A stretch of 64,000 nucleotides of DNA from Arthrobacter pullicola (GTDB lineage: Bacteria; Actinomycetota; Actinomycetes; Actinomycetales; Micrococcaceae): positions 274,385 to 338,384 of the forward strand of contig NZ_JACSQC010000005.1 in the NCBI RefSeq assembly GCF_014836875.1, in the 5' to 3' direction. Of this stretch, positions 1 through 64,000 are shown one piece after another. Position numbers and translations under genes: made by a program. Positions within the stretch are counted from its first letter, which is position 1. Each line of letters starts with the position of its first letter. The notes below the pieces were generated by a model. That model was not told where the DNA came from. It was given only the letters and a program-made list of their open reading frames with translations, and made no database searches.

Positions 1-349
1 AGTCCTCCAGCGCTGCCTCGGCTGCCGCCCGGGTTGGGAAAGTCACCACTCCCCGGTTGCGGCCGGCCCACCGAAGCAGCTTGTGCGGGTCCGTAACCGT
101 GATTTCCCGGTGCTCGGGCTTCGGCTTGGCACCGGTGTGCAGGACCACCTGCACGGTGTCCGGCCGGAACAGATTAAAGGTGGCAAAGTCGTCACGCAGG
201 AAAAAGTTGGGCGCATGCCATTTGATGTTCTCCCGGATCTGCGGGTCCACGGAGAGAATGGCGGCCCGGAGGCTCCGCACGACGGGCGCCATCGGGTGGT
301 CCAGCGCAGCCAGATAGTGCGTAAGCTCAGCCGGTTCTGCAGGTTCCAT
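1..349 (-). CDS. DUF1801 (YdhG-like) domain protein, partial
   Basis: The open frame runs off the left edge, so the C-terminus is missing. From the ATG at 349 the visible protein begins MEPAEPAELTHYLAALDHP and continues through IKWHAPNFF and a strand-rich segment ending in WAGRNRGVVTF. The order of a helical 'L..LxHP...VR.LR..IL' segment, the 'E.IKW.APxF' motif and a 'VxLHxG' strand is typical of DUF1801/YdhG proteins, small domains of unknown biochemical role. GTG at 355 is an alternative in-frame start; no strong ribosome site is visible for either. It is transcribed away from dcd. The family call is fairly secure; the function is unknown. Confidence 0.7.
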   Translation of the reverse strand, partial: MEPAEPAELTHYLAALDHPMAPVVRSLRAAILSVDPQIRENIKWHAPNFFLRDDFATFNLFRPDTVQVVLHTGAKPKPEHREITVTDPHKLLRWAGRNRGVVTFPTRAAAEAALED

Positions 350-448
350 GCGCACAATCTGGCACTGCGGCGCAGACCTGTCCACCGTGTTTCATAAACC
401 CCGGGTACGGGTTTCCGGAGGGGGCGGACGGGACTGCTGGCCCGTCGG

Positions 449-1024
449 CTAGATGCTGGTGCGGTGGAAGTTCAGGTGGCTGCGCGACGCCGTCGGGCCC
501 CGCTGGCCCTGGTACCGGTTGCCGTAGACCCCGGTGCCGTAGGCGTACTCAGCGGGTGAGCTGAGCTTGAAGAAGCACAGCTGCCCGATCTTCGAACCGG
601 GCCAGAGTTTGATCGGCAGGGTGGCCATGTTGGAGAGCTCCAGGGTCACGTGCCCTGAGAATCCGGGGTCGATGAAACCCGCAGTGGAGTGGGTCAGCAG
701 GCCCAGCCGGCCCAAGGAAGACTTCCCCTCCAGGCGGGCAGCGACGTCGTCCGGAAGCGTGACGCTTTCATAGGTGGAGCCCAGCACGAATTCGCCCGGG
801 TGCAGGATGAACGGCTCATCCGCCGCCACTTCCACCAGACGGGTGAGGTCCGGCTGGTCCAGGGAGGGGTCGATGTGCGCGTACTTGTGGTTGTCGAAGA
901 GCCGGAAATACCGGTCGATCCGCACGTCAACGCTGGAAGGCTGGACCATTGCGGGGTCATAGGGATCGAGGACAATCCGCTCGTCAGCAATTTCGGCCCG
1001 AATGTCGCGGTCAGATATCAGCAC
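449..1024 (-). CDS. dcd: dCTP deaminase, probably bifunctional dCTP deaminase/dUTPase
   Basis: A 191-residue protein that converts dCTP to dUTP and, in the actinobacterial type, on to dUMP, supplying thymidylate synthesis in the cytoplasm. The QPSSVDVR motif lies at residues 28-35 and the active-site block [20 protein letters not shown] at 99-118. Ser102, Arg106, Asp119 and Glu129 fall where I recall the key residues of the Mycobacterium tuberculosis enzyme, which performs both reactions. The GTG start gives MLISDRDIR, the usual family N-terminus. A TATTTT hexamer (positions 1036-1031, minus strand) lies 6 nt before the start, which suggests a leaderless message. The gene is full length and 20 nt downstream of the tryptophan dioxygenase gene on the same strand. 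Confidence 0.96.
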
Positions 1025-1044
1025 CTTCTAAAAATAGCGCATCC

Positions 1045-1902
1045 TCAACGCTGCCCGATTTCCGTGCGGACTGCGTATAGCTCCGGGAAAAACGTCAGGT
1101 CGAGGGCGCTGCGCAGGAAGCCTGCCCCGGAGGATCCCCCGGTGCCGCGCTTCATGCCGATGGTCCGCTGGACGGTGAGCAGATGCCGGAAGCGCCAGAG
1201 CTGGAAATTATCTTCCAGGTCCACCAGCTCCTCGCAGGCTTCGTAGATGTCCCAATTGGCCGCGGGCTCCTCATAAACCTCACGGAAGACGTGCATCAGG
1301 GTTTCATCAAAAACGTGTGCCTGGCTCACGTCGCGGTCCAGCAGTTCCTGCCCGACGGCGTAGCCGCGGCGGTGCAGGACCCGGATGAACTCGTCATAGA
1401 TGCTGCTCTGCTTCAGTAGTCCGGCCAGCAGCTCCTGCGCCTGCGGATCGGCGGCGAACACATCCAGCATGGCGGCGTTCTTGTTGCCCAGCAGAAACTC
1501 CACCGCCCGGTACTGGTAGGACTGGAATCCGGAGGACGCCCCCAGGTCACCCCTGAACTCCGCATATTCGGACGGCGTCAGCGTCGCCAGCACCGACCAC
1601 TGCTCCGTCAGCGAGCGCTGGATGTGCTTGATCCGTGCGATTCCTTTCATCGCTGCCCGCAGGTCATCTGCCATCAGCCGCACGCGGACCCCGCGCAGTT
1701 CATGGAGCACCAGTTTCAGCCACAGCTCCGAAGTCTGGTGCTGGATGATGAACAGCATTTCGTCATGATGTACGGGTTTGCTGACCGGATGCTGGGCAGA
1801 GAGAAGCTCATCGAGGCCCAAATAGGATCCGTAGCTCATTTTCCTGCTGAAGTCCCGCTCGATTCCCGGCTCCAGGTTCCGGGTGTTTTTGTCTACGCTC
1901 AT
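1045..1902 (-). CDS. kynA: Tryptophan 2,3-dioxygenase
   Basis: A heme enzyme that opens the indole ring of L-tryptophan to N-formylkynurenine, the first step of the kynurenine pathway. The start at 1902 (MSVDKNTRN) has GGAG about 6 nt upstream and gives 285 residues. The motif [14 protein letters not shown] carries His55, the active-site base position of the Xanthomonas enzyme. [11 protein letters not shown] supplies the conserved arginine, and [19 protein letters not shown] contains the proximal heme ligand at His240. The frame stays open much further upstream, but that stretch lies antisense to the next gene and has no family resemblance. No kynureninase or formamidase partner lies beside it here, although a formamidase gene is present at 39.6 kb. 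Confidence 0.95.
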
Positions 1903-2062
1903 CGCTGCTCCGTCTGCGTTAGCGGCGCCTGCCTTGGGTGTTGCCGGGACGCGGTGTCCCGGCTGCGCTGAGCTTACGGTAACTGCAGCCCGCGCTTCTG
2001 CACCCCGGCGCGGCTGTGGAAGACTGGCCGTAAATACACCCCCACCCTCCCAAGGAGCCTCC

Positions 2063-2539
2063 ATGGAGAACGAACCCGGCAGCACCCCCGCAGCAGATGA
2101 GACCGAAGGCAGCCCGGCTGGCTCCCCCGCACCGGCGACCGCCCTGGAAGAGGCCATCGAAGCGGGCCAGTCCGGCGAGATCAGCAACCAGGACGTCATC
2201 GCGGCGATCTGGAATGCGGATCTCCTCAGCGTCGGCCGGCTGACCGTGGAGGACGATCCAGCCAGTTTCCAGGCCCTGGTCCTGAAGTCCCCCGAAGGAG
2301 CTGCTCCGGTTGCGGCGACGTTCACCGATGCCCAGCGCATTCCGCAGCGCATCCGCGACACCGCTCCAATCATGGTGAAGGCCTCCGGAGGGGCCACCCT
2401 GCGCAGCATTGCCCCGGGCTATGGGCTGGCTATTAACCCGGGCAGCTCGTTGGGCCTGGAGCTGGGACCGGAAGGCGTGGCCGCCGTCGTCGCCGCCTTC
2501 GACGGTGCGGGAGGAAATGCCGGACCCGAAACCGAATAG
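2063..2539 (+). CDS. SseB family protein
   Basis: A 158-residue acidic cytoplasmic protein. The N-terminal 35 residues are low-complexity (Ala/Pro/Glu). The rest ([15 protein letters not shown] through [12 protein letters not shown]) has the strand order and the 'P..F.....FTDAQRIP' and '[16 protein letters not shown]' motifs of the SseB N-terminal domain, a family with no settled biochemical function outside Salmonella. AAGGAG at 2052-2057 sits 5 nt before the ATG at 2063, which fixes the start. It is transcribed divergently from the tryptophan dioxygenase. The family assignment is good; the role is unknown. Confidence 0.8.
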
Positions 2540-2677
2540 CTGCGCTCGGCCCGCACCCGGAGACCGGTATTTCGGTTGCCTTATGGCTAACCGGAACCGG
2601 TTTTGCCGCGTCCGGCCTTGCAGTGGGGGCGGCGGCGTCTACTCTGGGGAACCTCACTACAGATGGAGGGCTGTAAA

Positions 2678-3742
2678 GTGACCTGCTCAGCGAAATCCCC
2701 GAAGTCCTGCTCGATTGTTCCGCCCTATCTGCTCGCACGAATCGCGGAACGCCCGGACCGCCTCGCCGCAGCGGCGGATGCGGCCCGCCGGACACTGATG
2801 GAACAGCGTGCCGTAGAGGAACACCGCAAACAACGCCGGACCGCGCCGGCCCCGGGGCCGGGAACCGCTCTCACACCCAAAATCCGCCGCACCGTCTTCG
2901 ACGCCGGACAGAAGCAGGAACTGCCCGGCACCCCGGTCCGGACGGAAGGCGCACCGCCCACCTCCGACCCGGCCGTGGACGAGGCCTACGACGGATTGGG
3001 TGCAACCTACGCCCTGTTCAGCGACGCCTACGGCCGCTCATCGGTCGACGGCGCGGGACGTCCGCTCCACGCCACCGTCCACTACGGCCGTGACTATGAC
3101 AACGCGTTCTGGGACGGCAACCAGATGGTCCTGGGCGACGGCGACGGCGAAGTCTTCCAGCGCTTCAGCAAATCCCTGACCGTCATCGGCCATGAGCTGA
3201 CCCACGGCGTTATCCAGTACACCGCCCGGCTGGTCTACCAGGACCAGGCCGGAGCGCTGAACGAGTCGGTCTCCGATGTGTTCGGTGCGCTGGTGGAGCA
3301 GAAACTCCTCGGCCAGTCGGCCCGCGAAGCCTCCTGGCTCATCGGTGAAGGCCTGTTCACACCCGAAGTGAACGGGAGGGGCCTGCGTTCCATGTCGGCT
3401 CCAGGCACCGCGTACGACGACGACGTGCTGGGCAAGGATCCGCAGCCTGCGGACATGTCGGGGTACGTGGAAACCAGCTCCGACAACGGCGGCGTGCACC
3501 TCAACTCCGGAATCCCCAACCGCGCCTTCTACCTGGCTGCTTCCCGGCTCGGCGGTTACGCCTGGGAACGTGCCGGGCAGATCTGGTACGACACCATTAC
3601 CGAACCGAACTTCCCCGCGGACTGCACTTTTAGTCTCTTCGCTGCCGCGACCGTCACGGCAGCGGAAAAACGCTACGGCGCCGGGGGCCCGGAAAGTTCT
3701 GCTGTGCAGGCAGCATGGAAAGAGGTTAACGTCATGGTATGA
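2678..3742 (+). CDS. M4 family metalloprotease, protealysin type
   Basis: A thermolysin-family zinc endopeptidase of 354 residues. The short N-terminal propeptide carries the PPYLL motif (residues 15-19) typical of protealysin-like precursors. The zinc site is HELTH (172-176) with the third ligand Glu196 in GALNESVSD. The C-terminal DNGGVHLNSGIPN supplies the active-site histidine. I see no signal peptide, as in other protealysin-type enzymes. GTG at 2678 is chosen because ATGGAGGG (2663-2670) lies 7 nt before it. The stop codon overlaps the start of the next gene by the sequence ATGA, so the protease and the putative inhibitor are translationally coupled. Confidence 0.93.
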   Translation: MTCSAKSPKSCSIVPPYLLARIAERPDRLAAAADAARRTLMEQRAVEEHRKQRRTAPAPGPGTALTPKIRRTVFDAGQKQELPGTPVRTEGAPPTSDPAVDEAYDGLGATYALFSDAYGRSSVDGAGRPLHATVHYGRDYDNAFWDGNQMVLGDGDGEVFQRFSKSLTVIGHELTHGVIQYTARLVYQDQAGALNESVSDVFGALVEQKLLGQSAREASWLIGEGLFTPEVNGRGLRSMSAPGTAYDDDVLGKDPQPADMSGYVETSSDNGGVHLNSGIPNRAFYLAASRLGGYAWERAGQIWYDTITEPNFPADCTFSLFAAATVTAAEKRYGAGGPESSAVQAAWKEVNVMV

Positions 3743-4014
3743 GACTGGTTGTGGTGCGCAGCGGCGGGATCGCAGGCATGAGACGCACATGGAGCAGTGA
3801 GGTGAGTTCCCAGGAGGCCGAGGAGCGCTGGCTTCCCCTCCTTCAGGATGCGCCGTCCGCCGAGGCCCATGCCGGCATGCCCGACCGCTTTACCTACGAA
3901 ATCAGCGTCGGAAAGGCGGCAGTCACCATCCCGGAGGAATCCCTGCAGGGACGCTGGCGGGAGTTGGTGGACCGCGCCCGCAAAGGGAACGGGGAAGCCC
4001 GGGCACCCGAGTAG
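3739..4014 (+). CDS. Emfourin-like protealysin inhibitor
   Basis: A 91-residue protein whose ATG (3739) overlaps the TGA of the M4 protease gene. It begins MRLVVVRSGGIAGM and has the short alternating-strand pattern 'RF.YEISVGKAAVTIPEE' near the middle. From knowledge of the family, emfourins are small proteins encoded next to protealysin-like proteases that inhibit them; the N-terminal 'V...GG..G' start and tight coupling fit that family. The likely role is to hold the intracellular protease inactive. The identification rests on genomic position, size and N-terminal motif rather than on catalytic residues, so it is strong but not certain. Confidence 0.75.
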   Translation: MRLVVVRSGGIAGMRRTWSSEVSSQEAEERWLPLLQDAPSAEAHAGMPDRFTYEISVGKAAVTIPEESLQGRWRELVDRARKGNGEARAPE

Positions 4015-4097
4015 GGAAACGGCCTGGGGCCCCGCGTTGTGCTGGTGGTGCTGAAGGCATGTAAAGTGGTTTCCTGTGCCGGTGGTTCACCGGCCGT

Positions 4098-4171
4098 GCG
4101 GGCGTAGCTCAATGGTAGAGCGCTAGCTTCCCAAGCTCGATACGCGGGTTCGATTCCCGTCGCCCGCTCCA
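4098..4171 (+). tRNA. tRNA-Gly, anticodon CCC
   Basis: The sequence folds as a cloverleaf: acceptor GCGGGCG/CGCCCGC (7 pairs), D arm GCTC-AATGGTA-GAGC, anticodon arm CTAGC-TTCCCAA-GCTCG, variable loop ATAC, T arm GCGGG-TTCGATT-CCCGT, discriminator T and encoded CCA (4169-4171). The loop puts CCC at positions 34-36, which reads GGG glycine codons. The anticodon stem has one U-C mismatch (28-42), all other stems pair. It lies in the gap between the emfourin-like gene and panD. Confidence 0.95.
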
Positions 4172-4273
4172 GCTCTCCTTTCTCCGGTTTTGCCGGATGC
4201 CCCGCCCGCTTGGGTGTTTCGGGATCCCTCCCGGCCTCATCCAACGTTCGTTCAGGCGTAGACTTGTACAGCC

Positions 4274-4693
4274 ATGAACCGCAAAATGTTTAAGTCCAAG
4301 ATCCACCGCGCCACCGTCACCCATTCGAACCTCCACTACGTGGGCTCTGTGACCGTGGACCTCGATCTCCTCGATGCAGCAGACATCCTGCCGGGTGAGC
4401 TCGTCTCCATTGTCGATGTGAACAACGGCTCCCGCCTGGAGACTTACACCATCGCGGGAGAACGTGGGAGCGGCGTGATCGGCATCAATGGTGCGGCAGC
4501 TCATCTGGTGAACATCGGCGATACCGTCATCCTGATCACGTACGCCGACATGAGCACCGAAGAAGCACGGGCCTTTGTCCCCACTGTGGTGCACGTCGAT
4601 GCCGAGAACCGCATCATTGCCCTGGGCACCGACCCCGCAGAAGCCCTCACTCCCGGGACCGAGCGCCCGCCGCTGGCAACACCCGCCGGCTGA
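4274..4693 (+). CDS. panD: Aspartate 1-decarboxylase precursor
   Basis: Makes beta-alanine from L-aspartate for pantothenate and coenzyme A synthesis in the cytoplasm. The protein is made as a proenzyme that self-cleaves between Gly24 and Ser25 ([10 protein letters not shown]), leaving a pyruvoyl group on the new N-terminus. Other family signatures are [10 protein letters not shown] at the start, the substrate-binding Arg/Lys residues there, and [18 protein letters not shown] after the cleavage site. At 139 residues it is normal length for actinobacteria, with a short Pro/Thr-rich C-terminal tail. The gene stands alone between the tRNA and the trehalose import operon. Confidence 0.97.
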
Positions 4694-4947
4694 TAACCCG
4701 CCGCTGCGGCCGGGAGTTCATCTTCCGCTCACCTGCTGCGGCCCCTCCTAACGGCGTTTCTCCACCCGCCGCGGCCCCCTGTACCAGCGCCAACTGCCGC
4801 TGCGACCTGTGGTTACACCTGTTTCTACTGTGACTGTGGCGCAAAAGAGCGTAAAGGCATAGGGTCGGTCGAAAGGTTGCTGAGGATTGCAGCCTTTCGC
4901 GGAAAATCACTCAGTCCGTGCCTACGACGAGGTGGAGGCATACACCA
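4694..4947 (+). promoter_or_regulatory. Leader of the trehalose import operon with an inverted repeat
   Basis: The 254-bp gap before lpqY contains an inverted repeat at 4870-4899: CGAAAGG and CCTTTCG arms around a 16-nt spacer that itself has TTGC facing GCAG. It could be an operator or a leader hairpin; which of these cannot be told from sequence. A strong ribosome site GGTGGAGG (4931-4938) precedes the ATG at 4948. Confidence 0.4.
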
Positions 4948-6270
4948 ATGCCAAAAGACGCTACACATCACGGCAGACCCTGGATGAGGAAGTCTGCGGC
5001 CGCGGGGTTCGCCCTCGCCGTCGGTGCCACGCTGCTGGCCGGCTGCAGTTCCGATGCGGGGTCTGCACCGACCCTTACCTGGTACATCAACCCCGACGAC
5101 GGCGGCCAGGCCGAACTCGCAAAGCGCTGCACGGACGAGTCCGGCGGCGCTTACAACATCGAGACATCCCTGCTCCCGAACGACGCCGCGTCGCAGCGCG
5201 AACAGCTGGCCCGCCGCCTGGCAGCCGGAGACACGACCATGGACATCATGAGTCTGGATCCGCCAAATGTCCCCGAATATGCAGAGCCGGGCTATTTGGC
5301 CCCGATCCCGGATGATGTCCGTGAACGCACTACCCAGAACGTGGTTGAAGGCGCCCTGACAGGCGCCACCTGGAAGGGCGAGGTGGTGGCCGTTCCGTTC
5401 TGGGCCAACACGCAGATCCTCTGGTACCGCAAATCAGTGGCCGAAGCTGCCGGGCTGGACATGACCCAGCCGGTGACCTGGGACCAGCTCATCGATGCAG
5501 TCCGGGAACAGGACAAATTCCTCAGCGTGCAGGGCGCCCGGGCCGAGTCGATGACCGTCTGGGTGAACGCCCTGATCGAATCTGCCGGCGGCCAGATCGT
5601 GGAGAACCCCGACGCGCCTGCGGACGAAATCGAGCTGGGCATCGATTCAGAAGCCGGAACCAAGGCCGCAGAAATCGTTTCCACCATCGGCAAGGACGGG
5701 TTGGGTGGGCCAGGCCTGCCCACCCAGACGGAAAACTTCTCCATGATCCAGTTCCAAGGGGACAAGGGAGCATTCATGGTGAACTATCCCTTCGTCTGGC
5801 CGGCCACCAACGCCGCTGTCCAGGAAGGTACGCTGCCGCAGTCCCTTGTGGACGACATTGGCTGGGCCCTCTACCCCCAGGTCAACGCAGGTGAGGATAC
5901 GGCTCCCCCGCTGGGCGGAATCGACCTGGCAGTCGGCGCCAAGAGCAAACATCCGGACCTCGCCTACGAGGCGATCGAGTGCATTGTCAGCCCGGAAAAC
6001 CAGGCCTACTACTTCCAAACCAACGGAAACCCGCCGTCAAACACCGAGGCCTACAACGATCCCACGGCATTGGAGACCTTCCCGATGGCCGGGACCATTC
6101 AGGAATCGCTCCAGCTGGCCAAACCCCGCCCCCAGACGCCGTACTACAACGAGATCTCGACCGGCATCCAGCAGACCTGGACACCGCCGTCGGACGTCAA
6201 CCCTGACACCACGCCCGCCACTAGCCAGGAGTTCATACTCGCGGTCCTGAAGGGAGAGAGGCTGCTATGA
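4948..6270 (+). CDS. lpqY: Trehalose ABC importer substrate-binding lipoprotein
   Basis: A 440-residue extracytoplasmic solute-binding protein, lipid-anchored at Cys33 in the lipobox LLAGC after a hydrophobic signal segment. In mycobacteria LpqY delivers trehalose to SugABC to recycle sugar released during cell-envelope glycolipid synthesis. The matching features here are LTWYINPDDGG, the 'QREQLARRLAAGDTTMDIMSLD' region, PFWANTQILWYRK and a family-1 binding-protein fold throughout. The ATG at 4948 has an excellent ribosome site; an in-frame ATG 30 nt upstream does not. The stop codon overlaps the start of sugA as ATGA. Orthology rests on the resemblance of all four genes of the operon in order. 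Confidence 0.88.
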   Translation: MPKDATHHGRPWMRKSAAAGFALAVGATLLAGCSSDAGSAPTLTWYINPDDGGQAELAKRCTDESGGAYNIETSLLPNDAASQREQLARRLAAGDTTMDIMSLDPPNVPEYAEPGYLAPIPDDVRERTTQNVVEGALTGATWKGEVVAVPFWANTQILWYRKSVAEAAGLDMTQPVTWDQLIDAVREQDKFLSVQGARAESMTVWVNALIESAGGQIVENPDAPADEIELGIDSEAGTKAAEIVSTIGKDGLGGPGLPTQTENFSMIQFQGDKGAFMVNYPFVWPATNAAVQEGTLPQSLVDDIGWALYPQVNAGEDTAPPLGGIDLAVGAKSKHPDLAYEAIECIVSPENQAYYFQTNGNPPSNTEAYNDPTALETFPMAGTIQESLQLAKPRPQTPYYNEISTGIQQTWTPPSDVNPDTTPATSQEFILAVLKGERLL

Positions 6271-7232
6271 GTACGTCCGTCGAGACCCGTGCCGCCGCCG
6301 AGGGCGGCAGCCCAAAACCGCGCCGGCAAAAACTCAGTGACCGCGCACGCAGCGAACGCCGGCTTGGATTCTGGCTGGCCGGACCCGCCTTTGTGATCAT
6401 GCTGGCTGTCACCGCCTATCCAATCCTTCTGGCCTTCTACGATTCACTGTTCAAGTACCGGCTGACCGCACCGGACGACCGGACCTTCGTGTTCCTGGGC
6501 AACTACATCACCGTCCTGACCGATGCGGTGTGGTGGCGGGACCTGGGCGTTACGCTGCTGATCACCGTAGTCACGGTCGTGATCGAACTCGTCCTCGGCT
6601 TCCTCCTCGCCATGGTCATGAACAGTGCGCTCAAGTCCATCCGCGGTTGGCTCCGCACGGCCATCCTGGTTCCTTACGGGATCATTACGGTGGTCTCGGC
6701 GTTCGCCTGGTTCTACGCTTTCGACATTAATTCGGGCTACGTGAACCACTGGTTCGACTGGGTGCCGGGAATCAGCCCCGATCTGAACTGGTTCGCGGAC
6801 TTCGGTACCGCCATCTCGGTAATCATGGCATCGGAAATCTGGAAAACCACTCCATTCATCTCCCTGCTGCTGCTGGCGGGCCTGGCCCAGGTTCCGGGCG
6901 AACTGACCGAAGCGGCAGAGGTCGACGGCGCCACCTGGTGGCAGCGCTTCACCCGCGTGATCGTACCGAACATGAAAGCCGCGATCATGGTGGCGGTCCT
7001 GTTCCGGGCGCTGGATGCCTTCCGCATCTTCGACAACGTCTACATCATGACCAAGGGTGCCTACGGCACGGAAACACTCTCCCTGCTGGCATACCGCACA
7101 TCCATTACCCGGTTGGAGATAGGCATGGGGTCCGCCATCTCCGTCCTGCTGTTCCTGTGCGTGATCATCATCTGTTTCATAGCGATCAAGCTCTTCAAGG
7201 TGGACCTGACCGGCGCACGAGGGGGCAAATAA
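6267..7232 (+). CDS. sugA: Trehalose ABC importer permease SugA
   Basis: A 321-residue inner-membrane permease of the MalF class with about six membrane helices. It resembles mycobacterial SugA closely: LRTAILVPYGIITV, SEIWKTTPFISLLLLAGLA, the EAA loop EAAEVDGATWWQRF that docks on the ATPase, and FRALDAFRIFDNVYIMT. A charged cytoplasmic N-terminus of about 35 residues precedes the first helix. The ATG overlaps the lpqY stop codon, and the TAA is followed at once by the ATG of sugB, so the genes are surely one operon. It would form the translocation channel together with SugB. Confidence 0.9.
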   Translation: MSTSVETRAAAEGGSPKPRRQKLSDRARSERRLGFWLAGPAFVIMLAVTAYPILLAFYDSLFKYRLTAPDDRTFVFLGNYITVLTDAVWWRDLGVTLLITVVTVVIELVLGFLLAMVMNSALKSIRGWLRTAILVPYGIITVVSAFAWFYAFDINSGYVNHWFDWVPGISPDLNWFADFGTAISVIMASEIWKTTPFISLLLLAGLAQVPGELTEAAEVDGATWWQRFTRVIVPNMKAAIMVAVLFRALDAFRIFDNVYIMTKGAYGTETLSLLAYRTSITRLEIGMGSAISVLLFLCVIIICFIAIKLFKVDLTGARGGK

Positions 7233-8075
7233 ATGAAGACGTCACCGATCCGCAGACGCCTCACCTGGACGATCATTTCCATTCTGGTGATCGTGTACGC
7301 CCTGTTTCCGGTCGCTTCCATCTTCGCGACCTCCTTCAAGCTCCCCAGCGACCTGACCTCCGGAACTTTCCTGCCCTCCACCTGGTCCACCGTGAACTAC
7401 GAAGAAATCCTGGTAGGCGACGCCCAGGAACTCTTCCTTTCAGCCCTTCGGAACTCGATCGGGATCTCCCTGATTGCCACTGTCATCGCCGTTGTGCTGG
7501 CCACCCTGTGTGCCTATGCCATTGCCAGGCTGGATTTCCCGGGAAAGAAGCTGGTGCTGACCACGGCACTGGGCGTCTCGATCTTTCCGGTCATCTCCAT
7601 CGTGACCCCGTTGTTCAATCTCTGGAGGAACATCGGACTCTATGACACCTGGCTCGGGCTGATCATTCCGTACCTGTCCCTGACCCTGCCGATCTCCATC
7701 TGGACCCTGGCCGCGTTCTTCCGGCAGATTCCCTGGGAACTGGAACAGGCCGCGCAGGTGGACGGGGCCACCACGTGGCAGGCCTTCCGGAAGGCGATCG
7801 TTCCACTCGCGGCACCCGGAGTTTTTACCACCGCGATCATTGCTTTCTTCATCGCATGGAACGACTTCGTGTACGGCATCTCGCTGACCTCAACCTCCGC
7901 GGCGCGGCCAGTGCCGGCCGCGTTGGCGTTCTTTACCGGAGCATCGCAGTTTGAGCAGCCCACGGGAGCCATTTCCGCAGCTGCCATCATTGTGACCATC
8001 CCGGTCGTTGTACTGGTGCTGCTGTTCCAGCGGCAGATTGTTTCCGGACTAACCCAGGGCGCCGTCAAGGGCTAG
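7233..8075 (+). CDS. sugB: Trehalose ABC importer permease SugB
   Basis: A 280-residue MalG-class permease, partner of SugA. Diagnostic stretches are YALFPVASIFATSFK at the N-terminus, YAIARLDFPGKK, the EAA loop EQAAQVDGATTWQAFRKAIVP, and the C-terminal QIVSGLTQGAVKG, which closely matches the mycobacterial SugB ending. The ATG follows the sugA stop codon with no gap. I count six hydrophobic segments. The substrate is inferred from operon orthology and not from any single residue. Confidence 0.9.
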   Translation: MKTSPIRRRLTWTIISILVIVYALFPVASIFATSFKLPSDLTSGTFLPSTWSTVNYEEILVGDAQELFLSALRNSIGISLIATVIAVVLATLCAYAIARLDFPGKKLVLTTALGVSIFPVISIVTPLFNLWRNIGLYDTWLGLIIPYLSLTLPISIWTLAAFFRQIPWELEQAAQVDGATTWQAFRKAIVPLAAPGVFTTAIIAFFIAWNDFVYGISLTSTSAARPVPAALAFFTGASQFEQPTGAISAAAIIVTIPVVVLVLLFQRQIVSGLTQGAVKG

Positions 8076-8111
8076 CCCCGGACTCACGGTAAAAGAAAAG
8101 GAGCCATGAGC

Positions 8112-9389
8112 ATGGCATCGATTACCCTCAAGAACCTCGTCAAGAAATACGGCGACGGCTTCCCCGCCGTCAATGACGTGAGCCTCGACATTGCCGACGG
8201 CGAGTTCATCATCCTCGTCGGCCCGTCGGGCTGCGGCAAGTCGACACTGCTGCGGATGATTGTGGGCCTGGAGGACATCACCTCCGGCGACCTGCTGATC
8301 AACGGGGAACGGGTGAACGACAAAGCGCCCCGCGACCGAAACCTCGCCATGGTGTTCCAGAACTACGCCCTGTACCCGCACCTGACCGTGTTCGAGAACA
8401 TCGCTTTCCCCCTGCGGCTGAACAAGGGCAAATACTCTGATGACCAGGTGCGCAAGCTGGTCCGTGAGGCCGCAGACACGCTGGAGCTGACCGAGCATCT
8501 GGACCGCAAGCCCGGCAACCTCTCCGGCGGCCAGCGCCAACGGGTGGCCATGGGCCGGGCAATCGTCCGGCAGGCCGACGCGTTCCTGTTCGACGAGCCG
8601 CTGTCCAACCTGGACGCCAAGCTCCGCGGGCAGATGCGGTCGGAAATCTCGCAGATGCAGCGCAGGCTCGGGGTCACCAGCGTCTACGTCACACACGACC
8701 AGACCGAGGCCATGACGCTCGGGGACCGCGTCGCCGTGCTGAAGAAGGGCATCCTCCAGCAGGTCGCCTCTCCGCGGGAACTCTACGAACAGCCCGTCAA
8801 CCTCTTTGTGGCAGGCTTCATCGGGTCCCCGTCGATGAACTTCCTCCCGGCAACGATCAGGGAAGGCAACATCCTTGAGACGGCCGTCGGTGACATTCGA
8901 ATTCCGGAGGATCGGGCCGCGAAGGCGGCTGGAAAGAAAGTGGTCCTGGTGGGCATCCGCCCCGAGTTTTTCGAGGATGCCTCACTGGTCGAAGAACACA
9001 AGAAGGGCCACGGCTCCACGTTCAAGGCCCACATCACACACACCGAGTGGCTCGGCAACGAACAGTACGGCTACATCCACTTCGATCCGACCCCTGAGGT
9101 ACGGGAGCTGCTGGACAACCTGGCCCGGGACATGGACGCCGAGGAGCTGCGCCCGCAGGTCGTGGTGACGCTCGACGCCGCCAGCCGGGTACGCGGCGGA
9201 CGCGAAGCCGAACTGTGGCTCGATACCCGCAAGATTCACCTTTTCGACCCCGAGAGCGGGGAGAACCTGACCAGGGACCCGGAGGCGGGTGCCGAGCTCA
9301 CCGAGGAAGCCAATGCCCGGCGGGCCGAGGAAATCGCGATGGCCAAGGAGGAACTCCAGCAGACCACAGCCTCGTCCGCTGAGTCCTAG
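8112..9389 (+). CDS. sugC: Trehalose ABC importer ATPase SugC
   Basis: A 425-residue MalK/UgpC-class ATPase that powers the SugAB channel. Walker A is GPSGCGKST (37-45), the signature is LSGGQRQRV (137-145), Walker B is AFLFDEPLSNLD (157-168), and the H-loop is VYVTHDQTEAMT. The C-terminal 190 residues form the regulatory OB-fold region (IGSPSMNFLPA, VGIRPEFFEDA). The ATG at 8112 is chosen because AAGGAG (8098-8103) lies 8 nt upstream; the ATG at 8106 is only 2 nt from it. The acidic tail after residue 400 is longer than usual. It is last in the operon. Confidence 0.93.
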   Translation: MASITLKNLVKKYGDGFPAVNDVSLDIADGEFIILVGPSGCGKSTLLRMIVGLEDITSGDLLINGERVNDKAPRDRNLAMVFQNYALYPHLTVFENIAFPLRLNKGKYSDDQVRKLVREAADTLELTEHLDRKPGNLSGGQRQRVAMGRAIVRQADAFLFDEPLSNLDAKLRGQMRSEISQMQRRLGVTSVYVTHDQTEAMTLGDRVAVLKKGILQQVASPRELYEQPVNLFVAGFIGSPSMNFLPATIREGNILETAVGDIRIPEDRAAKAAGKKVVLVGIRPEFFEDASLVEEHKKGHGSTFKAHITHTEWLGNEQYGYIHFDPTPEVRELLDNLARDMDAEELRPQVVVTLDAASRVRGGREAELWLDTRKIHLFDPESGENLTRDPEAGAELTEEANARRAEEIAMAKEELQQTTASSAES

Positions 9390-9398
9390 CGGGCAGCT

Positions 9399-9425
9399 GC
9401 CGCCCAGGCAACGGCGCTGGGCGGC
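9399..9425 (+). terminator. Hairpin after sugC
   Basis: GCCGCCCAG (9399-9407) pairs perfectly with CTGGGCGGC (9417-9425) around a 9-nt loop, 10 nt after the sugC stop. There is no U-tract, so it could be a weak terminator or an mRNA-stabilising hairpin. Confidence 0.45.
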
Positions 9426-9486
9426 CCGGCACCCGGCCAGCCGCGGCTCGCGGCAGGCCGGGTCTGCCCTGTACGCGCCGTGCAGG

Positions 9487-9492
9487 TAACGT
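9487..9492 (+). promoter_or_regulatory. Candidate -10 element for a leaderless transcript
   Basis: TAACGT lies 6 nt before the GTG at 9499, the spacing expected when the start codon is also the first transcribed base. No ribosome-binding sequence precedes the GTG. This is inferred from spacing alone. Confidence 0.4.
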
Positions 9493-9498
9493 AATAGC

Positions 9499-10482
9499 GT
9501 GCAGGGAACATCACCGGTAATTAAGGCAGTGACCATTTGGCTCACTGCCCTCATGCTCACCATCGCGGCCGCCGTCGTCGTGATCTGGCTCGTTAACGCC
9601 AAGGCGTACGGTCCGGCCAAGCAGGTGGAGAACTATCTCCAGGCCCTGCAGGACGGAAACGGCGCCCAGGCCCTTGGTCTGCTGAACGCAGACGTTCCGG
9701 ACGCCAACGCTGTCCTGCTGGACGGCGACGCGCTGCGGAACTCCACAGCCGGGCTCGAGGTGCTGGACATCGAGGAAGTCGAGACTGCCATCGACAACCG
9801 GACAGATGTGGTGGTCAGCTACCGGCTGGACGGCGCTGAGGAAAAGTCCACCTACCAGCTGGAGAAAACCGGAACCCGCTGGATGTTCTTCGACCAGTGG
9901 GCTTTCCGGCCCACCACCCTCCCCGGGGTCCGGGTCAGCGCTGCCAACCAGAACGAGGCCGAGCTGAACGGCGCCCGGGTCGCATTGCCGGAGGGCAGCA
10001 ACACCTTCGCCGCGTTCTACCCGTCCCGGGTCGCCGCGTCCTTCACCAGCGGCTACTTTGAAGCCCCGGAACAGACCGGCGTGCTCGCTGCAGCGTCAGG
10101 ATCCCTGGACCTGACCCTCCGCAGCCAGGCAACCCCGGCGCTGGTCGAAGCCGTTGACGCGCGGGTACACGAGTTCCTGGACAGCTGTGCCGGCGAACAA
10201 AACCGGCTGGCGCCCGCCGGCTGCCCGTTCTACCACCTGACAAATAACCGGGTGGAGCCCCCCATCACCTGGGAAATCACGAAGTACCCCACCGTGGAGA
10301 TTTCTCCCGCCGACGGCCACTGGGTGCTGGCCCCGCTGCAGGGAACAGCACGGGTCACCGCAACCCAGACAGACCTGTTCTCCGGTGCCCAGAGCCCGCT
10401 GGTGGAGGACAAGGAATTCTCCTTCGGCGCCCGGTTGTCGGTCAACGGCCAGGACATCAGCCTCACAGCCGTCATCGAGTAG
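9499..10482 (+). CDS. Single-pass membrane protein of unknown function
   Basis: A 327-residue protein with one membrane helix at about residues 9-30 (TIWLTALMLTIAAAVVVIWLV), followed by an extracytoplasmic region. Residues 38-75 (VENYLQALQDGNGAQALGLL) look like an NTF2-like/DUF4878-type lumenal domain ('sum of small lipoprotein' folds), repeated loosely further on. Two cysteines (SCAGEQNRLAPAGC) could form a disulfide. The rest is strand-rich without motifs I recognise. The GTG start has no ribosome site and is probably leaderless. It lies after the trehalose importer but has its own promoter candidate. I cannot assign a function. Confidence 0.7.
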   Translation: MQGTSPVIKAVTIWLTALMLTIAAAVVVIWLVNAKAYGPAKQVENYLQALQDGNGAQALGLLNADVPDANAVLLDGDALRNSTAGLEVLDIEEVETAIDNRTDVVVSYRLDGAEEKSTYQLEKTGTRWMFFDQWAFRPTTLPGVRVSAANQNEAELNGARVALPEGSNTFAAFYPSRVAASFTSGYFEAPEQTGVLAAASGSLDLTLRSQATPALVEAVDARVHEFLDSCAGEQNRLAPAGCPFYHLTNNRVEPPITWEITKYPTVEISPADGHWVLAPLQGTARVTATQTDLFSGAQSPLVEDKEFSFGARLSVNGQDISLTAVIE

Positions 10483-10493
10483 CCTTCCCCAAC

Positions 10494-10536
10494 GCAGAAA
10501 AGCGACGCTTCCAGAATTGGAAACGGCGCTTTCTGC
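10494..10536. terminator. Bidirectional terminator between convergent genes
   Basis: A long, slightly imperfect inverted repeat (GCAG, AAAGCG, CG and TTCC against GGAA, CG, CGCTTT and CTGC) lies exactly between the stops of the upstream plus-strand gene and the downstream minus-strand gene. Its position and symmetry suit termination from both sides. Confidence 0.6.
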
Positions 10537-10556
10537 TCTTCAGGGGTGGCTTGGGC

Positions 10557-12467
10557 TTAGTCCAGGCCGCGAAGGTCCAGGGTGAGTTCTGTTTCCCCGC
10601 CCGGCTGCACGATCACGGGAATCCCCCAGTCCTGCTGGTAGAGGTGGCACGCGGCGTGGTCCGGGATCTCGCCGCCGGGCTCTCCGTCACAGGCGGCGGC
10701 ACGGGCTGTGATGTGCAGGACGCCTTCGGTGACGGTGTCGGAGAGCACCAGTTCACGGACCAGGCCGACGGCGGTGCCGCTGCCCGAAACCAGCAGTTCC
10801 TCCGGCGAAGCGGAGATTTTCAGCTGCGTCGGGTCGCCCCAGCGGTCATCCAGCTTCTGCCCCTTGGGGGCGGAAAAACGGATGGTGAGGCCCAGCGGTC
10901 CCGCCTCAATGGCCGTCTTGGGACGCTGCGTCTGCCGGGCGCCTTCGTCCACGGACTGTGCTTCCCTGGGGACCGGAAGACGCACCAGTTGATGCTTGTT
11001 CGCTTCCACGACCACCAGGAGCGGTTCCTCCGCCGTGGTGTCCAGCAGGACACCGGAGGGCTCTGCCAGGCCGCGGGCCAGGGTGGACACGGTGCGGGTG
11101 GCGGGATCGTAGCGTCGGACGGCCCCGTTGTACGTGTCCGCAACGGCCACCGAGCCGTCCGGCAATACCGCCACGCCCAGCGGGTGCTGCAGCCGGGCCT
11201 CAGCGGCGTCGCCGTCGCGGAAGCCGAAGTCGAACAGGCCGGCGCCGATCGCGGTTTCCACGGTCACGGCAGCCCGGTCACCGGTGGTGTCGAACGTAAG
11301 TTTCCGCAGGGCGGAGGTTTCCGAGTCCGCCACCCAGATGGCGCCGTCAGCGTCCTGGGCCAGGCCGGAAGACTGCGCGAACCACGCGGCGTCTCCGTCG
11401 CCGTCGAGCAGCCCTTCCAGGCCGGTCCCGGCGAGGATGCTCACGGCACCTGTGGCGGGGTCGAAGGCGAAGATCTGGTGGGTCCCGGCCATCGCGACAA
11501 CGGCTTTGCCGAGGGCCGTGGACCAGAGGATGTCCCACGGGGAGGAGAGCGAGGTGCCCAGCGGGTCGGTGCCCAGTTCGGTGGACTGCTCCGCTGCCTG
11601 ATTCTCCGCGTCCAGCAGGCGCTGAACACCGTTGCCCGCCACCGTGGTGACGGCGCCGGTGGCGAGGTTCACTCCCCGGAGCCGGTGGTTCACCGTGTCT
11701 GCGACGATCACGTCGTAGTCCAGCGTCTCCGCGACGGCGGCCGGCAGCACGGCCAGGCCCTGCGGTTCGTTGAAGCGTGCGGTCCCGGCGTCGCCGTCGC
11801 GCCATCCCTTGGTGCCTTCGCCAATGACGCGGCGGACGGTTGTGAGGTCTGCTTCGAGTTCGACCAGCCGGTGGTGCCCGGTGTCAGTGACGAGGAAGGT
11901 GCCCTCCGGCAGGGCTACTGCCTTACCGGGGAACCGCAGATCGCCGGAGGTTGCCTCGGCCGGAACGTACGGGCCGTCGCCGCGGTGCAGCGTTCCTTTC
12001 GCCTCATGCTCGGCAATGAGCTCCGCCACCAGCGACTCCAGACCGGCCGCGTGGCCTTCTCCGGAGAGATGCGCAACGATGTAGCCTTCCGGGTCAATAA
12101 CAACCAGGGTCGGCCAGGCACGGGCCGTGTAGGCCTGCCAGGTAACAAGCTCCGGGTCGTCCAGGACCGGGTGCTGAATTTCGTAGCGTTCGACGGCGGC
12201 GGCCAGGGCCACCGGGTCGGCTTCATGCTCGAACTTCGGTGAGTGGACGCCAACCGTCACCAGGACGTCGGAGTACTTCGCTTCCAGTGGCCGCAGCTCG
12301 TCCAGCACATGCAGGCAGTTGATGCAGCAGAACGTCCAGAAATCCAGGATGACGATCTTCCCGCGGAGGTCCTCGAGCCCCAGTTGCTTTCCGCCTGTGT
12401 TGAGCCAGTTGCGGCCTTCCAGCTCGGAAGCCCGGACGCGGTATCCGGCACGCACCGTTTCAGTCAT
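10557..12467 (-). CDS. Thioredoxin-like/NHL-repeat protein
   Basis: A 636-residue protein of the NHLRC2 type. Residues 1-150 form a thioredoxin-like domain: LDFWTFCCINCLHVLDEL holds the redox motif CINC (48-51), and RAWPTLVVIDPEG supplies the cis-Pro segment. Residues of about 165-480 are a beta-propeller of NHL repeats (GKAVALPEGTFLVTDTGHHRLV, LAVLPDGSVAVADTYNGAVRRY). The C-terminal 120 residues are a separate strand-rich domain. No signal peptide is visible, so it is likely cytoplasmic. Its ATG overlaps the stop of the CopD-CtaG gene as ATGA, so both are one operon, which hints at a role in thiol or metal handling. The substrate is unknown. Confidence 0.88.
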   Translation of the reverse strand: MTETVRAGYRVRASELEGRNWLNTGGKQLGLEDLRGKIVILDFWTFCCINCLHVLDELRPLEAKYSDVLVTVGVHSPKFEHEADPVALAAAVERYEIQHPVLDDPELVTWQAYTARAWPTLVVIDPEGYIVAHLSGEGHAAGLESLVAELIAEHEAKGTLHRGDGPYVPAEATSGDLRFPGKAVALPEGTFLVTDTGHHRLVELEADLTTVRRVIGEGTKGWRDGDAGTARFNEPQGLAVLPAAVAETLDYDVIVADTVNHRLRGVNLATGAVTTVAGNGVQRLLDAENQAAEQSTELGTDPLGTSLSSPWDILWSTALGKAVVAMAGTHQIFAFDPATGAVSILAGTGLEGLLDGDGDAAWFAQSSGLAQDADGAIWVADSETSALRKLTFDTTGDRAAVTVETAIGAGLFDFGFRDGDAAEARLQHPLGVAVLPDGSVAVADTYNGAVRRYDPATRTVSTLARGLAEPSGVLLDTTAEEPLLVVVEANKHQLVRLPVPREAQSVDEGARQTQRPKTAIEAGPLGLTIRFSAPKGQKLDDRWGDPTQLKISASPEELLVSGSGTAVGLVRELVLSDTVTEGVLHITARAAACDGEPGGEIPDHAACHLYQQDWGIPVIVQPGGETELTLDLRGLD

Positions 12468-14602
12468 CGATGTTCTCCTTGGTCTGTCCTTGCATCGCGT
12501 TCGGCCAGCTGGGCGAACATATTGTTGTAAGCCGTCAGATCCGCGTCGTTATTCCTTTCGGCAGCGCGGTCCTTCCGTTTGGTTTCACGTGCATCCGAGC
12601 GCGACCACTGGATGGCGACGCCGATCGCGACCAGGACGGTCGGGATTTCGCCGACGCCCCACATGATGGCACCGCCCAGCTGCTGGTCCGCCAGGGCACT
12701 CAGGCCCCAGTCCCGGCCCATGTTCCCGAAGTAGGAGGCCTGGATCAGGGAAGTCTGTCCCATCACCGCCACACCGAAGAACGCGTGGAAGGCCATGGTG
12801 GCCAACAGAATGAGCAGCCGAAGCGGATAGGGCGCACGGGTGGGCAGGGGATCGATCCCGATCATCGTCAGGACAAAGATGTACCCCGCCAGCAGGAAGT
12901 GCAGGACCATCAGCTCGTGGCCAACGTGCTGGCGCAGCGCAAAGCCAAAGGCCTCCGAGTAGTAGAAGATCACGATCGAGCCGGCGAAGTTCACAGCGGC
13001 GAAAATCGGATGCGTAATGATCTTCGACCAGCGCGAGTGCACCCCGATCAGGATCCACTCTCGCAGTCCCCTGCTGCCGTCCATGCGCGGGGTCAGCGCC
13101 TTCAGCGCCAGTGCTACAGGCCCGCCCAGGACCAGGAAGAGCGGGATAACCATGGAGAGGGACATGTGGCCAAGCATGTGGGTGCTGAAAAGCACCATGC
13201 CGTAGACCGTCGGAGCTCCGGAGGTGACGTAGGTCAGGGCGATAAGGCCCACGAACCAGGAGAGGATCCGTGGAATCGGCCACTTGTCTCCACGCCGGTA
13301 CAGCTTGATCACTCCGAGGACGTACGCCACGGCCAGGGTGGCGGCGATGGCGATCCAGAGCCAGTCGGGGCGCCATTCCGTGAGGTAGCGTTCCGGTGTC
13401 AGTTCAGGGGGCAGATCATAGCCGGTGAGGATGCGGGCGGGCGTGGCATTGGGTGGAAGTTCCTCCGGACGCGGCGGCGCGGTGCGGGCCAGCGCTGCGG
13501 CCACACCGGAGATTGCCGCCATAATCAGCAGTTCCACCCCGATGAACTGCCACAGCACCCGGCGTGCACTGAGGCTGCCGGCTGTGTCAGCAGGAACACC
13601 CTTGTTCGCACCGGCCCCGGTCGCTTGGACCGGAAGGCGGGGAATGATCCACCGGCGGTGCAGGAACCCGATGACGCCGAGGACAAGCGTGGCAGCTGCT
13701 TTGACGAGCACCAGCCCGCCCCAGCGGGAATCGAGCTGCTCCAGGGTGGTGATCCGAAGGGACGCGTTGACGATTCCGGAGACCGAGACCAGGATAAAGC
13801 CGAACAGCGCCAGTGCGGAGAAGCGGCGGAGAACGGCGCCGGTCATGTCCCCCAGCTGCTTGGCAATCACGGCCAGGACGATGATCCCGCCGATCCACAG
13901 GCAAACGCCGAGCAGGTGCAGGCCGATTGAGTTGACCGCCGCGCTGTGGTCGTCCCCGCCGGCTGCGTGACCCACCAGGGCCATGGGCAGCAGTCCGCCC
14001 ACGGCCAGCGCTGCCGTGAGGGCCAATCCGGTCAGGGACCGGACACCGAAGGCGAGGGTGGTGACCACCGCGGCAATGATGCTCACGGCAAGCCAGGCCC
14101 GTCCGGTGGAAAAGTCGGTGATGAAGGAGGCCAGGCCCTCGGTGTAGGACGGGTCGGGGCTCAGCGGCAGGCCGGAAACATCCGAGTAGGTGAACAGCAG
14201 AACGCCGATGGCGGCGATCGTCCAGACGGCGGCGGCACCGGCGGCCAGGGCCATGGTCTGGGTAAAGGCGGGGTGCTCCGGCCGGGCCTCCCGCTCTCCT
14301 CTGCCCCGGCGCGGTCCGGCATATTTGGGGAGGATGGCGACGGCGAACACCAGGGCGCCGATCACCGTAGCGACGGCACCGTTCTGAATCGCCTTGGCTA
14401 CGGGAAGTCCCCAACGGGTGAGGGCTCCAGGGTCGGAGAGCTGGGCAGCAGCTGCAGCGCCGGTAAAGAGGAGGGCAACGACCAGGGACAAGACCATCAC
14501 GCCTATCCCTGCGGCCAGCCAGCCGTTTCGAGCGGGATTGCCGGGCGCGGAGCCGGTTGGACGGCCCGGCAGCGTGTTCTGGGTCTTGGCAGTGTTCGGC
14601 AC
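12464..14602 (-). CDS. CopD-CtaG fusion membrane protein (copper handling/cytochrome oxidase assembly)
   Basis: A 712-residue polytopic membrane protein joining two copper-related domains. The first half has CopD-type helices (GHAAGGDDHSAAVNSIGLHLLGVCLWIGG, VSGIVNASLRI). The second half, from about residue 400, is a caa3-type CtaG domain (MVLFSTHMLGHMSLSMVIPLFLVLGGP, HELMVLHFLLAGYIFV, FHAFFGVAVM), rich in histidines suited to copper. Such fusions are common in actinobacteria and are thought to import or deliver copper for cytochrome c oxidase. The start is a GTG (14602) with only a distant GAGG. The gene is translationally coupled to the downstream thioredoxin/NHL gene. Confidence 0.9.
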   Translation of the reverse strand: MPNTAKTQNTLPGRPTGSAPGNPARNGWLAAGIGVMVLSLVVALLFTGAAAAAQLSDPGALTRWGLPVAKAIQNGAVATVIGALVFAVAILPKYAGPRRGRGEREARPEHPAFTQTMALAAGAAAVWTIAAIGVLLFTYSDVSGLPLSPDPSYTEGLASFITDFSTGRAWLAVSIIAAVVTTLAFGVRSLTGLALTAALAVGGLLPMALVGHAAGGDDHSAAVNSIGLHLLGVCLWIGGIIVLAVIAKQLGDMTGAVLRRFSALALFGFILVSVSGIVNASLRITTLEQLDSRWGGLVLVKAAATLVLGVIGFLHRRWIIPRLPVQATGAGANKGVPADTAGSLSARRVLWQFIGVELLIMAAISGVAAALARTAPPRPEELPPNATPARILTGYDLPPELTPERYLTEWRPDWLWIAIAATLAVAYVLGVIKLYRRGDKWPIPRILSWFVGLIALTYVTSGAPTVYGMVLFSTHMLGHMSLSMVIPLFLVLGGPVALALKALTPRMDGSRGLREWILIGVHSRWSKIITHPIFAAVNFAGSIVIFYYSEAFGFALRQHVGHELMVLHFLLAGYIFVLTMIGIDPLPTRAPYPLRLLILLATMAFHAFFGVAVMGQTSLIQASYFGNMGRDWGLSALADQQLGGAIMWGVGEIPTVLVAIGVAIQWSRSDARETKRKDRAAERNNDADLTAYNNMFAQLAERDARTDQGEHR

Positions 14603-14700
14603 GCTATCTATTCTCTACCTCTTGTAAAAATTGGGCCAATCACCGGTCATACACCGGGATGAGGAGGATGATTCCGGCCGCAGGACACGCTGTTAAAGCC

Positions 14701-14736
14701 GGACGGGGCCGGCACCTTCCGGCACCGGCCCCGTCC
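14701..14736 (-). terminator. Terminator after HU
   Basis: GGACGGGGCCGG (14701-14712) pairs perfectly with CCGGCCCCGTCC (14725-14736) around a 12-nt loop, 15 nt beyond the HU stop codon on the minus strand. The downstream minus-strand sequence has only a short T stretch. Confidence 0.6.
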
Positions 14737-14750
14737 CAGGACTGTGGGTC

Positions 14751-15035
14751 CTACTTCTTGGAGACAGCAGCCTTCAGCTTCGAGCCTGCGGTCAGCTTGA
14801 CGCTGTGGCCGGCCGGAATCTGGATGGTTTCGCCGGTCTGCGGGTTGCGGCCCTGGCGAGCGGCGCGGTCGGTGCGCTCAACAGCAAGCCAGCCCGGGAT
14901 GGTGATCTTCTCGCCGTTGGCAACGGAGGTTGCGAAGATGTCGAAGACGGCATCAAGCACGCCGTTAACGGCGGTCTGGCTGTTGCCGGACTTTTCTGCG
15001 ACTGCGGCAACAAGTTCACTGCGGTTCATAGCCAA
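14751..15035 (-). CDS. hup: HU family DNA-binding protein
   Basis: A 94-residue nucleoid protein that bends and compacts DNA as a dimer. NRSELVAAVAEKSG begins the dimerisation helices, ITIPGWLAVERTDRAARQGRNPQTG forms the DNA-binding arm with its Pro-containing tip, and the C-terminus is lysine-rich (KLKAAVSKK). TTG at 15035 is chosen over the ATG at 15029 because AGGAGG lies 7 nt before the TTG and because it yields MAMNRSEL, matching the MA(K)NRSEL start of relatives. It lacks the long lysine/alanine tail of mycobacterial HupB. It has its own terminator. Confidence 0.96.
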   Translation of the reverse strand: MAMNRSELVAAVAEKSGNSQTAVNGVLDAVFDIFATSVANGEKITIPGWLAVERTDRAARQGRNPQTGETIQIPAGHSVKLTAGSKLKAAVSKK

Positions 15036-15135
15036 TTTATGTCCTCCTGGACTCTGGTGTTTAGCGCGAGCGGTTCACGGATGCGTAACCGCCTCTGTTC
15101 GAAAACTTACCAGCTTGAAGGCCTAAAACGCGCTG

Positions 15136-15159
15136 AAAACCGCGGGTTTTCGCGGTTTT
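15136..15159. other. AT-flanked hairpin between HU and the ribosomal cassette
   Basis: AAAACCGCG (15136-15144) pairs with CGCGGTTTT (15151-15159) around a 6-nt loop, followed on the plus strand by T-rich sequence. It looks like a plus-strand terminator, yet no plus-strand gene precedes it. It lies about 100 nt upstream of HU and may belong to its leader or promoter region. Confidence 0.35.
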
Positions 15160-15217
15160 TTCGGGTTTTTTCCCAAATTTGACCGGGTTGTCCATGCCAC
15201 TGCCCGCAGGGTACGCA

Positions 15218-15252
15218 AAAAGGGCGGCAACCTCAAAGGCTGCCGCCCTTTT
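15218..15252 (-). terminator. Terminator of the rpmB-rpmG-rpsN cassette
   Basis: AAAAGGGCGGCA (15218-15229) pairs with TGCCGCCCTTTT (15241-15252). On the minus strand the hairpin is followed by a T-run, and it lies 20 nt after the rpsN stop, so it is a standard intrinsic terminator. Confidence 0.85.
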
Positions 15253-15271
15253 CAGGCGTGGAAAGCGGTGC

Positions 15272-15577
15272 TTACCAGCTGGACTTCTTGATGCCGGGCA
15301 GTTCGCCGGCATGTGCCATGTCGCGGAAACGCACGCGGGAGATACCGAACTTCTGGAGGGTACCCCGGGGGCGGCCATCGATCTGGTCGCGGTTGCGCAG
15401 GCGGACCGGAGAAGCGTTGCGGGGCAGCTTCTGCAGGCCGAGGCGTGCAGCTTCCCGTGCTTCGTCGGTCGCGTTCGGGTCGACCAGGGTCTTCTTCAGT
15501 TCGAGGCGCTTCGCAGCGTAGCGCTCAACGACAACCTTGCGCTGCTCGTTGCGGGCAATCTTGGACTTCTTTGCCAT
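15272..15577 (-). CDS. rpsN: 30S ribosomal protein S14, zinc-independent form
   Basis: A 101-residue S14 of the long, cysteine-free type ([50 protein letters not shown]). It binds 16S rRNA in the 30S head. The short zinc-ribbon S14 with CxxC motifs is expected elsewhere in the spc operon of such genomes. Together with the cysteine-poor L28 and L33 just upstream, this marks the set as the zinc-sparing paralogue cassette found in actinobacteria, usually under Zur control. The start is the ATG at 15577, two nt after the rpmG stop. Confidence 0.96.
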
Positions 15578-15579
15578 TC

Positions 15580-15747
15580 TTAGCGCTCCTCACGGAATTC
15601 GACGTGCTGGCGGATCTTGGGGTCGTACTTCTTCAGGACCATGCGGTCCGGGTCGTTACGACGGTTCTTGCGGGTCACGTAGGTGTACCCGGTGCCGGCG
15701 GTCGACTTCAGCTTGATGATCGGACGTACGTCCTTGTCCTTTGCCAC
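15580..15747 (-). CDS. rpmG: 50S ribosomal protein L33, zinc-independent form
   Basis: A 55-residue protein translated from GTG at 15747: [18 protein letters not shown], then [20 protein letters not shown] and a [14 protein letters not shown] end. It is L33 of the large subunit. No cysteines are present, so it is the zinc-free form. Its start codon shares one base with the stop codon of rpmB, and it is followed after 2 nt by rpsN, so the three genes form one tight cassette. Confidence 0.95.
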
Positions 15748-15983
15748 TAGAGCTTCACACCCTTCGCAAGGAGGTCGGTGACGACAGCGTCAATGCCGCG
15801 GACGTCGATCGTCTTGATGCCGCGGGCCGAAACCTGCAGCGTCACGTTACGGCGCAGGGACGGAACCCAGTAGCGCTTCTTCTGAATATTCGGGTCGAAC
15901 CGGCGCTTGTTGCGGCGGTGCGAGTGCGAAATGCTGTGACCAAAGCCGGGAACAGCTCCGGTTACCTGGCAGTAAGCTGCCAT
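15747..15983 (-). CDS. rpmB: 50S ribosomal protein L28, zinc-independent form
   Basis: A 78-residue L28 ([38 protein letters not shown]). Only one cysteine (Cys5) is present, so the CxxC pairs of the zinc-binding form are absent. The ATG at 15983 is preceded by GGAGGAGAG on the minus strand and is the normal L28 start; the frame extends further upstream but without L28 sequence. First gene of the zinc-sparing cassette. Confidence 0.96.
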
Positions 15984-16351
15984 GATCTCTCCTCCAGTTG
16001 TAGTAAATATGACGGTCCTCAAAAAACAAGCACCAGGGCGATGCCGCCATGGCACCTGCAATAAAGAGCGTCCCGCCACCAGTTTTGACACCGTTATTAC
16101 TGCGACTTTCCGGAGGTTGACCTGGCGGGGTGAGATCCAGCCGAAGTGCCTCGCCGCGGGGAAGACGGTGAAGTTCAGGCAGCCAAACGGAAATCCGCTG
16201 TGACAGCCTTCAATTCTAGGTTTATACGGGCGGCCACGCAAATGTCCTGCTCTGCACCCCGGAGGGAGCAAACCAGATCATGGACGTGACTTAACGCCTT
16301 TCTATCCTAGACGTTGACCGCGTTTGATCCAAACCGGGCGGACGGTGCCGG
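15984..16351. other. Gap between the ribosomal cassette and glgC
   Basis: A 368-bp stretch with no convincing gene. It holds the ribosome site for rpmB and should hold its promoter. I looked for a Zur-like palindrome of the TGAAAATGATTTTCA kind and did not find a clear one; the AT-rich parts are around 16005-16030 and 16081-16100. Confidence 0.5.
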
Positions 16352-17494
16352 TTACGCCGATGGCTTCTCCAGCGCGCCCGTGGCGGTGACCACGGCAATT
16401 CCCGTTTCGGGGTCTTCTGCGGCTCCGTCAAGGTCCGTTGCCCCGCCGATCACCGCACCTGAGTCCACAACCATGTTCCTCAGCCGGGCGCCGCTGCGGA
16501 CCCGCACGCCGTCGAGCAGGACACAGCCATGCACATCCGCTCCAGCCTCGATGTCGCAGTCCGGTCCGACCACGCTGCGGGTGAGTATGCCGTCGACCCT
16601 GGAGCCCGGGGCCAGCAAGCTGGTTTCCACCCGGGCTGCTGCCCCAATAAAGGCCGGAAGGCGGCGCGGAGTCGCCGAGAGGATGGGCCAGGCAGGGTCA
16701 TCGAACACCATTCCATGTCCGTCCAGCAGGTCCATGTGCGCCTGGTGGTAGCTTTCCGGCGTCCCCATATCCCGCCAGTACCCCTCGAGCCGGTGCTCAA
16801 CAACCTTTTCCTTCTCCACAAGATAGGGCAGCAGCTGGTCGCCGTAGTCCTCCAGCTGGCCATCCCGCTCCACGAGCTCCTCGAGGCTCGTGAGCAGGGT
16901 TTCGGCGTCGTAAAGGAAGATCTCCGCCGCAATGAGATCCGTCTTGGGCTTCTCCGGCTTGTACTCGAAGCCGGTGACGATTCCGTCGCGCACCTCTGCC
17001 ACGCCGTGGTCCGAGGGGTTGTTGCCGATCCGGTATGTCACCACGGTCAGCGCCGCTGCGGCCTCACGGTGGGTGGCAATGACATCGCGGTAGTCCAGAC
17101 GGTACAGGTGGTCTGCACTGAGCACCAGGACCAGGTCCGGATCGAATTCGCGGATATAGTCCACCTGCCGGTACAGGGCATCGGCATTGCCCTGGGCGAA
17201 GCCCTCGCCCTCGGAGCCCTGGTAGGGCGGCAGGACCCGAAGCCCTCCATTCGTCCGGTCCAGGTCCCACGGACGCCCGCTGACCAGATGGTCATTCAGC
17301 GACTTGGGTTCATACTGTTCAACGATCCAGACGTCGCTGAGCCCGGAGTTGTGCAGATTGGAGAGCGGGACATCGATCAGCCGGTAGGACCCGCCCACCG
17401 GCATGGCCGGTTTTGCCCGGGTGTCGGTCAGGCTTCCCAGCCTGCCGCCGGCCCCTCCGGCGAGAATGATGGTCAGTACCTTCGGCTGGCGCAT
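16352..17494 (-). CDS. glgC: Glucose-1-phosphate adenylyltransferase (ADP-glucose pyrophosphorylase)
   Basis: A 380-residue enzyme that makes ADP-glucose from glucose-1-phosphate and ATP for glycogen synthesis. The N-terminal nucleotidyltransferase domain shows LAGGAGGRLGSLTDTRAKPA and VGGSYRLIDVPLSN. The sugar-site regions are VLSADHLYRLDYRD and FEYKPEKP, with YWRDMGTPESYHQAHMDLL after them. The C-terminal left-handed helix follows (VVGPDCDIEAGADVHGCVLLDGVRV). It starts directly after the MarR gene stop (TGA then ATG), an unusual partner. No other glycogen gene is in the window. Confidence 0.92.
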   Translation of the reverse strand: MRQPKVLTIILAGGAGGRLGSLTDTRAKPAMPVGGSYRLIDVPLSNLHNSGLSDVWIVEQYEPKSLNDHLVSGRPWDLDRTNGGLRVLPPYQGSEGEGFAQGNADALYRQVDYIREFDPDLVLVLSADHLYRLDYRDVIATHREAAAALTVVTYRIGNNPSDHGVAEVRDGIVTGFEYKPEKPKTDLIAAEIFLYDAETLLTSLEELVERDGQLEDYGDQLLPYLVEKEKVVEHRLEGYWRDMGTPESYHQAHMDLLDGHGMVFDDPAWPILSATPRRLPAFIGAAARVETSLLAPGSRVDGILTRSVVGPDCDIEAGADVHGCVLLDGVRVRSGARLRNMVVDSGAVIGGATDLDGAAEDPETGIAVVTATGALEKPSA

Positions 17495-18001
17495 TCAGGG
17501 TCCTTCGGTTGGGGCCAGCGGGCGGGCCGCGGCCGGATCAAGCAGGGTCAGGATCTTGCCGCCGATCCGTGCCAGGTCGGCCACGTCACGATCGTCCAGG
17601 GCGTCAAAGACGGCATTGCGGACAGACTCCACGTGCCCCGGTGCCAGCTCGATGAGCGCGGCCATCCCCTCCTCGGTGATGGCCGCCGTCGTTACCCTGG
17701 CGTCCTTGGGGGAAGGGAACCTGCGCATCCAGCCCCGCTGTTCGAGCTTTTTCACCACGTGGGACAGGCGGGACAGGGAGGCGTTGGACCGGAGGGCGAG
17801 TTCGCTCATGGCCAGCTGCTTCTCCGGCGACTCCGAAGTCATGGCCAGGACGTGGTAGTCGAAGAGCGTGATCCGGGCCCGTTTGAACAGGTCCGCATCC
17901 AGGGTCCCGGGCAGCCGGGTGGCAACGGCGTAAAGCGCAAGCCAAGCCTGCCGCTCCTCGGGAGAGAGCCAGCGGGCGGGTTCGGACTGCGGTTCGGTCA
18001 T
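17495..18001 (-). CDS. MarR family transcriptional regulator
   Basis: A 168-residue winged-helix regulator. The DNA-binding core is ITLFDYHVLAMTSESPEKQLAMSELALRSNASLSRLSHVVKKLEQRGWMRRFPSPKDARVTTAAITEEG, with the recognition helix around NASLSRLSHVVKKLE and the wing at SPKDARVT. Long helices at both ends would form the dimer. It is encoded first in a two-gene unit with glgC and abuts it with no spacer. Its ligand and targets are unknown; control of glgC is a guess from position. Confidence 0.88.
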   Translation of the reverse strand: MTEPQSEPARWLSPEERQAWLALYAVATRLPGTLDADLFKRARITLFDYHVLAMTSESPEKQLAMSELALRSNASLSRLSHVVKKLEQRGWMRRFPSPKDARVTTAAITEEGMAALIELAPGHVESVRNAVFDALDDRDVADLARIGGKILTLLDPAAARPLAPTEGP

Positions 18002-18041
18002 GCGCGCAATTCTCTCACGGCACTTGAGCCTTCAAGGGAAT

Positions 18042-18072
18042 GCCCGGCCCCCTGAGTTCGGGGAAGGGGGCC
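18042..18072 (-). terminator. Terminator after the MHS transporter
   Basis: CCGGCCCCCT (18042-18051) pairs with AGGGGGCCGG (18063-18072), 15 nt past the transporter stop on the minus strand. There is no clear U-tract. Confidence 0.55.
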
Positions 18073-18086
18073 GGCAGCGGAGCGGT

Positions 18087-19730
18087 CTAGCGGACGCTCT
18101 CCGGCTCTCCCTTCGCCTGAGCCGGATCGGTTTCGGAGGCCCCGGGATCCGGAACGGTGTTGAACGGGAGGGAGTCGACGTCGAGCAGCGGGTTCTCGTC
18201 CTGCGTCGCGACAAGCTCACGGGCTTCAGCTTCCGTGGCCACACTCGGCATGGAGCCGGGCATGGGCCGGTTGGCGGATTCCTTCATGATTCCGATGGCA
18301 ATGGCCCCGGCAGCCGACGTCACCATCAGGTAGTAGGCGGGCATCATGTCATCACCGGTGAGGGTGATCAGGCCCTGCATGATCAGCGGAGCCGTGCCGC
18401 CGAAAATCGCAACGGCAAAGTTGTAGGCAATGCCCATGGCTCCGTAACGGCTGGCCGTGGGGAAGAGCGCCGGCAGGGATGACGCCAGGTTGGCCACGTA
18501 GAAGGTGACCGGGATGGCCAGCAGAGCCAGGCCCAGGAGCGTGGACCAGATAGGCCCCATGCCGATGAGCAGGAAGGAGGGAATGGCCAGCACGATCGTG
18601 GAACCGGCGCCCATCCACAGGACCGGACGGCGGCCGATCCGGTCCGAGAGCATCCCGGTCAGCGGGATACACAGCGCCATGGCCACCAGCACGGGAATAG
18701 TCAGCAGGGTGCCGTGAAGCGGGTCGTACCCCTTGGAATCGGTGAGGTAGGACGGCATGTAGGAGGTCAGAGCGTAGCCAACGGTGTTGGCGGCAGCCAC
18801 CAGGACCATGGCCAGTACGATCGGGCGCCAGTAGGTGCGGAAAATCCCGAAGGTGCCCTGCGCGACTGCATCTTTGTCCACCGCTGCGCCGGACGCTGCG
18901 GCAGCAGTCTCCTCCTGGGCGTCCAGGGTCGCCTGGAAGGCCGGGGACTCCTCGATCTTCAGCCGGAAGTAAATGGCAATGGCGCCCAGAGGGCCGGCAA
19001 TCAGGAACGGAATGCGCCAGCCCCAGTCCAGCATGGTCTCCTGACTGAGCGTCATCTGCAGGATGGAGACCGTCAGGGCGCCGAGGGCGAAGCCCATGTA
19101 GCTGCCAAGGTCCAGGATGCTGGCCAGGAAGCCGCGGCGCTTATCCGGCGCATACTCGGAGACGAAGGTGGTGGCACCGGCATACTCGCCGCCGGTGGAG
19201 AACCCCTGAATGAGCTTCATCAGCACGAGCAGCACCGGAGCCGCCATGCCGATCTGGGCGTAGCCGGGCAGCAGGCCGATGACGAAAGTAGAGGCGGCCA
19301 TCATGATCAGCGTGGTGGCAAGCGTTTTCTGGCGGCCGATGCGGTCACCGATCCGCCCGAAGATCACTCCGCCAAGCGGGCGGGCGATGAACGTGACAGC
19401 GAAGACACCCAGGCTGAAGAGCAGCTGCGCGGCAGGATCAGCGTCGGACAGAAACACGGCACCCATCGTGACGGCGAGGTAGCCGTAGACCCCGATATCG
19501 AACCATTCCATGGTGTTGCCGACGACGGTTCCGCTGACCGCTTTCTTCATCATGGAGTGGTCGACGACGTTTACGTCTTCGACTTCGAGGCGGCGCTTAC
19601 GCAGCGGATTGCGCAGGGGCTTGCGCTGCATCCGGGGCCCGCCGGAACCGGGCGGGGCTGCACTGTGGTCAGGTGCTTCTTGCTGCATTTGGGCCTTTTC
19701 TCTAGAGGTCATCTGCTCGGGACAAAGCAT
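18087..19730 (-). CDS. MHS family MFS transporter (ProP-like)
   Basis: A 547-residue proton symporter of the metabolite:H+ symporter class, with 12 predicted membrane helices. Signatures are GNTMEWFDIGVYGYLA in helix 1, FARPLGG-like VTFIARPLGGVIFGRIGDRIGRQ in the loop 2-3, and GFSTGGEYAGATTFVSEYAPDKRRG. Relatives carry proline/betaine, shikimate or dicarboxylates; the substrate cannot be fixed here. A hydrophilic N-terminal extension of about 60 residues and a 50-residue acidic tail are present. The ATG at 19730 follows GGGGAGG closely; the ATG at 19712 is a less supported alternative. Confidence 0.9.
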   Translation of the reverse strand: MLCPEQMTSREKAQMQQEAPDHSAAPPGSGGPRMQRKPLRNPLRKRRLEVEDVNVVDHSMMKKAVSGTVVGNTMEWFDIGVYGYLAVTMGAVFLSDADPAAQLLFSLGVFAVTFIARPLGGVIFGRIGDRIGRQKTLATTLIMMAASTFVIGLLPGYAQIGMAAPVLLVLMKLIQGFSTGGEYAGATTFVSEYAPDKRRGFLASILDLGSYMGFALGALTVSILQMTLSQETMLDWGWRIPFLIAGPLGAIAIYFRLKIEESPAFQATLDAQEETAAAASGAAVDKDAVAQGTFGIFRTYWRPIVLAMVLVAAANTVGYALTSYMPSYLTDSKGYDPLHGTLLTIPVLVAMALCIPLTGMLSDRIGRRPVLWMGAGSTIVLAIPSFLLIGMGPIWSTLLGLALLAIPVTFYVANLASSLPALFPTASRYGAMGIAYNFAVAIFGGTAPLIMQGLITLTGDDMMPAYYLMVTSAAGAIAIGIMKESANRPMPGSMPSVATEAEARELVATQDENPLLDVDSLPFNTVPDPGASETDPAQAKGEPESVR

Positions 19731-19817
19731 CCACCTCCCCGGGACAGGCCAGGGAGACCATCGATATTAGGAAATTTCGGGTCAAATGCCGAATCCTAAG
19801 GGTGCTTATGACGCTAA

Positions 19818-19880
19818 TTGTGAATTGCGTCCTGCTGTCATTCGCCGTGAATCAGGAGAAATGTGACTCGTTGTGAATTG
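19818..19880. repeat. Repeated decamer upstream of the MHS transporter
   Basis: TTGTGAATTG occurs at 19818-19827 and again at 19871-19880, with a related GTGAAT between them, in an AT-richer stretch between two minus-strand genes. It could be a regulator-binding region for the transporter; nothing more is supported. Confidence 0.4.
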
Positions 19881-19928
19881 AGCCACGCGTGGCCGGTTTT
19901 CAGGTTTTCGGCAGGCCCCCGAAGCCGC

Positions 19929-20708
19929 TCAGTCCGCCGGGCGGAGACTGACGGGGGACGGATACCGGGCACTCAGGTTGTCCCCTGAGGACACCCCCCT
20001 CAGGCGGCGGCCGACCCAGGGTCCGAGGTACTCCCGTGCCCACCGCGCATCGTGCTTCAACCGCTGGATCCGGTCCAGTGCGGGCAGGCTGTCGAGTTCC
20101 GGGACATCCAGCGCGTCGGTGGCCCGGAGCACTTCCAGGACTTTCTTGGCGGTGAGGATGTGGCCGGCAGGAGACATATGCAGACGGTCAGTGTCCCAGT
20201 ACCGCTCATCCTGGAGCACCTTCATCCTCCAGTAGTCGACCAGCACCGCTCCGTGCGCGTCGGCAGCTTCCCGCACCAGCTCGTTGTAGAGGGCGGTACG
20301 GCCCCGGGTCCTGCCGAAAATCGGAGACTGACCAGAGTCGAACCCGGTGAACACCAGTACGGCGGCGCCTCCCGACCGCAGCCGGCCAATCGCCCCGTCG
20401 TAGGCCTGGACAATCGCATCGATGTCCACCTTTGGCCGCAGAATGTCATTCCCTCCGGCGTAGAGGGTCACCAGTGTGGGCTCCAGGGCCAGAGCTGGTT
20501 CAATCTGCTCATCAATGACCTGCCGGAGTTTTTTCCCTCGAATAGCCAGATTGGCGTATTCCCAGGCGGGATCCGCCAAGCTCAGCTGCTCGGCCACCCG
20601 GTCTGCCCAGCCCCGGACGCCGTTGGGCCGGGACGGATCCCAGTCCCCCACGCCTTCGGTAAATGAATCGCCAAGTGCTACGTATCGCTGCGTCAGAGTC
20701 ACCCCCAC
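19929..20708 (-). CDS. SGNH/GDSL-type hydrolase
   Basis: A 259-residue cytoplasmic-looking esterase/lipase-like protein. Block I is YVALGDSFTEGVGDW with the nucleophile Ser15, the Gly of block II lies in NLAIRGKKL, block III is LYAGGNDILRP, and block V is DRLHMSPAGH with the catalytic Asp-His pair. It has no signal peptide, so the substrate is probably intracellular. GTG at 20708 or at 20702 could start it; no ribosome site is seen. It is divergent from the diacylglycerol-kinase-like gene, with 91 bp between them. Confidence 0.9.
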   Translation of the reverse strand: MGVTLTQRYVALGDSFTEGVGDWDPSRPNGVRGWADRVAEQLSLADPAWEYANLAIRGKKLRQVIDEQIEPALALEPTLVTLYAGGNDILRPKVDIDAIVQAYDGAIGRLRSGGAAVLVFTGFDSGQSPIFGRTRGRTALYNELVREAADAHGAVLVDYWRMKVLQDERYWDTDRLHMSPAGHILTAKKVLEVLRATDALDVPELDSLPALDRIQRLKHDARWAREYLGPWVGRRLRGVSSGDNLSARYPSPVSLRPAD

Positions 20709-20799
20709 AGCCTACAAGTTGCCTGAGCAAACCAAGGTGCCGCAGGCCCGGTGCAGTCTAGACTCGGAGCCGGAACACTCCCACCCACCGAAGGGCACC

Positions 20800-21789
20800 A
20801 TGTCCAGCCAGCCACAGGCTCAGGGCCTCCCAACAGCCGCTGCTCCCGCATCCCGGCGTGCCGCCGTCATTATCAATCCCACCAAGAAAACAGATGTGGA
20901 CATCCGCGCACTGGTGGATGAGGCCTGCCGCGAAGAGGGCTGGGCGGCACCGCTGTGGCTGGAAACCGAGCAGGAAGATCCCGGCCGCGGCATGGCCCGC
21001 CAGGCACTCCAGGAGGGCGTCGACGTCGTTATTGCGGCCGGAGGTGACGGCACCGTCCGGTGTGTGGCCGCCGAGCTTGCCGGCACGGACACACCCCTGG
21101 GACTGCTTCCCCTCGGCACCGGCAACCTGCTGGCACGGAATCTCGACGTTCCGGTGGACGATCCCGCCGGAGCCATCCGGACCGCACTCACCGGCACCGA
21201 ACGCCGTATTGATGTGGTCCATGTAAAGGTTGATGAGGCTGTGGACAGCGACATCTTCCTGGTCATGGCCGGCCTGGGCTACGACGCAGTGATGATGGGC
21301 GACACCAACACCGCCCTGAAGGACCGGGTGGGCTGGCTGGCCTACGTGGACGCGGGCATCCGGAACCTCCCCGGGAAACCGGTCAGGACCATGATTTCGA
21401 TTGATGGCGGCACCCCGATTCAGCGCCGCCTGCGCAGCGTTATGGGCGGAAACTGCGGCAAGATCGTCGGCGGGCTGGAAGTCTTCCCCGGAGCGAGAAT
21501 CGACGACGGACTGCTGGACATTATGACCATGGCGCCCAAGGGCGGCCTGGGCTGGCTGAACGTTGTGGCCGGGCTGCTGCGCCGAGGGAAGGGCCGCGGC
21601 ACCGCAGTGGAATACTTCCAGTGCCGGAGCGCCGAAATCTGGGCTGACGTAGAACAGGATTTCGAGATGGACGGCGACCATCTCGGCACCGCATCCCACA
21701 TCTCCATGCGCGTTGATCCGCAGGCTCTGCGGATCCGGATGCCATATGGCAAAAAGGACCCGGCCATTCTGACGAACCCGGAGCCGTAG
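20800..21789 (+). CDS. Diacylglycerol/lipid kinase family protein
   Basis: A 329-residue protein with the DAGK catalytic fold. GGDGTVR (81-87) is the nucleotide loop, LPLGTGNLLARNLDVP follows, and the C-terminal domain contains MAGLGYDAVMMGDTN and FEMDGDHLG. It would phosphorylate diacylglycerol or a related lipid at the membrane; in mycobacteria and relatives this feeds phosphatidylinositol mannoside and phospholipid turnover. GAAGGG lies 4 nt before the ATG at 20800. The exact lipid substrate is unknown. Confidence 0.9.
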   Translation: MSSQPQAQGLPTAAAPASRRAAVIINPTKKTDVDIRALVDEACREEGWAAPLWLETEQEDPGRGMARQALQEGVDVVIAAGGDGTVRCVAAELAGTDTPLGLLPLGTGNLLARNLDVPVDDPAGAIRTALTGTERRIDVVHVKVDEAVDSDIFLVMAGLGYDAVMMGDTNTALKDRVGWLAYVDAGIRNLPGKPVRTMISIDGGTPIQRRLRSVMGGNCGKIVGGLEVFPGARIDDGLLDIMTMAPKGGLGWLNVVAGLLRRGKGRGTAVEYFQCRSAEIWADVEQDFEMDGDHLGTASHISMRVDPQALRIRMPYGKKDPAILTNPEP

Positions 21790-21902
21790 CGCCGGGGGCG
21801 GCTGGGCGAATGGCAGGCCACTCGCCCAGCCGGCCCTGCTCCGCGAATGGTTCAGCGGGGTGGTTCAGCGGATGGTTCAGGCCGTGGCCCCCCAGGTAAG
21901 GC

Positions 21903-22811
21903 TTAGAGCCACTCCATCGGGTCGACGTACTCGTTGTTGATCAGCACCTCAAAGTGCAGGTGCGGTCCGGTCGAGTTCCCGGTGCTGCCCACTGAGCCGA
22001 TCACCTGGCCGCCGTCAACCCACTGGCCCGGCTCCACCCAGATGTCGTTGAGGTGGTTGTACGTGGACTTGGTTCCGTCGCCGTGGTCCACGACGATGCG
22101 CAGTCCGCCGCCGCCGTTGGTATGCCAGCCGGCTTCCGTGACGGTGCCGCCCAGGGTGGCCTTGACATTGGTGCCGGTGGCTCCGCGGAAGTCCGTTCCG
22201 GTGTGCCATTCCAGGCCGCTGCCGGTCATCGGATTGATCCGCCAGCCGAACGGCGAGGTGACGTAGACATTGTCCACGGGGGCTACCGGCCCCTCCTCCG
22301 CTGCGGGTGCGGTGGAACCAACTCCGTCCACGGCGGCCGGATCAGCGGGGGTTTCCGCGGCCGGGGCTTCTGCAGACGCAGCTTCCGCTGGAGCCTCCTG
22401 AGAAAGGGAAGCTGCGAGGGGCTGGGCGTCCAGGGACTGGCGGTCGGCCAGGGTCCGGGGTGCCGCTTCTGCGACACCAAAGACCATTCCGGTCAGCACC
22501 AGGGAGGTGCCGGCACCAAGTGCGGCTGTTTTGCGTGCGGGCGTGCCGAGTGCTGCGGCCCGGCTCCGGAGTTCCTCCATCCGTCGGACGAGTTCGGTTC
22601 CGCGGCTGTCCCATCGGGGACGGGCATGCTTCCCCCTTGCCCGGTCCTGTGCATCAAAAGTCTGGTGTTCGGCCGTGTTCCCGGCCTTGTTCTTGGTGTG
22701 CTTGGTGTTCTTGGTGTGCTCGTCTGCCCGATACCGGGCCGCGGTGTCAGTCATGTACCGGCGGACAGAGTCAGCGAGGTTCCTGACGGTCTCGTTGACG
22801 TTTACGGTCAT
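21903..22811 (-). CDS. M23 family (LytM-type) peptidase
   Basis: A 302-residue cell-wall endopeptidase or endopeptidase-like protein. The C-terminal LytM domain carries WHTGTDFRGATGTNVKA and GPHLHFEVLINN, which contain the zinc ligands (His and Asp of HTGTD, and HLH). A membrane-spanning segment lies near residues 95-115 (AALGAGTSLVLTGMVFGVAEAA) after a long charged N-terminus, followed by an Ala/Pro/Glu-rich linker. The N-terminus includes the near-repeat HTKNTKHTKN. It would act outside the membrane on peptidoglycan. There is no ribosome site better than the ATG at 22811. Confidence 0.9.
   Translation of the reverse strand: MTVNVNETVRNLADSVRRYMTDTAARYRADEHTKNTKHTKNKAGNTAEHQTFDAQDRARGKHARPRWDSRGTELVRRMEELRSRAAALGTPARKTAALGAGTSLVLTGMVFGVAEAAPRTLADRQSLDAQPLAASLSQEAPAEAASAEAPAAETPADPAAVDGVGSTAPAAEEGPVAPVDNVYVTSPFGWRINPMTGSGLEWHTGTDFRGATGTNVKATLGGTVTEAGWHTNGGGGLRIVVDHGDGTKSTYNHLNDIWVEPGQWVDGGQVIGSVGSTGNSTGPHLHFEVLINNEYVDPMEWL
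22690..22725. repeat. 18-bp tandem repeat inside the M23 gene
   Basis: TTCTTGGTGTGCTTGGTG (22690-22707) is followed immediately by a nearly identical copy. It encodes the HTKNTKHTKN stretch in the cytoplasmic N-terminal part and could vary in copy number in frame. Confidence 0.6.
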
Positions 22812-22957
22812 TCATCACTCCACTGAATAGACAACAGTTCGGTCGGTACTGCTTTGCCTCTGGAGGGTGCGCGGAATCAGATAATTCCAAGTGATGCTTC
22901 AAGGCTAGGCGACGCCGTGTTGACAGTGGAGGGGTTTGTGTGCAATGCAACAGGGTG

Positions 22958-22998
22958 GGGTGGGTGGAAACACAGGACCTGGGTGGGTGGAAACACAG
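22958..22998. repeat. 18-bp direct repeat upstream of the M23 gene
   Basis: GGGTGGGTGGAAACACAG occurs at 22958-22975 and 22981-22998 (period 23 bp) in the 261-bp gap between the M23 gene and the downstream oxidoreductase. No gene is visible in the gap. The perfect repeat could be a protein-binding pair or a slippage product. Confidence 0.6.
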
Positions 22999-23072
22999 AG
23001 CGGCTCACCACGAGGCAGATCTGTAGCGCGTTCGTGGAGGCGTTCCAGATACGCTTTGGCCGCGGGTTCCCT

Positions 23073-24044
23073 TCAGTTGCCCTCCGCCGTGACATCGGTG
23101 GGGTTCACGCTGACCAGAACCTTGCCACGTGCACCGTGTGACAGGAGCGATTCGAAAGCCTGCGGGGTTTGTTCGAAAGGCAGAACCCGGTCCACGACCG
23201 GCCGGATAACACCACTGTCGACAAGTTCGGCGATCTTGCGCAGATGCTCACCGTTGGGCCGAATGAACAGGAACCGGTAGGTGACGCCGAGCCGGCGGGC
23301 CCGCCGGCGGGTGGTGGCACTCAAACCCCGGATTGCCAGCTTCACCAGCGGGTTGACGCCGACCTGGGTTGCGAAGGCAGGATCCGGAGGCCCGGTAATG
23401 CCAATAACGGTACCTCCAGGGCGGACAACGCCGAGCGACCGCTTCAAGGTTTCGCCGCCCTGCGTATCCAGCACGAGGTCAATGTTCGACAGCTTCTCGG
23501 TGAAGTCTTCGGTGCGGTAGTCGATGACGATGTCTGCCCCAAGTTCCCGCACGAACTCTGCGTTGGCGCTGCTGACGGTGGTGGCAACAACAGCTCCCAG
23601 GTGCTTTGCCAGCTGGATCGCCACCGTTCCGACTCCGCCGGAGCCACCGTGGATAAGAACGTTTTGCCCAGACTGCAACTTGCCCATCTCTACCAGGCCT
23701 TGCCAAGCCGTCAGAGCGACCACCGGCAGTGCTGCTGCTTCCACCACGTCCGTGGATTTCGGAATCAGCGCCAGATCGCCCTCCTGTACGGCGACAAATT
23801 CCGCAAAGGCTCCCATGCGGGCCTGATTCGGATAGGCAAATACCTGCATGCCGGGAGTGAATTTGGAGGCTTTCGAGCCAAGAGCCACGACTTCCCCGGC
23901 AAACTCGCTGCCTATGACCATGGGCAGCTTGAACGGGAAGATCTGTTTAAATTCACCAGAGCGGAGCCGTTCATCACCATGATTAACGCCCGCGGCGCGC
24001 ATCCGAACCAGGACCTCGTGGTCCCCCAGCACCGGTTCAGGCAT
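23073..24044 (-). CDS. NADP-dependent oxidoreductase (quinone reductase-like), N-terminally truncated
   Basis: A zinc-free medium-chain dehydrogenase of 323 residues from ATG 24044. It retains the GroES-like region from PEPVLGDHEVLVRMRAAGVNHGDE on, and the complete Rossmann domain with HGGSGGVGTVAIQLAKHLGA. Relatives begin about 18-20 residues earlier with a MKAFVLxKYG-type strand, which is absent on this strand. That missing piece appears on the opposite strand just upstream inside the HxlR reading frame (see 24061-24116). The frame is open upstream but encodes no family sequence. The protein may be misfolded or inactive. It is divergent from the HxlR gene, with start codons that touch or overlap. 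Confidence 0.8.
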   Translation of the reverse strand: MPEPVLGDHEVLVRMRAAGVNHGDERLRSGEFKQIFPFKLPMVIGSEFAGEVVALGSKASKFTPGMQVFAYPNQARMGAFAEFVAVQEGDLALIPKSTDVVEAAALPVVALTAWQGLVEMGKLQSGQNVLIHGGSGGVGTVAIQLAKHLGAVVATTVSSANAEFVRELGADIVIDYRTEDFTEKLSNIDLVLDTQGGETLKRSLGVVRPGGTVIGITGPPDPAFATQVGVNPLVKLAIRGLSATTRRRARRLGVTYRFLFIRPNGEHLRKIAELVDSGVIRPVVDRVLPFEQTPQAFESLLSHGARGKVLVSVNPTDVTAEGN

Positions 24045-24057
24045 GCTCACCTGTGTG

Positions 24058-24516
24058 ATGGGCGACAGGAGCAGGAAGAAGGCGTTTGTCCTCCAGAAAT
24101 ACGGAGCAACGTCGCCTCGGTCTGACTGCCCGATCAACCGTGCCCTTGAGATGATCGGAGACCAATGGAGCCTGGTGATCCTGCGGGATATCGCGGCTAA
24201 CGATCGGCGAAGCTTCCGTGAGCTCTGCACCGCCAACGAGGAAGGGATCAGCGCCCCGGTATTATCGAGGCGGCTTGCCGACCTGACGAGGGCCGGGTTC
24301 CTCACTAAGGCCGATACCCCACCCGGGAAGCAGGGCCAATACTCGTTGACCGAGCTGGGCCTGCAGACGATCCCGCTGATGGTGGAGTTGGCGCGGCTCG
24401 GGGTTCTCCTGGACCCCGCGACAGCCCGGAATGCACCGGAGTTCGTGCATCCGTCGCATGCCGGAGGCCTGGAGACGGAAATCGGCGAGCTGCGCCGGCG
24501 GCATCTTGGCGGTTAA
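24058..24516 (+). CDS. HxlR family transcriptional regulator
   Basis: A winged-helix regulator. The core SDCPINRALEMIGDQWSLVILRDIAANDRRSFRELCTANEEGISAPVLSRRLADLTRAGFLTK is the HxlR domain, with the near-N-terminal Cys24 in the position often used for redox sensing. The first 21 residues (MGDRSRKKAFVLQKYGATSPR) are not typical and contain what looks like a displaced oxidoreductase N-terminus. ATG 24043 is an alternative start that overlaps the oxidoreductase start on the other strand. HxlR regulators often control a divergent oxidoreductase, as here. Confidence 0.88.
   Translation: MGDRSRKKAFVLQKYGATSPRSDCPINRALEMIGDQWSLVILRDIAANDRRSFRELCTANEEGISAPVLSRRLADLTRAGFLTKADTPPGKQGQYSLTELGLQTIPLMVELARLGVLLDPATARNAPEFVHPSHAGGLETEIGELRRRHLGG
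24061..24116. other. Candidate microinversion or invertible segment
   Basis: GGCGAC (24061-24066) and GTCGCC (24111-24116) are inverted repeats around 44 bp. On the plus strand the segment encodes RSRKKAFVLQKYGATSP inside the HxlR frame. If the segment is flipped, the minus strand reads KKAFVLQKYGATSP and then runs in frame into ITQVSMPEPVLGDH of the oxidoreductase, rebuilding the usual N-terminus of that family, though the expected ATG is AAG. The flip was worked out by hand from the sequence. Confidence 0.6.
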
Positions 24517-24574
24517 CCGAACCGGCCAAGCACCCGGCCAGAGCCCGGTCAGGACATTTCGGTGACCAGGCCGG

Positions 24575-25654
24575 TCAGGAAAGTTCGGCGCGGCCGTGGC
24601 GCCAGTACCCCATAAAAGCGACCTGCTTGCGGTCAATCCCGGCGTCCCGGACCAGGTAGCGCCGCAGTCCGCGGACCACGGCAGCTTCGCCGGCAATCCA
24701 GGCGTAGAACGGCAGGGCGCCAGCCGGAGTGTTCGGGCTCGGGGAGTTTTCCACAACTTCAGGGGTCAGCCGCGCCGGGGTCTCCCACAGGATCGCCGAA
24801 TCGATGTCCACTTCTTCGGGTTCCTGTCCGCGGCCGGGGGCCACCGTCGCCGGCGGTGCGCCGTCGGCAGTGCCCAGGCTCGCATACCCCGGAACAGCAA
24901 CGGCTTCCCGGACCGCGGCTTCCAGGAGTTCTCCGTGGGGACGGCTGCCGCGCGGCAGCCAGGTGACGGCGACGCTCGAGGCGGTGCTTATCGGCTGGGC
25001 ATCCGCTTCATCCGGGATTTCCAGCAGCGCATGGCCGGTGATGCCGGCCGGCAGGTGTTCCAGAATGGAAGCTACGGCAGGGACGGCGGTTTCGTCGCCC
25101 GCCAGCAGCACGTGCTGGGCCAGTCCCGGACGCCATTCGATGCCGCCATAGGATTCCGCGGTGACGCAGTGCACCGCGTTGGGGCCGATGACCGTGACCC
25201 TGTCCCCCGGCCGCGCCTCGGCAGCCCATTGGGACGCAGGCCCACCCACACCGTCTGCGTCGAAGTGCAGGACGAAGTCGACGTCGATTTCCGGTTCCGG
25301 GGCGGTGCAGCGGGAGGCACGGACGGTGTAGGTGCGCATGGAGCCGCGCTGCTGCGCATCCATCGCGAGCCAGTTCTGGTACCAGCCAGCGTCGTCGCAG
25401 TTTAGTTCGGGGAGCTGCTGCCGCGTCCCGTCTTCTGCAGCCGGTGGGATAACGACCTTGATTCGCAGGTCATCCGCCTGCCCCTGCACACCGAAGCTGC
25501 GCAGGCATTCCCCGCCGAACGTGATCCGCTGGAAGTTGGCGCTGAGCCGGCGAACGGAACGGACTTCAACCTCGAAGGCGCTGACCGCGGCATTGGCACC
25601 CTGGCGGCGCGGTTTCACTGCGTCCGCTGACGTGCGGGTACGTATGCCGGTCAT
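24575..25654 (-). CDS. Siderophore-interacting protein (ferric-siderophore reductase)
   Basis: A 359-residue flavin reductase-like protein (ViuB/YqjH class) that releases iron from imported ferric siderophores in the cytoplasm. The FAD-binding barrel holds MRTYTVRA (RxYTxR motif), followed by HFDADGVGGPASQWAAEARPGDRVTVIGP. The NAD(P)H domain contains LLAGDETAVPAVASILE and ends with FYAWIAGEAAVVRGLRRYLVRDAG. An insert of about 55 residues (PGRGQEPEEVDIDSAILWET and surroundings) makes it longer than average. Its start overlaps the stop of the upstream ATPase gene by four bases, so it is the last gene of the iron operon. Confidence 0.92.
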   Translation of the reverse strand: MTGIRTRTSADAVKPRRQGANAAVSAFEVEVRSVRRLSANFQRITFGGECLRSFGVQGQADDLRIKVVIPPAAEDGTRQQLPELNCDDAGWYQNWLAMDAQQRGSMRTYTVRASRCTAPEPEIDVDFVLHFDADGVGGPASQWAAEARPGDRVTVIGPNAVHCVTAESYGGIEWRPGLAQHVLLAGDETAVPAVASILEHLPAGITGHALLEIPDEADAQPISTASSVAVTWLPRGSRPHGELLEAAVREAVAVPGYASLGTADGAPPATVAPGRGQEPEEVDIDSAILWETPARLTPEVVENSPSPNTPAGALPFYAWIAGEAAVVRGLRRYLVRDAGIDRKQVAFMGYWRHGRAELS

Positions 25655-26538
25655 GAAGCTGCCTCCAGGGGATTGCGGTTTTCCGTGCGGGTGTCGTGCG
25701 GGTTGGGCAGGTAGCCGGTGACCGGCGGCACCGGTTCGCGGTGCCTGCGGGAGTGGTGCCTGCCGACCGGAACCACCATGGGTGTCCCGGAAACCGGATC
25801 CGGGATCACCGAGGCGTCCAGGCCAAAAACGTCACGGACCAGCGCCGCGGTGACGATCGTTGCGGGGTCGCCCTGCGCGGCGATCGCGCCGGCCTTCATC
25901 GCGATCAGGTGGTCGGCGTAGCGGGCCGCGAGGTTCAGGTCATGCAGCACTATTACGACGGTTGTCCCGGACCGGCGGTTGAGATCGGTCAGCAGGTCAA
26001 GGACCTCCACCTGATGGGTGACGTCCAGGAAGGTGGTGGGCTCGTCCAGCAGCAGGATGTCCGTCTCCTGGGCCAGCGCCATGGCGATCCAGACCCGCTG
26101 GCGCTGCCCGCCGGAGAGCTCATCGACGTCGCGTCCGGCGAGTTCCAGCGTGCCGGTGGCTTCCAAGGCGGCTGCCACGGCTTCATCATCGCGGCTGTTC
26201 CACTGCCGGAACCAGCCCTGGTGCGGGTAGCGTCCGCGGCCCACCAGATCCGCGACTGTAATGCCGTCCGGGGCGTTGGGAGTCTGCGGGAGCAGACCAA
26301 GCGTGCGGGCCACCTCGCGGCTGGGGAGCGCGTTGATGTCCCGCCCGTTGAGCTGCACGACGCCGGCGGCCGGCTTTAGCAGGCGTGCCAGCCCGCGGAG
26401 CAGGGTGGATTTGCCGCAGGCGTTGGCACCCACGATGACGGTGATCTGTCCGGGCGGCAGGTCGACGCTGAGCCCGTCGACCACCTTCCTGTCTTCATAG
26501 GACAGGACCAGGTCCTGTGCTCCCAGTTTGTTCTGCAT
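25651..26538 (-). CDS. Siderophore ABC transporter ATPase (FepC type)
   Basis: A 295-residue FecCD-class ATPase. Walker A is GANACGKST (37-45), the signature is LSGGQRQRVWIAMALAQ, Walker B is DILLLDEPTTFLD, and the switch is VIVLHDLNLAARYADHL, all typical for iron-siderophore and vitamin B12 importers. A tail of about 40 residues (PVGRHHSRRHREPVPPVTG) extends beyond the domain. It is the third gene of the operon; the distance to the permease is 3 nt and it overlaps the reductase gene by four bases. Confidence 0.94.
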   Translation of the reverse strand: MQNKLGAQDLVLSYEDRKVVDGLSVDLPPGQITVIVGANACGKSTLLRGLARLLKPAAGVVQLNGRDINALPSREVARTLGLLPQTPNAPDGITVADLVGRGRYPHQGWFRQWNSRDDEAVAAALEATGTLELAGRDVDELSGGQRQRVWIAMALAQETDILLLDEPTTFLDVTHQVEVLDLLTDLNRRSGTTVVIVLHDLNLAARYADHLIAMKAGAIAAQGDPATIVTAALVRDVFGLDASVIPDPVSGTPMVVPVGRHHSRRHREPVPPVTGYLPNPHDTRTENRNPLEAAS

Positions 26539-26541
26539 GCT

Positions 26542-27606
26542 TTAGCCTCCTCGGCCAACACGGTTGGAGCTGACCAGCAGCCACAGCAGGAAGGGTGCGC
26601 CCAGCGCACCGGTGACAACCCCCACGGGCAGCGACGTTCCGGGCACCAGGTTGTGCCCCACGAAGTCTGCAGCGAGCAGGATGAGGGCGCCGGTTAGCCC
26701 GGCGGCCGGCAGCGAAGCGCGTCCGCCGAGCAGCCGGCGGGAAATGGGCCCGGCCAGGAAGGCCACGAACGCCACCGGTCCGGCTGCAGCGGTGGCCACG
26801 GCAGCGAGGCCGACGCCGGTGAAAAGCAGGCCGGCACGGGTGGCTTCGACGGGGAGCCCCAGCCCTGCGGCGAAGTCGTCCCCCAGTTCCAGGATCCGGA
26901 GCCGGCGGCCCAGCAGCATGGCTGCGGGCAGCAGCACCACCAGTGCGGCGGCCACAGTCCCGGCGCGCTCCCAGGAGGCGGAGTTTAAGGATCCGGTGAG
27001 CCAGACCAGCGAATCGGCGGCCGTGCGCACATCGGTGCGGGTGAGCAGGAAGTTCACCACGGCCTGCAGCACAGCGGCGAACCCGACGCCGATCAGGACC
27101 AGCCGCGCTCCGGCCGCGCCGCCCTTGCGGCTGAGCAGGAAGAGGGCCACGGCGATCACTGTGGCTCCAACCAGCGCGGCGATCGAGACCGCTCCCCCGG
27201 TGGCACCGAAGACCACCATGGCGGCTACGGCCGCTGCGCTCGCGCCGTAGCTGATGCCGATGATGTCCGGGCTGGCCAGCGGGTTCCGCAGCATGGTCTG
27301 GAAGAGGTGTCCCGAGACACCGAACGCGACACCGATCAGGACGGCCGTCACGGCACGCGGAAGCTTGCTCTCCATCACGATGAATGTGGCGCCCGGGATC
27401 TTTTCCCCGCCCAGGATCCGGAGGAAGTCGGGGATGGTAACGGTGTAGTTTCCCAGCAGCACGTAGACGAAGAAGAGGATCACCACGGCGCCGGCCAGGG
27501 AGGCCAGCACCACCTGGCGGCGGCGGCCCGTCCGGCGCCTGACATCGCGGATGAGGACGGCTGCGGTGGCGGTTCGGTCCTGGTGCAGCACGGGTGCGGC
27601 GCTCAC
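26542..27606 (-). CDS. Siderophore ABC transporter permease (FepG type)
   Basis: A 354-residue FecCD-type inner-membrane permease with about ten helices. Signatures are LPRAVTAVLIGVAFGVSGHLFQTMLRNPLASPDIIGISYGA near helix 2-3 and GPVAFVAFLAGPISRRLLG with the coupling helix that meets the ATPase. It has a charged cytoplasmic N-terminus of 30 residues. The start overlaps the stop of the upstream permease gene by four bases (27603-27606). Confidence 0.94.
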   Translation of the reverse strand: MSAAPVLHQDRTATAAVLIRDVRRRTGRRRQVVLASLAGAVVILFFVYVLLGNYTVTIPDFLRILGGEKIPGATFIVMESKLPRAVTAVLIGVAFGVSGHLFQTMLRNPLASPDIIGISYGASAAAVAAMVVFGATGGAVSIAALVGATVIAVALFLLSRKGGAAGARLVLIGVGFAAVLQAVVNFLLTRTDVRTAADSLVWLTGSLNSASWERAGTVAAALVVLLPAAMLLGRRLRILELGDDFAAGLGLPVEATRAGLLFTGVGLAAVATAAAGPVAFVAFLAGPISRRLLGGRASLPAAGLTGALILLAADFVGHNLVPGTSLPVGVVTGALGAPFLLWLLVSSNRVGRGG

Positions 27607-28664
27607 AGTTCTGCCAGCTTCCGCCGTCGGATGATGGCAATGAAGACGGGTGCGCCAATGACAGCAGTCATAATACCGACCGGCACCTCGCCCGGGGGCA
27701 GGATCAGCCGTCCGACGACGTCGGACACCAGCAGCAGCACGGGTGCGAGCACGGCGGAGAGCACCAGGATCCAGCGGTAGTCCGGACCGGTTAGCCCGCG
27801 CACCAGATGCGGGATGACCAGGCCCAGGAACGCGATGGGCCCTGCGGCAGCTGTTGCGGCACCGCAGAGCAGCACCACTCCGACGGCCATGATGCCGCGG
27901 GAGAGGTTGACGTTCTGTCCAAGTCCGCGCGCGACGTCGTCCCCCAGGCTCAGTCCGTTCAGCAGCCTCCCGGAGGCGAGCAGGATGGCTGCACCCACGG
28001 CAAGGAAGGGGATCAGTGGAAGGAGGACGTCCCAGCCGCGGCCGGAAACGGTGCCGACCTGCCAGAAACGGAAAGTGTCCAGCGTCTGCCGGCTGGTGAC
28101 CAGGATGGCGGAGAGCAAAGAGGTCAGTCCGGCCGTCAGTCCCGCACCGGCCAGCGCCAGCTTGACCGGCGTGGCGCCTTCCCGGCCCAGTGAAGCCACG
28201 GAATAGACAATCAGCGCGGCAACCGCGGTGCCGGCCAGGGCAAACCAGACATAGCCGGTAAAGGAAGTGATTCCGAAGACGTAGATGGCGGTGACGACGG
28301 CGAAGGCCGCCCCTGCGTTGAGGCCCATGATCCCCGGGTCCGCCAGCGGGTTACGGGTCATGCCCTGCAGTGCGGTTCCCGCCAGCCCCAGCGCCGCGCC
28401 AATCAGCAGGGCCGCAACAGTACGCGGAACCCGGCTCAGCACCACGGCGTGGTCGCCATTGGCAGTGTCCGGATTGACCAGTGCCTGCAGCACGGTTTCC
28501 AGTGAAAGCGGCCGGGCTCCCAACGCCACCGAGGCGAAGGTTGCCAGTGCCAGGACCAGCAGCCCGGCGCTCAGGAGCCAGACGGGCGGCAGTTTGCGTG
28601 AACGCCTGGGGGACAGTGCAGGGGAGCCGGAAACAGGGGTGCGGTTGACGGCCGTTGAGGTCAC
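27603..28664 (-). CDS. Siderophore ABC transporter permease (FepD type)
   Basis: A 353-residue FecCD permease, paralogous to the following gene: RVPRTVAALLIGAALGLAGTALQGMTRNPLADPGIMGLNAGA and GPIAFLGLVIPHLVRGLTG mark the family. GTG at 28664 is supported by AGGAGG 8 nt upstream (minus strand). As first gene of the four-gene unit it lies just downstream of an iron-box-like operator (28698-28716). The binding lipoprotein that should feed this importer is encoded separately at 34086-35135. Confidence 0.94.
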   Translation of the reverse strand: MTSTAVNRTPVSGSPALSPRRSRKLPPVWLLSAGLLVLALATFASVALGARPLSLETVLQALVNPDTANGDHAVVLSRVPRTVAALLIGAALGLAGTALQGMTRNPLADPGIMGLNAGAAFAVVTAIYVFGITSFTGYVWFALAGTAVAALIVYSVASLGREGATPVKLALAGAGLTAGLTSLLSAILVTSRQTLDTFRFWQVGTVSGRGWDVLLPLIPFLAVGAAILLASGRLLNGLSLGDDVARGLGQNVNLSRGIMAVGVVLLCGAATAAAGPIAFLGLVIPHLVRGLTGPDYRWILVLSAVLAPVLLLVSDVVGRLILPPGEVPVGIMTAVIGAPVFIAIIRRRKLAEL

Positions 28665-28697
28665 GGCGGCACCTCCTGAAGGCAGCGGAATTGAACT

Positions 28698-28716
28698 TAA
28701 GTAAGGCTAACCTACG
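28698..28716. promoter_or_regulatory. DtxR/IdeR-type iron box upstream of the siderophore permease operon
   Basis: TAAGTAAGGCTAACCTACG contains the AAGGCTAACCT core of the classical DtxR/IdeR operator TTAGGTTAGCCTAACCTAA. It lies 34 nt upstream of the GTG at 28664, where an iron-loaded repressor would block transcription. A copy with the same core lies before the binding-protein gene. Confidence 0.75.
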
Positions 28717-28841
28717 GCGAGTCAAATTAAGAAACAGTTCCATGCCGTATTAGACCGCCTTCCGCTCAGACAGCGCCCTCGTCAGGCGGCTCAGGATCCG
28801 CCGGGCCGGCCCGGGACGGGGCCGGACCGGCGGACCGGGTC

Positions 28842-29906
28842 TTAGGCGCCGTGCCCGGGGGCAACTTCCTCGCCCGCACGGACCGGGCCGGGAGGAGTCC
28901 CGTCGCCGAAGGGCCGCCCGCCGAGCGCTTCCCGGCCGTGCGGGGTCAGCCACCCGGAGGTGTCCGGCCCGGCGGGGACGATCTGCGTGGGATTCAGGTC
29001 CTCGTGCACGATGTAGTAGTGCTGCTTGATCTGCACGAAGTCCACGGTGTCCCCGAAGCCAGGGGTCTGGAAGAGGTCCCGGGCGTAGCCCCAGAGGGCC
29101 GGCATCTCGGTAAGCTTGTTCCGGTTGCACTTGAAGTGTCCGTGATAGACCGCGTCGAAGCGGACCAAGGTGGTGAACAGCCGAACGTCGGCTTCGGTAA
29201 TGGTGTCCCCGATCAGGTAGCGCTGCTTGGACAGGCGCTCCTCCAGCCAGTCCATGGCAGTCCAGAGCCGCTCGTACGCAGCGTCATATGCTTCCTGGGA
29301 TCCGGCGAAGCCGCAGCGGTAAACGCCGTTGTTCACTTCCGTGAACACACGCTTATTCACTGCGCGCATTTCCTCCAGATGAGCGGCCGGCCACAGGTCA
29401 GGTGCGCCGTCGCGGTGGAACTCGGTCCACTCAGAGCAAAAGTCCTCGGTGATTTGGGGGAAGTTGTTCGTCACCACAGCGCCGGTGGGGATGTCCACGA
29501 CAGCCGGGACGGTGATCCCCCGGGTGTAGCCCGGTACGCGGCGGAAGAAGGCTTCCTGCAGGCGTTCGATGCCAAGCACCGGGTCTTTCCCGTCCGGGTC
29601 AAGGTCGAAGGTCCAGCTGCGCGAATCGTGCGTGGGACCGGGCAGACCGAGGGAGATGGCATCCTCAAGCCCCAGGAGGCGCCGGACGATGATGGTGCGG
29701 TTGGCCCAGGGGCAGGCGCGTGCGGCTACCAGCCGGTACCGGCCCGGTTCCACGGGGTAGCCGTCGCGTCCGTCGCGGGTGATGCGCGTTTCAATGTAGT
29801 TGGTGTCCCGGGTGTATTCCTGCCCGCCGGATACGTAGGAGCCGCGGGTGCTGTAATCCGCGCCGGTTTCCCTGCTGTCCGTTTTCTGCTCGGGTGTGCC
29901 CGTCAT
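28842..29906 (-). CDS. Glutathionyl-hydroquinone reductase-like GST (YqjG/ECM4 type)
   Basis: A 354-residue protein of the Xi-class glutathione transferase family. The catalytic cysteine lies in ARACPWANR (Cys65), followed by RDTNYIETRI-type and VPAVVDIPTGAVVTNNFPQI thioredoxin-fold segments and an all-helical C-terminal domain (AYERLWTAMDWLEERLSKQRYLIGDTITEADVRLFTTL). Such enzymes reductively remove thiols from quinones. Actinobacteria make mycothiol rather than glutathione, so the real thiol partner is uncertain. ATG 29906 has GGAG about 5 nt upstream; TTG 29921 would add five residues. The Gly/Pro-rich C-terminus is unusual. Confidence 0.88.
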   Translation of the reverse strand: MTGTPEQKTDSRETGADYSTRGSYVSGGQEYTRDTNYIETRITRDGRDGYPVEPGRYRLVAARACPWANRTIIVRRLLGLEDAISLGLPGPTHDSRSWTFDLDPDGKDPVLGIERLQEAFFRRVPGYTRGITVPAVVDIPTGAVVTNNFPQITEDFCSEWTEFHRDGAPDLWPAAHLEEMRAVNKRVFTEVNNGVYRCGFAGSQEAYDAAYERLWTAMDWLEERLSKQRYLIGDTITEADVRLFTTLVRFDAVYHGHFKCNRNKLTEMPALWGYARDLFQTPGFGDTVDFVQIKQHYYIVHEDLNPTQIVPAGPDTSGWLTPHGREALGGRPFGDGTPPGPVRAGEEVAPGHGA

Positions 29907-30051
29907 ATCCACTCCATCCAATCAGCCGAATCGTTCCGTCTTGTTCCACCGTAACGCCCTGCCCGCGGACGCTGCTCCGCCTGTAGAGTCGTGGACCAAC
30001 AGTGCTGCCTGCGCGGCGCTGGGTTTTTTGCCGAAACGAAGGGACATCGTG

Positions 30052-31089
30052 ATGCGTGTAGCCGTCCTCGGAGCCACCGGGAACGTGGGAACTGCCGTCC
30101 TGCGCCGACTGCAGGCGGCGCGGGCTGAACGCCCGGACGGACTGGAGATCATCGGCGTCGCGCGCCGGATACCGTCCCAGGCGACCGGACCGTACGAAGG
30201 CGTGCAATGGCACAGCATTGACGTCGCTTCCGGCTCCGGACGGGATGAACTGGCGGAGGTGCTCGACGGCGTTGATGCGGTGGTCCACCTTATCTGGGCC
30301 ATCCAGCCCAACCGCGACGAGGCAGAGCTGCACCGGATCAACGTGCACGGGACCGAGAATATGCTTTCCGCTGCCGCCGAAGCCGGTGTCCGCCAGGTGG
30401 TGTGCGCGTCCTCGGTGGGTGCCTACTCCCCCGCCCCCAAGGACTCCCTTACGGACGAATCCTGGCCGGCGCGCGGTATCGCCACTTCCCATTACAGCCG
30501 GCACAAGGGAGAACAGGAGGAACTGCTGGATGAGTTCGAGCACCGTTACCCGGAGATTCGCGTTGCCCGCCTGCGTCCGGGACTGATTTTCCAGTCCGAC
30601 GCGGGCAGTGAGATCGGGCGGTATTTCCTGGGACCGCTGGTGCCCCGGTTCATCCTGAACCGGCTGAGCCTGCCGCTGATTCCGCTGCCTGCTGAGTTCT
30701 CCTTCCAGGTGGTCCACGCCGATGACATGGCCGATGCCTATTGGCGGGTGATCGATCAGCGCGCTGAAGGGGCCTACAACATCGCCGCGGATCCGGTCAT
30801 CACACCTGAACTCCTCGCAGGGTTGCTGGGGGCCCGCAGGATCCTGAACGTTCCCGTTGGCCTGATCCGTGCCGTGGTAGCGCTTACTTGGGCGGCACGG
30901 CTCCAGGCGACGGATCCAGGCTGGATCGATATGGCCGCCGGCGCTCCGCTGATGGACACCTCCCGGGCCCGGGAGCTGCTGGGCTGGGAGCCGCAGAGGT
31001 CTTCCCTCCGGGCCTTCCAGGATGTACTCGACGGACTCAGCGAGCAGGCCGGTGTGCCCGATTCGCCGTTGCTGGGCCCCGGGCGCTAA
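30052..31089 (+). CDS. NAD-dependent epimerase/dehydratase family protein
   Basis: A 345-residue extended short-chain dehydrogenase. GATGNVG (7-13) binds NAD(P), VVCASSVGAYSPAP carries the catalytic serine region and HYSRHKGEQE the YxxxK-like motif (Tyr-Ser-Arg-His-Lys). The C-terminal half (FQVVHADDMADAYWRVIDQRAEGAYNIAAD) is typical of nucleotide-sugar epimerase-like proteins. GAAGGG lies upstream of the start; GTG 30049 would add one residue. The substrate is unknown. It is divergent from the glutathionyl-hydroquinone reductase-like gene and ends at a shared terminator. Confidence 0.88.
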   Translation: MRVAVLGATGNVGTAVLRRLQAARAERPDGLEIIGVARRIPSQATGPYEGVQWHSIDVASGSGRDELAEVLDGVDAVVHLIWAIQPNRDEAELHRINVHGTENMLSAAAEAGVRQVVCASSVGAYSPAPKDSLTDESWPARGIATSHYSRHKGEQEELLDEFEHRYPEIRVARLRPGLIFQSDAGSEIGRYFLGPLVPRFILNRLSLPLIPLPAEFSFQVVHADDMADAYWRVIDQRAEGAYNIAADPVITPELLAGLLGARRILNVPVGLIRAVVALTWAARLQATDPGWIDMAAGAPLMDTSRARELLGWEPQRSSLRAFQDVLDGLSEQAGVPDSPLLGPGR

Positions 31090-31106
31090 GCCAGCCGGAA
31101 GCTAAT

Positions 31107-31152
31107 AAACCATCGGCCCGGACCCGCAGCTGGGGGTGCGGGCCGATGGTTT
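31107..31152. terminator. Bidirectional terminator
   Basis: AAACCATCGGCCCG (31107-31120) pairs perfectly over 14 bp with CGGGCCGATGGTTT (31139-31152). It lies between the stops of the epimerase gene and the YihY gene and is flanked by A and T runs on both sides. Confidence 0.9.
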
Positions 31153-31161
31153 TCGAGCGTC

Positions 31162-32226
31162 TTACAAGTCGTCGTCGTAGTCCTTGCCAGCGTGCTGCTG
31201 CCGCAGCTCGCGGCCCTGCTGGACATCCTTTGCTTCCTGTTCCGCACGCTTGTCCATCTGAGTGGTGTCCCGCGGCGGGAGCTGGATCGAGTGCTCGGCC
31301 TGGATGCCGGCCTGGAGTTCGCGGCCGCGCTCCACTTCGGCGTCGAACTCAGCACCAAAGAGCAGGGAGATGTTGACCAGCCAGATCCACAGCAGCAGCA
31401 CGATCACGCCGCCGATGGCGCCGTAAGTGGCGTTGTAGCTGCCGAAGTTACTTACGTAGAAGGCGAATCCCAGGGTGGCGATGGCCATCACGATCAGGGC
31501 CAGGAAGGCACCCATGCTCATCCAGCGGAATTTGGGCTGCTTGACGTTGGGCGTGGCGTAATACAGCAGGGCAATGATCACGATGGCGAAGAGTACCATG
31601 ACCGGCCACTTGGCAATGTTCCAGATGAGCACGGCCTCGCTGCCCATGCCAATGTAGTTTCCGATCGTCTCGGCAATCGGTCCGCTGATGACCAGCATGA
31701 TCAGCAGGCCGGCAACCAAGAGGATCGCGATCAGGGTGACCAGCAGCTGGAGGGGACGCAGCTTCCAGATGGGCCGGCCTTCCTCGACCTCGTAGATTCG
31801 ATTCATCGAGCGGCCGAAGGCGCCCACGTAGCCCGACGCCGACCACAGCGCACCGGCAATACCAACAAAGAGCGCCAGCCCGGCTGCCTGTGAGGAGGTG
31901 AGCTGTTCAATCGGACCGCTGACCAGGGCAACGGCGTCCTCAGGTGCAAACGTCTCCAGGAAGTCCAGCATGGCATTGGTGGTGCTTTCCGCCTGCCCCA
32001 CCAGGCCGAGGATGGAAACCATGGCCAGCAGTGCCGGGAAGAGCGAAAGGACCGTGTAGTAGGTCAGCGCGGCTGCCAGGTCGGTGCACTGGTCCTTGGA
32101 GAACTCGCGGATGGTCTTGCGGAAGATGTACATCCAGCTGGGCTTGGTGACTTCCGTCGGTGAATCCGGCTTGGCAGCCGTTCCGAGCGAAGCACCATCC
32201 TGCTGGGTGCTGTCCTGCTGAGCCAT
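31162..32226 (-). CDS. YihY/BrkB family inner-membrane protein
   Basis: A 354-residue protein with six predicted membrane helices, of the family once called ribonuclease BN. Signatures are FSKDQCTDLAAALTYYTVLSLFPALLAMVSILG, GYVGAFGRSMNRIYEVEEGRPIWKLRPLQL, and NFGSYNATYGAIGGVIVLLLWIWLVNISLLFGAEFDAEVERGR. The highly charged C-terminal tail ends in KDYDDDL. Its function is not established. ATG 32226 has AGGAGGG 4 nt upstream; the frame continues 21 residues further but without support. Confidence 0.93.
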   Translation of the reverse strand: MAQQDSTQQDGASLGTAAKPDSPTEVTKPSWMYIFRKTIREFSKDQCTDLAAALTYYTVLSLFPALLAMVSILGLVGQAESTTNAMLDFLETFAPEDAVALVSGPIEQLTSSQAAGLALFVGIAGALWSASGYVGAFGRSMNRIYEVEEGRPIWKLRPLQLLVTLIAILLVAGLLIMLVISGPIAETIGNYIGMGSEAVLIWNIAKWPVMVLFAIVIIALLYYATPNVKQPKFRWMSMGAFLALIVMAIATLGFAFYVSNFGSYNATYGAIGGVIVLLLWIWLVNISLLFGAEFDAEVERGRELQAGIQAEHSIQLPPRDTTQMDKRAEQEAKDVQQGRELRQQHAGKDYDDDL

Positions 32227-32323
32227 GGGGCCCTCCTGGCTGATCGGATCCGGAGAACCCATCGTATTACTAAGCAGGCTTAGGTCCAAGCAGGCCTGCC
32301 GCCGCTGCCAACCTGTGCAGACG

Positions 32324-32635
32324 TCACCAGCCTTTGTAGTAGTCCTCCAGCGCCGCTTCCTCGTCCGGGGTCAGCGCACCCTCGTGGTCCATGTCCGGGG
32401 AGTCTTCGATCGCCTTCCGGGAGTAGTTGACGTAGAGGTCGTCGTCGTCGCGGCGGGCTCCAGCCAGCGGCACGAAGTACTGACGGCCTTCAAACAGGCC
32501 CAGTGCCACCGTGACCCAGGCAGGCTCCCCGGTGGCACGGTCCAAGTGGACGTTGCCCACCAGCCCCAGCCGTTCACCATCCTTGGCCCAGACCGTGCAG
32601 CCCTGCAATTCGTGGATCACGTACTGGTCAACCAT
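32324..32635 (-). CDS. PRC-barrel domain protein
   Basis: A 103-residue acidic protein. CTVWAKDGERLGLVGNVHLDRATGEPAWVTVALGLFEGRQYFVPLAGA is a PRC-barrel, a fold seen in photosynthetic reaction centre H subunits and in ribosome maturation factor RimM, often used as a small adaptor in stress-related proteins. The C-terminus is acidic (ALTPDEEAALEDYYKGW). ATG 32635 is preceded by GGAGAGG; ATG 32677 would add 14 charged residues without a ribosome site. The gene lies between YihY and MscS on the same strand. Confidence 0.85.
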   Translation of the reverse strand: MVDQYVIHELQGCTVWAKDGERLGLVGNVHLDRATGEPAWVTVALGLFEGRQYFVPLAGARRDDDDLYVNYSRKAIEDSPDMDHEGALTPDEEAALEDYYKGW

Positions 32636-32737
32636 GTCTCCGGTTTCCTCTCCGTCGTCTTCCGCAGTCCACCGCATGCTGCGCCGGCCGCGCCGTGGGT
32701 ATCATTCCAGCCCTCTCCACCCCCGGGTTGTCAACAC

Positions 32738-33958
32738 CTAGCGGTCGGTGTGCTCGTCCCGGTCCTCCCAGACATCGGCTCCGGGACCGGCAAAACTGCG
32801 GTTGCGCTCAACCGCATCAATGCTGCCGGTGAACAGCTGCGACGTGCTGGTGTCCTCCAGATCGCCGCCGGGGTTCCGCCGCGTCCCCCGCCGCCGTGGG
32901 GCAAGGTCCCTGGCGGTTTCGGTGAGCTGCTCGAACCGCTGCCGCGGCAGCGCGGACGGGTGGTTCTGCTGCAGGAAGGACACCATGGACTCGCGCACCA
33001 GGCACCGGAGATCAAAGAGCGTGCCGCTGTCCGGAGCGGACACGAGAATCCGTACCCGGACGAGCCCCTGGACGGCGTCCGTCACCTGCAGGACGCTGGT
33101 CCGCCCATCCCAGAGGTCGGTACCGGCCAGGATCCGCTTCAGCTCCCCACGCAGTTCCGTGACCGGCGTTTCCCAGTCGAGGTCCAGTTCCACGGTGCCC
33201 AGAATGTCCGAGTGCTTCCGCGTCCAGTTTTCGAAGGGCGTGGAGGTGAAGTACGTGGAGGGCAGGATCATTCGGCGGTCGTCCCAGATGTGAACCACCA
33301 CGTACGTCATGGTGATTTCCTCGATCTTACCCCACTGACCTTCCACCACTACGACGTCGTCCACCCGGATCGCGTCGGTGAAGGCCAGCTGCAGTCCAGC
33401 GAAGACATTGCCCAGGGTGCTCTGCACCGCCAGGCCGGCGACGATGGAGAGCAGGCCGGCCGAGGCAAGAAGGCCCGCACCCAGCGCCCGGACCTCGTCG
33501 ATGGTCAGCAGCACACAAGCCACTGCCACGGTGATGACCAGCGCCACGGCGACGCGGCGGCCCAGGATGATCTGCGTTTTCAGCCGGCGCAGCCGCCGGT
33601 TGTCCTTGGTGTCAGTGTCGTACTTCGTCAGCACCACGGCTTCGACGATCAGCAGGGTAACGACGGCGAGCCAGCCGATCGCCGCGATCAGGCTGATGAC
33701 CAGGACATAGTCCACAGCCCCATACCAAGACTCAGACCTGGCAGTGGCGGAAAGCGCGATCCGGGAGCCGATCAGGGCGAGGACCAGCCGCAGCGGGTTG
33801 CGTCCCAGTGCACTCACTTCCCGGATCCGTGGGACTTTCCGGAAGATGCGCGTGGTGGAGCTGCGGACGATCCGCGCGGCAACGAGCGCTGCCGCGACAG
33901 CCGCGACGACGGCGATCAGCGGTTTGAGTGGATCGATGACATCAAAGAATTCCTGCAT
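32738..33958 (-). CDS. MscS family mechanosensitive ion channel
   Basis: A 406-residue membrane channel that opens under osmotic downshock. Several N-terminal helices precede the pore helix region AGLLSIVAGLAVQSTLGNVFAGLQLAFTDAIRVDDVVVVEGQWGKIEEITMTYVVV, which is the MscS hallmark (Ala/Gly-rich TM3 plus beta domain). WDDRRMILPSTYFTSTPFENWTR follows. The last 60 residues are hydrophilic and cytoplasmic. ATG 33958 is the best start, although its AGCAGG is very close; a TTG at 33997 is possible. Confidence 0.9.
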   Translation of the reverse strand: MQEFFDVIDPLKPLIAVVAAVAAALVAARIVRSSTTRIFRKVPRIREVSALGRNPLRLVLALIGSRIALSATARSESWYGAVDYVLVISLIAAIGWLAVVTLLIVEAVVLTKYDTDTKDNRRLRRLKTQIILGRRVAVALVITVAVACVLLTIDEVRALGAGLLASAGLLSIVAGLAVQSTLGNVFAGLQLAFTDAIRVDDVVVVEGQWGKIEEITMTYVVVHIWDDRRMILPSTYFTSTPFENWTRKHSDILGTVELDLDWETPVTELRGELKRILAGTDLWDGRTSVLQVTDAVQGLVRVRILVSAPDSGTLFDLRCLVRESMVSFLQQNHPSALPRQRFEQLTETARDLAPRRRGTRRNPGGDLEDTSTSQLFTGSIDAVERNRSFAGPGADVWEDRDEHTDR

Positions 33959-34035
33959 CCTGCTGATAATGGCAAACCCCCCGGGGTGCCTGTCCAATTA
34001 TGTGATCTGCGTCCGCTATGCAGGGACCTAAACGA

Positions 34036-34071
34036 AAATACCCCTTCGGCCGGGAGACCGAAGGGGTATTT
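34036..34071 (-). terminator. Terminator of the siderophore-binding protein gene
   Basis: AAATACCCCTTCGG (34036-34049) pairs over 14 bp with CCGAAGGGGTATTT (34058-34071). On the minus strand it follows the gene's stop by 15 nt and runs into a T-rich stretch, a classic intrinsic terminator. Confidence 0.9.
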
Positions 34072-34085
34072 GCGGGACTGCGGAA

Positions 34086-35135
34086 TTACTTCACCTGTGC
34101 TGCGGCCTCGCCGAGAAGCGGAACAAAGTTGTCCAGGGCGTAGGGGATGCTCAGGACATTCGCCGCGGAGATGGACAGGGTCAGCGTGTTGTCCGAATCT
34201 GCCACGAGTCCGCCGTTCTTGACGGCCGGGATTTGGCTCAGCAGCGGATCGGCGACTATCGCTTCCTTGGCGGCGTCGTCGGCCACCCAGCTCACGAACA
34301 GGTCAGCTTCGAGCTCGTTGGCGCGTTCCGGTGACCAAGTCAGATAGAACGCGTCAGCAGGTGCGTTCTCATCAACGATCGGCGCCTGGACCATTCCCAG
34401 TTCCTTCAGGAACTTGGGGCGGTTGTCACCGGAGGTGTAGATGGAGATCTGGTCGGCACCGGCCGTGGTGTCGAGGTTGCCGTAGATGAAGCTGGTTCCG
34501 GCGAGCTCCGGGTATTCGGCCGCCTTGTCGGTGATGGCCTTCTCGGTTTCCTCCACGAGCTTGGCGGCTTCCTCGCTCTTGCCGAGGGCTTCACCAATCA
34601 TGGTGGCGGAGTCCTGCCAGGACGTGTAGTACGGGACGTCCGGGTAGGCGACCACGGGTGCGATCGAGCTGAGCTTCTCGTAGTCCTCCTGCGTGATGCC
34701 GGAGTACGCAGCGAGGATCACATCCGGATTGGTGGCTGCGATTTCGTCGAAGTTGATGCCGTCAGTTTCCGGGTACTGGACCGGAGCGTTCTCCGAGCCG
34801 ATCGGTGCGCCGAGCTCTTCAAGTGCCTGGTCGATCCACGGGGTCGTGCCGTTTTCGTTGCCGCCCCACTCGTAGAGCGGCATACCTACGGGAACGACTC
34901 CGAGTGCCAGCGCGGTGTCGGTGTTGACCCAGGAGACGGTTGCGACGCGCTCGGGGACGGCGTCGATGGTGGTCTCACCGAAGGCATGCTCGATGGTGAC
35001 CGGGAACTGGTCGCTGGAAGCGGCGGCGCTGCCGGAGCCCGAGTCCGACGACGTCGAACCCGTGGAGCAGGCGGACAGGGACAGCACGGCGACGGCAGCG
35101 ACGGCCGCAAGACTGCGCATGCGGGACAGGGCCAT
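34086..35135 (-). CDS. Iron-siderophore ABC transporter substrate-binding lipoprotein (FepB type)
   Basis: A 349-residue class III binding protein. The signal peptide ends at LSAC (Cys23), followed by a Ser/Gly-rich linker. IEHAFGETTIDAVPERVATVSWVN is the start of the periplasmic-binding fold; INFDEIAATNPDVILAAYSGITQEDYEKLSSIAPVVAY is the typical fold-joining region. It would deliver ferric siderophore to a FecCD permease pair, probably the one at 26.5-28.7 kb. AGGAG lies 5 nt before the ATG at 35135, and an iron box lies 54-72 nt upstream. Confidence 0.93.
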   Translation of the reverse strand: MALSRMRSLAAVAAVAVLSLSACSTGSTSSDSGSGSAAASSDQFPVTIEHAFGETTIDAVPERVATVSWVNTDTALALGVVPVGMPLYEWGGNENGTTPWIDQALEELGAPIGSENAPVQYPETDGINFDEIAATNPDVILAAYSGITQEDYEKLSSIAPVVAYPDVPYYTSWQDSATMIGEALGKSEEAAKLVEETEKAITDKAAEYPELAGTSFIYGNLDTTAGADQISIYTSGDNRPKFLKELGMVQAPIVDENAPADAFYLTWSPERANELEADLFVSWVADDAAKEAIVADPLLSQIPAVKNGGLVADSDNTLTLSISAANVLSIPYALDNFVPLLGEAAAQVK

Positions 35136-35188
35136 GGGGGCTCCTAGATATTTGCAAATGTGGATGGGGATGCCGGATTTTTTCCGGC

Positions 35189-35207
35189 AAGGTAAGGCTA
35201 ACCTACG
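35189..35207. promoter_or_regulatory. DtxR/IdeR-type iron box upstream of the binding-protein gene
   Basis: AAGGTAAGGCTAACCTACG shares 16 consecutive bases (GTAAGGCTAACCTACG) with the box at 28698-28716. The same core before the two separated transcription units supports a common iron regulon. Confidence 0.75.
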
Positions 35208-35258
35208 AAGCGGGGAAATACGCAACGCGCATGTGCCCTAATGGGTGAAGGGTTCCGG

Positions 35259-36485
35259 TTAGGGGCGGGAGCGGACCAAGCGGCGCAGGTCAGTGGCGGG
35301 ATCGGCAAGCTGGTCTGCAGAGACCGGCTTTTTCAGCGCTATCAGCCGGCGGGCAGCACGCAGGGTGTTGCCGGCGTCCACTCCTGCCGCGCCTGCCAGG
35401 GTGCCGTCCGGCGCAGTGCGGAAGACGACGTAGCCCGGCCCAGGCGAGCCGCGCTCCACCGTTTTCCCCTCACCTGCCATGCTTCCCACGGCTTCGGCAT
35501 GGACGCCGTGACGGTCAGTCCAGAACCAGGGCACAGCCTCCGGTTCCGGCTCCCCGCCGAGGATCCCGGCAGCGGCGGCACGGCCTGATCGGACGGCAGA
35601 GTCCCAGTGTTCAGAGCGGCGGGCAAGGACTCCGCCGGTTCGACGGCGCACGGAATCGCCTGCCGCGAAGACACGGGGATGGCTGGTGCGACCGGCGGCG
35701 TCAACCAGTACGCCATCATCCACTGCAATACCCGCATCCTCGGCAAGGCGCGTATCAGGCACCATTCCGACCGCAGCCAGCACGGCATCCGCGTCAATGA
35801 GGGACCCGTCATCGAGGAGCACCGTGCAGCCCTTTGGACCCGGGAGCACATCCACCGGCAGTCCGGTGATGGTCTTGATGCCTGCTTCAGCGTGCATCGA
35901 GTGCAGGTACGCAGCAAGTTCCTGCCCCACGGCCGGAACCAGCGGGACGGGGACGGGATCAATGAGCACGACGGCGGTTCCCAGCGCCGCGGCGGTCGAG
36001 GCAACTTCGGCGCCAATCAATCCGGCCCCGATGATCGCGAGCCGCTTTCCCGCGCCCAGCTGGGGGCGCAGGGCATCGGCGTCGGACTTAGTCCGCAGTG
36101 TGTGGACCCGGGCGGTCCCCGGGAAGCGGGGCGTGCGGGCTGCTCCCCCGGTGGCGAGCAGCAGGATATCTGCGTGGAGTACTGTGCCGCCGGCCAGCGT
36201 GAGCGTTCCCGCGCCGGGATCGATCGCGAGCGCGGTGCCGGTTACCAGCTCAACGGCATTTGCGCTGAACCAGTCCGGGGCGGCGAGCGCCAGGCCGGAG
36301 GTTTCCAGCGCCCCCGCCAGGTACGCCTTGCTCAGCGGCGGCCTGTCGTGCGGTTGTCCGGCAGGGTCAATCAGCGTGACGTTACCGGCGTATCCGCGCT
36401 GCCGCAGCTGCGCGGCAGCGCTGAATCCGGCCGGGCCGGCGCCGATAATCGCTACGGATTCGGGCTGGCAGGCGGTATCGGCCAT
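35259..36485 (-). CDS. FAD-dependent ferredoxin reductase
   Basis: A 408-residue NAD(P)H:ferredoxin reductase of the rubredoxin/putidaredoxin-reductase type. VAIIGAGPAGFSAAAQLR (about 11-28) binds FAD, RLAIIGAGLIGAEVASTAAALG binds NADH, and HPRVFAAGDSV is the FAD-contact motif. It follows a Rieske ferredoxin gene by 2 nt and is preceded by a MarR gene, which looks like an electron-transfer unit for an oxygenase that is not encoded here. The partner is unknown. Confidence 0.92.
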   Translation of the reverse strand: MADTACQPESVAIIGAGPAGFSAAAQLRQRGYAGNVTLIDPAGQPHDRPPLSKAYLAGALETSGLALAAPDWFSANAVELVTGTALAIDPGAGTLTLAGGTVLHADILLLATGGAARTPRFPGTARVHTLRTKSDADALRPQLGAGKRLAIIGAGLIGAEVASTAAALGTAVVLIDPVPVPLVPAVGQELAAYLHSMHAEAGIKTITGLPVDVLPGPKGCTVLLDDGSLIDADAVLAAVGMVPDTRLAEDAGIAVDDGVLVDAAGRTSHPRVFAAGDSVRRRTGGVLARRSEHWDSAVRSGRAAAAGILGGEPEPEAVPWFWTDRHGVHAEAVGSMAGEGKTVERGSPGPGYVVFRTAPDGTLAGAAGVDAGNTLRAARRLIALKKPVSADQLADPATDLRRLVRSRP

Positions 36486-36487
36486 GA

Positions 36488-36832
36488 TTAGGAGGCGGAG
36501 GGGGTAACGCCGGGGTAGAGGATGACGTCGCCGTCAATAACCTCCACACGGTGGGCAACGGCGTCGACAGTGGCGGGAAGGCACATCGCTGCACCGGTTT
36601 TAAGGCAGAAGCGGGCGGAATGGACGGGGCATTCGACTTCGCCGTCCTCAATCCAGCCTTCTGCCAGGGACGCTTCTTCATGGGTGCAGGTGTCGTTCAG
36701 GGCGTAGAAGTTACCGTCGTCGCTGTGGAAGACGGCAATGTCATCCCCCGTTCCGGCGGTCTGCGAATCCACAGTGACTGCCTCGCCCTCGTCGATCTCT
36801 ACTGCTGCGGCTACGCGGATACCTTCGCTCAT
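36488..36832 (-). CDS. Rieske-type [2Fe-2S] ferredoxin
   Basis: A 114-residue ferredoxin of the oxygenase-associated type. The cluster ligands are Cys49-x-His51 (CTHEEASL) and Cys68-x-x-His71 (CPVHSARF). FYALNDTCTHEEASLAEGWIEDGEVECPVH is nearly canonical, and the C-terminal strand pattern (HRVEVIDGDVILYP) completes the fold. It would carry electrons from the flavoprotein encoded 2 nt downstream to an unidentified acceptor such as a ring hydroxylase. Confidence 0.94.
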   Translation of the reverse strand: MSEGIRVAAAVEIDEGEAVTVDSQTAGTGDDIAVFHSDDGNFYALNDTCTHEEASLAEGWIEDGEVECPVHSARFCLKTGAAMCLPATVDAVAHRVEVIDGDVILYPGVTPSAS

Positions 36833-36884
36833 GGTTCCACGTTACCTCGCGGCAGCGGCCGGCTGTCGGCGCGCTCCACGGGCT

Positions 36885-37322
36885 TCAGGCACCGGCGGTG
36901 CCGTATTGGCGGCTGCTTTCCAGTTCAGTAATGAGCGAGATCAATTCACGGCGAAGCGCCGGGCGCAGTTCGGCGATGAGGTTTTGGCCCTCCAGGCGGA
37001 TCGCGTCCTCGAGGGCCGTGCGCCCGTAGTCGGAAATGTCCACGGCGCGGCGCGGAGCACCATGGGCGTCATCGCCGAGTTCGTTGACCAGGCCCTGTGC
37101 CTGCATGCTGACCAGCGTGGTCCCCAGCGTCTGCGCAGTGACCCGCAGCCGGCGGGCGAGCTCCGCCCGCCGCATCGGGCCCGCATCCCGCAGCACCTTT
37201 AACGCGGTCACCCGCTCCTGGGTCAAGCCCATGGCACGGAGCCGATTATCCATTTCCCGGCGCAGCATCCGCGCTGCTGTGGACAACAGCCGAATGGCCT
37301 CCCAATCAGCATCATTCTGCAT
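36885..37322 (-). CDS. MarR family transcriptional regulator
   Basis: A 145-residue regulator whose winged helix is MGLTQERVTALKVLRDAGPMRRAELARRLRVTAQTLGTTLVSMQAQGLVNELGDDAHGAPRRAVDISDYG, with the recognition helix at TAQTLGTTLVSMQ. It lies 52 nt upstream of the Rieske ferredoxin gene in the same direction and probably controls that unit. Its own upstream region (37323-37598) contains a 10-bp hairpin. Confidence 0.88.
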   Translation of the reverse strand: MQNDADWEAIRLLSTAARMLRREMDNRLRAMGLTQERVTALKVLRDAGPMRRAELARRLRVTAQTLGTTLVSMQAQGLVNELGDDAHGAPRRAVDISDYGRTALEDAIRLEGQNLIAELRPALRRELISLITELESSRQYGTAGA

Positions 37323-37394
37323 TCCCTGGTTCCCCCTGAAATAGCTGTGGCTGGCGTTCCAAATCCTCAGTGTACTTACTATCCAAACCTCAGG

Positions 37395-37423
37395 GCAGGG
37401 GTGACTGTCAAGCTCACCCCTGC
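37395..37423. other. Perfect 10-bp inverted repeat between MarR and acyl-CoA dehydrogenase genes
   Basis: GCAGGGGTGA (37395-37404) pairs with TCACCCCTGC (37414-37423). It lies in the 276-bp divergent region, about 75 bp from the MarR start. It could be an operator, a hairpin or a terminator of an unseen transcript; the rest of the gap shows no gene. Confidence 0.4.
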
Positions 37424-37598
37424 TGCTGCGGCCCCAAACTGACGGATCCCGCTGGCCAACCGTGCGGGATCGCCCGCAGCTGCATCCGGGTTATCCGTTA
37501 CCCCTTTACCGGCCAGTAGTAACGCGTAGCATGGTCGGCACAGCGAGCCGGGGCTGCACGGGAGCGGTCCTGACCAACCAGGCACTAGGGGAAAACAC

Positions 37599-39578
37599 AT
37601 GAGTTCCACTAATCTGCAGGATGCCCAAAACACCGGCGCGGACGATTCCGTCCGCAGGCTCCGGGAACGCGAGGTCAGTGAGAAGGACGCCCGAGATGTC
37701 GCCGAAGCATCGCGGATCACTGACGAGCAGCGGCCGAGTTTCGCCAAGGGGATTTATCTGGGCGACTTCGACCTCTCCCTGATCCGCCCGCACCCGGCTC
37801 TCCCGCGGGTGGAGACCGAACGTTCGGAGAAGTTCCTGGCCGACCTCACCGCGTACTGCGCCACCCTGGACGGCCAGCTCATCGAAAGCACCGGAATCAT
37901 CCCGGACGAGTACCTCAGCGGCCTGGCGGAGCTGGGCGTTTTCGGCATCAAGATCCCCCGGAAATACGGTGGGCTGGGGCTTTCCCTGCTTTACTACGGC
38001 CGGGCCCTGATGATCCTGGGCACCGTGCATCCCAGCCTCGGAGCCCTGGTTTCCGCTGATTTGTCCATCGGCGTGCCGGAGCCCGTGAAGGTGTTCGGCA
38101 CCGAGGAACAGCGCCAGGAGTACCTGCCGCGCTGCGCCGCCGGCGCCATCACCGCGTTTCTGCTTACCGAACCCGACGTCGGCTCGGACCCGGCGCGGAT
38201 GCGCACCACAGCGGTCCCTTCCGCGGACGGCAGCGAATACGTGCTGGACGGCGTGAAGCTCTGGACCACCAACGGCGTGATCGCTGAGCTCGTCGTCGTA
38301 ATGGCCGCTGTCCCGCCGCACGACGGCCAGAAGGGCGGCATCAGCGCCTTCATCGTGGAGATGGATGCGCCCGGCATCACCGTGGAGAACCGCAACAACT
38401 TCATGGGCCTGCGCGGCATCGAGAACGGGGTGACCCGGCTCCGCGGCGTCCGCGTCCCGGCCCGGAACATGGTGGGCCGCGAAGGCCAGGGGCTGAAGAT
38501 TGCGCTGACCACCCTGAACACGGGGCGGCTGTCCATTCCCGCGATGTGCGCGGCGGGAGGAAAATGGTCGCTGAAGATCGCCCGCGGCTGGTCCGGGGCC
38601 CGCGAGCAGTGGGGCAGGCCGATCGGACGCCATGAGGCCGTAGGCAAGAAGCTGGCCTTCATTGCCGCCACCACGTTTGCCCTGGAATCGGTGTTTGAAC
38701 TTTCTGCGGAAATGGCCGACGCCGGCACCAAGGACATTCGGATCGAGGCGGCGCTGGCCAAACTGTGGGCCAGCGAAATGGCCTACAACATTGCCGACGA
38801 ACTGGTGCAGGTACGCGGCGGGCGCGGCTTCGAAACCGCAGCGTCCCTGGCCGCGCGGGGAGAGCGCGCGGTGGCGGCGGAACAGCAGCTCCGGGATCTG
38901 CGGATCAACCGGGTCTTCGAAGGTTCCACGGAGATCATGCACCTGCTGATCGCCCGTGAGGCCGTGGACGCCCACCTGCGGGCGGCCGGGGACCTCGCGG
39001 TCGCGGATGCCGCGCTGGGTAACAAGGTGAAAGCCGGAGCCAAGGCCAGCGGATTCTACGGCAAGTGGCTGCCCACGCTGGCTGTGGGACGGGGGAACGT
39101 GCCGACGTCGTACGCCGAGTTTGGCCCGCTGGGCAAGCATCTGCGTTACGCCGAGCGGGCGTCGCGGAAGCTGGCACGCTCCACCTTCTACGGCATGGCC
39201 CGCTGGCAGGCCGGACTGGAACACCACCAGGCGTTCCTCGGCCGGATTGTGGACATCGGGGCGGAACTGTTCGCGATGTCCGCGGTCTGCATGAAGGCCG
39301 AGACGATCCGGCAGCGGGATGCCGGCGAAGGTGCCACAGCCTTCGAGCTTGCTGACACCTTCTGCGCCCAATCCCGGGTCCGGGTCGACGCTCTGTTCAC
39401 CGAGCTGTGGAAAAACTCCGATCCGGAGGATCATCGGCTCTCAAAGAAGGTGCTGGACGGCCGCTATACCTGGCTGGAAGAAGGCATCCTGGACCAGTCG
39501 GAGGGTACAGGCCCGTGGATCTCCGCCTGGGCCACCGACGGCTCGCCCAAGGAGAACCTGCATCGGAAGTACCGGTAG
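37599..39578 (+). CDS. Acyl-CoA dehydrogenase family protein
   Basis: A 659-residue flavoenzyme that introduces a trans-2,3 double bond into acyl-CoA. It is larger than the usual 380-residue form. The N-terminal helical domain contains GVFGIKIPRKYGGLGLS, the middle domain AFLLTEPDVGSDPARM (TEPxxGSD motif), and the C-terminal helical domain VRGGRGFETAASLAARGE with RVFEGSTEIMHLLIARE, which carries the catalytic Glu position of many members. The extra 190 C-terminal residues are helical, as in the long FadE-type enzymes of actinobacteria. The gene is alone; no partner beta-oxidation genes are adjacent. Confidence 0.92.
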   Translation: MSSTNLQDAQNTGADDSVRRLREREVSEKDARDVAEASRITDEQRPSFAKGIYLGDFDLSLIRPHPALPRVETERSEKFLADLTAYCATLDGQLIESTGIIPDEYLSGLAELGVFGIKIPRKYGGLGLSLLYYGRALMILGTVHPSLGALVSADLSIGVPEPVKVFGTEEQRQEYLPRCAAGAITAFLLTEPDVGSDPARMRTTAVPSADGSEYVLDGVKLWTTNGVIAELVVVMAAVPPHDGQKGGISAFIVEMDAPGITVENRNNFMGLRGIENGVTRLRGVRVPARNMVGREGQGLKIALTTLNTGRLSIPAMCAAGGKWSLKIARGWSGAREQWGRPIGRHEAVGKKLAFIAATTFALESVFELSAEMADAGTKDIRIEAALAKLWASEMAYNIADELVQVRGGRGFETAASLAARGERAVAAEQQLRDLRINRVFEGSTEIMHLLIAREAVDAHLRAAGDLAVADAALGNKVKAGAKASGFYGKWLPTLAVGRGNVPTSYAEFGPLGKHLRYAERASRKLARSTFYGMARWQAGLEHHQAFLGRIVDIGAELFAMSAVCMKAETIRQRDAGEGATAFELADTFCAQSRVRVDALFTELWKNSDPEDHRLSKKVLDGRYTWLEEGILDQSEGTGPWISAWATDGSPKENLHRKYR

Positions 39579-39592
39579 TTCCGCCGCCGGCC

Positions 39593-39630
39593 GCCGGCCC
39601 AGGCCCAGGCCAAGCCTGGCCTGGGCCGGC
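39593..39630. terminator. Bidirectional terminator between acyl-CoA dehydrogenase and fmdA
   Basis: GCCGGCCCAGG plus CCAGGC (39593-39610) pairs with GCCTGG plus CCTGGGCCGGC (39614-39630), 17 pairs with one bulged C and a 3-nt loop. It lies between the stop codons of the convergent genes. Confidence 0.8.
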
Positions 39631-39633
39631 CGC

Positions 39634-40890
39634 TCAGCGGTTGCTGGCCCGCGGTGCCCCCATGCCCGGATCGATTTGGAACGGCCCGGAGCTGGAGGGC
39701 CGCACATCGAAGTCGAAGATCGACGTCGGGATGTACACCGTGGAACAGGAATTCGGAATGTCCACCACGCCGGACAGCCGGCCCTCGATGGGAGCGGCGC
39801 CGAGCAGCAGATAAGCCTGTTCGGGGCTGTAGCCAAACTTGGTCAGGTAGTCGATCGCGTGCAGGCAGGCACGCTGGTAGGACAGGTGCGAATCGAGGTA
39901 GCGCTGCTCGCCGTCGAGCGTCACCGATGTCCCGGAGAACGCAATCCACTCGCTGAACTGAGGATCCACGTTGCCGGGCATGAAGATCGCATTCTCGTGG
40001 ACGCCGTACGTGTCCATACCGCCCTTGATGATGTCCACCCGCAGATCGATGAAGCCGCCCATCTCAATGGCGCCGCAGAAGGTGATTTCGCCGTCGCCCT
40101 GGGAGAAGTGGAGGTCGCCGACGGACAGGTTCGCTCCGTCCACGAACACCGGATAGAAGATCCTTGATCCCTTGGAGAGGTTCTTGATGTCCTGGTTGCC
40201 GCCGTTTTCCCGCGGGGGTGCCGTGCGCGCGGCTTCACTGCCGACGCGGCTCCAGTCCTCCCGGGGCAGTCCGCCCAGGACAGCGTGTTCGGCTTCCGGC
40301 GGGAGGGCCAGCGGCGGAACCCGGTGCGGGTCCGTGGCGATCAGATCGCCCTCGCGCTTGTTCCATTTGGCAAGCAGGGATGCCGACGGCGCGGTGCCCA
40401 TGAGCCCGGGATGGATCAGTCCGGTGAAGGAGACACCGGGAACGTGGCGGGAGGTGGCCGTCTGGCCGTTGAAATCCCAGATGGCCTTGTATGCGTCAGG
40501 GAACTGCTCCGTCAGGAACCCTCCCCCGTTCTCCTTGGCGAAAATCCCCGTGTAGCCCCAGCCCTGCCCGGCGAGCGGGCCGGAATCCTCCTGCGGAATG
40601 GGCCCGACGTCGAGGATGTCCACCACCAGCAGGTCGCCCGGCTTCGCACCTTCCACCCCGAATGGCCCGCTGAGCTTGTGGACGGTCAGCAGCGGAGCGT
40701 TGAGGATGTCCTCCGCAGAATCGTCGTTGACGACTGCGCCGTCGAACCATTCCCGGCAGTCCACCCGGAAAGACTCCCCCGGTTTCACTACGGCAACAGG
40801 AGGAATTTCCGGATGCCACCGGTTGTGGCCGAGTTTTTCCTGGTCCTCGAACTTCTTCGAGGAATCGAGGGGAAAGACGACTTGAGGCAT
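39634..40890 (-). CDS. fmdA: Formamidase (acetamidase/formamidase family)
   Basis: A 418-residue amidase that hydrolyses formamide and short aliphatic amides to ammonia and the acid. Diagnostic stretches are HNRWHPEIPPVAVVKPGESFRVDCREWFDG, GDLLVVDILDVGP, GVSFTGLIHPGLMGTAPS, LSVGDLHFSQGDGEITFCGAIEMGG and GYSPEQAYLLLGAAPIEGRLSGVVDIPN. It matches FmdA of Methylophilus and actinobacteria over its full length. It follows an fmdB-type gene by 25 nt. A link to formate release from N-formylkynurenine is not supported, since that needs a different enzyme family. Confidence 0.95.
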   Translation of the reverse strand: MPQVVFPLDSSKKFEDQEKLGHNRWHPEIPPVAVVKPGESFRVDCREWFDGAVVNDDSAEDILNAPLLTVHKLSGPFGVEGAKPGDLLVVDILDVGPIPQEDSGPLAGQGWGYTGIFAKENGGGFLTEQFPDAYKAIWDFNGQTATSRHVPGVSFTGLIHPGLMGTAPSASLLAKWNKREGDLIATDPHRVPPLALPPEAEHAVLGGLPREDWSRVGSEAARTAPPRENGGNQDIKNLSKGSRIFYPVFVDGANLSVGDLHFSQGDGEITFCGAIEMGGFIDLRVDIIKGGMDTYGVHENAIFMPGNVDPQFSEWIAFSGTSVTLDGEQRYLDSHLSYQRACLHAIDYLTKFGYSPEQAYLLLGAAPIEGRLSGVVDIPNSCSTVYIPTSIFDFDVRPSSSGPFQIDPGMGAPRASNR

Positions 40891-40915
40891 AACTTCTCCT
40901 TTGAAATTGTGGCGC

Positions 40916-41209
40916 TTAGTCGGGTCTTGGGAGTTTTTGGTGGAGCGGATTCAGGGTGGTTCCGCCGGCATTGGATGGGTGCCGGCGTCCTCCGGGAGAG
41001 CTGACGACGGCGGGCTCCGAAGCGGAGCGGGCCGAGTCTTCGATCAGCCGGTAGGCGCTGGTGGAGGAGCGGGAAAGATGCGGGGCGGTGAACCTGCGCC
41101 GTGAGGGCGTGCCGCAACCCGGGCACTGCGCCGATTCGGGGACCTGCCCCATTGAAGCCTGGATCTCGAAGTCCTGGCACTCCGGGCAGCGGTAAGCGTA
41201 GAGCGGCAT
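40916..41209 (-). CDS. fmdB: FmdB family zinc-ribbon protein
   Basis: A 97-residue protein with a zinc ribbon at the N-terminus: MPLYAYRCPECQDF with Cys8-Cys11 and CPGCG with Cys29-Cys32. FmdB-type proteins are small zinc proteins encoded near fmdA and thought to regulate or assist amide use. The rest is low-complexity (SRSSTSAYRL, GGRRHPSNAGG). GGAAAGG lies 6 nt before the ATG at 41209. It is the first gene of the fmdBA pair. Confidence 0.85.
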   Translation of the reverse strand: MPLYAYRCPECQDFEIQASMGQVPESAQCPGCGTPSRRRFTAPHLSRSSTSAYRLIEDSARSASEPAVVSSPGGRRHPSNAGGTTLNPLHQKLPRPD

Positions 41210-41533
41210 CACGGACCTTTCCGCAACTGAAGCCGCCTTCACCGGCTCCGACGGCCCGCAGAAGTCGCTGGCCCTAGCTGCAATTGACCTGCAGATTTTT
41301 CAGTAGAACTGCCTCTGAATGGGTGGCCAACCGCCGTGGGAAAGGGCCTGACAGGCCCTTCGGCGATTGTTCATCACCCTAATTAGGCCAGGTACTGGCG
41401 GTCAATGGTTTGTCAGGTTGCCCGGCCGCACAGCGCCAGCGGCCTTGACACCCGGACCGGCGCCTGCACAGACTCGGCCGTCCGGACGCTCCGGACCTGC
41501 AACAGGGATCCCCCCGCCGACGAAGGGACGCAG
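41210..41533. other. Divergent regulatory gap before fmdB and the SDR gene
   Basis: 324 bp between the fmdB start and the SDR start, with promoters for both expected. AAGGGCCT (41342-41349) and AGGCCCTT (41353-41360) form a perfect 8-bp hairpin with a 3-nt loop. AT-rich patches are at 41280-41310 and 41370-41395. No further gene is visible. Confidence 0.45.
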
Positions 41534-42328
41534 ATGAGCACCAACCCCATGCAGAACCCCGGTGGTTTCCGCCGCTTGGAAGGCAAGACGGCCCTGGTCA
41601 CCGGTGCCAGCCGCGGAATCGGCCTGGCAGTCGCCCATCGGTTCGTGGCGGAGGGTGCAAAGGTGCTCCTCACCGCCCGCGCCCAGGGGCCGCTGGACGA
41701 GGCGGCCGCCGGTTTTCCGCCCGGAACGGTCCTCGCTGTTGCCGGGAATTCCACCGACGCAGTCCATCAGCGCGAGGCGCTGGATGCCGTGGCCTCGGAG
41801 TTCGGCCGTTTGGATGTGCTGGTCAACAACGCCGGGACCAACCCGGTCTATGGGCCCCTGCTGGACCTGGACCTGGAGGCCGCCCGGAAAATCATGGACG
41901 TTAATGTCCTGGGTGCCCTGGCCTGGACCCAGGCCGCCTGCCGGCATCCGAAAGCCGGATTCACCAGCGGCGGAGGGTCGGTGATCAATATGTCTTCCGT
42001 CAGTGCGCAGACCCCGGCGAAAGGCATCGCCTTTTATGGCATCAGCAAGGCCGCCCTGGAGCAGCTCACCCGCTCCCTCGCCGTCGAACTGGCCCCGGAA
42101 ATCCGCGTGAACGCGCTGGCTCCGGCAGTGGTCAAGACGCGCTTCTCCCGGGCCCTGTATGAGGGCCGGGAGGAGCAGGTGGCGGGCAGCTATCCGCTGG
42201 GCCGGCTCGGCAGCCCCGGGGATGTGGCAGCGGCGGCGGCTTTTCTGGCCTCCAACGACGCCGCGTGGGTCACCGGACAGGTTTTGACCCTCGACGGCGG
42301 CCTGCTGCTCGCCGGCGGGTCGGCCTGA
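41534..42328 (+). CDS. SDR family oxidoreductase
   Basis: A 264-residue classical short-chain dehydrogenase. ALVTGASRGIGLAVAHRF binds NAD(P)H, LVNNAGTNP stabilises the fold, INMSSVSA carries the catalytic Ser, and FYGISKAALEQLTRSLA the YxxxK pair. The family resembles 3-oxoacyl-ACP reductase-like enzymes. GAAGGG sits upstream of ATG 41534. A 12-residue N-terminal extension (MSTNPMQNPGGF) precedes the fold. The substrate is unknown; the gene is convergent with the alcohol dehydrogenase. Confidence 0.9.
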   Translation: MSTNPMQNPGGFRRLEGKTALVTGASRGIGLAVAHRFVAEGAKVLLTARAQGPLDEAAAGFPPGTVLAVAGNSTDAVHQREALDAVASEFGRLDVLVNNAGTNPVYGPLLDLDLEAARKIMDVNVLGALAWTQAACRHPKAGFTSGGGSVINMSSVSAQTPAKGIAFYGISKAALEQLTRSLAVELAPEIRVNALAPAVVKTRFSRALYEGREEQVAGSYPLGRLGSPGDVAAAAAFLASNDAAWVTGQVLTLDGGLLLAGGSA

Positions 42329-42359
42329 AGCTAGCCGGTTTGAGCGGGCCAGCAGGAGG

Positions 42360-43397
42360 CTAGGGAACCACGACGGCGCGGCCCACCAGCTGGTTGTTTT
42401 TCAGCTTTTCGTACGCCTCCGGTGCCTTCTCCAGGGAGAACACTTCCGTGTGCACGTTGATGCTTCCGTGCCGGGCCAGCTCCAGCACCTCGAAGAGTTC
42501 GGTTCGCGATCCCCAGTAGGGGGCACGGATGGTGGTTTCCCAGGACGACGTCGCGGCGAGCCCCACCGGGAGCGTTCCAGATCCAACTCCCACCAGCACC
42601 TGGTCGCCCTGGGACCGGACCATGGCCTGCCCCAGGTCCAGGGTGGACTGGACGGTCACGAAGTCGAAGACGGCATCAACGCCCAGTCCGTTGGTCAGGT
42701 CCTTGATCATGTCCACGGCACCGGCCTCGGAGGGGAAGGAATACTGGGCGCCGACGGAGGCCGCCAGGTCCAGTTTCGCCTTGTCCACGTCCAGCGCAAC
42801 CACGGTAGCGGCGGTAAGCGAGCGCAGAATCTGGATGGCCACGTGTCCCAGGCCTCCAACGCCGATCACAACGGCAGTCGACCCGGAATGCAGTTTCTCC
42901 AGGGATCCCTTGATCGCGTGGTACGGAGTCAGGCCGGCGTCGGTCAGCGATACGTTTTTCACCGGATCCAGGTCGCCGAGCGGCACCAGGTGACGGGCGC
43001 TGTCCACAACGAGGTATTCCGCCATGGCTCCCGGCGCACCAAGTCCGGGAGGAGCAATGCCGTACTCGCCGGCGTTGCGGCAGTAGTTTTCCCGTCCGGA
43101 CGAACACTCGTAGCAGAGGCCGCACCCCCAGGGCCCGTACACGGCCATGGATTGTCCCTCTTCGACGTGCTTAACTCCTGCGCCGATCTTGTCCACCACC
43201 CCGGCGGCTTCATGGCCAAGGGTCAGCGGCAGTCCGTACACGTACTGGTCCTTGGGCAGAGACATGATGAATTCGTCCGAATGGCATACGCCGGCGGCGG
43301 TGACTTTCAGCCGGACCTGCCCGGGTCCTGGCTCGGGAGTTTCGATCTCGACGATTTCCGGGGCGGCACCCAGGCTGCGGTACTGAAGAGCCTTCAT
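42360..43397 (-). CDS. Zinc-dependent alcohol dehydrogenase (AdhP type)
   Basis: A 345-residue medium-chain dehydrogenase. The catalytic zinc site is Cys38 (GVCHSDEF) with His62-Glu63 (LGHEAAG); the structural zinc is held by Cys92, Cys95, Cys98 and Cys106 (CGLCYECSSGRENYC). The Rossmann motif is VVIGVGGLGHVAIQILR. It would interconvert alcohols and aldehydes with NAD(P). ATG 43397 is backed by AGGAG 6 nt upstream. The natural substrate is unknown. Confidence 0.93.
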   Translation of the reverse strand: MKALQYRSLGAAPEIVEIETPEPGPGQVRLKVTAAGVCHSDEFIMSLPKDQYVYGLPLTLGHEAAGVVDKIGAGVKHVEEGQSMAVYGPWGCGLCYECSSGRENYCRNAGEYGIAPPGLGAPGAMAEYLVVDSARHLVPLGDLDPVKNVSLTDAGLTPYHAIKGSLEKLHSGSTAVVIGVGGLGHVAIQILRSLTAATVVALDVDKAKLDLAASVGAQYSFPSEAGAVDMIKDLTNGLGVDAVFDFVTVQSTLDLGQAMVRSQGDQVLVGVGSGTLPVGLAATSSWETTIRAPYWGSRTELFEVLELARHGSINVHTEVFSLEKAPEAYEKLKNNQLVGRAVVVP

Positions 43398-43494
43398 GGC
43401 ATGCTCCTGTCTCCGCACCGGCGGATCCCGCCAGCACGGGTGGATGGATTTGCCCCTTAAGCGTGGCACCGATCAGCCAATTACACAGCCCCAG

Positions 43495-43536
43495 CCGGCC
43501 GTCCAGCCCATGGAAAGCGGCGGGCTGGACAGCCGG
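43495..43536 (-). terminator. Terminator of the MFS carrier operon
   Basis: CCGGC plus GTCCAGCCC (43495-43509) pairs with GGGCTGGAC plus GCCGG (43522-43535), with one mismatch between the two stem parts. It lies 16 nt beyond the stop of the small-subunit gene on the minus strand. Confidence 0.65.
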
Positions 43537-43551
43537 ATGCGGATCTGCGGA

Positions 43552-43653
43552 TCAGCTGAATAGTGCGGCGGCTTTGGTCAGCGTCTGGAAAACGCCGTAG
43601 GCCAGTGGGATACCCACCAGCAGCCAGCTGAAAACGAGTTTCGTGTTGCTCAT
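43552..43653 (-). CDS. MFS transporter small subunit
   Basis: A 33-residue protein, MSNTKLVFSWLLVGIPLAYG followed by VFQTLTKAAALFS, that is one membrane helix with a short polar start. Its ATG overlaps the TGA of the large MFS gene (ATGA) and AAGGAGG lies 6 nt before it, so it is surely translated. Single-helix proteins of this kind accompany OxlT-type MFS carriers in some bacteria and are annotated as small subunits; the exact role is unproven. It is too short for routine gene finding. Confidence 0.8.
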   Translation of the reverse strand: MSNTKLVFSWLLVGIPLAYGVFQTLTKAAALFS

Positions 43654-45086
43654 CGGTTTCCTCCTTCGAGATTGAGATCAAGGCTGGCGGATTCACTGCC
43701 GGCCGGGGAGCTCTCTGCACGCGCCGGGGTCTTGGCGGGTTCGTGGAACCTATCGGAGACCGGTTGGACCAGCAGGTTGGCGATGAACCCGATGATCAGG
43801 AGTCCCACCATGGTCAGCAGCGCGGGCTGGTACGCCTGCGCCGTCAGCTCCCCGGGGGTGCCCTGCGCATCCAGGAACGAGTTCACGATCAGCGGCCCGG
43901 CAATGCCGGCCGCGGACCAGGCAGTGAGCAGCCGGCCATGGATGGCACCGACCTGGAAGGTTCCGAAGAGGTCCCGGAGGTAGGCCGGCACCGTGGCAAA
44001 CCCGCCGCCGTAAAAGGACAGGATCACAAACGCCAGCAGCACATAGAGGATGGTCGAGGACGAGCCGAACATGGCCAGCAGGACGTAGCAGACCGCACCG
44101 ACGCCGAGGTAGACCATGTAGATCCGCTTCCGGCCGATCACGTCGGAGGTGGCGGACCAGGCGAACCGCCCGCCCATGTTGCCGATCGAGAGCAGTCCCA
44201 CGAAACCACCGGCGACGGCGGCAGTTACCAAGGAGGCGCCGTCGGGCTGGCGGAAGAAGTCCTGAATCATGGGCGCAGCCTGTTCCAGGATGCCGATTCC
44301 GGCGGTGACGTTGCAGAACAGCACGATCCAAACCAGCCAGAACTGGCGGGTCTTGATGGCATTCGCGGCCGAGACGTGGGCGGTGGTGACGAGGGGTTTG
44401 CTGGCCACGCTTGCGGGGTCGAATCCGTCCGGTTTCCATCCGTCGGCCGGCACGCGGATGGTCCATGCCCCGTAGAGCATATACAGCAGGTAGACGACTC
44501 CAAAGGTGATGAAGAGCTTACCGACGGCATCGCCGCTGGCTACCCAGCCCTCGGTGCCGGAGTCCGGGTCGTAGAAGGCCAGCAGGGCGGAGGAGAGCGG
44601 GCTGGCGATCAGTGCGCCGCCGCCGAATCCCATGATGGCCATGCCGGTGGCCAGGCCCGGCCGGTCCGGGAACCATTTGATCAGGGTGGAAACCGGCGAA
44701 ATGTAACCGATACCCAGTCCGATGCCGCCCAGGAAGCCGTAGCCGACGTAGACCAGCCAGAGCTGCCCGGTGAAGATGCCGAGGGCGCCGACCATAAAGC
44801 CGCCGGACCAGAAGACTGCCGAGACGAACATCGCCTTGCGCGGCCCGTTGCGGTCCACCCAGGTCCCCATCACCGCAGCTGAGAGCCCCAGCATCACGAT
44901 CGCGACGGAGAAGATCACGCCGATCTGGGTCAGGCTGGCATCGAAATACTCAACCAGCGCGGTCTTGTAGACGCTGGTCGCGTATGCCTGGCCAATACAG
45001 AGGTGGACGGCAAGTGCCGCTGGAGGGATGAGCCACCGGTTGAATCCCGGCGGGGCAATGGTGCGTTCACGGTCCAGCCAGCTCAT
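43650..45086 (-). CDS. OxlT-type MFS carrier (oxalate/formate antiporter family)
   Basis: A 478-residue major-facilitator protein with 12 helices. Distinctive stretches are GFNRWLIPPAALAVHLCIGQAYATSVY, GLSAAVMGTWVDRNGPRKAMF, GGIGLGIGYISPVSTLIKWFPDRPGLATGMAIMGFGGGALI and FYGGGFATVPAYLRDLFGTFQVGAIHGRLLTAWSAAG, which are the oxalate:formate antiporter family signatures. The true substrate is unknown; many such homologues carry other carboxylates. GGAG lies 5 nt upstream of ATG 45086. It is coupled to the 33-residue partner gene by an ATGA overlap. Confidence 0.9.
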   Translation of the reverse strand: MSWLDRERTIAPPGFNRWLIPPAALAVHLCIGQAYATSVYKTALVEYFDASLTQIGVIFSVAIVMLGLSAAVMGTWVDRNGPRKAMFVSAVFWSGGFMVGALGIFTGQLWLVYVGYGFLGGIGLGIGYISPVSTLIKWFPDRPGLATGMAIMGFGGGALIASPLSSALLAFYDPDSGTEGWVASGDAVGKLFITFGVVYLLYMLYGAWTIRVPADGWKPDGFDPASVASKPLVTTAHVSAANAIKTRQFWLVWIVLFCNVTAGIGILEQAAPMIQDFFRQPDGASLVTAAVAGGFVGLLSIGNMGGRFAWSATSDVIGRKRIYMVYLGVGAVCYVLLAMFGSSSTILYVLLAFVILSFYGGGFATVPAYLRDLFGTFQVGAIHGRLLTAWSAAGIAGPLIVNSFLDAQGTPGELTAQAYQPALLTMVGLLIIGFIANLLVQPVSDRFHEPAKTPARAESSPAGSESASLDLNLEGGNR

Positions 45087-45456
45087 CCGAACTCCAATGT
45101 TCTTCTGCGGTCTTTGGTTGCCGGCGCCGCCAAGGCGGCGCCGGCATGCGCCCCAGCATCGTCCATTTCTGAGCACCGCGCTGCCCGACACGCCGTCCGG
45201 ACCTGAGCGCACAGTGCAGGACCTGCCGCAACCTACCGGCGGGTAACTAGTTTTCCAAAACCCTTGCTTTGTTACCGATCAGTAAGTTAGATGTAACCGA
45301 CATCACATTCCTACCGGCCGGTAACCCTCGATTGTGACACCGCGTGACAGGGACAAACCGGTCCGGGCACCACCCTTATGCGGGGCTTACAGGCGCTATA
45401 CCCGCAGTCCGCGCGGTCGAGGAAGACCGCTGTTTGAACCAGAAAAGGGATATTCA
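45087..45456. other. 370-bp divergent gap
   Basis: It separates the OxlT-type carrier gene and the heptad-repeat protein gene. It holds three palindromes (separate entry) and a promoter candidate for the plus strand, TTGCTT (45264-45269) and, 17 nt on, TTAGAT (45287-45292), which straddles the middle palindrome. The ribosome site AAGGGA precedes ATG 45457. No gene is evident. Confidence 0.5.
45233..45324. promoter_or_regulatory. Array of three palindromic operators, 39-bp period
   Basis: CTACCGGCGGGTAA (45233-45246), TTACCGATCAGTAA (45272-45285) and CTACCGGCCGGTAA (45311-45324) fit the consensus YTACCGRYSRGTAA. Starts are exactly 39 bp apart. They resemble TetR-family operators. No TetR gene is adjacent. 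Outside the 14-mers the three 39-bp units are not alike, so this is not a simple tandem duplication. Confidence 0.65.
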
Positions 45457-46965
45457 ATGACGAGTTCCACCTCTGGCCGGCCCACTAACCGGCCGCACCT
45501 CATTCTGACCGGCCTTCTGGCCCTGTTCCTGGTCCTGCTGCTGGCCTTCTTTGTGCTCTTTACGAGTCAGGTCGCCACCGGTGCAACACAGCTTTCCGAC
45601 GGCGCCAAACGCGCTTCCATCGGCGCCTCCGACCTAAACGACGGCGCCGCGAAAGCAAAGGAGGGGGCGGATAAGGTCGCTGCCGGCAGTGCGAAGGTCT
45701 ACGACGGCGCCCAGACCCTGGCCCAGGGCATTGGCACGGCCAAGACCGGAGCGGGTTCCCTCAACGAGGGAGCCGTGACGCTGAACGACGGCGCCGCAGC
45801 AGCATCCGCCGGTGCCAGCAAGCTCGCCAGCGGCGCGACGAATGCCTATACCGGGGCATCAACCCTGGCCAGCGGCGCCTATGCCGCTTCGGAGGGGGCC
45901 AACAAGCTGGCCACCGGTGCAACGGCTGCCCGCGAGGGCTCGGCTTCGCTGTCCGCCGGGGCGTCGGAGCTCCACACGAAGATGGAGCCGCTTGTTGGCG
46001 GATCTAAGGACCTGGCTGCAGGGGCCGAAGCTGCTGTGGCCGGGATCGGGCAGCTTGCGCCCGGCGCTGCTCAGGTGTCGGGTGGCCTTGAAGGCATGTG
46101 GGGCTTCATCAACACGCCGCAGCCGGGTCAAACCGAAAGCGTCGCGGCCCAAATCATGGCTGACATGAATCCTGATGGAACCTTGAAGGGCGCGAACAGG
46201 CTCCGGGCTGCTGGTGAGGCCATGGGTCCCTTGGGGAATGATCTGGTGCTCGCCGCTAATAAGCTGCAGGGCATGGCTACGCTGATCATGGGCATTAACC
46301 AAGGATTGAATGAAAAGGGTCTGCTGGCCGGTTCCCAGGCCGTGGCCGGCGGCCTTGCCCAGCTGAATACCAAAGCCCCCGCCCTCGCAGAAGGAGCGCA
46401 ATCCGCAGCCAACGGCGTCGAGCAGCTTTACGCGGGTGCCGGGCAGCTGTCCGCCGGAGCGCAGAGCCTCAACCAGGGGCTGGCCACCCTTGAGGACGGC
46501 GCCTACACGCTCGCCGAAGGCAATGCCAAGCTCGCCAACGGTGCGGGAACCCTTTCCAGCGGCCTCGGCACCCTCGAAGCCGGTGCTTACTCGCTGGCCG
46601 ACGGCAACACCAGACTTGCCGACGGCACCGGCCGTCTGCTCTCCGGCTCGGATTCGCTGACCGAAGGCATGGGCAAGCTCGACGCCGGTGCGCAGACCCT
46701 CAGCGAAGGCACCACCACGCTGAAGACCGGCGCCTCCGACCTGGCCGACGGCAACGCCAAGCTCGCTGACGGCACCGCCACCCTGGCCGGCGGCAACGGC
46801 GAAATCTCCACCGGTGCCGACACCATGATGGAACGCACCTCCGCCATGACTCCGGGACAGCTTTTGACGTCCCCGGCGATCCTGGCGGTCCTTATTCCGG
46901 TGGCTCTGCTGCTGATCCCGCTGGCCCTGCTGATCTCGGCCCGCAGCCGCCGCTCACAGCACTAG
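45457..46965 (+). CDS. Heptad-repeat membrane protein related to YhgE/Pip
   Basis: A 502-residue protein with one membrane helix at each end (about 14-37 and 471-495). Between them lie two blocks with glycine at every seventh residue: 49 to 210 (24 positions, only Lys175 departs) and 313 to 453 (21 positions, no exception), typified by GAxTLxxGAxxL and LADGNAKLADG. A non-repetitive stretch (211-312) separates them and shifts the phase. The repeats match the central part of YhgE/Pip proteins, but the usual multi-helix ABC-2-like end is missing. It probably forms a long extracytoplasmic rod spanning the envelope. AAGGGA is 6 nt before ATG 45457. Confidence 0.8.
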   Translation: MTSSTSGRPTNRPHLILTGLLALFLVLLLAFFVLFTSQVATGATQLSDGAKRASIGASDLNDGAAKAKEGADKVAAGSAKVYDGAQTLAQGIGTAKTGAGSLNEGAVTLNDGAAAASAGASKLASGATNAYTGASTLASGAYAASEGANKLATGATAAREGSASLSAGASELHTKMEPLVGGSKDLAAGAEAAVAGIGQLAPGAAQVSGGLEGMWGFINTPQPGQTESVAAQIMADMNPDGTLKGANRLRAAGEAMGPLGNDLVLAANKLQGMATLIMGINQGLNEKGLLAGSQAVAGGLAQLNTKAPALAEGAQSAANGVEQLYAGAGQLSAGAQSLNQGLATLEDGAYTLAEGNAKLANGAGTLSSGLGTLEAGAYSLADGNTRLADGTGRLLSGSDSLTEGMGKLDAGAQTLSEGTTTLKTGASDLADGNAKLADGTATLAGGNGEISTGADTMMERTSAMTPGQLLTSPAILAVLIPVALLLIPLALLISARSRRSQH

Positions 46966-46997
46966 GAGCGGCGCAGGGAAGCGCACCACCGATGGCG

Positions 46998-47043
46998 AAA
47001 GGCCGGATGCCACACACCCAGGGGGGGGCGGCATCCGGCCTTT
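46998..47043 (+). terminator. Terminator after the heptad-repeat gene
   Basis: AAAGGCCGGATGCC (46998-47011) pairs over 14 bp with GGCATCCGGCCTTT (47030-47043), then TTTCTT. The loop contains a run of eight G. Confidence 0.85.
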
Positions 47044-47081
47044 CTTCCGTCCGCAGCTACTCCGGACGTAGAGTTCACGGC

Positions 47082-47738
47082 ATGCATGACCATCCCACGG
47101 AACCTCCCCCACCGGACCAATTCTGGGACGGTTTCTACCGTGAACGCGACCAGGTCTGGAGCGGCAGCCCCAATGCCCTGCTGGTCCGCGAAGTCACCGG
47201 CCTCGCACCTGGGACCGCCCTTGACCTCGGCTGCGGCGAAGGAGCCGACGCCGTCTGGCTGGCCCGGCACGGATGGCAGGTCACCGGCATCGACATTTCC
47301 GCTGTCGCGCTGGAACGTGCGGCTGCCCACGCCGTGGATGCCGGCGTCGAGCACCTGGTGACCTGGGTGCAGGCAGACCTTGCCGCATGGGCGGCCACGG
47401 ATCCCGGCTCCGACCCGGGATATGACCTGGTCTGCGCCCAGTTCCTGCACTCACCCACCGAGCTTCCCCGGGATCGCATCCTGCACCGGGCGATGGCTGC
47501 CGTGGCCCCGCGCGGGCGGCTGCTCGTCGTCGGGCACCAGGATTTTCCGCCCTGGTCCAGCCACCCGGCGCCGGAGCCGCCGCTGCCCACCGCCGTCGAG
47601 CTGGCAGCGGCCCTGCAGCTCGAGGCACATGGCTGGATGCTGGAAACAGCCGAACCGGTGCCGCGCACCGTCGAAGGGCCGCAGGGACAGCTGGTGGTGC
47701 TCAACGACAACGTGCTGCGGGCACGCCGCGGGGTGTAA
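47082..47738 (+). CDS. Class I SAM-dependent methyltransferase
   Basis: A 218-residue methyltransferase. Motif I is ALDLGCGEGADAVWLARHGWQVTGIDIS, the SAM-binding acidic loop follows (VQADLAAW), and YDLVCAQFLHSP is motif II/III. It begins QFWDGFYRERDQVWSGSPNALLVREV, a pattern seen in tellurite-resistance-like/thiopurine-like enzymes. The methyl acceptor is unknown. The ATG at 47082 has no strong ribosome site. The gene is convergent with the dihydrofolate reductase-like gene. Confidence 0.88.
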   Translation: MHDHPTEPPPPDQFWDGFYRERDQVWSGSPNALLVREVTGLAPGTALDLGCGEGADAVWLARHGWQVTGIDISAVALERAAAHAVDAGVEHLVTWVQADLAAWAATDPGSDPGYDLVCAQFLHSPTELPRDRILHRAMAAVAPRGRLLVVGHQDFPPWSSHPAPEPPLPTAVELAAALQLEAHGWMLETAEPVPRTVEGPQGQLVVLNDNVLRARRGV

Positions 47739-47762
47739 GGAACTCTGCCGTGCTGCCGGCCG

Positions 47763-48365
47763 CTACAGCTCGGCGACGGTGAAGGGCCGCGGCAGCAGGG
47801 AGAGTGACACAGCCCCGGATTTGGTCACGTGCGAACCAGTCACCATGAACGACGACGGCACCGCACCTTCCTCGAAGAGCCGCTTTCCAGCCCCGACGAC
47901 GATGGGGAAGATCAGGAGCCGGTACTCGTCCACCAGGCCGGCGTCGTGCAGGGCCCGGGCCAGCTGGTGGCTGCCATGCAGCTGAAGTTCGCCCTGGGTG
48001 CGTTCCTTGAGCTGTTCAATGGCTGTCAGCACATCGCCCGAAATGAGCGTGGTGTTCTGCCACGTGGGGTCGGTCAGCGTGTTGGATACCAGGTACTTGG
48101 GCAGATGGTTCAGTGACCGGGCAACATCGTCCGAGCTATCCGGAACCGGTTCCCAGTACGGCTGCATCATCTGGTAGGTCGAACGGCCCATAAGCAGTGC
48201 ATCGGCCTGCCGGAACCAGCCAGCAACAACCTCTTCCATACCCTCATCAGCCAGAGACACCAGCCAGCCGCCGCGGCTGAACCCGTTGGATGGGTCCTCA
48301 TCCGCGCCGCCAGGCCCCTGCATCACGCCGTCCAGGCTGAGGAATGTGTTGACGGTCAGCCGCAT
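47763..48365 (-). CDS. Dihydrofolate reductase family protein
   Basis: A 200-residue protein with the RibD C-terminal/DHFR fold. MRLTVNTFLSLDGVMQGPGGADED is the typical start, followed by ADALLMGRSTYQMMQPYW, PKYLVSNTL and LQLHGSHQLARALHDAGLVDEYRLLIFPIVVGAGKRLFE. Proteins of this sort are common in actinobacteria and reduce unknown substrates; it is not FolA itself. The gene is complete and alone. Confidence 0.9.
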   Translation of the reverse strand: MRLTVNTFLSLDGVMQGPGGADEDPSNGFSRGGWLVSLADEGMEEVVAGWFRQADALLMGRSTYQMMQPYWEPVPDSSDDVARSLNHLPKYLVSNTLTDPTWQNTTLISGDVLTAIEQLKERTQGELQLHGSHQLARALHDAGLVDEYRLLIFPIVVGAGKRLFEEGAVPSSFMVTGSHVTKSGAVSLSLLPRPFTVAEL

Positions 48366-48473
48366 AGCGGACCTCCGCAGTCTCGCCGGTCTGGTGCCAC
48401 GTTCCGCGGCGTTTAACCAGACTGGTTCAGTGCCGCGGACCCGTCAAGGGTGGGTGCCCGCCGTTGGTGCGGC

Positions 48474-49097
48474 CTACGCCGCCCAGGCGTGCGGAGCCGG
48501 CCGGCGCGCACCGGGCAGGGCAACGTTTTCGCGCCAATCAGCGATCCAGTCCGGGAGGACCAGGTCCTCGGGCGGACGCCGCCCCGCTGCCTCGAAGATT
48601 TCCTCGTTCGTGACCGGGGCCTGCTTGGACACCATCCGGGTGGCGAGGAAGGCGCTGGCGTAGATCTCGCCGTCCGCCACCATCCGCTGCTCAAAATAAA
48701 TGGCCCGCTCATCGAAGCCGATGATCCGCGTCTCGATGGTGTAGCGCTGCCAGGGCGCGAGCGACTTGCGGAAGCTGATGGTCTCGTTGCTGACCACCGG
48801 CCCCCACCCGTTCCGCCGCATCTTCGCCCAGAAGCCGCTGCGGATCATCAGGTCGAACCGGCCCAGGTCCATCAGCGAGAGGTACATGCCGTTATTGACG
48901 TGGTTGGCGATATCAAGGTCGGTCGGCAGGACACGCATCGGCAGGGAGGACGTGTCGAAGATGTCGAGTTTTGACCTGCGCCGGCGGGCCGTCAGCAGGA
49001 GCAGCAGGGTGCGGAAGATCAGGTGCATGCCGCCCATATTACCCACGGGTAACTTTTTTGTCCGGAAACTGCTCTCCGGTTTTTCGGCATCGGTCAT
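48474..49097 (-). CDS. Thioesterase-like (hotdog fold) protein
   Basis: A 207-residue protein with a hotdog-type domain: LPTDLDIANHVNNGMYLSLMDLGRFDLMIRSGF resembles the 4-hydroxybenzoyl-CoA thioesterase-like 'D...HVNN..YL...D' motif with the catalytic Asp/Asn region. FRKSLAPWQRYTIETRIIGFDERAIYFEQRMV is the central strand set. It resembles the THEM6-like group, whose substrates are unknown. A hydrophobic patch (GGMHLIFRTLLLLLTARRRR) near the N-terminus may bind membranes. Alternative starts exist at 49037 and 49028. Confidence 0.82.
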   Translation of the reverse strand: MTDAEKPESSFRTKKLPVGNMGGMHLIFRTLLLLLTARRRRSKLDIFDTSSLPMRVLPTDLDIANHVNNGMYLSLMDLGRFDLMIRSGFWAKMRRNGWGPVVSNETISFRKSLAPWQRYTIETRIIGFDERAIYFEQRMVADGEIYASAFLATRMVSKQAPVTNEEIFEAAGRRPPEDLVLPDWIADWRENVALPGARRPAPHAWAA

Positions 49098-49155
49098 GTT
49101 TATTCCGGCCAGCTACCCGTTACACGGATGACCGGACGGTGCTAGGACGGTCGCC

Positions 49156-49368
49156 ATGAGTGATCAATTGAGGGTCGGTGACCGGGTGCGGTGGAACTCC
49201 CGTACAGGTGCTGTCACGGGGGAAATTACTGAGGTCCATACCTCCGATTTCGAGTTCATGGGCAGGCGACGGCTGTGCTCCGAGACTGAGCCGCAGTACA
49301 AGGTCCGCAGTGATGCGACTCAGCTGCACGCGGTACACCGGGCCGAAGCACTGCGCCGGGTCTCCTAG
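49156..49368 (+). CDS. DUF2945 (HVA1/TUDOR-like) domain protein
   Basis: A 70-residue protein: MSDQLRVGDRVRWNSRTGAV, then TGEITEVHTSDFEF and PQYKVRSDATQLHAVHRAEALRRV. This is the pattern of DUF2945, also called the hypervirulence-associated TUDOR domain, a small strand-rich fold with 'W.....G...G.I......' and 'Y.V.S......HK..AL'. Its function is unknown. The gene lies alone between the thioesterase-like gene and the APC permease. Confidence 0.85.
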   Translation: MSDQLRVGDRVRWNSRTGAVTGEITEVHTSDFEFMGRRRLCSETEPQYKVRSDATQLHAVHRAEALRRVS

Positions 49369-49394
49369 TCCTTCTGGACAGCCTTAAGAAGCGG

Positions 49395-49424
49395 CGGCGG
49401 CTTCCCGCACTGGGGAAACCGCCG
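49395..49424. terminator. Bidirectional terminator
   Basis: CGGCGG and TTCCC pair with GGGAA and CCGCCG across a 6-nt loop, with single-base bulges between the stem parts. It lies between the stops of the DUF2945 gene and the APC permease gene. Confidence 0.55.
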
Positions 49425-49482
49425 TCGTTGATCCACTGCCCGGCAGCGCCGGAGCTGGGAGCCCGGAGCTAAGAACTGGGAG

Positions 49483-50922
49483 CTAGGCCCGCACCTTGAC
49501 CCGCAGTTTGGCGAGGAGGTGCTCCTCGGCGTCGGGCCCTGCCTTAATTCCGCCGGGAACCCGGAAGAAGTAGATCAGGCCGATCACCCACCAGGCACCG
49601 AACAGCAGCCAGGGCTCAACGCCCAGGGCGGCCGGCATGCCCGGCATGTAGAGGCTGAACAGCGCGGCACCGAAGATCGTTGCCGCGATGCCGATGGCGA
49701 TGCCACCCTTGCCCTTGCCGCCTACGCGCAGGGGGCGGTCCATCTCCGGTTCCCGGCGGCGCAGGATCAGGAAGGAAATGGCTACCAGCGTGTACGCGAG
49801 CACGATGCTCGGTGCGCCGGAGTCGACCAGCCAGCCGAGCATTTCCGCTCCGCCGAACGGGGCCAGGAAGCTCAGCGCGCCGATGAACAGGAGCGAGTTG
49901 TGCGGTGTGCCGTACTTCGGGTGCAGCCGGCCAAACCAGGCCGGCAGCATGCCGGAACGCGCCAGCGAATACATGAGGCGTGAGGCTCCCATAAGCAGCG
50001 AGTTCCAGGATGTCAGGATGCCCGCAATGCCGCCGGCAATGAGAATTTTGGCCATAACGTCCGAATTGAACATGGCGCCCACGGCGTCCGCAGTGGCGAT
50101 GTCGGTGCCGGCGAGGTCTGCTGCCGGCATGGCCGAGGAGGTGGTCAGCACCACCATGATGTACCAGATGGTTGCCATGACCACGGCAACCACAACCAGC
50201 TTGCCGATCTGCTTCGCCGGGATGTTCACTTCCTCGGCGGACTGCGGAATGACGTCAAAGCCGATGAAGAGGAACGGCACCACAACCAGTACTGCGAAGA
50301 AGCCGTTCATTCCGCCGTGGAACCACGGCTCCATGTTTGAGGTGCTGCCGCCGGTGAACGCTCCGGCGATCATCACCAGCCCGATCGCCAGCAGGAAGAT
50401 CACCACGAAGGTCTGCACAACGCCGGCTTCCTTGACGCCGCGGATGTTAATCGCGGTGATTACCACGGCGGCGACGGCTCCGACGAGGGCCCACGTGAGG
50501 TGGACTTCGAAGCCGGCAACGGTCCAGAGCGGTATGTGGCTCAGGTCGGGGAAGATGTACTGCACGGTTTTGGGCAACGCAACGGCTTCGAACGCCACGA
50601 TGGTCACGTAGCCGCCGATGATTGCCCACGAGCCGATGAAGGAGGGACGCGGCCCCATGGCCCGCATGATGTAGTTGTGCTCGCCGCCGGCCTTGGGCAT
50701 GGCGGCACACAGTTCGGCGTAGGTCAGTCCGACGATTGCCATGATGACGCCGCCGGTAACGATGGCAAGCACTGCCCCCATGGTGCCGGCTGAGGACAGC
50801 CAGTCGCCGGTGAGCACAACCCAGCCAAAGCCGATCATGGCGCCGAACCCGAGGGCCAGGACGTCGATGCGTCCGAGGACTTTTTTGAGCGAGGGTTCGG
50901 TTTCTGCCTGAACTGTGGACAC
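49483..50922 (-). CDS. APC family amino acid/amine permease
   Basis: A 479-residue transporter with 12 helices. ALGFGAMIGFGWVVLTGDWLSSAG carries the unwound helix-1 GA-G region that binds the amino or carboxyl group, and GLTYAELCAAMPKAGGEHNYIMRAMGP is the next signature. The relatives carry amino acids, amines or amides; the substrate cannot be told. GTG at 50922 is chosen because AAAGGGGG lies 7 nt upstream; the open frame extends 30 residues further without support. A long structured leader precedes the gene. Confidence 0.9.
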   Translation of the reverse strand: MSTVQAETEPSLKKVLGRIDVLALGFGAMIGFGWVVLTGDWLSSAGTMGAVLAIVTGGVIMAIVGLTYAELCAAMPKAGGEHNYIMRAMGPRPSFIGSWAIIGGYVTIVAFEAVALPKTVQYIFPDLSHIPLWTVAGFEVHLTWALVGAVAAVVITAINIRGVKEAGVVQTFVVIFLLAIGLVMIAGAFTGGSTSNMEPWFHGGMNGFFAVLVVVPFLFIGFDVIPQSAEEVNIPAKQIGKLVVVAVVMATIWYIMVVLTTSSAMPAADLAGTDIATADAVGAMFNSDVMAKILIAGGIAGILTSWNSLLMGASRLMYSLARSGMLPAWFGRLHPKYGTPHNSLLFIGALSFLAPFGGAEMLGWLVDSGAPSIVLAYTLVAISFLILRRREPEMDRPLRVGGKGKGGIAIGIAATIFGAALFSLYMPGMPAALGVEPWLLFGAWWVIGLIYFFRVPGGIKAGPDAEEHLLAKLRVKVRA

Positions 50923-51252
50923 GCCGACACCCCCTTTCTGTCTAATCTGCCCGCGAGGGGCTGCCCGGTTTACGGACATGTTTGGGCCCCGCACAGGCTT
51001 GTGAATCCGCACACGGGGAAGATAGCCCGTTTACGCTACACGCCGCAGGCCGCCACGGCCTAGTTGACCGGGGTGTGGTCAGGCCGCGTTACGGGCCGGG
51101 AAGAGTGTGTGGGCGGGCCCGCCGTGCGGGCCCGTTAAGCATCAGAAATCCTGCTGGGCGACACGCGTTCCCAGTCTTCGTTGCCTCCTGATGCTGGTGG
51201 GACCACTCCAGCCACAGAAGGTTACATAGAGTGGGAACCCGTGCCCTCGGGC
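50923..51252 (-). promoter_or_regulatory. Long structured leader of the APC permease gene
   Basis: 330 bp without a gene between the DUF3237 stop and the permease GTG. Reading the minus strand, GCATCAG and CTGATGC (51196-51190 and 51147-51141, approximately) enclose an inner CTGGG/CCCAG hairpin with asymmetric internal loops. Directly after it comes CGGGCCCGC-CGT-GCGGGCCCG (51134-51114), a 9-bp hairpin with a 3-nt loop. The order of a nested fold followed by a strong hairpin is riboswitch-like, but I recognise no known aptamer consensus. The first fold could instead belong to the 3' end of the upstream gene. Confidence 0.4.
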
Positions 51253-51729
51253 CTACTCCACGACGCTGATCTCCAGTCGCACCTCGTCCGGAAGACGGAT
51301 ACCGGTGCCGATGAGGATCCGGCTGGACAGCCAGGCCCAGGCACCGCCGGCGGGCGCTTCGATGCGGGGCGCGCAGCGGAAATAGATCCTTGCCGGGTCG
51401 ACCGGCTCGCCCCGGAGGAGAGCCGCGATATCCGCCTCGCTCCCGGAGCGCAGGCCAAAGTTGTTCACGTAGAGCCGCTCGCCGCCGTCGGTCTCGATCG
51501 CGTATTTGGCCTCCAGCTCCGTGAGCGTGGCAGTGCGCAGCAACTGGTAATCAGCCCCTGCCGGCAGTACCGTTCCGCGCAGCTCCGGGCCTTCCACCTT
51601 GCCGCCCAGGATCGGAATGATCCTCCTGACCCCGGCTGAGGTGCTGCCGATCTCGATCGGCTCACCTACCCGGACGGAGATGGTGGCCAGGAAAGTCAGT
51701 GAGGGCACGGAGAAGCTCATAGAGGCCAC
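51253..51729 (-). CDS. DUF3237 domain protein
   Basis: A 158-residue protein of the DUF3237 family: SLTFLATISVRVGEPIEIGSTSAGVRRIIPILGGKVEGPELRGTVLPAGADYQLLR and YAIETDGGERLYVNNFGLRSG, then AAPRI-like FRCAPRIEAPAG and a C-terminal 'W....I..G.G.R....V' strand. It forms a beta-barrel of unknown function. GTG 51729 has GGAGGAGG 8 nt upstream; ATG 51720, which gives MSFSVPSL, and ATG 51747 are alternatives. Confidence 0.85.
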   Translation of the reverse strand: MASMSFSVPSLTFLATISVRVGEPIEIGSTSAGVRRIIPILGGKVEGPELRGTVLPAGADYQLLRTATLTELEAKYAIETDGGERLYVNNFGLRSGSEADIAALLRGEPVDPARIYFRCAPRIEAPAGGAWAWLSSRILIGTGIRLPDEVRLEISVVE

Positions 51730-51794
51730 AGTAGCTTCCTCCTCCATCCCTCAGGGGCAGGCCGTTACCGGACGGCGGTATGGGGAGGTGTCAG

Positions 51795-52970
51795 CTACGT
51801 CAGCCGGTTGAACGCCAGCTGGGCCAGCGCGGCAGCCTGGTCGGCCAGCACCGAATCGTCGAACAGCACCCGCGGAGAGTGGTTCCACGCCGCGGCGGCC
51901 GGATCCATATCCGGCGGGGTGGCCCCCAGGAACAGGAACGCTCCCGGGATCTTCTGCAGCACAAGGGAGAAGTCCTCCGAACCCATCAGCGGGTCCCGGG
52001 ACTGGATGACGCGGTCCTCGCCGAAGAGCTCGCGCAGTTCCCGCATGGCTTCAAAGGTCCGCGATGGATCGTTCTCCGTCATCGGATAGAGAATCTCAAA
52101 GCTAACCTCCGCGGTGCAGCCGTGTGCCGCGGCGATCCCGTCCGCGAGCGCCTTCGTCTCCACGATCAGCCGGTCCACAGATTCAGCCGACAGGGTGCGC
52201 ACGCTGGCCCCCAGCCGGGCGGAATCCGGAATGACGTTAATCGCCCGGCCGGCCTCAAGCTGCGTGACGGTCAGGACGATCGGATCGAAGACGGAGAACT
52301 TCCGGGTCGCCATCACCTGCAGCGCGGCCGCGATCTCCACCAGCGCCGGCACCGGGTCCAGCGCATTGTGCGGCTGGGAGCCATGTCCGCCGGACCCGTG
52401 CACGGTGATGCGCAGTTCGTTGGCGCCGGCCATCAGCGTGCCCGGTTTGGTGCGGAAAACCCCGAGCGGGCCCGGGCGCACATGGATGCCGTATGCAGCC
52501 ACCGGCCGCTCCCCCGCCACTTCGAGCACTCCTTCGTCGATCATCAGGCCGGCACCGCCGTCGCCCTCTTCTCCGGGCTGGAACATAAAGACGACGCTGC
52601 CGGAGAGGTCCCGCTGCTGGGCTGCAAGGAGGCGAGCGGCGCCGACCAAGCCCGCAACGTGCATATCGTGGCCGCAGGCGTGCATCGCTCCGTTGGTCGA
52701 CGCATATTCCAGGTCCGTGAGTTCCTCAACGGGCAGGGCATCCATGTCTCCGCGCAGCAGCACAGCCGGACCGTCCTCACCGCCTCGCAGCACGGCAGTT
52801 ACGGAGCTGAGGGAGCTGCCGGTGGTGATTTCCAGGTCCAGCCCATCCAAGGCATCGAGGATGCGCCCCTGGGTTTTGGGCAGATGCAGCCCGACTTCCG
52901 GTTCGCGGTGCAGCTCGCGGCGCAGCGCCACCAGCCCCGGAAGCAGAGCCTGTCCTTCGGAAACAAACAT
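51795..52970 (-). CDS. M20 family amidohydrolase (aminoacylase/hippurate hydrolase-like)
   Basis: A 391-residue metal-dependent hydrolase for N-acyl amino acids. ALRRELHREPEVGL is the family start, LLRGDMDALPV and MHACGHDMHVAGLVGAARLL carry the metal ligands (Asp/His and Cys-Gly-His-Asp), and FMFQPGEEGDGGAGLMIDEG supplies the catalytic Glu-Glu. The dimerisation domain is VHGSGGHGSQPHNALDPV. The ATG at 52970 has GAGG 6 nt upstream; 52976 and 52988 are in-frame alternatives. The substrate is unknown. Confidence 0.92.
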   Translation of the reverse strand: MFVSEGQALLPGLVALRRELHREPEVGLHLPKTQGRILDALDGLDLEITTGSSLSSVTAVLRGGEDGPAVLLRGDMDALPVEELTDLEYASTNGAMHACGHDMHVAGLVGAARLLAAQQRDLSGSVVFMFQPGEEGDGGAGLMIDEGVLEVAGERPVAAYGIHVRPGPLGVFRTKPGTLMAGANELRITVHGSGGHGSQPHNALDPVPALVEIAAALQVMATRKFSVFDPIVLTVTQLEAGRAINVIPDSARLGASVRTLSAESVDRLIVETKALADGIAAAHGCTAEVSFEILYPMTENDPSRTFEAMRELRELFGEDRVIQSRDPLMGSEDFSLVLQKIPGAFLFLGATPPDMDPAAAAWNHSPRVLFDDSVLADQAAALAQLAFNRLT

Positions 52971-53189
52971 GTCCATCCTCACGGTCATTCCAACAGCGAA
53001 CGCGGCACTAGGGCCCCGGACGAAGTAAACCACCCCGGTCCTCCGCCCGGGCACCAGGCGCGGCGGGCACCGTCCCGGCGTACCCAATCCGTGACCAAAC
53101 ACCAGCGCGGCACGGAGCGTGCCGCCCAGCGGCCATATCCCCCGCAGGGCCTCAGCCGTACGGCGGATCCGCCACGCGGCCGCCAGCCA

Positions 53190-53195
53190 TAAACT
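53190..53195 (+). promoter_or_regulatory. Candidate -10 element of the sensor kinase gene
   Basis: TAAACT lies 7 nt before ATG 53203, the usual distance from a -10 box to the transcription start. The message may therefore begin at the start codon, although GGGGG between them could also serve as a weak ribosome site. Confidence 0.45.
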
Positions 53196-53202
53196 GGGGG
53201 CC

Positions 53203-54630
53203 ATGATCGATTCCCCCGTGGCCGGACCTGTGGCTGAACGACCCGCCGGCGACGACGCAGCCGTTCGGGAGCACCGGAACCTCGCCGCCCGGGTCCGCAG
53301 CATGCGGCTGAACCTGCCGTGGCATGCCGAGTCCGACTGGGAACGGCCCGGCCCCGGACCGGAGGCCCTGCGGCGCGATGCCAGCGGCGTGGCTGTCGCC
53401 CTGGTGCTGAGCGCCCTGATGCTGGAGCTCATGCGGGGCTGGGCCTTCGGAGCCGGCGATGGCGGAAACCCGTGGCTGCAGCATCTGGCCCAGGCAGTGA
53501 TGTTCCTGCCGCTGATCCTGCGCCGGCGTTATCCTGTCGCCGTCATGATCCTCAGCTCCGTGACCTTCCTGGTGGTGGGCCTAACGGTCACGTCGATCTC
53601 AGGGCAGATCGGTTTCCAGGCCGCCTACTTCGCTTCCCTGTTCAGTGCTGTGGCCTGGGCACGGAACCGGCGGGTGCTCTGGCTTGGGGTCACCGTGGTG
53701 GTGGCGGCGATGTTCCTTTGGATCGTCCTTGGGATGGCCCTGTCCAGCAGTTACGACGAGATGATCGCGGCTCTTGGGGTGGAGGACGTGGACGCCCGGG
53801 GTCTGCTGCCGCCCCTGACCTCCTTCGCGTTGTATACCTTCATGGTCAACGCAGCCTACTTCGGCGGGGCCATCATGTTCGGCATGAACTCCTGGCGCAG
53901 CGCCCACCAACGGGAGCAGCTCGCCGAGCAGGCGGCGCTGCTGGAAGCCCAGGGCGCGGATCTTGCACGCAAGGCCGTGGTGGAGGAACGCCTGCGCATT
54001 GCCCGGGAACTGCACGACGTCGTCGCACACCACATTGCCGTGATCGGAGTGCAGGCCGGCGCGGCCCGCCGGGTCATGGAGAAAAAGCCCGCAGCCGCTG
54101 CCGAGGCACTGCAGACGATTGAATCGTCCTCCCGCGATGCCGTGGCGGAGATGCGCTCCCTGCTGGGAGTCCTGCGGTCCACCGACACCGAGAATCCGGA
54201 GACGGAGGCTGGTATCCAGCGCGGTCCCGAACCCGGCATCGAAGACCTTCCCGCGCTCGTCGAAGAATACCGCGCCAACGGCCTGGCCGTTACCTTCAAT
54301 CAGGTGGAGGACCGTCCGGGAGCACTGACCGGGCTCTCCGCGCCCCTGTCGCTGTCCGTCTACCGGACCGTCCAGGAATCGCTGGCCAACGTCCGCCGGC
54401 ACTCAACCGCCGGCTCCGCCGTCGTCGCCCTGCGCACCGGGGAGACCAGCGGACAGCGCTGGGTGGAAGTGGAAACGGTCGACGGCGGCCGTCCACGTCC
54501 CGGCACGGCAGGGTCCGGCTACGGACTCCGGGGCGTCCGCGAACGCGCGGCACTGCACGGAGGCAGCACGGAGATCGGCCCGCGCGACGGCGGCGGCTGG
54601 CGGGTGCGGGTGCGCTTCACCCTGCGTTAG
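53203..54630 (+). CDS. Two-component sensor histidine kinase (NarX/DesK-type)
   Basis: A 475-residue membrane kinase. Around five hydrophobic segments between residues 62 and 230 form an intramembrane-type sensor without a large external domain. The dimerisation/phosphoacceptor helix is EERLRIARELHDVVAHHIAV with His271, and the HATPase_c part has the N-box QESLANVRRHS and the G-box GSGYGLRGVRERAALHGG. It phosphorylates the response regulator encoded 79 nt downstream. The ABC exporter genes that follow are the likely target, as in antibiotic or envelope-stress sensing systems. Confidence 0.93.
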   Translation: MIDSPVAGPVAERPAGDDAAVREHRNLAARVRSMRLNLPWHAESDWERPGPGPEALRRDASGVAVALVLSALMLELMRGWAFGAGDGGNPWLQHLAQAVMFLPLILRRRYPVAVMILSSVTFLVVGLTVTSISGQIGFQAAYFASLFSAVAWARNRRVLWLGVTVVVAAMFLWIVLGMALSSSYDEMIAALGVEDVDARGLLPPLTSFALYTFMVNAAYFGGAIMFGMNSWRSAHQREQLAEQAALLEAQGADLARKAVVEERLRIARELHDVVAHHIAVIGVQAGAARRVMEKKPAAAAEALQTIESSSRDAVAEMRSLLGVLRSTDTENPETEAGIQRGPEPGIEDLPALVEEYRANGLAVTFNQVEDRPGALTGLSAPLSLSVYRTVQESLANVRRHSTAGSAVVALRTGETSGQRWVEVETVDGGRPRPGTAGSGYGLRGVRERAALHGGSTEIGPRDGGGWRVRVRFTLR

Positions 54631-54709
54631 GGAGTTGGCGCCTCCAGCGGAACTGCCGCTAGGTTTATCCGGGGGGTGGCACCGGGCTGCCGAAAATTGA
54701 AGGACTGAA

Positions 54710-55429
54710 ATGCAACCGATCCGCCTGCTGCTGGCCGACGACCAGGCGCTGGTCCGCGCCGGCTTTGCCATGATGCTCTCCGTCGAAGAGGACATTGAGG
54801 TGGTCGGGCAGGTGACGAACGGCCAGGAAGCCGTGGACTTCGCCGCGGCAAACCCGGTGGACGTCATCCTGATGGACGTGCAGATGCCGGTGCTGGACGG
54901 TATCCGGGCCACAGAGCAGATTGTGGATGCCGGCTGGGCGAAGGTAATCATTCTGACCACCTTCGAACGCGACGACTATCTCTTCGACGCTATCCGGGCC
55001 GGCGCCAGCGGCTTCCTGCTGAAGAACGCCGACCCGGACGACCTGGTCAGCGCGGTGCACGCCGTCGCCGGCGGCCACGCTCTGCTGGCACCCGAGGTGA
55101 CTGTGCGTGTGATCGAACGCTTTGCCCGCCAGCTCGACGCCGAGAAAGCCGCCGTGGGCGCCCCCGTCCCTGCCGGACCGCAGCCCGACCCGGCGCAGCA
55201 GAAACTGCTGCAGTCCCTGACCACCCGCGAGCGCGAGGTCCTGGAACTCGTGGCAACAGGGCTCAGCAACGCCGAGATCGCGGCACGGATGTTCGTGGCT
55301 GAAGCGACGGTCAAGACCCATGTCTCCAACCTGCTGGCCAAGGTCCAGGTGCGGGACAGGGTCCAGGCCGTGGTGTTCGCCTACGAATCCGGACTCATTC
55401 TTCCGGGTGAGGGCGGCCGCGAAACCTAA
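54710..55429 (+). CDS. LuxR/NarL-type response regulator
   Basis: A 239-residue regulator. The receiver domain has acidic Asp10/Asp11, the phosphorylation site Asp56 (VILMDVQMPVLDG), Thr84 and Lys105. The C-terminal HTH is LTTREREVLELVATGLSNAEIAARMFVAEATVKTHVSNLLAKVQVRDRVQAVVFAYESG, a typical LuxR-type DNA-binding domain. It is paired with the upstream kinase and probably drives the next two genes. Confidence 0.95.
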   Translation: MQPIRLLLADDQALVRAGFAMMLSVEEDIEVVGQVTNGQEAVDFAAANPVDVILMDVQMPVLDGIRATEQIVDAGWAKVIILTTFERDDYLFDAIRAGASGFLLKNADPDDLVSAVHAVAGGHALLAPEVTVRVIERFARQLDAEKAAVGAPVPAGPQPDPAQQKLLQSLTTREREVLELVATGLSNAEIAARMFVAEATVKTHVSNLLAKVQVRDRVQAVVFAYESGLILPGEGGRET

Positions 55430-55540
55430 GCTGCGGGATTCACCCGGACGGCCGATCCGCTGGTCTCCGCTTGTTCCTATGGTTGAGGGAGCAGTACATC
55501 CACAACCTCCCGGCATCCCCGGGGAAGGAGCAGTCCCCCC

Positions 55541-56425
55541 ATGCTTCAGGTCCAAAACCTCACCCGTCGGTTTGGTGAGAAAACCGCCGTTGACGCGGTG
55601 AGCTTCGATGTTCCGTCCGGCCAGATGACCGGGTTTGTCGGCGCCAACGGTGCGGGCAAAACCACCACCATGCGCATGATCATGGGGGTGCTCTCGGCCA
55701 GTTCCGGCGAGGTCCTCCTGGACGGTTCCCCGCTGACCGCCGACGCCCGCTCGAGCTTCGGCTACATGCCCGAAGAACGCGGCCTCTACCCCAAGCAGCC
55801 GATCCTGGACCAGCTGGTCTACCTGGGCCAGCTGCACCGGATGAGCCAGTCCGCAGCCCGCAAGGGAGCCCTGGACCTGCTGGACCGCTTCGGCTTGGCC
55901 GGACGCACCAAGGACAAGCTGGAATCCCTGTCGCTGGGCAACCAGCAGCGGGTACAGATCGCAGCGGCGCTGCTGCACCGTCCCAGCGTGCTGATCCTGG
56001 ATGAGCCCTTCTCCGGGCTGGATCCGGTGGCCGTGGATTCCATGGTGGAACTGCTGCGCGAACGCACTGCGGCCGGGGTGCCGGTGCTCTTCTCCAGCCA
56101 CCAGCTGGACCTGGTCGACCGGCTCTGCGACAACATGGTGGTCCTGCAGCAGGGCCGCGTGATTGCCTCCGGTACCGGTGATGACCTGCGGGCCCGGGCT
56201 GTGAACCGGCACCGCATCACGGTGTCCCCCGATGCCGGCTGGGTCCGGGATGAACCCGGCGTGCGGGTGCTCGACGTCGCCGGTCCCACCGCGATCCTGC
56301 AGTTCGACGACCCCGCCGCCAGCCAGCGGCTGCTCGCCGCAGCGCTCTCCCGCGGGTCCGTGGAGGAGTTCGCACCGATCCGGCCGTCCCTGAGCGAAAT
56401 CTACCGTGAGGTCACCGCAGCATGA
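55541..56425 (+). CDS. ABC transporter ATPase, NatA type
   Basis: A 294-residue ATPase: Walker A GANGAGKTT (34-42), C-loop LSLGNQQRV, Walker B VLILDEPFSGLD, and H-loop VLFSSHQLDLVDRLCDNMVVL. The C-terminal 80 residues are the auxiliary domain found in NatA and drug/antimicrobial exporter ATPases. It overlaps the permease gene by ATGA. The system probably exports a toxic compound or sodium. Confidence 0.92.
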   Translation: MLQVQNLTRRFGEKTAVDAVSFDVPSGQMTGFVGANGAGKTTTMRMIMGVLSASSGEVLLDGSPLTADARSSFGYMPEERGLYPKQPILDQLVYLGQLHRMSQSAARKGALDLLDRFGLAGRTKDKLESLSLGNQQRVQIAAALLHRPSVLILDEPFSGLDPVAVDSMVELLRERTAAGVPVLFSSHQLDLVDRLCDNMVVLQQGRVIASGTGDDLRARAVNRHRITVSPDAGWVRDEPGVRVLDVAGPTAILQFDDPAASQRLLAAALSRGSVEEFAPIRPSLSEIYREVTAA

Positions 56426-57612
56426 GCACCAGCACAGCCCGCCCCACCCCGCCGTGGGCCATCGTCACCCTGCGCGAGGTTATGGTCAAAGCCCGCGACC
56501 GCAGCTACCTGATCTCCACCCTGGTCACCCTGGTGCTGATTGTCGGAGTGGTGGTCTTCAACGCCTACATGAGCACCCGGGCCGACGAATACACCGTGGC
56601 GGTCACGGATACCGCAGGCACCGCCGTCGTCGACATTGCCCACACCACCGGACAGAGCGACGGCGGGAACTCCAGCTTCGAAGCCGTGAGCGCCGGGTCC
56701 TCCGAGGAAGCCCTGGAACTGGTCCGTTCGGATGATGCCGATGCTGCCCTGACACAGGACGCCGACGGTACGTGGACGCTCACCGGCCACGAAGAACTCT
56801 CCGGCGGCCTGCAGCAGGGGCTGGCCGAGGCGCTGCGGGCGTACGCCCTGGAGGTCAACGCCTCCGATGCAGGAACCACACCGGAGGCACTGCTGGAGGG
56901 CAGCGAATTCGGCACGGCCCTGCTGGACGGCAACGCTGAAAACCAGTTCATGGCCCAGTTCGCCGGGTTTGTGTTCGCGTTCCTCTTCTATATGGCGGCG
57001 ATCGTGTTTGGCATGGCCATCGCCACCTCGGTGCTTGAGGAGAAGCAGAACCGGGTGGTGGAAATCCTGGCTACCGCCATCCCGATCCGGCAGCTGCTCT
57101 ACGGCAAGGTTGCCGGCAACACGGTCCTGGCGATGGTGCAGCTGGCCCTCTACGCCGGCGCTGCCCTGCTGGCGCTCACCTTCACCGGTACCGCGGACAG
57201 CGTCGGAACCCTGATCCCGGCGTCGGGCTGGTTCCTGGTGTTCTTCCTGGCCGGGTTCCTGATCCTGGCTTCGGCCTGGGCCATGATCGGTTCCATGGCC
57301 TCCCGCACCGAGGACCTGAACAACAGCTCCGGGCCGGTGCTGACCGTCATCATTGTGGCGCTCTTCGGCGGCCTGTTCGCCAAGGGACAGCTCCTGGTGA
57401 TCGCGTCCTTCGTCCCGGTGGTGTCCTCGGTGGCTATGCCGGTGCGGATGCTCAACGGCGAGGTGCCGCTGTGGGAGACCTTCGTGTCCCTGGCGCTGGC
57501 CCTGGCCGCGGCCTATGCCCTGCTGCGCTTCGGCGAGAAGATCTACCGCCGCGCCGTGATGCAGAGCGGCGGTGCCCTGACCCTGCGCAAGGCGATGAAG
57601 CTGGAACAGTAG
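56422..57612 (+). CDS. ABC transporter permease, NatB type
   Basis: A 396-residue ABC-2 permease. A first helix (YLISTLVTLVLIVGVVVFNAYM) precedes a large extracytoplasmic loop of about 130 residues, after which come five or six helices including FVFAFLFYMAAIVFGMAIATSVLEEKQNRVVEILATAIPIRQLLYGKVAGN, the family hallmark. It is the membrane partner of the NatA-type ATPase; both follow the two-component genes in one operon that ends at a strong terminator. Confidence 0.92.
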   Translation: MSTSTARPTPPWAIVTLREVMVKARDRSYLISTLVTLVLIVGVVVFNAYMSTRADEYTVAVTDTAGTAVVDIAHTTGQSDGGNSSFEAVSAGSSEEALELVRSDDADAALTQDADGTWTLTGHEELSGGLQQGLAEALRAYALEVNASDAGTTPEALLEGSEFGTALLDGNAENQFMAQFAGFVFAFLFYMAAIVFGMAIATSVLEEKQNRVVEILATAIPIRQLLYGKVAGNTVLAMVQLALYAGAALLALTFTGTADSVGTLIPASGWFLVFFLAGFLILASAWAMIGSMASRTEDLNNSSGPVLTVIIVALFGGLFAKGQLLVIASFVPVVSSVAMPVRMLNGEVPLWETFVSLALALAAAYALLRFGEKIYRRAVMQSGGALTLRKAMKLEQ

Positions 57613-57628
57613 CGGCTTCCTGCGAGTG

Positions 57629-57678
57629 AAAAACAGCCGGTGCTGGTTTCGAATTCCGAACCAGCACCGGCTGTTTTT
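57629..57678 (+). terminator. Strong terminator after the ABC exporter
   Basis: AAAAACAGCCGGTGCTGGTT (57629-57648) pairs perfectly over 20 bp with the arm at 57659-57678, followed by TTTTT within the arm's end. The stop of the EamA pseudogene's shifted frame lies inside it, so it also serves that direction. Confidence 0.95.
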
Positions 57679-58287
57679 ATGCCCGGACTTCGACGGCGGC
57701 GTCCCGGCCCGGACTCCCGCTGCGCCAGATGATGGCGGCCCCCGAAGCGATGACCAAGCCGATGCCGGCCGTCGCCGCCGGGCTCAGCGGCTGGTCCAGT
57801 GCCAGGGCGCCGACGACGGCGGCTGCCGTGCCCAGCCGAAGATGATGCCCAGCAGATCGAACTCCGTCTGGACCCCGGCCGCGGCAGCCACCCCGGCCAG
57901 GGTCAAGACGGGCAGGAGCCGTTCGATGCGCCCTTTCGCCCCGAGGCTGGCAACCGCCAGCGGGCCAAGGAACTCGAGCGTGACCGCCAAACTCAGGGGA
58001 ATGCGCTCAATGGCGCTGTACAGCAGCACGTTCATGGCGGCCATCGCGGCTCCATACAGAAGGATGCTGCCCCAGGCCCGGGAACTCAGCGTCCGGAGGC
58101 TGGGGCGGGCAAGGCAAAGAAGCACGGCGGCGGCGAGGAACATCCGCAGTCCGCTGGTGCCAAGCGATCCGGCAACGGCAAAGAGGCTGCTGGCCAGCAC
58201 GGAAGAGACCTGGATGCTGACCGAACCGATGAGGACAAAGACTGCACCCAGCAGGGCACGGAAAAGCGGGGAAGAGTTCTGGAACAT
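57677..58287 (-). pseudogene. EamA family transporter, disrupted by an internal deletion
   Basis: The first 150 residues from ATG 58287 are the N-terminal EamA/RhtA-like half: GLRMFLAAAVLLCLARPSLR, AMAAMNVLLYSAIERIPLSLAVTLEFLGPLAVA, then TEFDLLGIIFGW. There the frame continues as ARQPPSSAPWHWTSR and stops. One frame over, the same DNA encodes GTAAAVVGALALDQPLSP and AGIGLVIASGAAIIWRSG, the usual C-terminal end of this family. About 85-95 residues in between are missing, so this looks like an out-of-frame deletion rather than a simple frameshift. A 10-helix transporter is impossible from what remains. Confidence 0.75.
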
Positions 58288-58590
58288 GGGAAACCATTTC
58301 TGGGCAGACCGAAAGACCGGTCGTTGACGGGGACGTCAGACGACAGGCAGCCGCTCAGGAAAGGAAAACAGGAGAATCCGCGCTGCCCGTCAGAGGCGCG
58401 CGGACGAAAGTGAGCGGAAGACTGCCGGTGTGGGAGATCGCTGACGCCGCGGACCGGAGCGATGTCCCAAACTGGCAGCAGAACCTCCAAGTCTCCCTGA
58501 AGCTCCGGAACTACTGATGGTCAAGCCCCTCCGCCGTCTGTAGCATCCGGTCCGGATGCCGGCCGGGTCCAGACGACGAAAGGGCACAGA
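58288..58590. promoter_or_regulatory. Gap with a possible TetR-like site
   Basis: 303 bp between the EamA pseudogene start and the quinone-reductase-like gene. AAGACCGGTCGTT (58313-58325), symmetrical about GACCGGTC, lies 26-38 nt upstream of the pseudogene start and could be an operator. The ribosome site AAGGG precedes ATG 58591. No gene is visible. Confidence 0.35.
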
Positions 58591-59562
58591 ATGCAGGCAG
58601 TCACCCAGGAGAGCTACGGTTCCGCTGATGTCCTGCACATGGGCAACGTCCCAGTGCCCGAGCCCAAGGCCAACGAGGTCCTGATCCAGGTCAGCGCGGC
58701 AGGCGTGGACCGGGGCGTCTGGCACATGATGACCGGGCTGCCGTACCTGGGCCGCCTGGCGTTCGGCCTCCGGAAGCCACGGAACCCGGTTCCCGGCATG
58801 GACCTGGCAGGCACGGTTTCCGCGGTGGGATCAGCGGTGACGCGTTTCGCCGTGGGCGACCAGGTGTACGGAAGCGGCAGAAGCACCTATGCCGAATACG
58901 CTGTGGCCCCGGAAGCACGGCTGGCGGCCAAGCCGGCAGGACTGACCTTTGCACAGGCCGCGGCCGTTCCCGTCTCAGCCGTGACAGCGCTGCAGGGCCT
59001 GGGCAAAACCGGACGCGTTCAAGCGGGACAGAAGGTGCTGGTCATCGGTGCCTCGGGTGGTGTCGGGAGTTACGCCGTCCAGCTGGCCAAGGCCTTCGGC
59101 ACCGAAGTCACGGGGGTTTGCAGCACCGGGAAGATGGATTTTGTCCGGTCCATGGGGGCGGACGAGGTCATTGATTACACCGCGGAGGACTTTGCGGACG
59201 GCACAAGGCATTGGGACCTCATCCTGGATATTGCCGGCAACCCGTCGATTGCCCGCCTGCGCAGGGCCCTCACCCCCAAGGGAACGGCCGTGATCACCGG
59301 CGGTGAAGCGGCCGGCAACCTCACGGGCGGCATGAACCGCCAGCTGGGAGCCCTGGCGCTCTCCCCCTTCGTCCCGCAGCGGCTGACGATGTTCATCGGC
59401 GCAGTCCGCTCCGCGGAGCTGGAGGACCTCACCGGACTCATTGACGCCGGAAGCATCACTCCCCCGTTGGAACGGACCTTCCCCCTGGACCAGGCACCGG
59501 AGGCCCTGGACTGGCTGGCCTCCGGCAAGGTCCGCGGCAAGATTGCCCTCGCGGTTGGCTAA
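58591..59562 (+). CDS. NAD(P)-dependent alcohol dehydrogenase/quinone reductase family
   Basis: A 323-residue zinc-free medium-chain dehydrogenase with the full N-terminus MQAVTQESYGSADVL, VPVPEPKANEVLIQVSAAGVDRGVWH, the substrate channel region GMDLAGTVSAVGSAVTRFAVGDQVYG and the Rossmann motif VIGASGGVGSYAVQLAKAFGTEV. It belongs to the same broad superfamily as the truncated gene at 23.1-24.0 kb and shows what that gene lacks. The substrate is unknown. Confidence 0.92.
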   Translation: MQAVTQESYGSADVLHMGNVPVPEPKANEVLIQVSAAGVDRGVWHMMTGLPYLGRLAFGLRKPRNPVPGMDLAGTVSAVGSAVTRFAVGDQVYGSGRSTYAEYAVAPEARLAAKPAGLTFAQAAAVPVSAVTALQGLGKTGRVQAGQKVLVIGASGGVGSYAVQLAKAFGTEVTGVCSTGKMDFVRSMGADEVIDYTAEDFADGTRHWDLILDIAGNPSIARLRRALTPKGTAVITGGEAAGNLTGGMNRQLGALALSPFVPQRLTMFIGAVRSAELEDLTGLIDAGSITPPLERTFPLDQAPEALDWLASGKVRGKIALAVG

Positions 59563-59578
59563 CTGGTGACTGACGCCC

Positions 59579-59717
59579 GGCTGCGCCGGGTTTATGCGGC
59601 TTCGCCGGATGCGGCTTTCGCTGTATGACAACCGCTGCACTGGCTCACTACGGGCCGCGCCCGACTACCGCTGCTCTGGCTCACTAGGGCTGCGCCGGAT
59701 GACTACGGCTTCGCCGG
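59579..59717. repeat. Composite direct repeats downstream of the intradiol dioxygenase gene
   Basis: GGCTGCGCCGG-N7-CGGCTTCGCCGG occurs at 59579-59608 and again at 59688-59717 (109 bp apart). Between them lie two near copies of ACCGCTGC(A/T)CTGGCTCACTA (from 59631 and from 59667). The last copy forms the 3' end of the minus-strand dioxygenase reading frame, including its stop codon. Confidence 0.6.
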
Positions 59718-60752
59718 CGGTTCGCCTGCTTCACCCTCCGCACCGGCAGGCGGCTCTCCACCGGGGCCACCGGCTGGCGGCTCACCGGCCGGCGGTTCTC
59801 CACCCGCTCCGCCGGATCCGCCGCCGGGCCCGCCCTCGGGACCGCTCCCGCCCGGGCCGCCGGATCCGCCACCCTCAGGCGCGCTGCCCCCGGCCGGTTC
59901 GGTCCGGGTATCCACACCGGCGGTCAGGGACACCGAGTATCCCTTGGCAACACTGCCCGTAACAGCAGCCAGCTGGCTGGCACCGCCGTCGTCACCGAAG
60001 ACATTGTCGCTGTCCAGCGTGATCTGGGAGAGGTTCCGGACCGACGCCTCGTAGCCGGCCGTGGCGAAAACTGCGTCGCACACATCCTGGGGCAGAGCCA
60101 CCTGGGAGGTGGCGATCGCGTTTGTGGAATCCGTGATCGAGGCCTCGTCCGGATAGACCTCGAAGTGGATGTGCGGCCAGCGTCCGGTGTAGCAGGCCGG
60201 GAAGATGCTGGTGAAGCGGACTTTGCCGCCGGCGTCCGCAATCTGGACGCCGCGCAGGTAATTCTGGTCCTCGACCCCCTCGGAGTACATCGAGTACAGG
60301 CCCTCACGGGTGCAGTGCCAGACGTAGACGGCGACGCCGGCAAAGGGTGCTCCGCCGTTGGCCAGATCGGTGATGGTCAGTTCCAGGTCCATCGGGATGC
60401 CTTCGGCGGTGCCCTCGGACTCACCGAAACTCGACCGGATGTCGCTGCGGACAATGCCGCTTTCTTCCAGGACGTCCGGTCCGTTGGAGCCGTCGCCGGG
60501 ATACGGTCCTGCCGTTTCGTCGGGAATCTCGCCATCAGCGGTTCCCGTTCCGGACTCCGACGCACCGCAGGCGGCCAAGCCCAGGGTGACGGCACCGATA
60601 CCAAACGCTTTCAGCACGCCGCGGCGCTGGAGGAGGGTCCCGACGTCGAACCCCAGCCCCTGGTCCTCAAGGTCTTCCTCCGGGCGCGGCAGCGCACGGC
60701 CCTGATAAAGGTGGGTCTGTTCAGCAGTCTCAACAGCAGCGCGGTGACGCAT
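59703..60752 (-). CDS. Intradiol ring-cleavage dioxygenase-like secreted lipoprotein
   Basis: A 349-residue protein with a long N-terminal region, a twin-arginine motif (RRGVLK) before a hydrophobic stretch, and a lipobox (LAACG). The body resembles protocatechuate 3,4-dioxygenase-type domains: DETAGPYPGDGSN, YVWHCTREGLYSMYSEG and YTGRWPHIHFEVY, with the Tyr/Tyr/His/His iron-ligand pattern. The last 60 residues are Gly/Pro/Glu-rich (PEGGGSGGPGGSGP). AAGGAG lies 5 nt before ATG 60752. It would sit outside the membrane, so its substrate is probably not a central aromatic intermediate. Confidence 0.85.
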   Translation of the reverse strand: MRHRAAVETAEQTHLYQGRALPRPEEDLEDQGLGFDVGTLLQRRGVLKAFGIGAVTLGLAACGASESGTGTADGEIPDETAGPYPGDGSNGPDVLEESGIVRSDIRSSFGESEGTAEGIPMDLELTITDLANGGAPFAGVAVYVWHCTREGLYSMYSEGVEDQNYLRGVQIADAGGKVRFTSIFPACYTGRWPHIHFEVYPDEASITDSTNAIATSQVALPQDVCDAVFATAGYEASVRNLSQITLDSDNVFGDDGGASQLAAVTGSVAKGYSVSLTAGVDTRTEPAGGSAPEGGGSGGPGGSGPEGGPGGGSGGAGGEPPAGEPPAGGPGGEPPAGAEGEAGEPPAKP

Positions 60753-60871
60753 ATATTCTCCTTGACTCGGCAGTTTCGCCAAGACGAGGGTAGGCCCGCT
60801 TTCTATGCCGGAGCTGTGCTCAGCGTGGAGATTCGCCCATTCGCCCGGCCCGGCCCCCGACCCGGAGCCGG

Positions 60872-61453
60872 CTACGGGTACAGCGAGTCGACCAGGGCAA
60901 GTCCGCGCCGGGCCCAGGCGATTTCCTGCTCAGCCCGGGCCGTCAGCCCCTCGTAGGTGAACCGTTTGAAGGCGGCAACGCGCTGATGGTCCACGTCCGG
61001 GACCGTCGCCAGGCGCCGGTTCAGCATGTCCGAGGTGCCGCCGTCGATCTCCTCGATCTTCTGCTGCCACTGCAGCAGCCGGGCACCGTAATGCTCAATG
61101 TGCGCCTGGAGCTGCTGCCGCGCCGCTTCGGGTTCGGCCCATTCGAGGTAGGCCGCCTTCAGGTGGATGGGGTCCCGTTCGCGGGGGTAGTCCAGCTGGG
61201 TGTTGACCCAGGTGCGGAAGGCTTCCCGGCCGGCATCGGTGACGTGGTACTGGCGCTTGCGGCCCTTGGTACCCCAGGGAACCTCCTCGCCTTGAAGCAG
61301 GCCGTCCCGTTCCATCCGCCGCAGCTCGGGATAGATCTGGGAATCCGGGGCATGCCAGACGTAGCCCACGGAGGACTCGAACTGCTTGTAAAGGTCGTAC
61401 CCGGTCATGGGTTCGACGTTCAGCAGTGCCAGCAGCGCGTAACGAAGGCTCAC
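60872..61453 (-). CDS. vanR: PadR family regulator, VanR type
   Basis: A 193-residue PadR-type repressor. MSLRYALLALLNVEPMTGYDLYKQFESSVGYVWHAPDSQIYPELRRMERDGLL is the winged-helix DNA-binding domain with the typical start; the C-terminal half is helical (a dimerising vinculin-like arm). It is divergent from vanA-vanB and a perfect palindrome lies between them (61520-61545). In Corynebacterium glutamicum a PadR-type VanR represses the vanABK genes and is released by vanillate; the same arrangement is likely here. Confidence 0.88.
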   Translation of the reverse strand: MSLRYALLALLNVEPMTGYDLYKQFESSVGYVWHAPDSQIYPELRRMERDGLLQGEEVPWGTKGRKRQYHVTDAGREAFRTWVNTQLDYPRERDPIHLKAAYLEWAEPEAARQQLQAHIEHYGARLLQWQQKIEEIDGGTSDMLNRRLATVPDVDHQRVAAFKRFTYEGLTARAEQEIAWARRGLALVDSLYP

Positions 61454-61519
61454 CGCGGCCTTTCTGGAGAAGCGGACCCTTGCCTAACCACTATAGGCAT
61501 AGGTAGTGTGCCATACATC

Positions 61520-61545
61520 ACTAACTATCTATGGAGATAGTTAGT
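61520..61545. promoter_or_regulatory. VanR-type operator
   Basis: ACTAACTATCT, 4 bp, AGATAGTTAGT: an 11-bp perfect inverted repeat between vanR and vanA, 42 nt before vanA. Its ACTAACTA half-site resembles the operator I recall for the corynebacterial PadR-type VanR (AACTAACTAA N4 TTAGGTATTT). It probably overlaps the vanA promoter. Confidence 0.8.
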
Positions 61546-61587
61546 TTGGAGCGGCACCGAGGACGATGCCGCGAGGAAGGAAGAGCT

Positions 61588-62715
61588 ATGACCGCCGTCT
61601 CCACCACCAGTTCCACCACCAACAAAGTGCTGGGCTATCCGCTCAATGCCTGGTACGTGGCAGCCTGGGACCACGAGGTGACCCGCAAGCCGATGGCCCG
61701 GCGCATCGCCGACTGCCCGCTGGCCCTTTACCGCACGGAGGACGGCAAGGCCGTAGCCCTCGCGGATGCCTGCTGGCACCGTCTGGCTCCGCTGTCCATG
61801 GGCAAGACCATGGGCCGGGACGGCATCCAGTGCCCGTACCACGGGATCGTCTACAACTCCGCGGGCCGGTGCATTTCGATGCCTGCCCAGGAAACCATCA
61901 ACCCCAGCGCAACGGTGCCGTCCTTCCCCGTCGTCGAGCGCTACCGTTACGTCTGGGTCTGGCTCGGCGATCCCACGCTGGCGAACCCGGACCTGGTTCC
62001 GGACATGCACCAGCTGTCCTCTCCGGAGTGGGCCGGCGATGGCCAGACCATCTTCGCGCCCTGCAACTACCAGCTGGTGCTGGACAACCTCATGGACCTC
62101 ACTCACGAGGAATTCGTCCACTCTTCCTCGATCGGCCAGGAAGAACTGAGTGAATCCGAGTTCGTCGTCACCCATGACGATGACACGGTCACGGTCTCCC
62201 GCTGGATGCTGAACATCGATCCGCCGCCCTTCTGGCTGAAGAACATGCGGGACAAGTTCCCGGATTTCGAAGGCAAGGTCGACCGCTGGCAGATCATCAC
62301 CTTCCGCGCGCCATCGACCATCAACATCGACGTCGGTGTCGCCAAAGCCGGAACCGGCGCCCCGGAAGGCGACCGCGGCCAGGGCGTGAACGGGTTCGTT
62401 ATGAACACCATCACCCCGGAAACCGCGAAGACCTGCCACTATTTCTGGGCCTTTATGCGTAACTACCGGCTGGACAGCCAGCTCATCACCACGCAGCTGC
62501 GTGACGGCGTGCACGGGGTCTTCGGCGAGGATGAAGAGATGCTCGCCGCGCAGCAGGCCGCGATCGACGCCAACCCGGACTACGAGTTCTACAACCTGAA
62601 CATCGATGCCGGCGGTATGTGGGTCCGCCGGCTGATCGAACGCCGCCTGGCCGCCGAAGGCCGCCTGCCTTCAGCGGACGCCCCCGTTCCGGCGGCTCCG
62701 ACGGCGGCGCGGTAG
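61588..62715 (+). CDS. vanA: Vanillate O-demethylase oxygenase subunit
   Basis: A 375-residue Rieske non-heme iron oxygenase that demethylates vanillate to protocatechuate and formaldehyde. The [2Fe-2S] ligands are Cys62, His64 (ACWHRLAPLS), Cys82 and His85 (CPYHGIVYN). The mononuclear iron site has DLTHEEFVH with His173 and His178. YPLNAWYVAAWDHEV is the usual start. GAGGAAGGAAGAG precedes ATG 61588. It is followed 4 nt later by vanB, its reductase. Confidence 0.93.
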   Translation: MTAVSTTSSTTNKVLGYPLNAWYVAAWDHEVTRKPMARRIADCPLALYRTEDGKAVALADACWHRLAPLSMGKTMGRDGIQCPYHGIVYNSAGRCISMPAQETINPSATVPSFPVVERYRYVWVWLGDPTLANPDLVPDMHQLSSPEWAGDGQTIFAPCNYQLVLDNLMDLTHEEFVHSSSIGQEELSESEFVVTHDDDTVTVSRWMLNIDPPPFWLKNMRDKFPDFEGKVDRWQIITFRAPSTINIDVGVAKAGTGAPEGDRGQGVNGFVMNTITPETAKTCHYFWAFMRNYRLDSQLITTQLRDGVHGVFGEDEEMLAAQQAAIDANPDYEFYNLNIDAGGMWVRRLIERRLAAEGRLPSADAPVPAAPTAAR

Positions 62716-62719
62716 AGCC

Positions 62720-63733
62720 ATGGCTGCAACGAACACCGAGGTCTGGCAGCGCGCCGTCGTTACCGAAATCCGCGACGCCGCGGACGGGATCCGGCGTGTG
62801 GTGCTGGCGCCGTCCCTGCCGCGCCGGGCGGAGCCGGGCTCCCATATTGACCTGATGGTCACCATCGACGGAGAGCTCCAGCGGCGCTCCTATTCGGTGG
62901 TGGAGTCCAGCGATGACGGCGGTTCCCTGGCCATCTCCGTCTTCCGCACCCCCACCTCCCGGGGCGGGTCCGTGTTTATGCACGGGCTCGTCCCGGGAGA
63001 CGAACTTGAAATAACCCAGCCCCTGCAGAACTTTCCGCTGCGGGTCGGGGCGCCGAGCTACGTCCTGCTGGCCGGCGGTGTCGGCATCACGGCCATCCTG
63101 AATATGGCGCGGACCCTGAAGAACGTGAAGGCGGACTACCGCTTGGTCTACGCCGGCCGCCAGCGCAGCGCCATGGCCTATCTGGCGGAGCTGGAAGCCG
63201 AGCACGGCAGCGCACTGCAGGTCCATATCGATTCCGAGGGCACAACGCTCTCCGTTCCGGACCTGATCGGACAGGTGCCGGAGGGCGCGGAACTGTACAT
63301 GTGCGGCCCCATCCGGTTGATGGACGCGGTGCGCCGCGCCTGGCGGGAACGGGAACTGGATGTCTCCAGCCTGCGGTACGAAACGTTCGGCAACTCGGGC
63401 TGGTACGACCCGGAGGAGTTCATTGTCCGGGTGCCGCGGCTGGGCCTGGAAACCCGGGTTGGGCAGGGACGGTCCATGCTTGAAGCCCTCGAGGAAGCCG
63501 GTGCGGACATGATGTTCGACTGCCGCAAGGGCGAATGCGGTCTGTGCGAGGTCCGGATCCTCGATCTGGACGGCGCGGTGGACCACCGGGATGTCTTCTA
63601 CAGCGAACGCCAGCAGCATGCCCGGGAGAAAATGTGCTGCTGCGTTTCCCGCGCAGTGACGGTGCCTACGGGGAAGCGGGGTGATGCAGACCCTAGCCGG
63701 GGACCCGCCGTCGTCACCATCGACGTCTCCTGA
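62720..63733 (+). CDS. vanB: Vanillate O-demethylase reductase subunit
   Basis: A 337-residue NADH-dependent flavin reductase of the phthalate dioxygenase reductase class that supplies electrons to VanA. The flavin domain has RRSYSVVES (RSYS motif), NAD binding uses LLAGGVGITAILNMARTL and YMCGPIRLMDAV, and the C-terminal plant-type [2Fe-2S] centre has Cys268, Cys273, Cys276 (DCRKGECGLCEV) and a cysteine in CCC at 306-308. The C-terminus carries about 30 extra residues. It lies 4 nt behind vanA. Confidence 0.93.
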   Translation: MAATNTEVWQRAVVTEIRDAADGIRRVVLAPSLPRRAEPGSHIDLMVTIDGELQRRSYSVVESSDDGGSLAISVFRTPTSRGGSVFMHGLVPGDELEITQPLQNFPLRVGAPSYVLLAGGVGITAILNMARTLKNVKADYRLVYAGRQRSAMAYLAELEAEHGSALQVHIDSEGTTLSVPDLIGQVPEGAELYMCGPIRLMDAVRRAWRERELDVSSLRYETFGNSGWYDPEEFIVRVPRLGLETRVGQGRSMLEALEEAGADMMFDCRKGECGLCEVRILDLDGAVDHRDVFYSERQQHAREKMCCCVSRAVTVPTGKRGDADPSRGPAVVTIDVS

Positions 63734-63803
63734 AACTCTCTGTGAGAACCCTTACGATGGTCGCAATAATGGTTCGCCTAAGCGGCACGAGATCGCGCTG
63801 TCG

Positions 63804-63881
63804 TATAGATTGAAATGAGCATTCCGCATAACGGAATGGTCGGTGAGTCACCGAATTACCTTGAGGGGACCCCGCCCTCAA
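63804..63881 (+). promoter_or_regulatory. Promoter and structured leader of aceE
   Basis: TATAGAT (63804-63810) is a likely -10 box. It is followed by three inverted repeats: CATTCCG/CGGAATG (63820-63838), CGGTGA-G-TCACCG (63841-63853) and TTGAGGG/CCCTCAA (63861-63881). The last ends 16 nt before ATG 63898, close to the ribosome site GAGAGG. One or more may bind a regulator of pyruvate dehydrogenase. Confidence 0.55.
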
Positions 63882-63897
63882 CTGAGAGGCTGCACAT

Positions 63898-64000
63898 ATG
63901 AGCGTCAGTGAAGACAGAACGGACATCCTCAGCGGGCTGACCAGCCAGCTGCCGGATCGTGACCCGGAAGAAACCGCGGAATGGATTGAATCCCTGGACG
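63898..64000 (+). CDS. aceE: Pyruvate dehydrogenase E1 component (homodimeric type), partial
   Basis: Only the first 34 codons are in the window: MSVSEDRTDILSGLTSQLPD followed by RDPEETAEWIESLD. This is the characteristic beginning of actinobacterial AceE (ILxGLTxQLPDxDPEETAEWxESLD). The enzyme decarboxylates pyruvate with thiamine diphosphate to feed acetyl-CoA formation. GAGAGG lies upstream of ATG 63898. The identification is from a short but highly conserved stretch. Confidence 0.88.
   Translation, partial: MSVSEDRTDILSGLTSQLPDRDPEETAEWIESLD

What the first reader, a model, noticed from the sequence alone, without database searches (positions are those of the whole stretch)
24043..24120. 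A flipped 44-bp segment seems to have cut off an oxidoreductase's start and moved it into the divergent HxlR gene
Seen: GGCGAC (24061-24066) and GTCGCC (24111-24116) face each other around 44 bp. The oxidoreductase at 23073-24044 lacks the first 18-20 residues of its family, while the plus-strand HxlR frame contains KKAFVLQKYGATSP, which looks just like that missing start (family N-termini of the MKAFVLxKYG type). Flipping the segment on paper joins KKAFVLQKYGATSP in frame to ITQVSMPEPVLGDH, with family-like spacing. Inference: a microinversion by template switching between short inverted repeats, or a phase-variable switch that disables the oxidoreductase and alters the redox-regulator-like HxlR N-terminus. 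A caveat is that the residue where ATG is expected is AAG.
Basis: partly seen in the sequence, partly recalled or inferred. Interest (0 to 1): 0.75.

Follow-up and report, generated by a model that had tools for sequence, protein, structure and literature searches.

The report
Flipped start, lost promoter: broken gene pair
Compared with two close relatives, this bacterium carries a 45-base piece, holding the start of an enzyme gene, flipped into the neighbouring regulator gene, and lacks about 120 bases of likely promoter DNA beside it; this was likely one copying error that probably silenced both genes, rather than a reversible switch.

Summary
In the 2 of 28 other congeneric genomes where a DNA search found this gene pair, window 24064-24108 lies in the opposite orientation and starts the oxidoreductase as MKAFVLQKYGAPITQVS-MPEPV. 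Those relatives also have 119-120 bp between the segment and the HxlR gene that the window lacks: a palindrome (GTGGTTGCATT...AATGCAACCAC), boxes that I read by eye as promoters, and the HxlR start codon. It was found nowhere else in the window's genome. So the window shows an inversion plus deletion, and the moved enzyme start codon reads AAG. It looks like a one-way scar, not a phase switch: the 6-bp left arm is absent in relatives, the deletion is linked, and no resolvase-family gene was found. The relatives' region folds into a strong single-strand hairpin (z about -4), which points to replication template switching; that step is inferred. The downstream hydrolase gene is also reduced to a remnant, so this looks like an accessory redox operon being dismantled. 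A new example of a known mutation type, at a neat place.

The parts
24064..24108 (-). microinverted block: former oxidoreductase ribosome-binding region (AGGAG) and first codons, now facing the HxlR strand; 45 bp here, 46 bp in relatives
   Evidence: blastn minus-strand matches, 96% and 98% identity; forward-backward-forward alignment with one gap has 5-6 mismatches against 37-39 for a single jump
24108..24109 (.). deletion junction: 119-120 bp present in both relatives is missing between these bases (palindrome, likely divergent promoters, HxlR ATG ATC)
24063..24063 (.). junction base C that matches neither flank of the relatives; completes the 6-bp GGCGAC arm
23073..24044 (-). N-terminally truncated MDR-superfamily oxidoreductase ORF (323 aa), quinone-oxidoreductase-like; 17 N-terminal residues and native ribosome-binding region lost, likely promoter lost
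   Evidence: PF08240, PF13602; TIGR02824 best hit but below cut-off; alignment A1
24109..24516 (+). HxlR-family regulator body (from TSPRSDCP); native ATG ATC lost; frame now open from ATG 24043 or ATG 24058 through the moved segment
   Evidence: PF01638; relatives begin MITSPR; start list
23029..23076 (-). remnant of the alpha/beta-hydrolase gene that follows the oxidoreductase in relatives
   Evidence: 49-column blastn match, 82%; uninterrupted over the match in A. luteolus, stop-interrupted in A. gallicola

Best explanation
Against two close relatives, the window carries a 45-bp inversion of the oxidoreductase start joined to a 119-120-bp deletion of the likely shared divergent promoter, a compound scar that likely arose in one replication template-switch error and likely silenced both genes. 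Shown: orientation, deletion, loss of both native start codons, and absence of the lost DNA from the rest of the assembly. Shown: in both relatives the lost stretch carries a palindrome with 11-bp arms; by eye its outline persists in A. castelli and Janibacter, and I read promoter-like boxes in it. Inferred: the palindrome is the HxlR operator and folded into a hairpin that stalled replication; the nascent strand switched to the opposite strand, copied about 46 nt backwards, and resumed beyond the hairpin. Inferred: without promoter, ribosome-binding site or native start, the enzyme is not made or is made without its first 17 residues, and the regulator is not made or carries a foreign N-terminal extension. 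The loss fits an operon already eroding, as its hydrolase gene is also nearly gone here.
For: Junction letters. Of 80 loci, the six with an HxlR hit next to the enzyme all have an M-initiated N-terminus upstream of the window's Met. Forward-backward-forward alignment: 5-6 mismatches and one gap, versus 37-39 for a single jump. The relatives' junction region folds as DNA at z -3.98 and -3.87, 0 of 200 shuffles as stable; the outermost pair of the large hairpin is L012 2930-3059, the deleted block 2924-3043. Strict operator pattern: one site in each relative, none in the window's genome. Hydrolase remnant. No plus-strand promoter-like site at 23900-24575.
Against: Both ORFs are still open and window-specific codon changes look constrained (oxidoreductase 19 synonymous, 6 not; HxlR 8 and 2), so either the event is recent or the proteins are still used. 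Template switching leaves no unique signature: two breaks with end joining, or deletion and inversion as separate events, could look the same; microhomology is at most 2 bp, with a mismatch, at the left junction and nil at the right. The consensus scanner called no promoter in the lost stretch of the relative, so the promoter reading is by eye. One minus-strand promoter-like site (24289-24261, also in the relative) could still serve the truncated enzyme. Only one assembly of this species was available.
Confidence: 0.77

Rival explanations
1. Phase-variable invertible switch: the 44-bp segment flips back and forth between 6-bp arms and toggles enzyme and regulator.
For: Inverted arms GGCGAC/GTCGCC flank the segment; the opposite orientation does exist in relatives.
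Against: Relatives lack the left arm (GGGTGC) and carry 119-120 bp more; the lost DNA was not found elsewhere in the assembly; one base is missing in the former start codon; no PF00239 hit in the genome and two PF00589 hits only on contigs C13 and C15.
Confidence: 0.02
2. Two or more separate events: a promoter deletion first, then a short inversion (or the reverse), by end joining or by single template switches.
For: A prior deletion joining CTGTC to GTCGCC through the shared GTC would explain the odd C at 24063 as copied sequence (my reading of the letters).
Against: It then leaves the AC before GTCGCC at the right junction unexplained; no intermediate was seen, but only three genomes with the pair were found.
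Confidence: 0.2
3. Assembly or amplification artefact: the cell has the normal arrangement.
For: Only one assembly of the species is held; reads were not available.
Against: The segment occurs once in the genome, the assembly is rated 99.99% complete in 15 contigs, and an artefact would have to make two junctions, return to the same locus, and drop one base inside; the neighbouring hydrolase gene is independently degraded.
Confidence: 0.04
4. The regulator still works in its new form: translated from ATG 24043 or 24058, it is 20 or 15 residues longer than in relatives, the extension partly taken from the enzyme's first codons, and other targets keep it under selection.
For: The frame is open from a stop at 23980; HxlR changes on the window branch are mostly synonymous (8 to 2); the cysteine of SDCP is kept.
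Against: No Shine-Dalgarno-like sequence directly before either ATG (my reading) and no plus-strand promoter-like site; the strict operator pattern is absent from the genome. One window-specific change, Tyr to Asn, hits a position that is Tyr in the eight homologues and in P0008, though Glu in P0115.
Confidence: 0.1

Closest known systems
Short-range template-switch mutations and microinversions (PMC7954356: abstract and outline seen; PMC8755829 and PMC8604942: passages seen)
   Same: An in-place segment replaced by its reverse complement, short, non-palindromic, with inverted-repeat or hairpin context; double template switch or microhomology-mediated break-induced replication proposed.
   Different: Here 45 bp with a linked 119-120-bp deletion in a bacterium; PMC8755829 describes 59 mostly clean 17-33-nt events between human and chimpanzee, all flanked by inverted repeats; here the perfect 6-bp arm exists only in the derived state.
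Palindrome-stimulated deletion in bacteria (Bzymek and Lovett 2001; Lovett 2017: seen only as reference entries)
   Same: The lost DNA is a hairpin-forming near-palindrome.
   Different: A simple deletion would not flip the neighbouring segment.
QorR with its quinone oxidoreductase in Corynebacterium glutamicum (Ehira 2009: reference entry only, paper not held; QorR named as quinone oxidoreductase regulator in a passage of PMC6306002; its family, divergent arrangement and cysteine sensing recalled)
   Same: HxlR-type regulator beside a quinone-oxidoreductase-like gene; a Corynebacterium MAG locus (L069) has this layout.
   Different: Function of this pair untested; in the window the likely shared promoter is gone.
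Invertible promoter switches (recalled; reversible inversions in B. fragilis mentioned in a passage of PMC10710837)
   Same: A small segment changes orientation between genes.
   Different: No recombinase found nearby, no ancestral arms, linked deletion: apparently not reversible.

Membership tests
microinversion | segment is the reverse complement of the orthologous sequence at the same place, not a palindrome | tested here: met
   (self-complementarity 0.4)
microinversion | window state is derived, not ancestral | tested here: met
   both congeners with the pair, plus A. castelli, two Janibacter and one Corynebacterium locus, have the full enzyme N-terminus beside a divergent HxlR
template-switch mutation (four-point, with deletion) | one jump out, backward copying, one jump back explains the letters | tested here: met
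   5-6 mismatches and one gap versus 37-39 for a single jump; other two-junction mechanisms fit equally
template-switch mutation (four-point, with deletion) | microhomology or inverted repeat at the switch points in the ancestral sequence | tested here: inconclusive
   at most 2 bp with a mismatch left, none right; strong hairpin next to the site
phase-variable invertible element | inverted arms present in both states | tested here: not met
   left arm GGCGAC absent in the two relatives
phase-variable invertible element | cognate recombinase nearby | tested here: not met
   PF00239 not found in the genome, PF00589 only on C13 and C15; other inversion enzymes not searched
phase-variable invertible element | both orientations in one population | not testable with these tools
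   no reads; one allele in the assembly
HxlR family regulator | PF01638 above cut-off | tested here: met
   34.1 bits, cut-off 20.8
MDR-superfamily oxidoreductase | PF08240 and PF13602 above cut-off | tested here: met
   62.0 bits (cut-off 23.5) and 105.7 bits (cut-off 27)
PIG3-type quinone oxidoreductase (TIGR02824) | score above curated cut-off | tested here: not met
   207.4 bits against 296.8 for the window; the full-length relative is also below (205.9)

The most novel reading that the evidence does not exclude
Palindromic operators between divergent regulator and enzyme genes are built-in fragile sites: the hairpin that the regulator needs for binding also provokes template switching, so that regulator, enzyme and promoter are lost together in a single one-way step that swaps start regions between the two genes.
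Probability: 0.15. Interest if true: 0.6.

Novelty: new member of a known kind. Interest (0 to 1): 0.4.

Why it matters
It is a clean natural example, with relatives that fix the direction of change, of a microinversion-deletion in a bacterial divergent promoter region. In the aligned parts (about 323 kb against one relative, 309 kb against the other) of one 338-kb contig it was the only clear case. It shows how gene calling can go wrong at such scars: a truncated enzyme and an over-long regulator would be annotated as normal genes. If hairpin operators prove prone to this, it gives a testable one-step route for losing regulator-enzyme pairs.

Tried and rejected
Phase switch: rejected. The 6-bp arms as cause: rejected, because the left arm is absent in relatives. 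Chance match: rejected. A fused HxlR N-terminus elsewhere: not seen among the 120 listed of 228 homologues, judged by coverage (none above 86% of the query save P0115 at 90%); I read ten of them, and P0115 has an unrelated extension.

Other inverted matches in the window (31107-31161, 57629-57678, 15218-15252, 9431-9466) were read and are hairpins; 45119-45146 has self-complementarity 0.93. In the contig-wide comparison 43 and 28 small inverted matches were listed, of which 36 and 25 have self-complementarity of 0.55 or more. Only the given one had E under 1e-4 with self-complementarity of 0.5 or less. One near miss (C11 199700-199766 against G012, 76%, 0.45, E 1.4e-4) overlaps a match of 0.81 in the other comparison and was set aside; the other low-complementarity matches have E of 0.2 or more.

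Against my reading: metagenome protein P0126 begins MPEPLL, so a start at that Met was called elsewhere; its upstream DNA could not be read. The exact-repeat scan found palindrome arms of 7 bp or more at this site in both congeners (11 bp) and one Janibacter (8 bp), not in A. castelli or the other Janibacter, where the outline is by eye only. A protein-level look for diverged copies of the pair in the other 26 congeners was not made; one search showed enzyme-like matches of 66-69% in three of them (G002, G003, G023), not followed up.

No dedicated study of bacterial microinversion-deletions stood among the papers listed by four library searches (20 of 1,416, 1 of 1, 12 of 23 and 12 of 21 listed); that is no proof of absence. 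Searches for the regulator-enzyme pair gave listings only. Solved-structure searches gave only distant relatives.

Full report
Observation. The 6-bp arms alone are weak evidence: 20 inverted pairs of 6 bp or more lie in the same 301 bp.

Relatives settle it. A DNA search of 29 genomes of the genus (28 besides the window's own) gave matches across both genes in two others, G005 and G012; two more had only short weak matches. In both, the DNA up to window 24062 and from 24109 onward aligns forward (94-95% over the two genes), but window 24064-24108 matches only on the opposite strand, at 96% and 98%. In both, a further 120 bp (A. gallicola) or 119 bp (A. luteolus) lies between that segment and the HxlR gene and is missing here. 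In the relatives the enzyme starts GACAGGAGCAGGA-ATG-AAG-GCG (MKAFVLQKYGAPITQVS, then MPEPV), and HxlR starts ATG ATC ACG TCG CCT CGG. In the window the former enzyme start codon is one base short and reads AAG.

Direction. A full enzyme N-terminus next to a divergent HxlR is also found in A. castelli, two Janibacter and one Corynebacterium locus (6 of the 80 loci have an HxlR hit beside the enzyme, the two congeners included). Of 228 HxlR homologues, none of the 120 listed aligns over the fused N-terminus, judged by coverage (the one exception by coverage, P0115, has an unrelated extension); the eight read first begin MITSPR. The window state is therefore derived.

What was lost. In both congeners the missing DNA holds a palindrome with 11-bp arms, GTGGTTGCATT...AATGCAACCAC, and a central GTATAG. 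One Janibacter keeps exact 8-bp arms; in A. castelli and the other Janibacter the outline persists by eye only. I read it as two back-to-back promoters with the arms as -35-like boxes; the consensus scanner called no promoter there. A strict pattern of this site occurs at one place in each congener and nowhere in the window's genome. None of the missing DNA was found elsewhere in that genome.

How it formed. Aligning the window as forward, backward, forward pieces of a relative gives 5-6 mismatches and one gap, against 37-39 for a single jump. The relatives' region folds as single-stranded DNA at z -3.98 and -3.87. The outermost pair of the large hairpin (L012 2930-3059) starts 6 bp inside and ends 16 bp beyond the deleted block (L012 2924-3043). 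A polymerase stalled at that hairpin, switching to the opposite strand and returning beyond it, would explain flip and deletion in one step; this is inference. Double-strand-break repair by microhomology-mediated replication, proposed for human microinversions (PMC8755829, passages), is a close alternative. A single C at 24063 fits neither flank; it makes the 6-bp arm perfect and may be a product of the event.

How unusual. In contig C11 (338 kb; 323 and 309 kb aligned to the two relatives) this was the only inverted, colinear match with E under 1e-4 and self-complementarity of 0.5 or less; 36 of 43 and 25 of 28 listed matches are self-complementary at 0.55 or more, and the four read were hairpins. 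Between the two relatives themselves no such case appeared (24 matches listed, all 0.59 or more). C11 is about a tenth of the genome; the rest was not compared.

Consequences. Enzyme: native ribosome-binding region and 17 residues gone, likely promoter gone; nearest in-frame ATG is 24044. Regulator: native start gone; the frame is open from ATG 24043 or 24058, which puts 22 or 17 residues before TSPRSDCP where relatives have two, so 20 or 15 residues longer. The ATGs at 24043 (plus) and 24044 (minus) overlap in one GCATGC, so no space for a promoter remains between these two starts. One minus-strand promoter-like site inside HxlR is shared with the relative. The likely outcome is silence of both genes, but both frames remain open and window-specific changes are mostly synonymous (19 to 6 and 8 to 2), so the event is recent or some product is still used.

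Context. The gene behind the enzyme, an alpha/beta-hydrolase, is uninterrupted over a 291-residue match in A. luteolus, interrupted by a stop in A. gallicola, and reduced to a 49-column DNA match at 23029-23076 here. The DNA search did not find the pair in 26 of the 29 genomes of the genus. This looks like an accessory redox operon being dismantled (inference).

Switch hypothesis. No PF00239 hit in the genome; two PF00589 hits, on contigs C13 and C15. With the linked deletion and the missing ancestral arm, a reversible switch is very unlikely.

Verdict. A real, well-polarised microinversion with deletion; the mechanism class is known, and the gene-swapping outcome is a tidy example rather than a new kind.

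Noticed in passing
window 23029-23076: Remnant of an alpha/beta-hydrolase gene that follows the oxidoreductase in relatives: uninterrupted in A. luteolus, stop-interrupted in A. gallicola, nearly gone here.
   Followed up: yes
window 23001-24500: The enzyme/HxlR stretch is 94-96% identical to both relatives while the 500-bp bins around it are 83-94%, mostly 87-92%; strong constraint or homologous exchange of the pair.
   Followed up: partly
L046 from 3001: In A. castelli the oxidoreductase frame runs without a stop into the alpha/beta-hydrolase (615 codons from VPEPV): possible natural fusion or a sequence error.
   Followed up: no
window 22960-22975 and 22983-22998: Two copies of GTGGGTGGAAACACAG between the M23 peptidase gene and the hydrolase remnant, at the edge where alignment to relatives breaks.
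   Followed up: no
window 57629-57678 and 31107-31161: Long terminator-like hairpins; in 57629-57678 the arms are conserved and the loop differs between species.
   Followed up: partly
protein P0126: Metagenome homologue annotated from MPEPLL, like the truncated enzyme here; start call or independent truncation, upstream DNA not seen.
   Followed up: no
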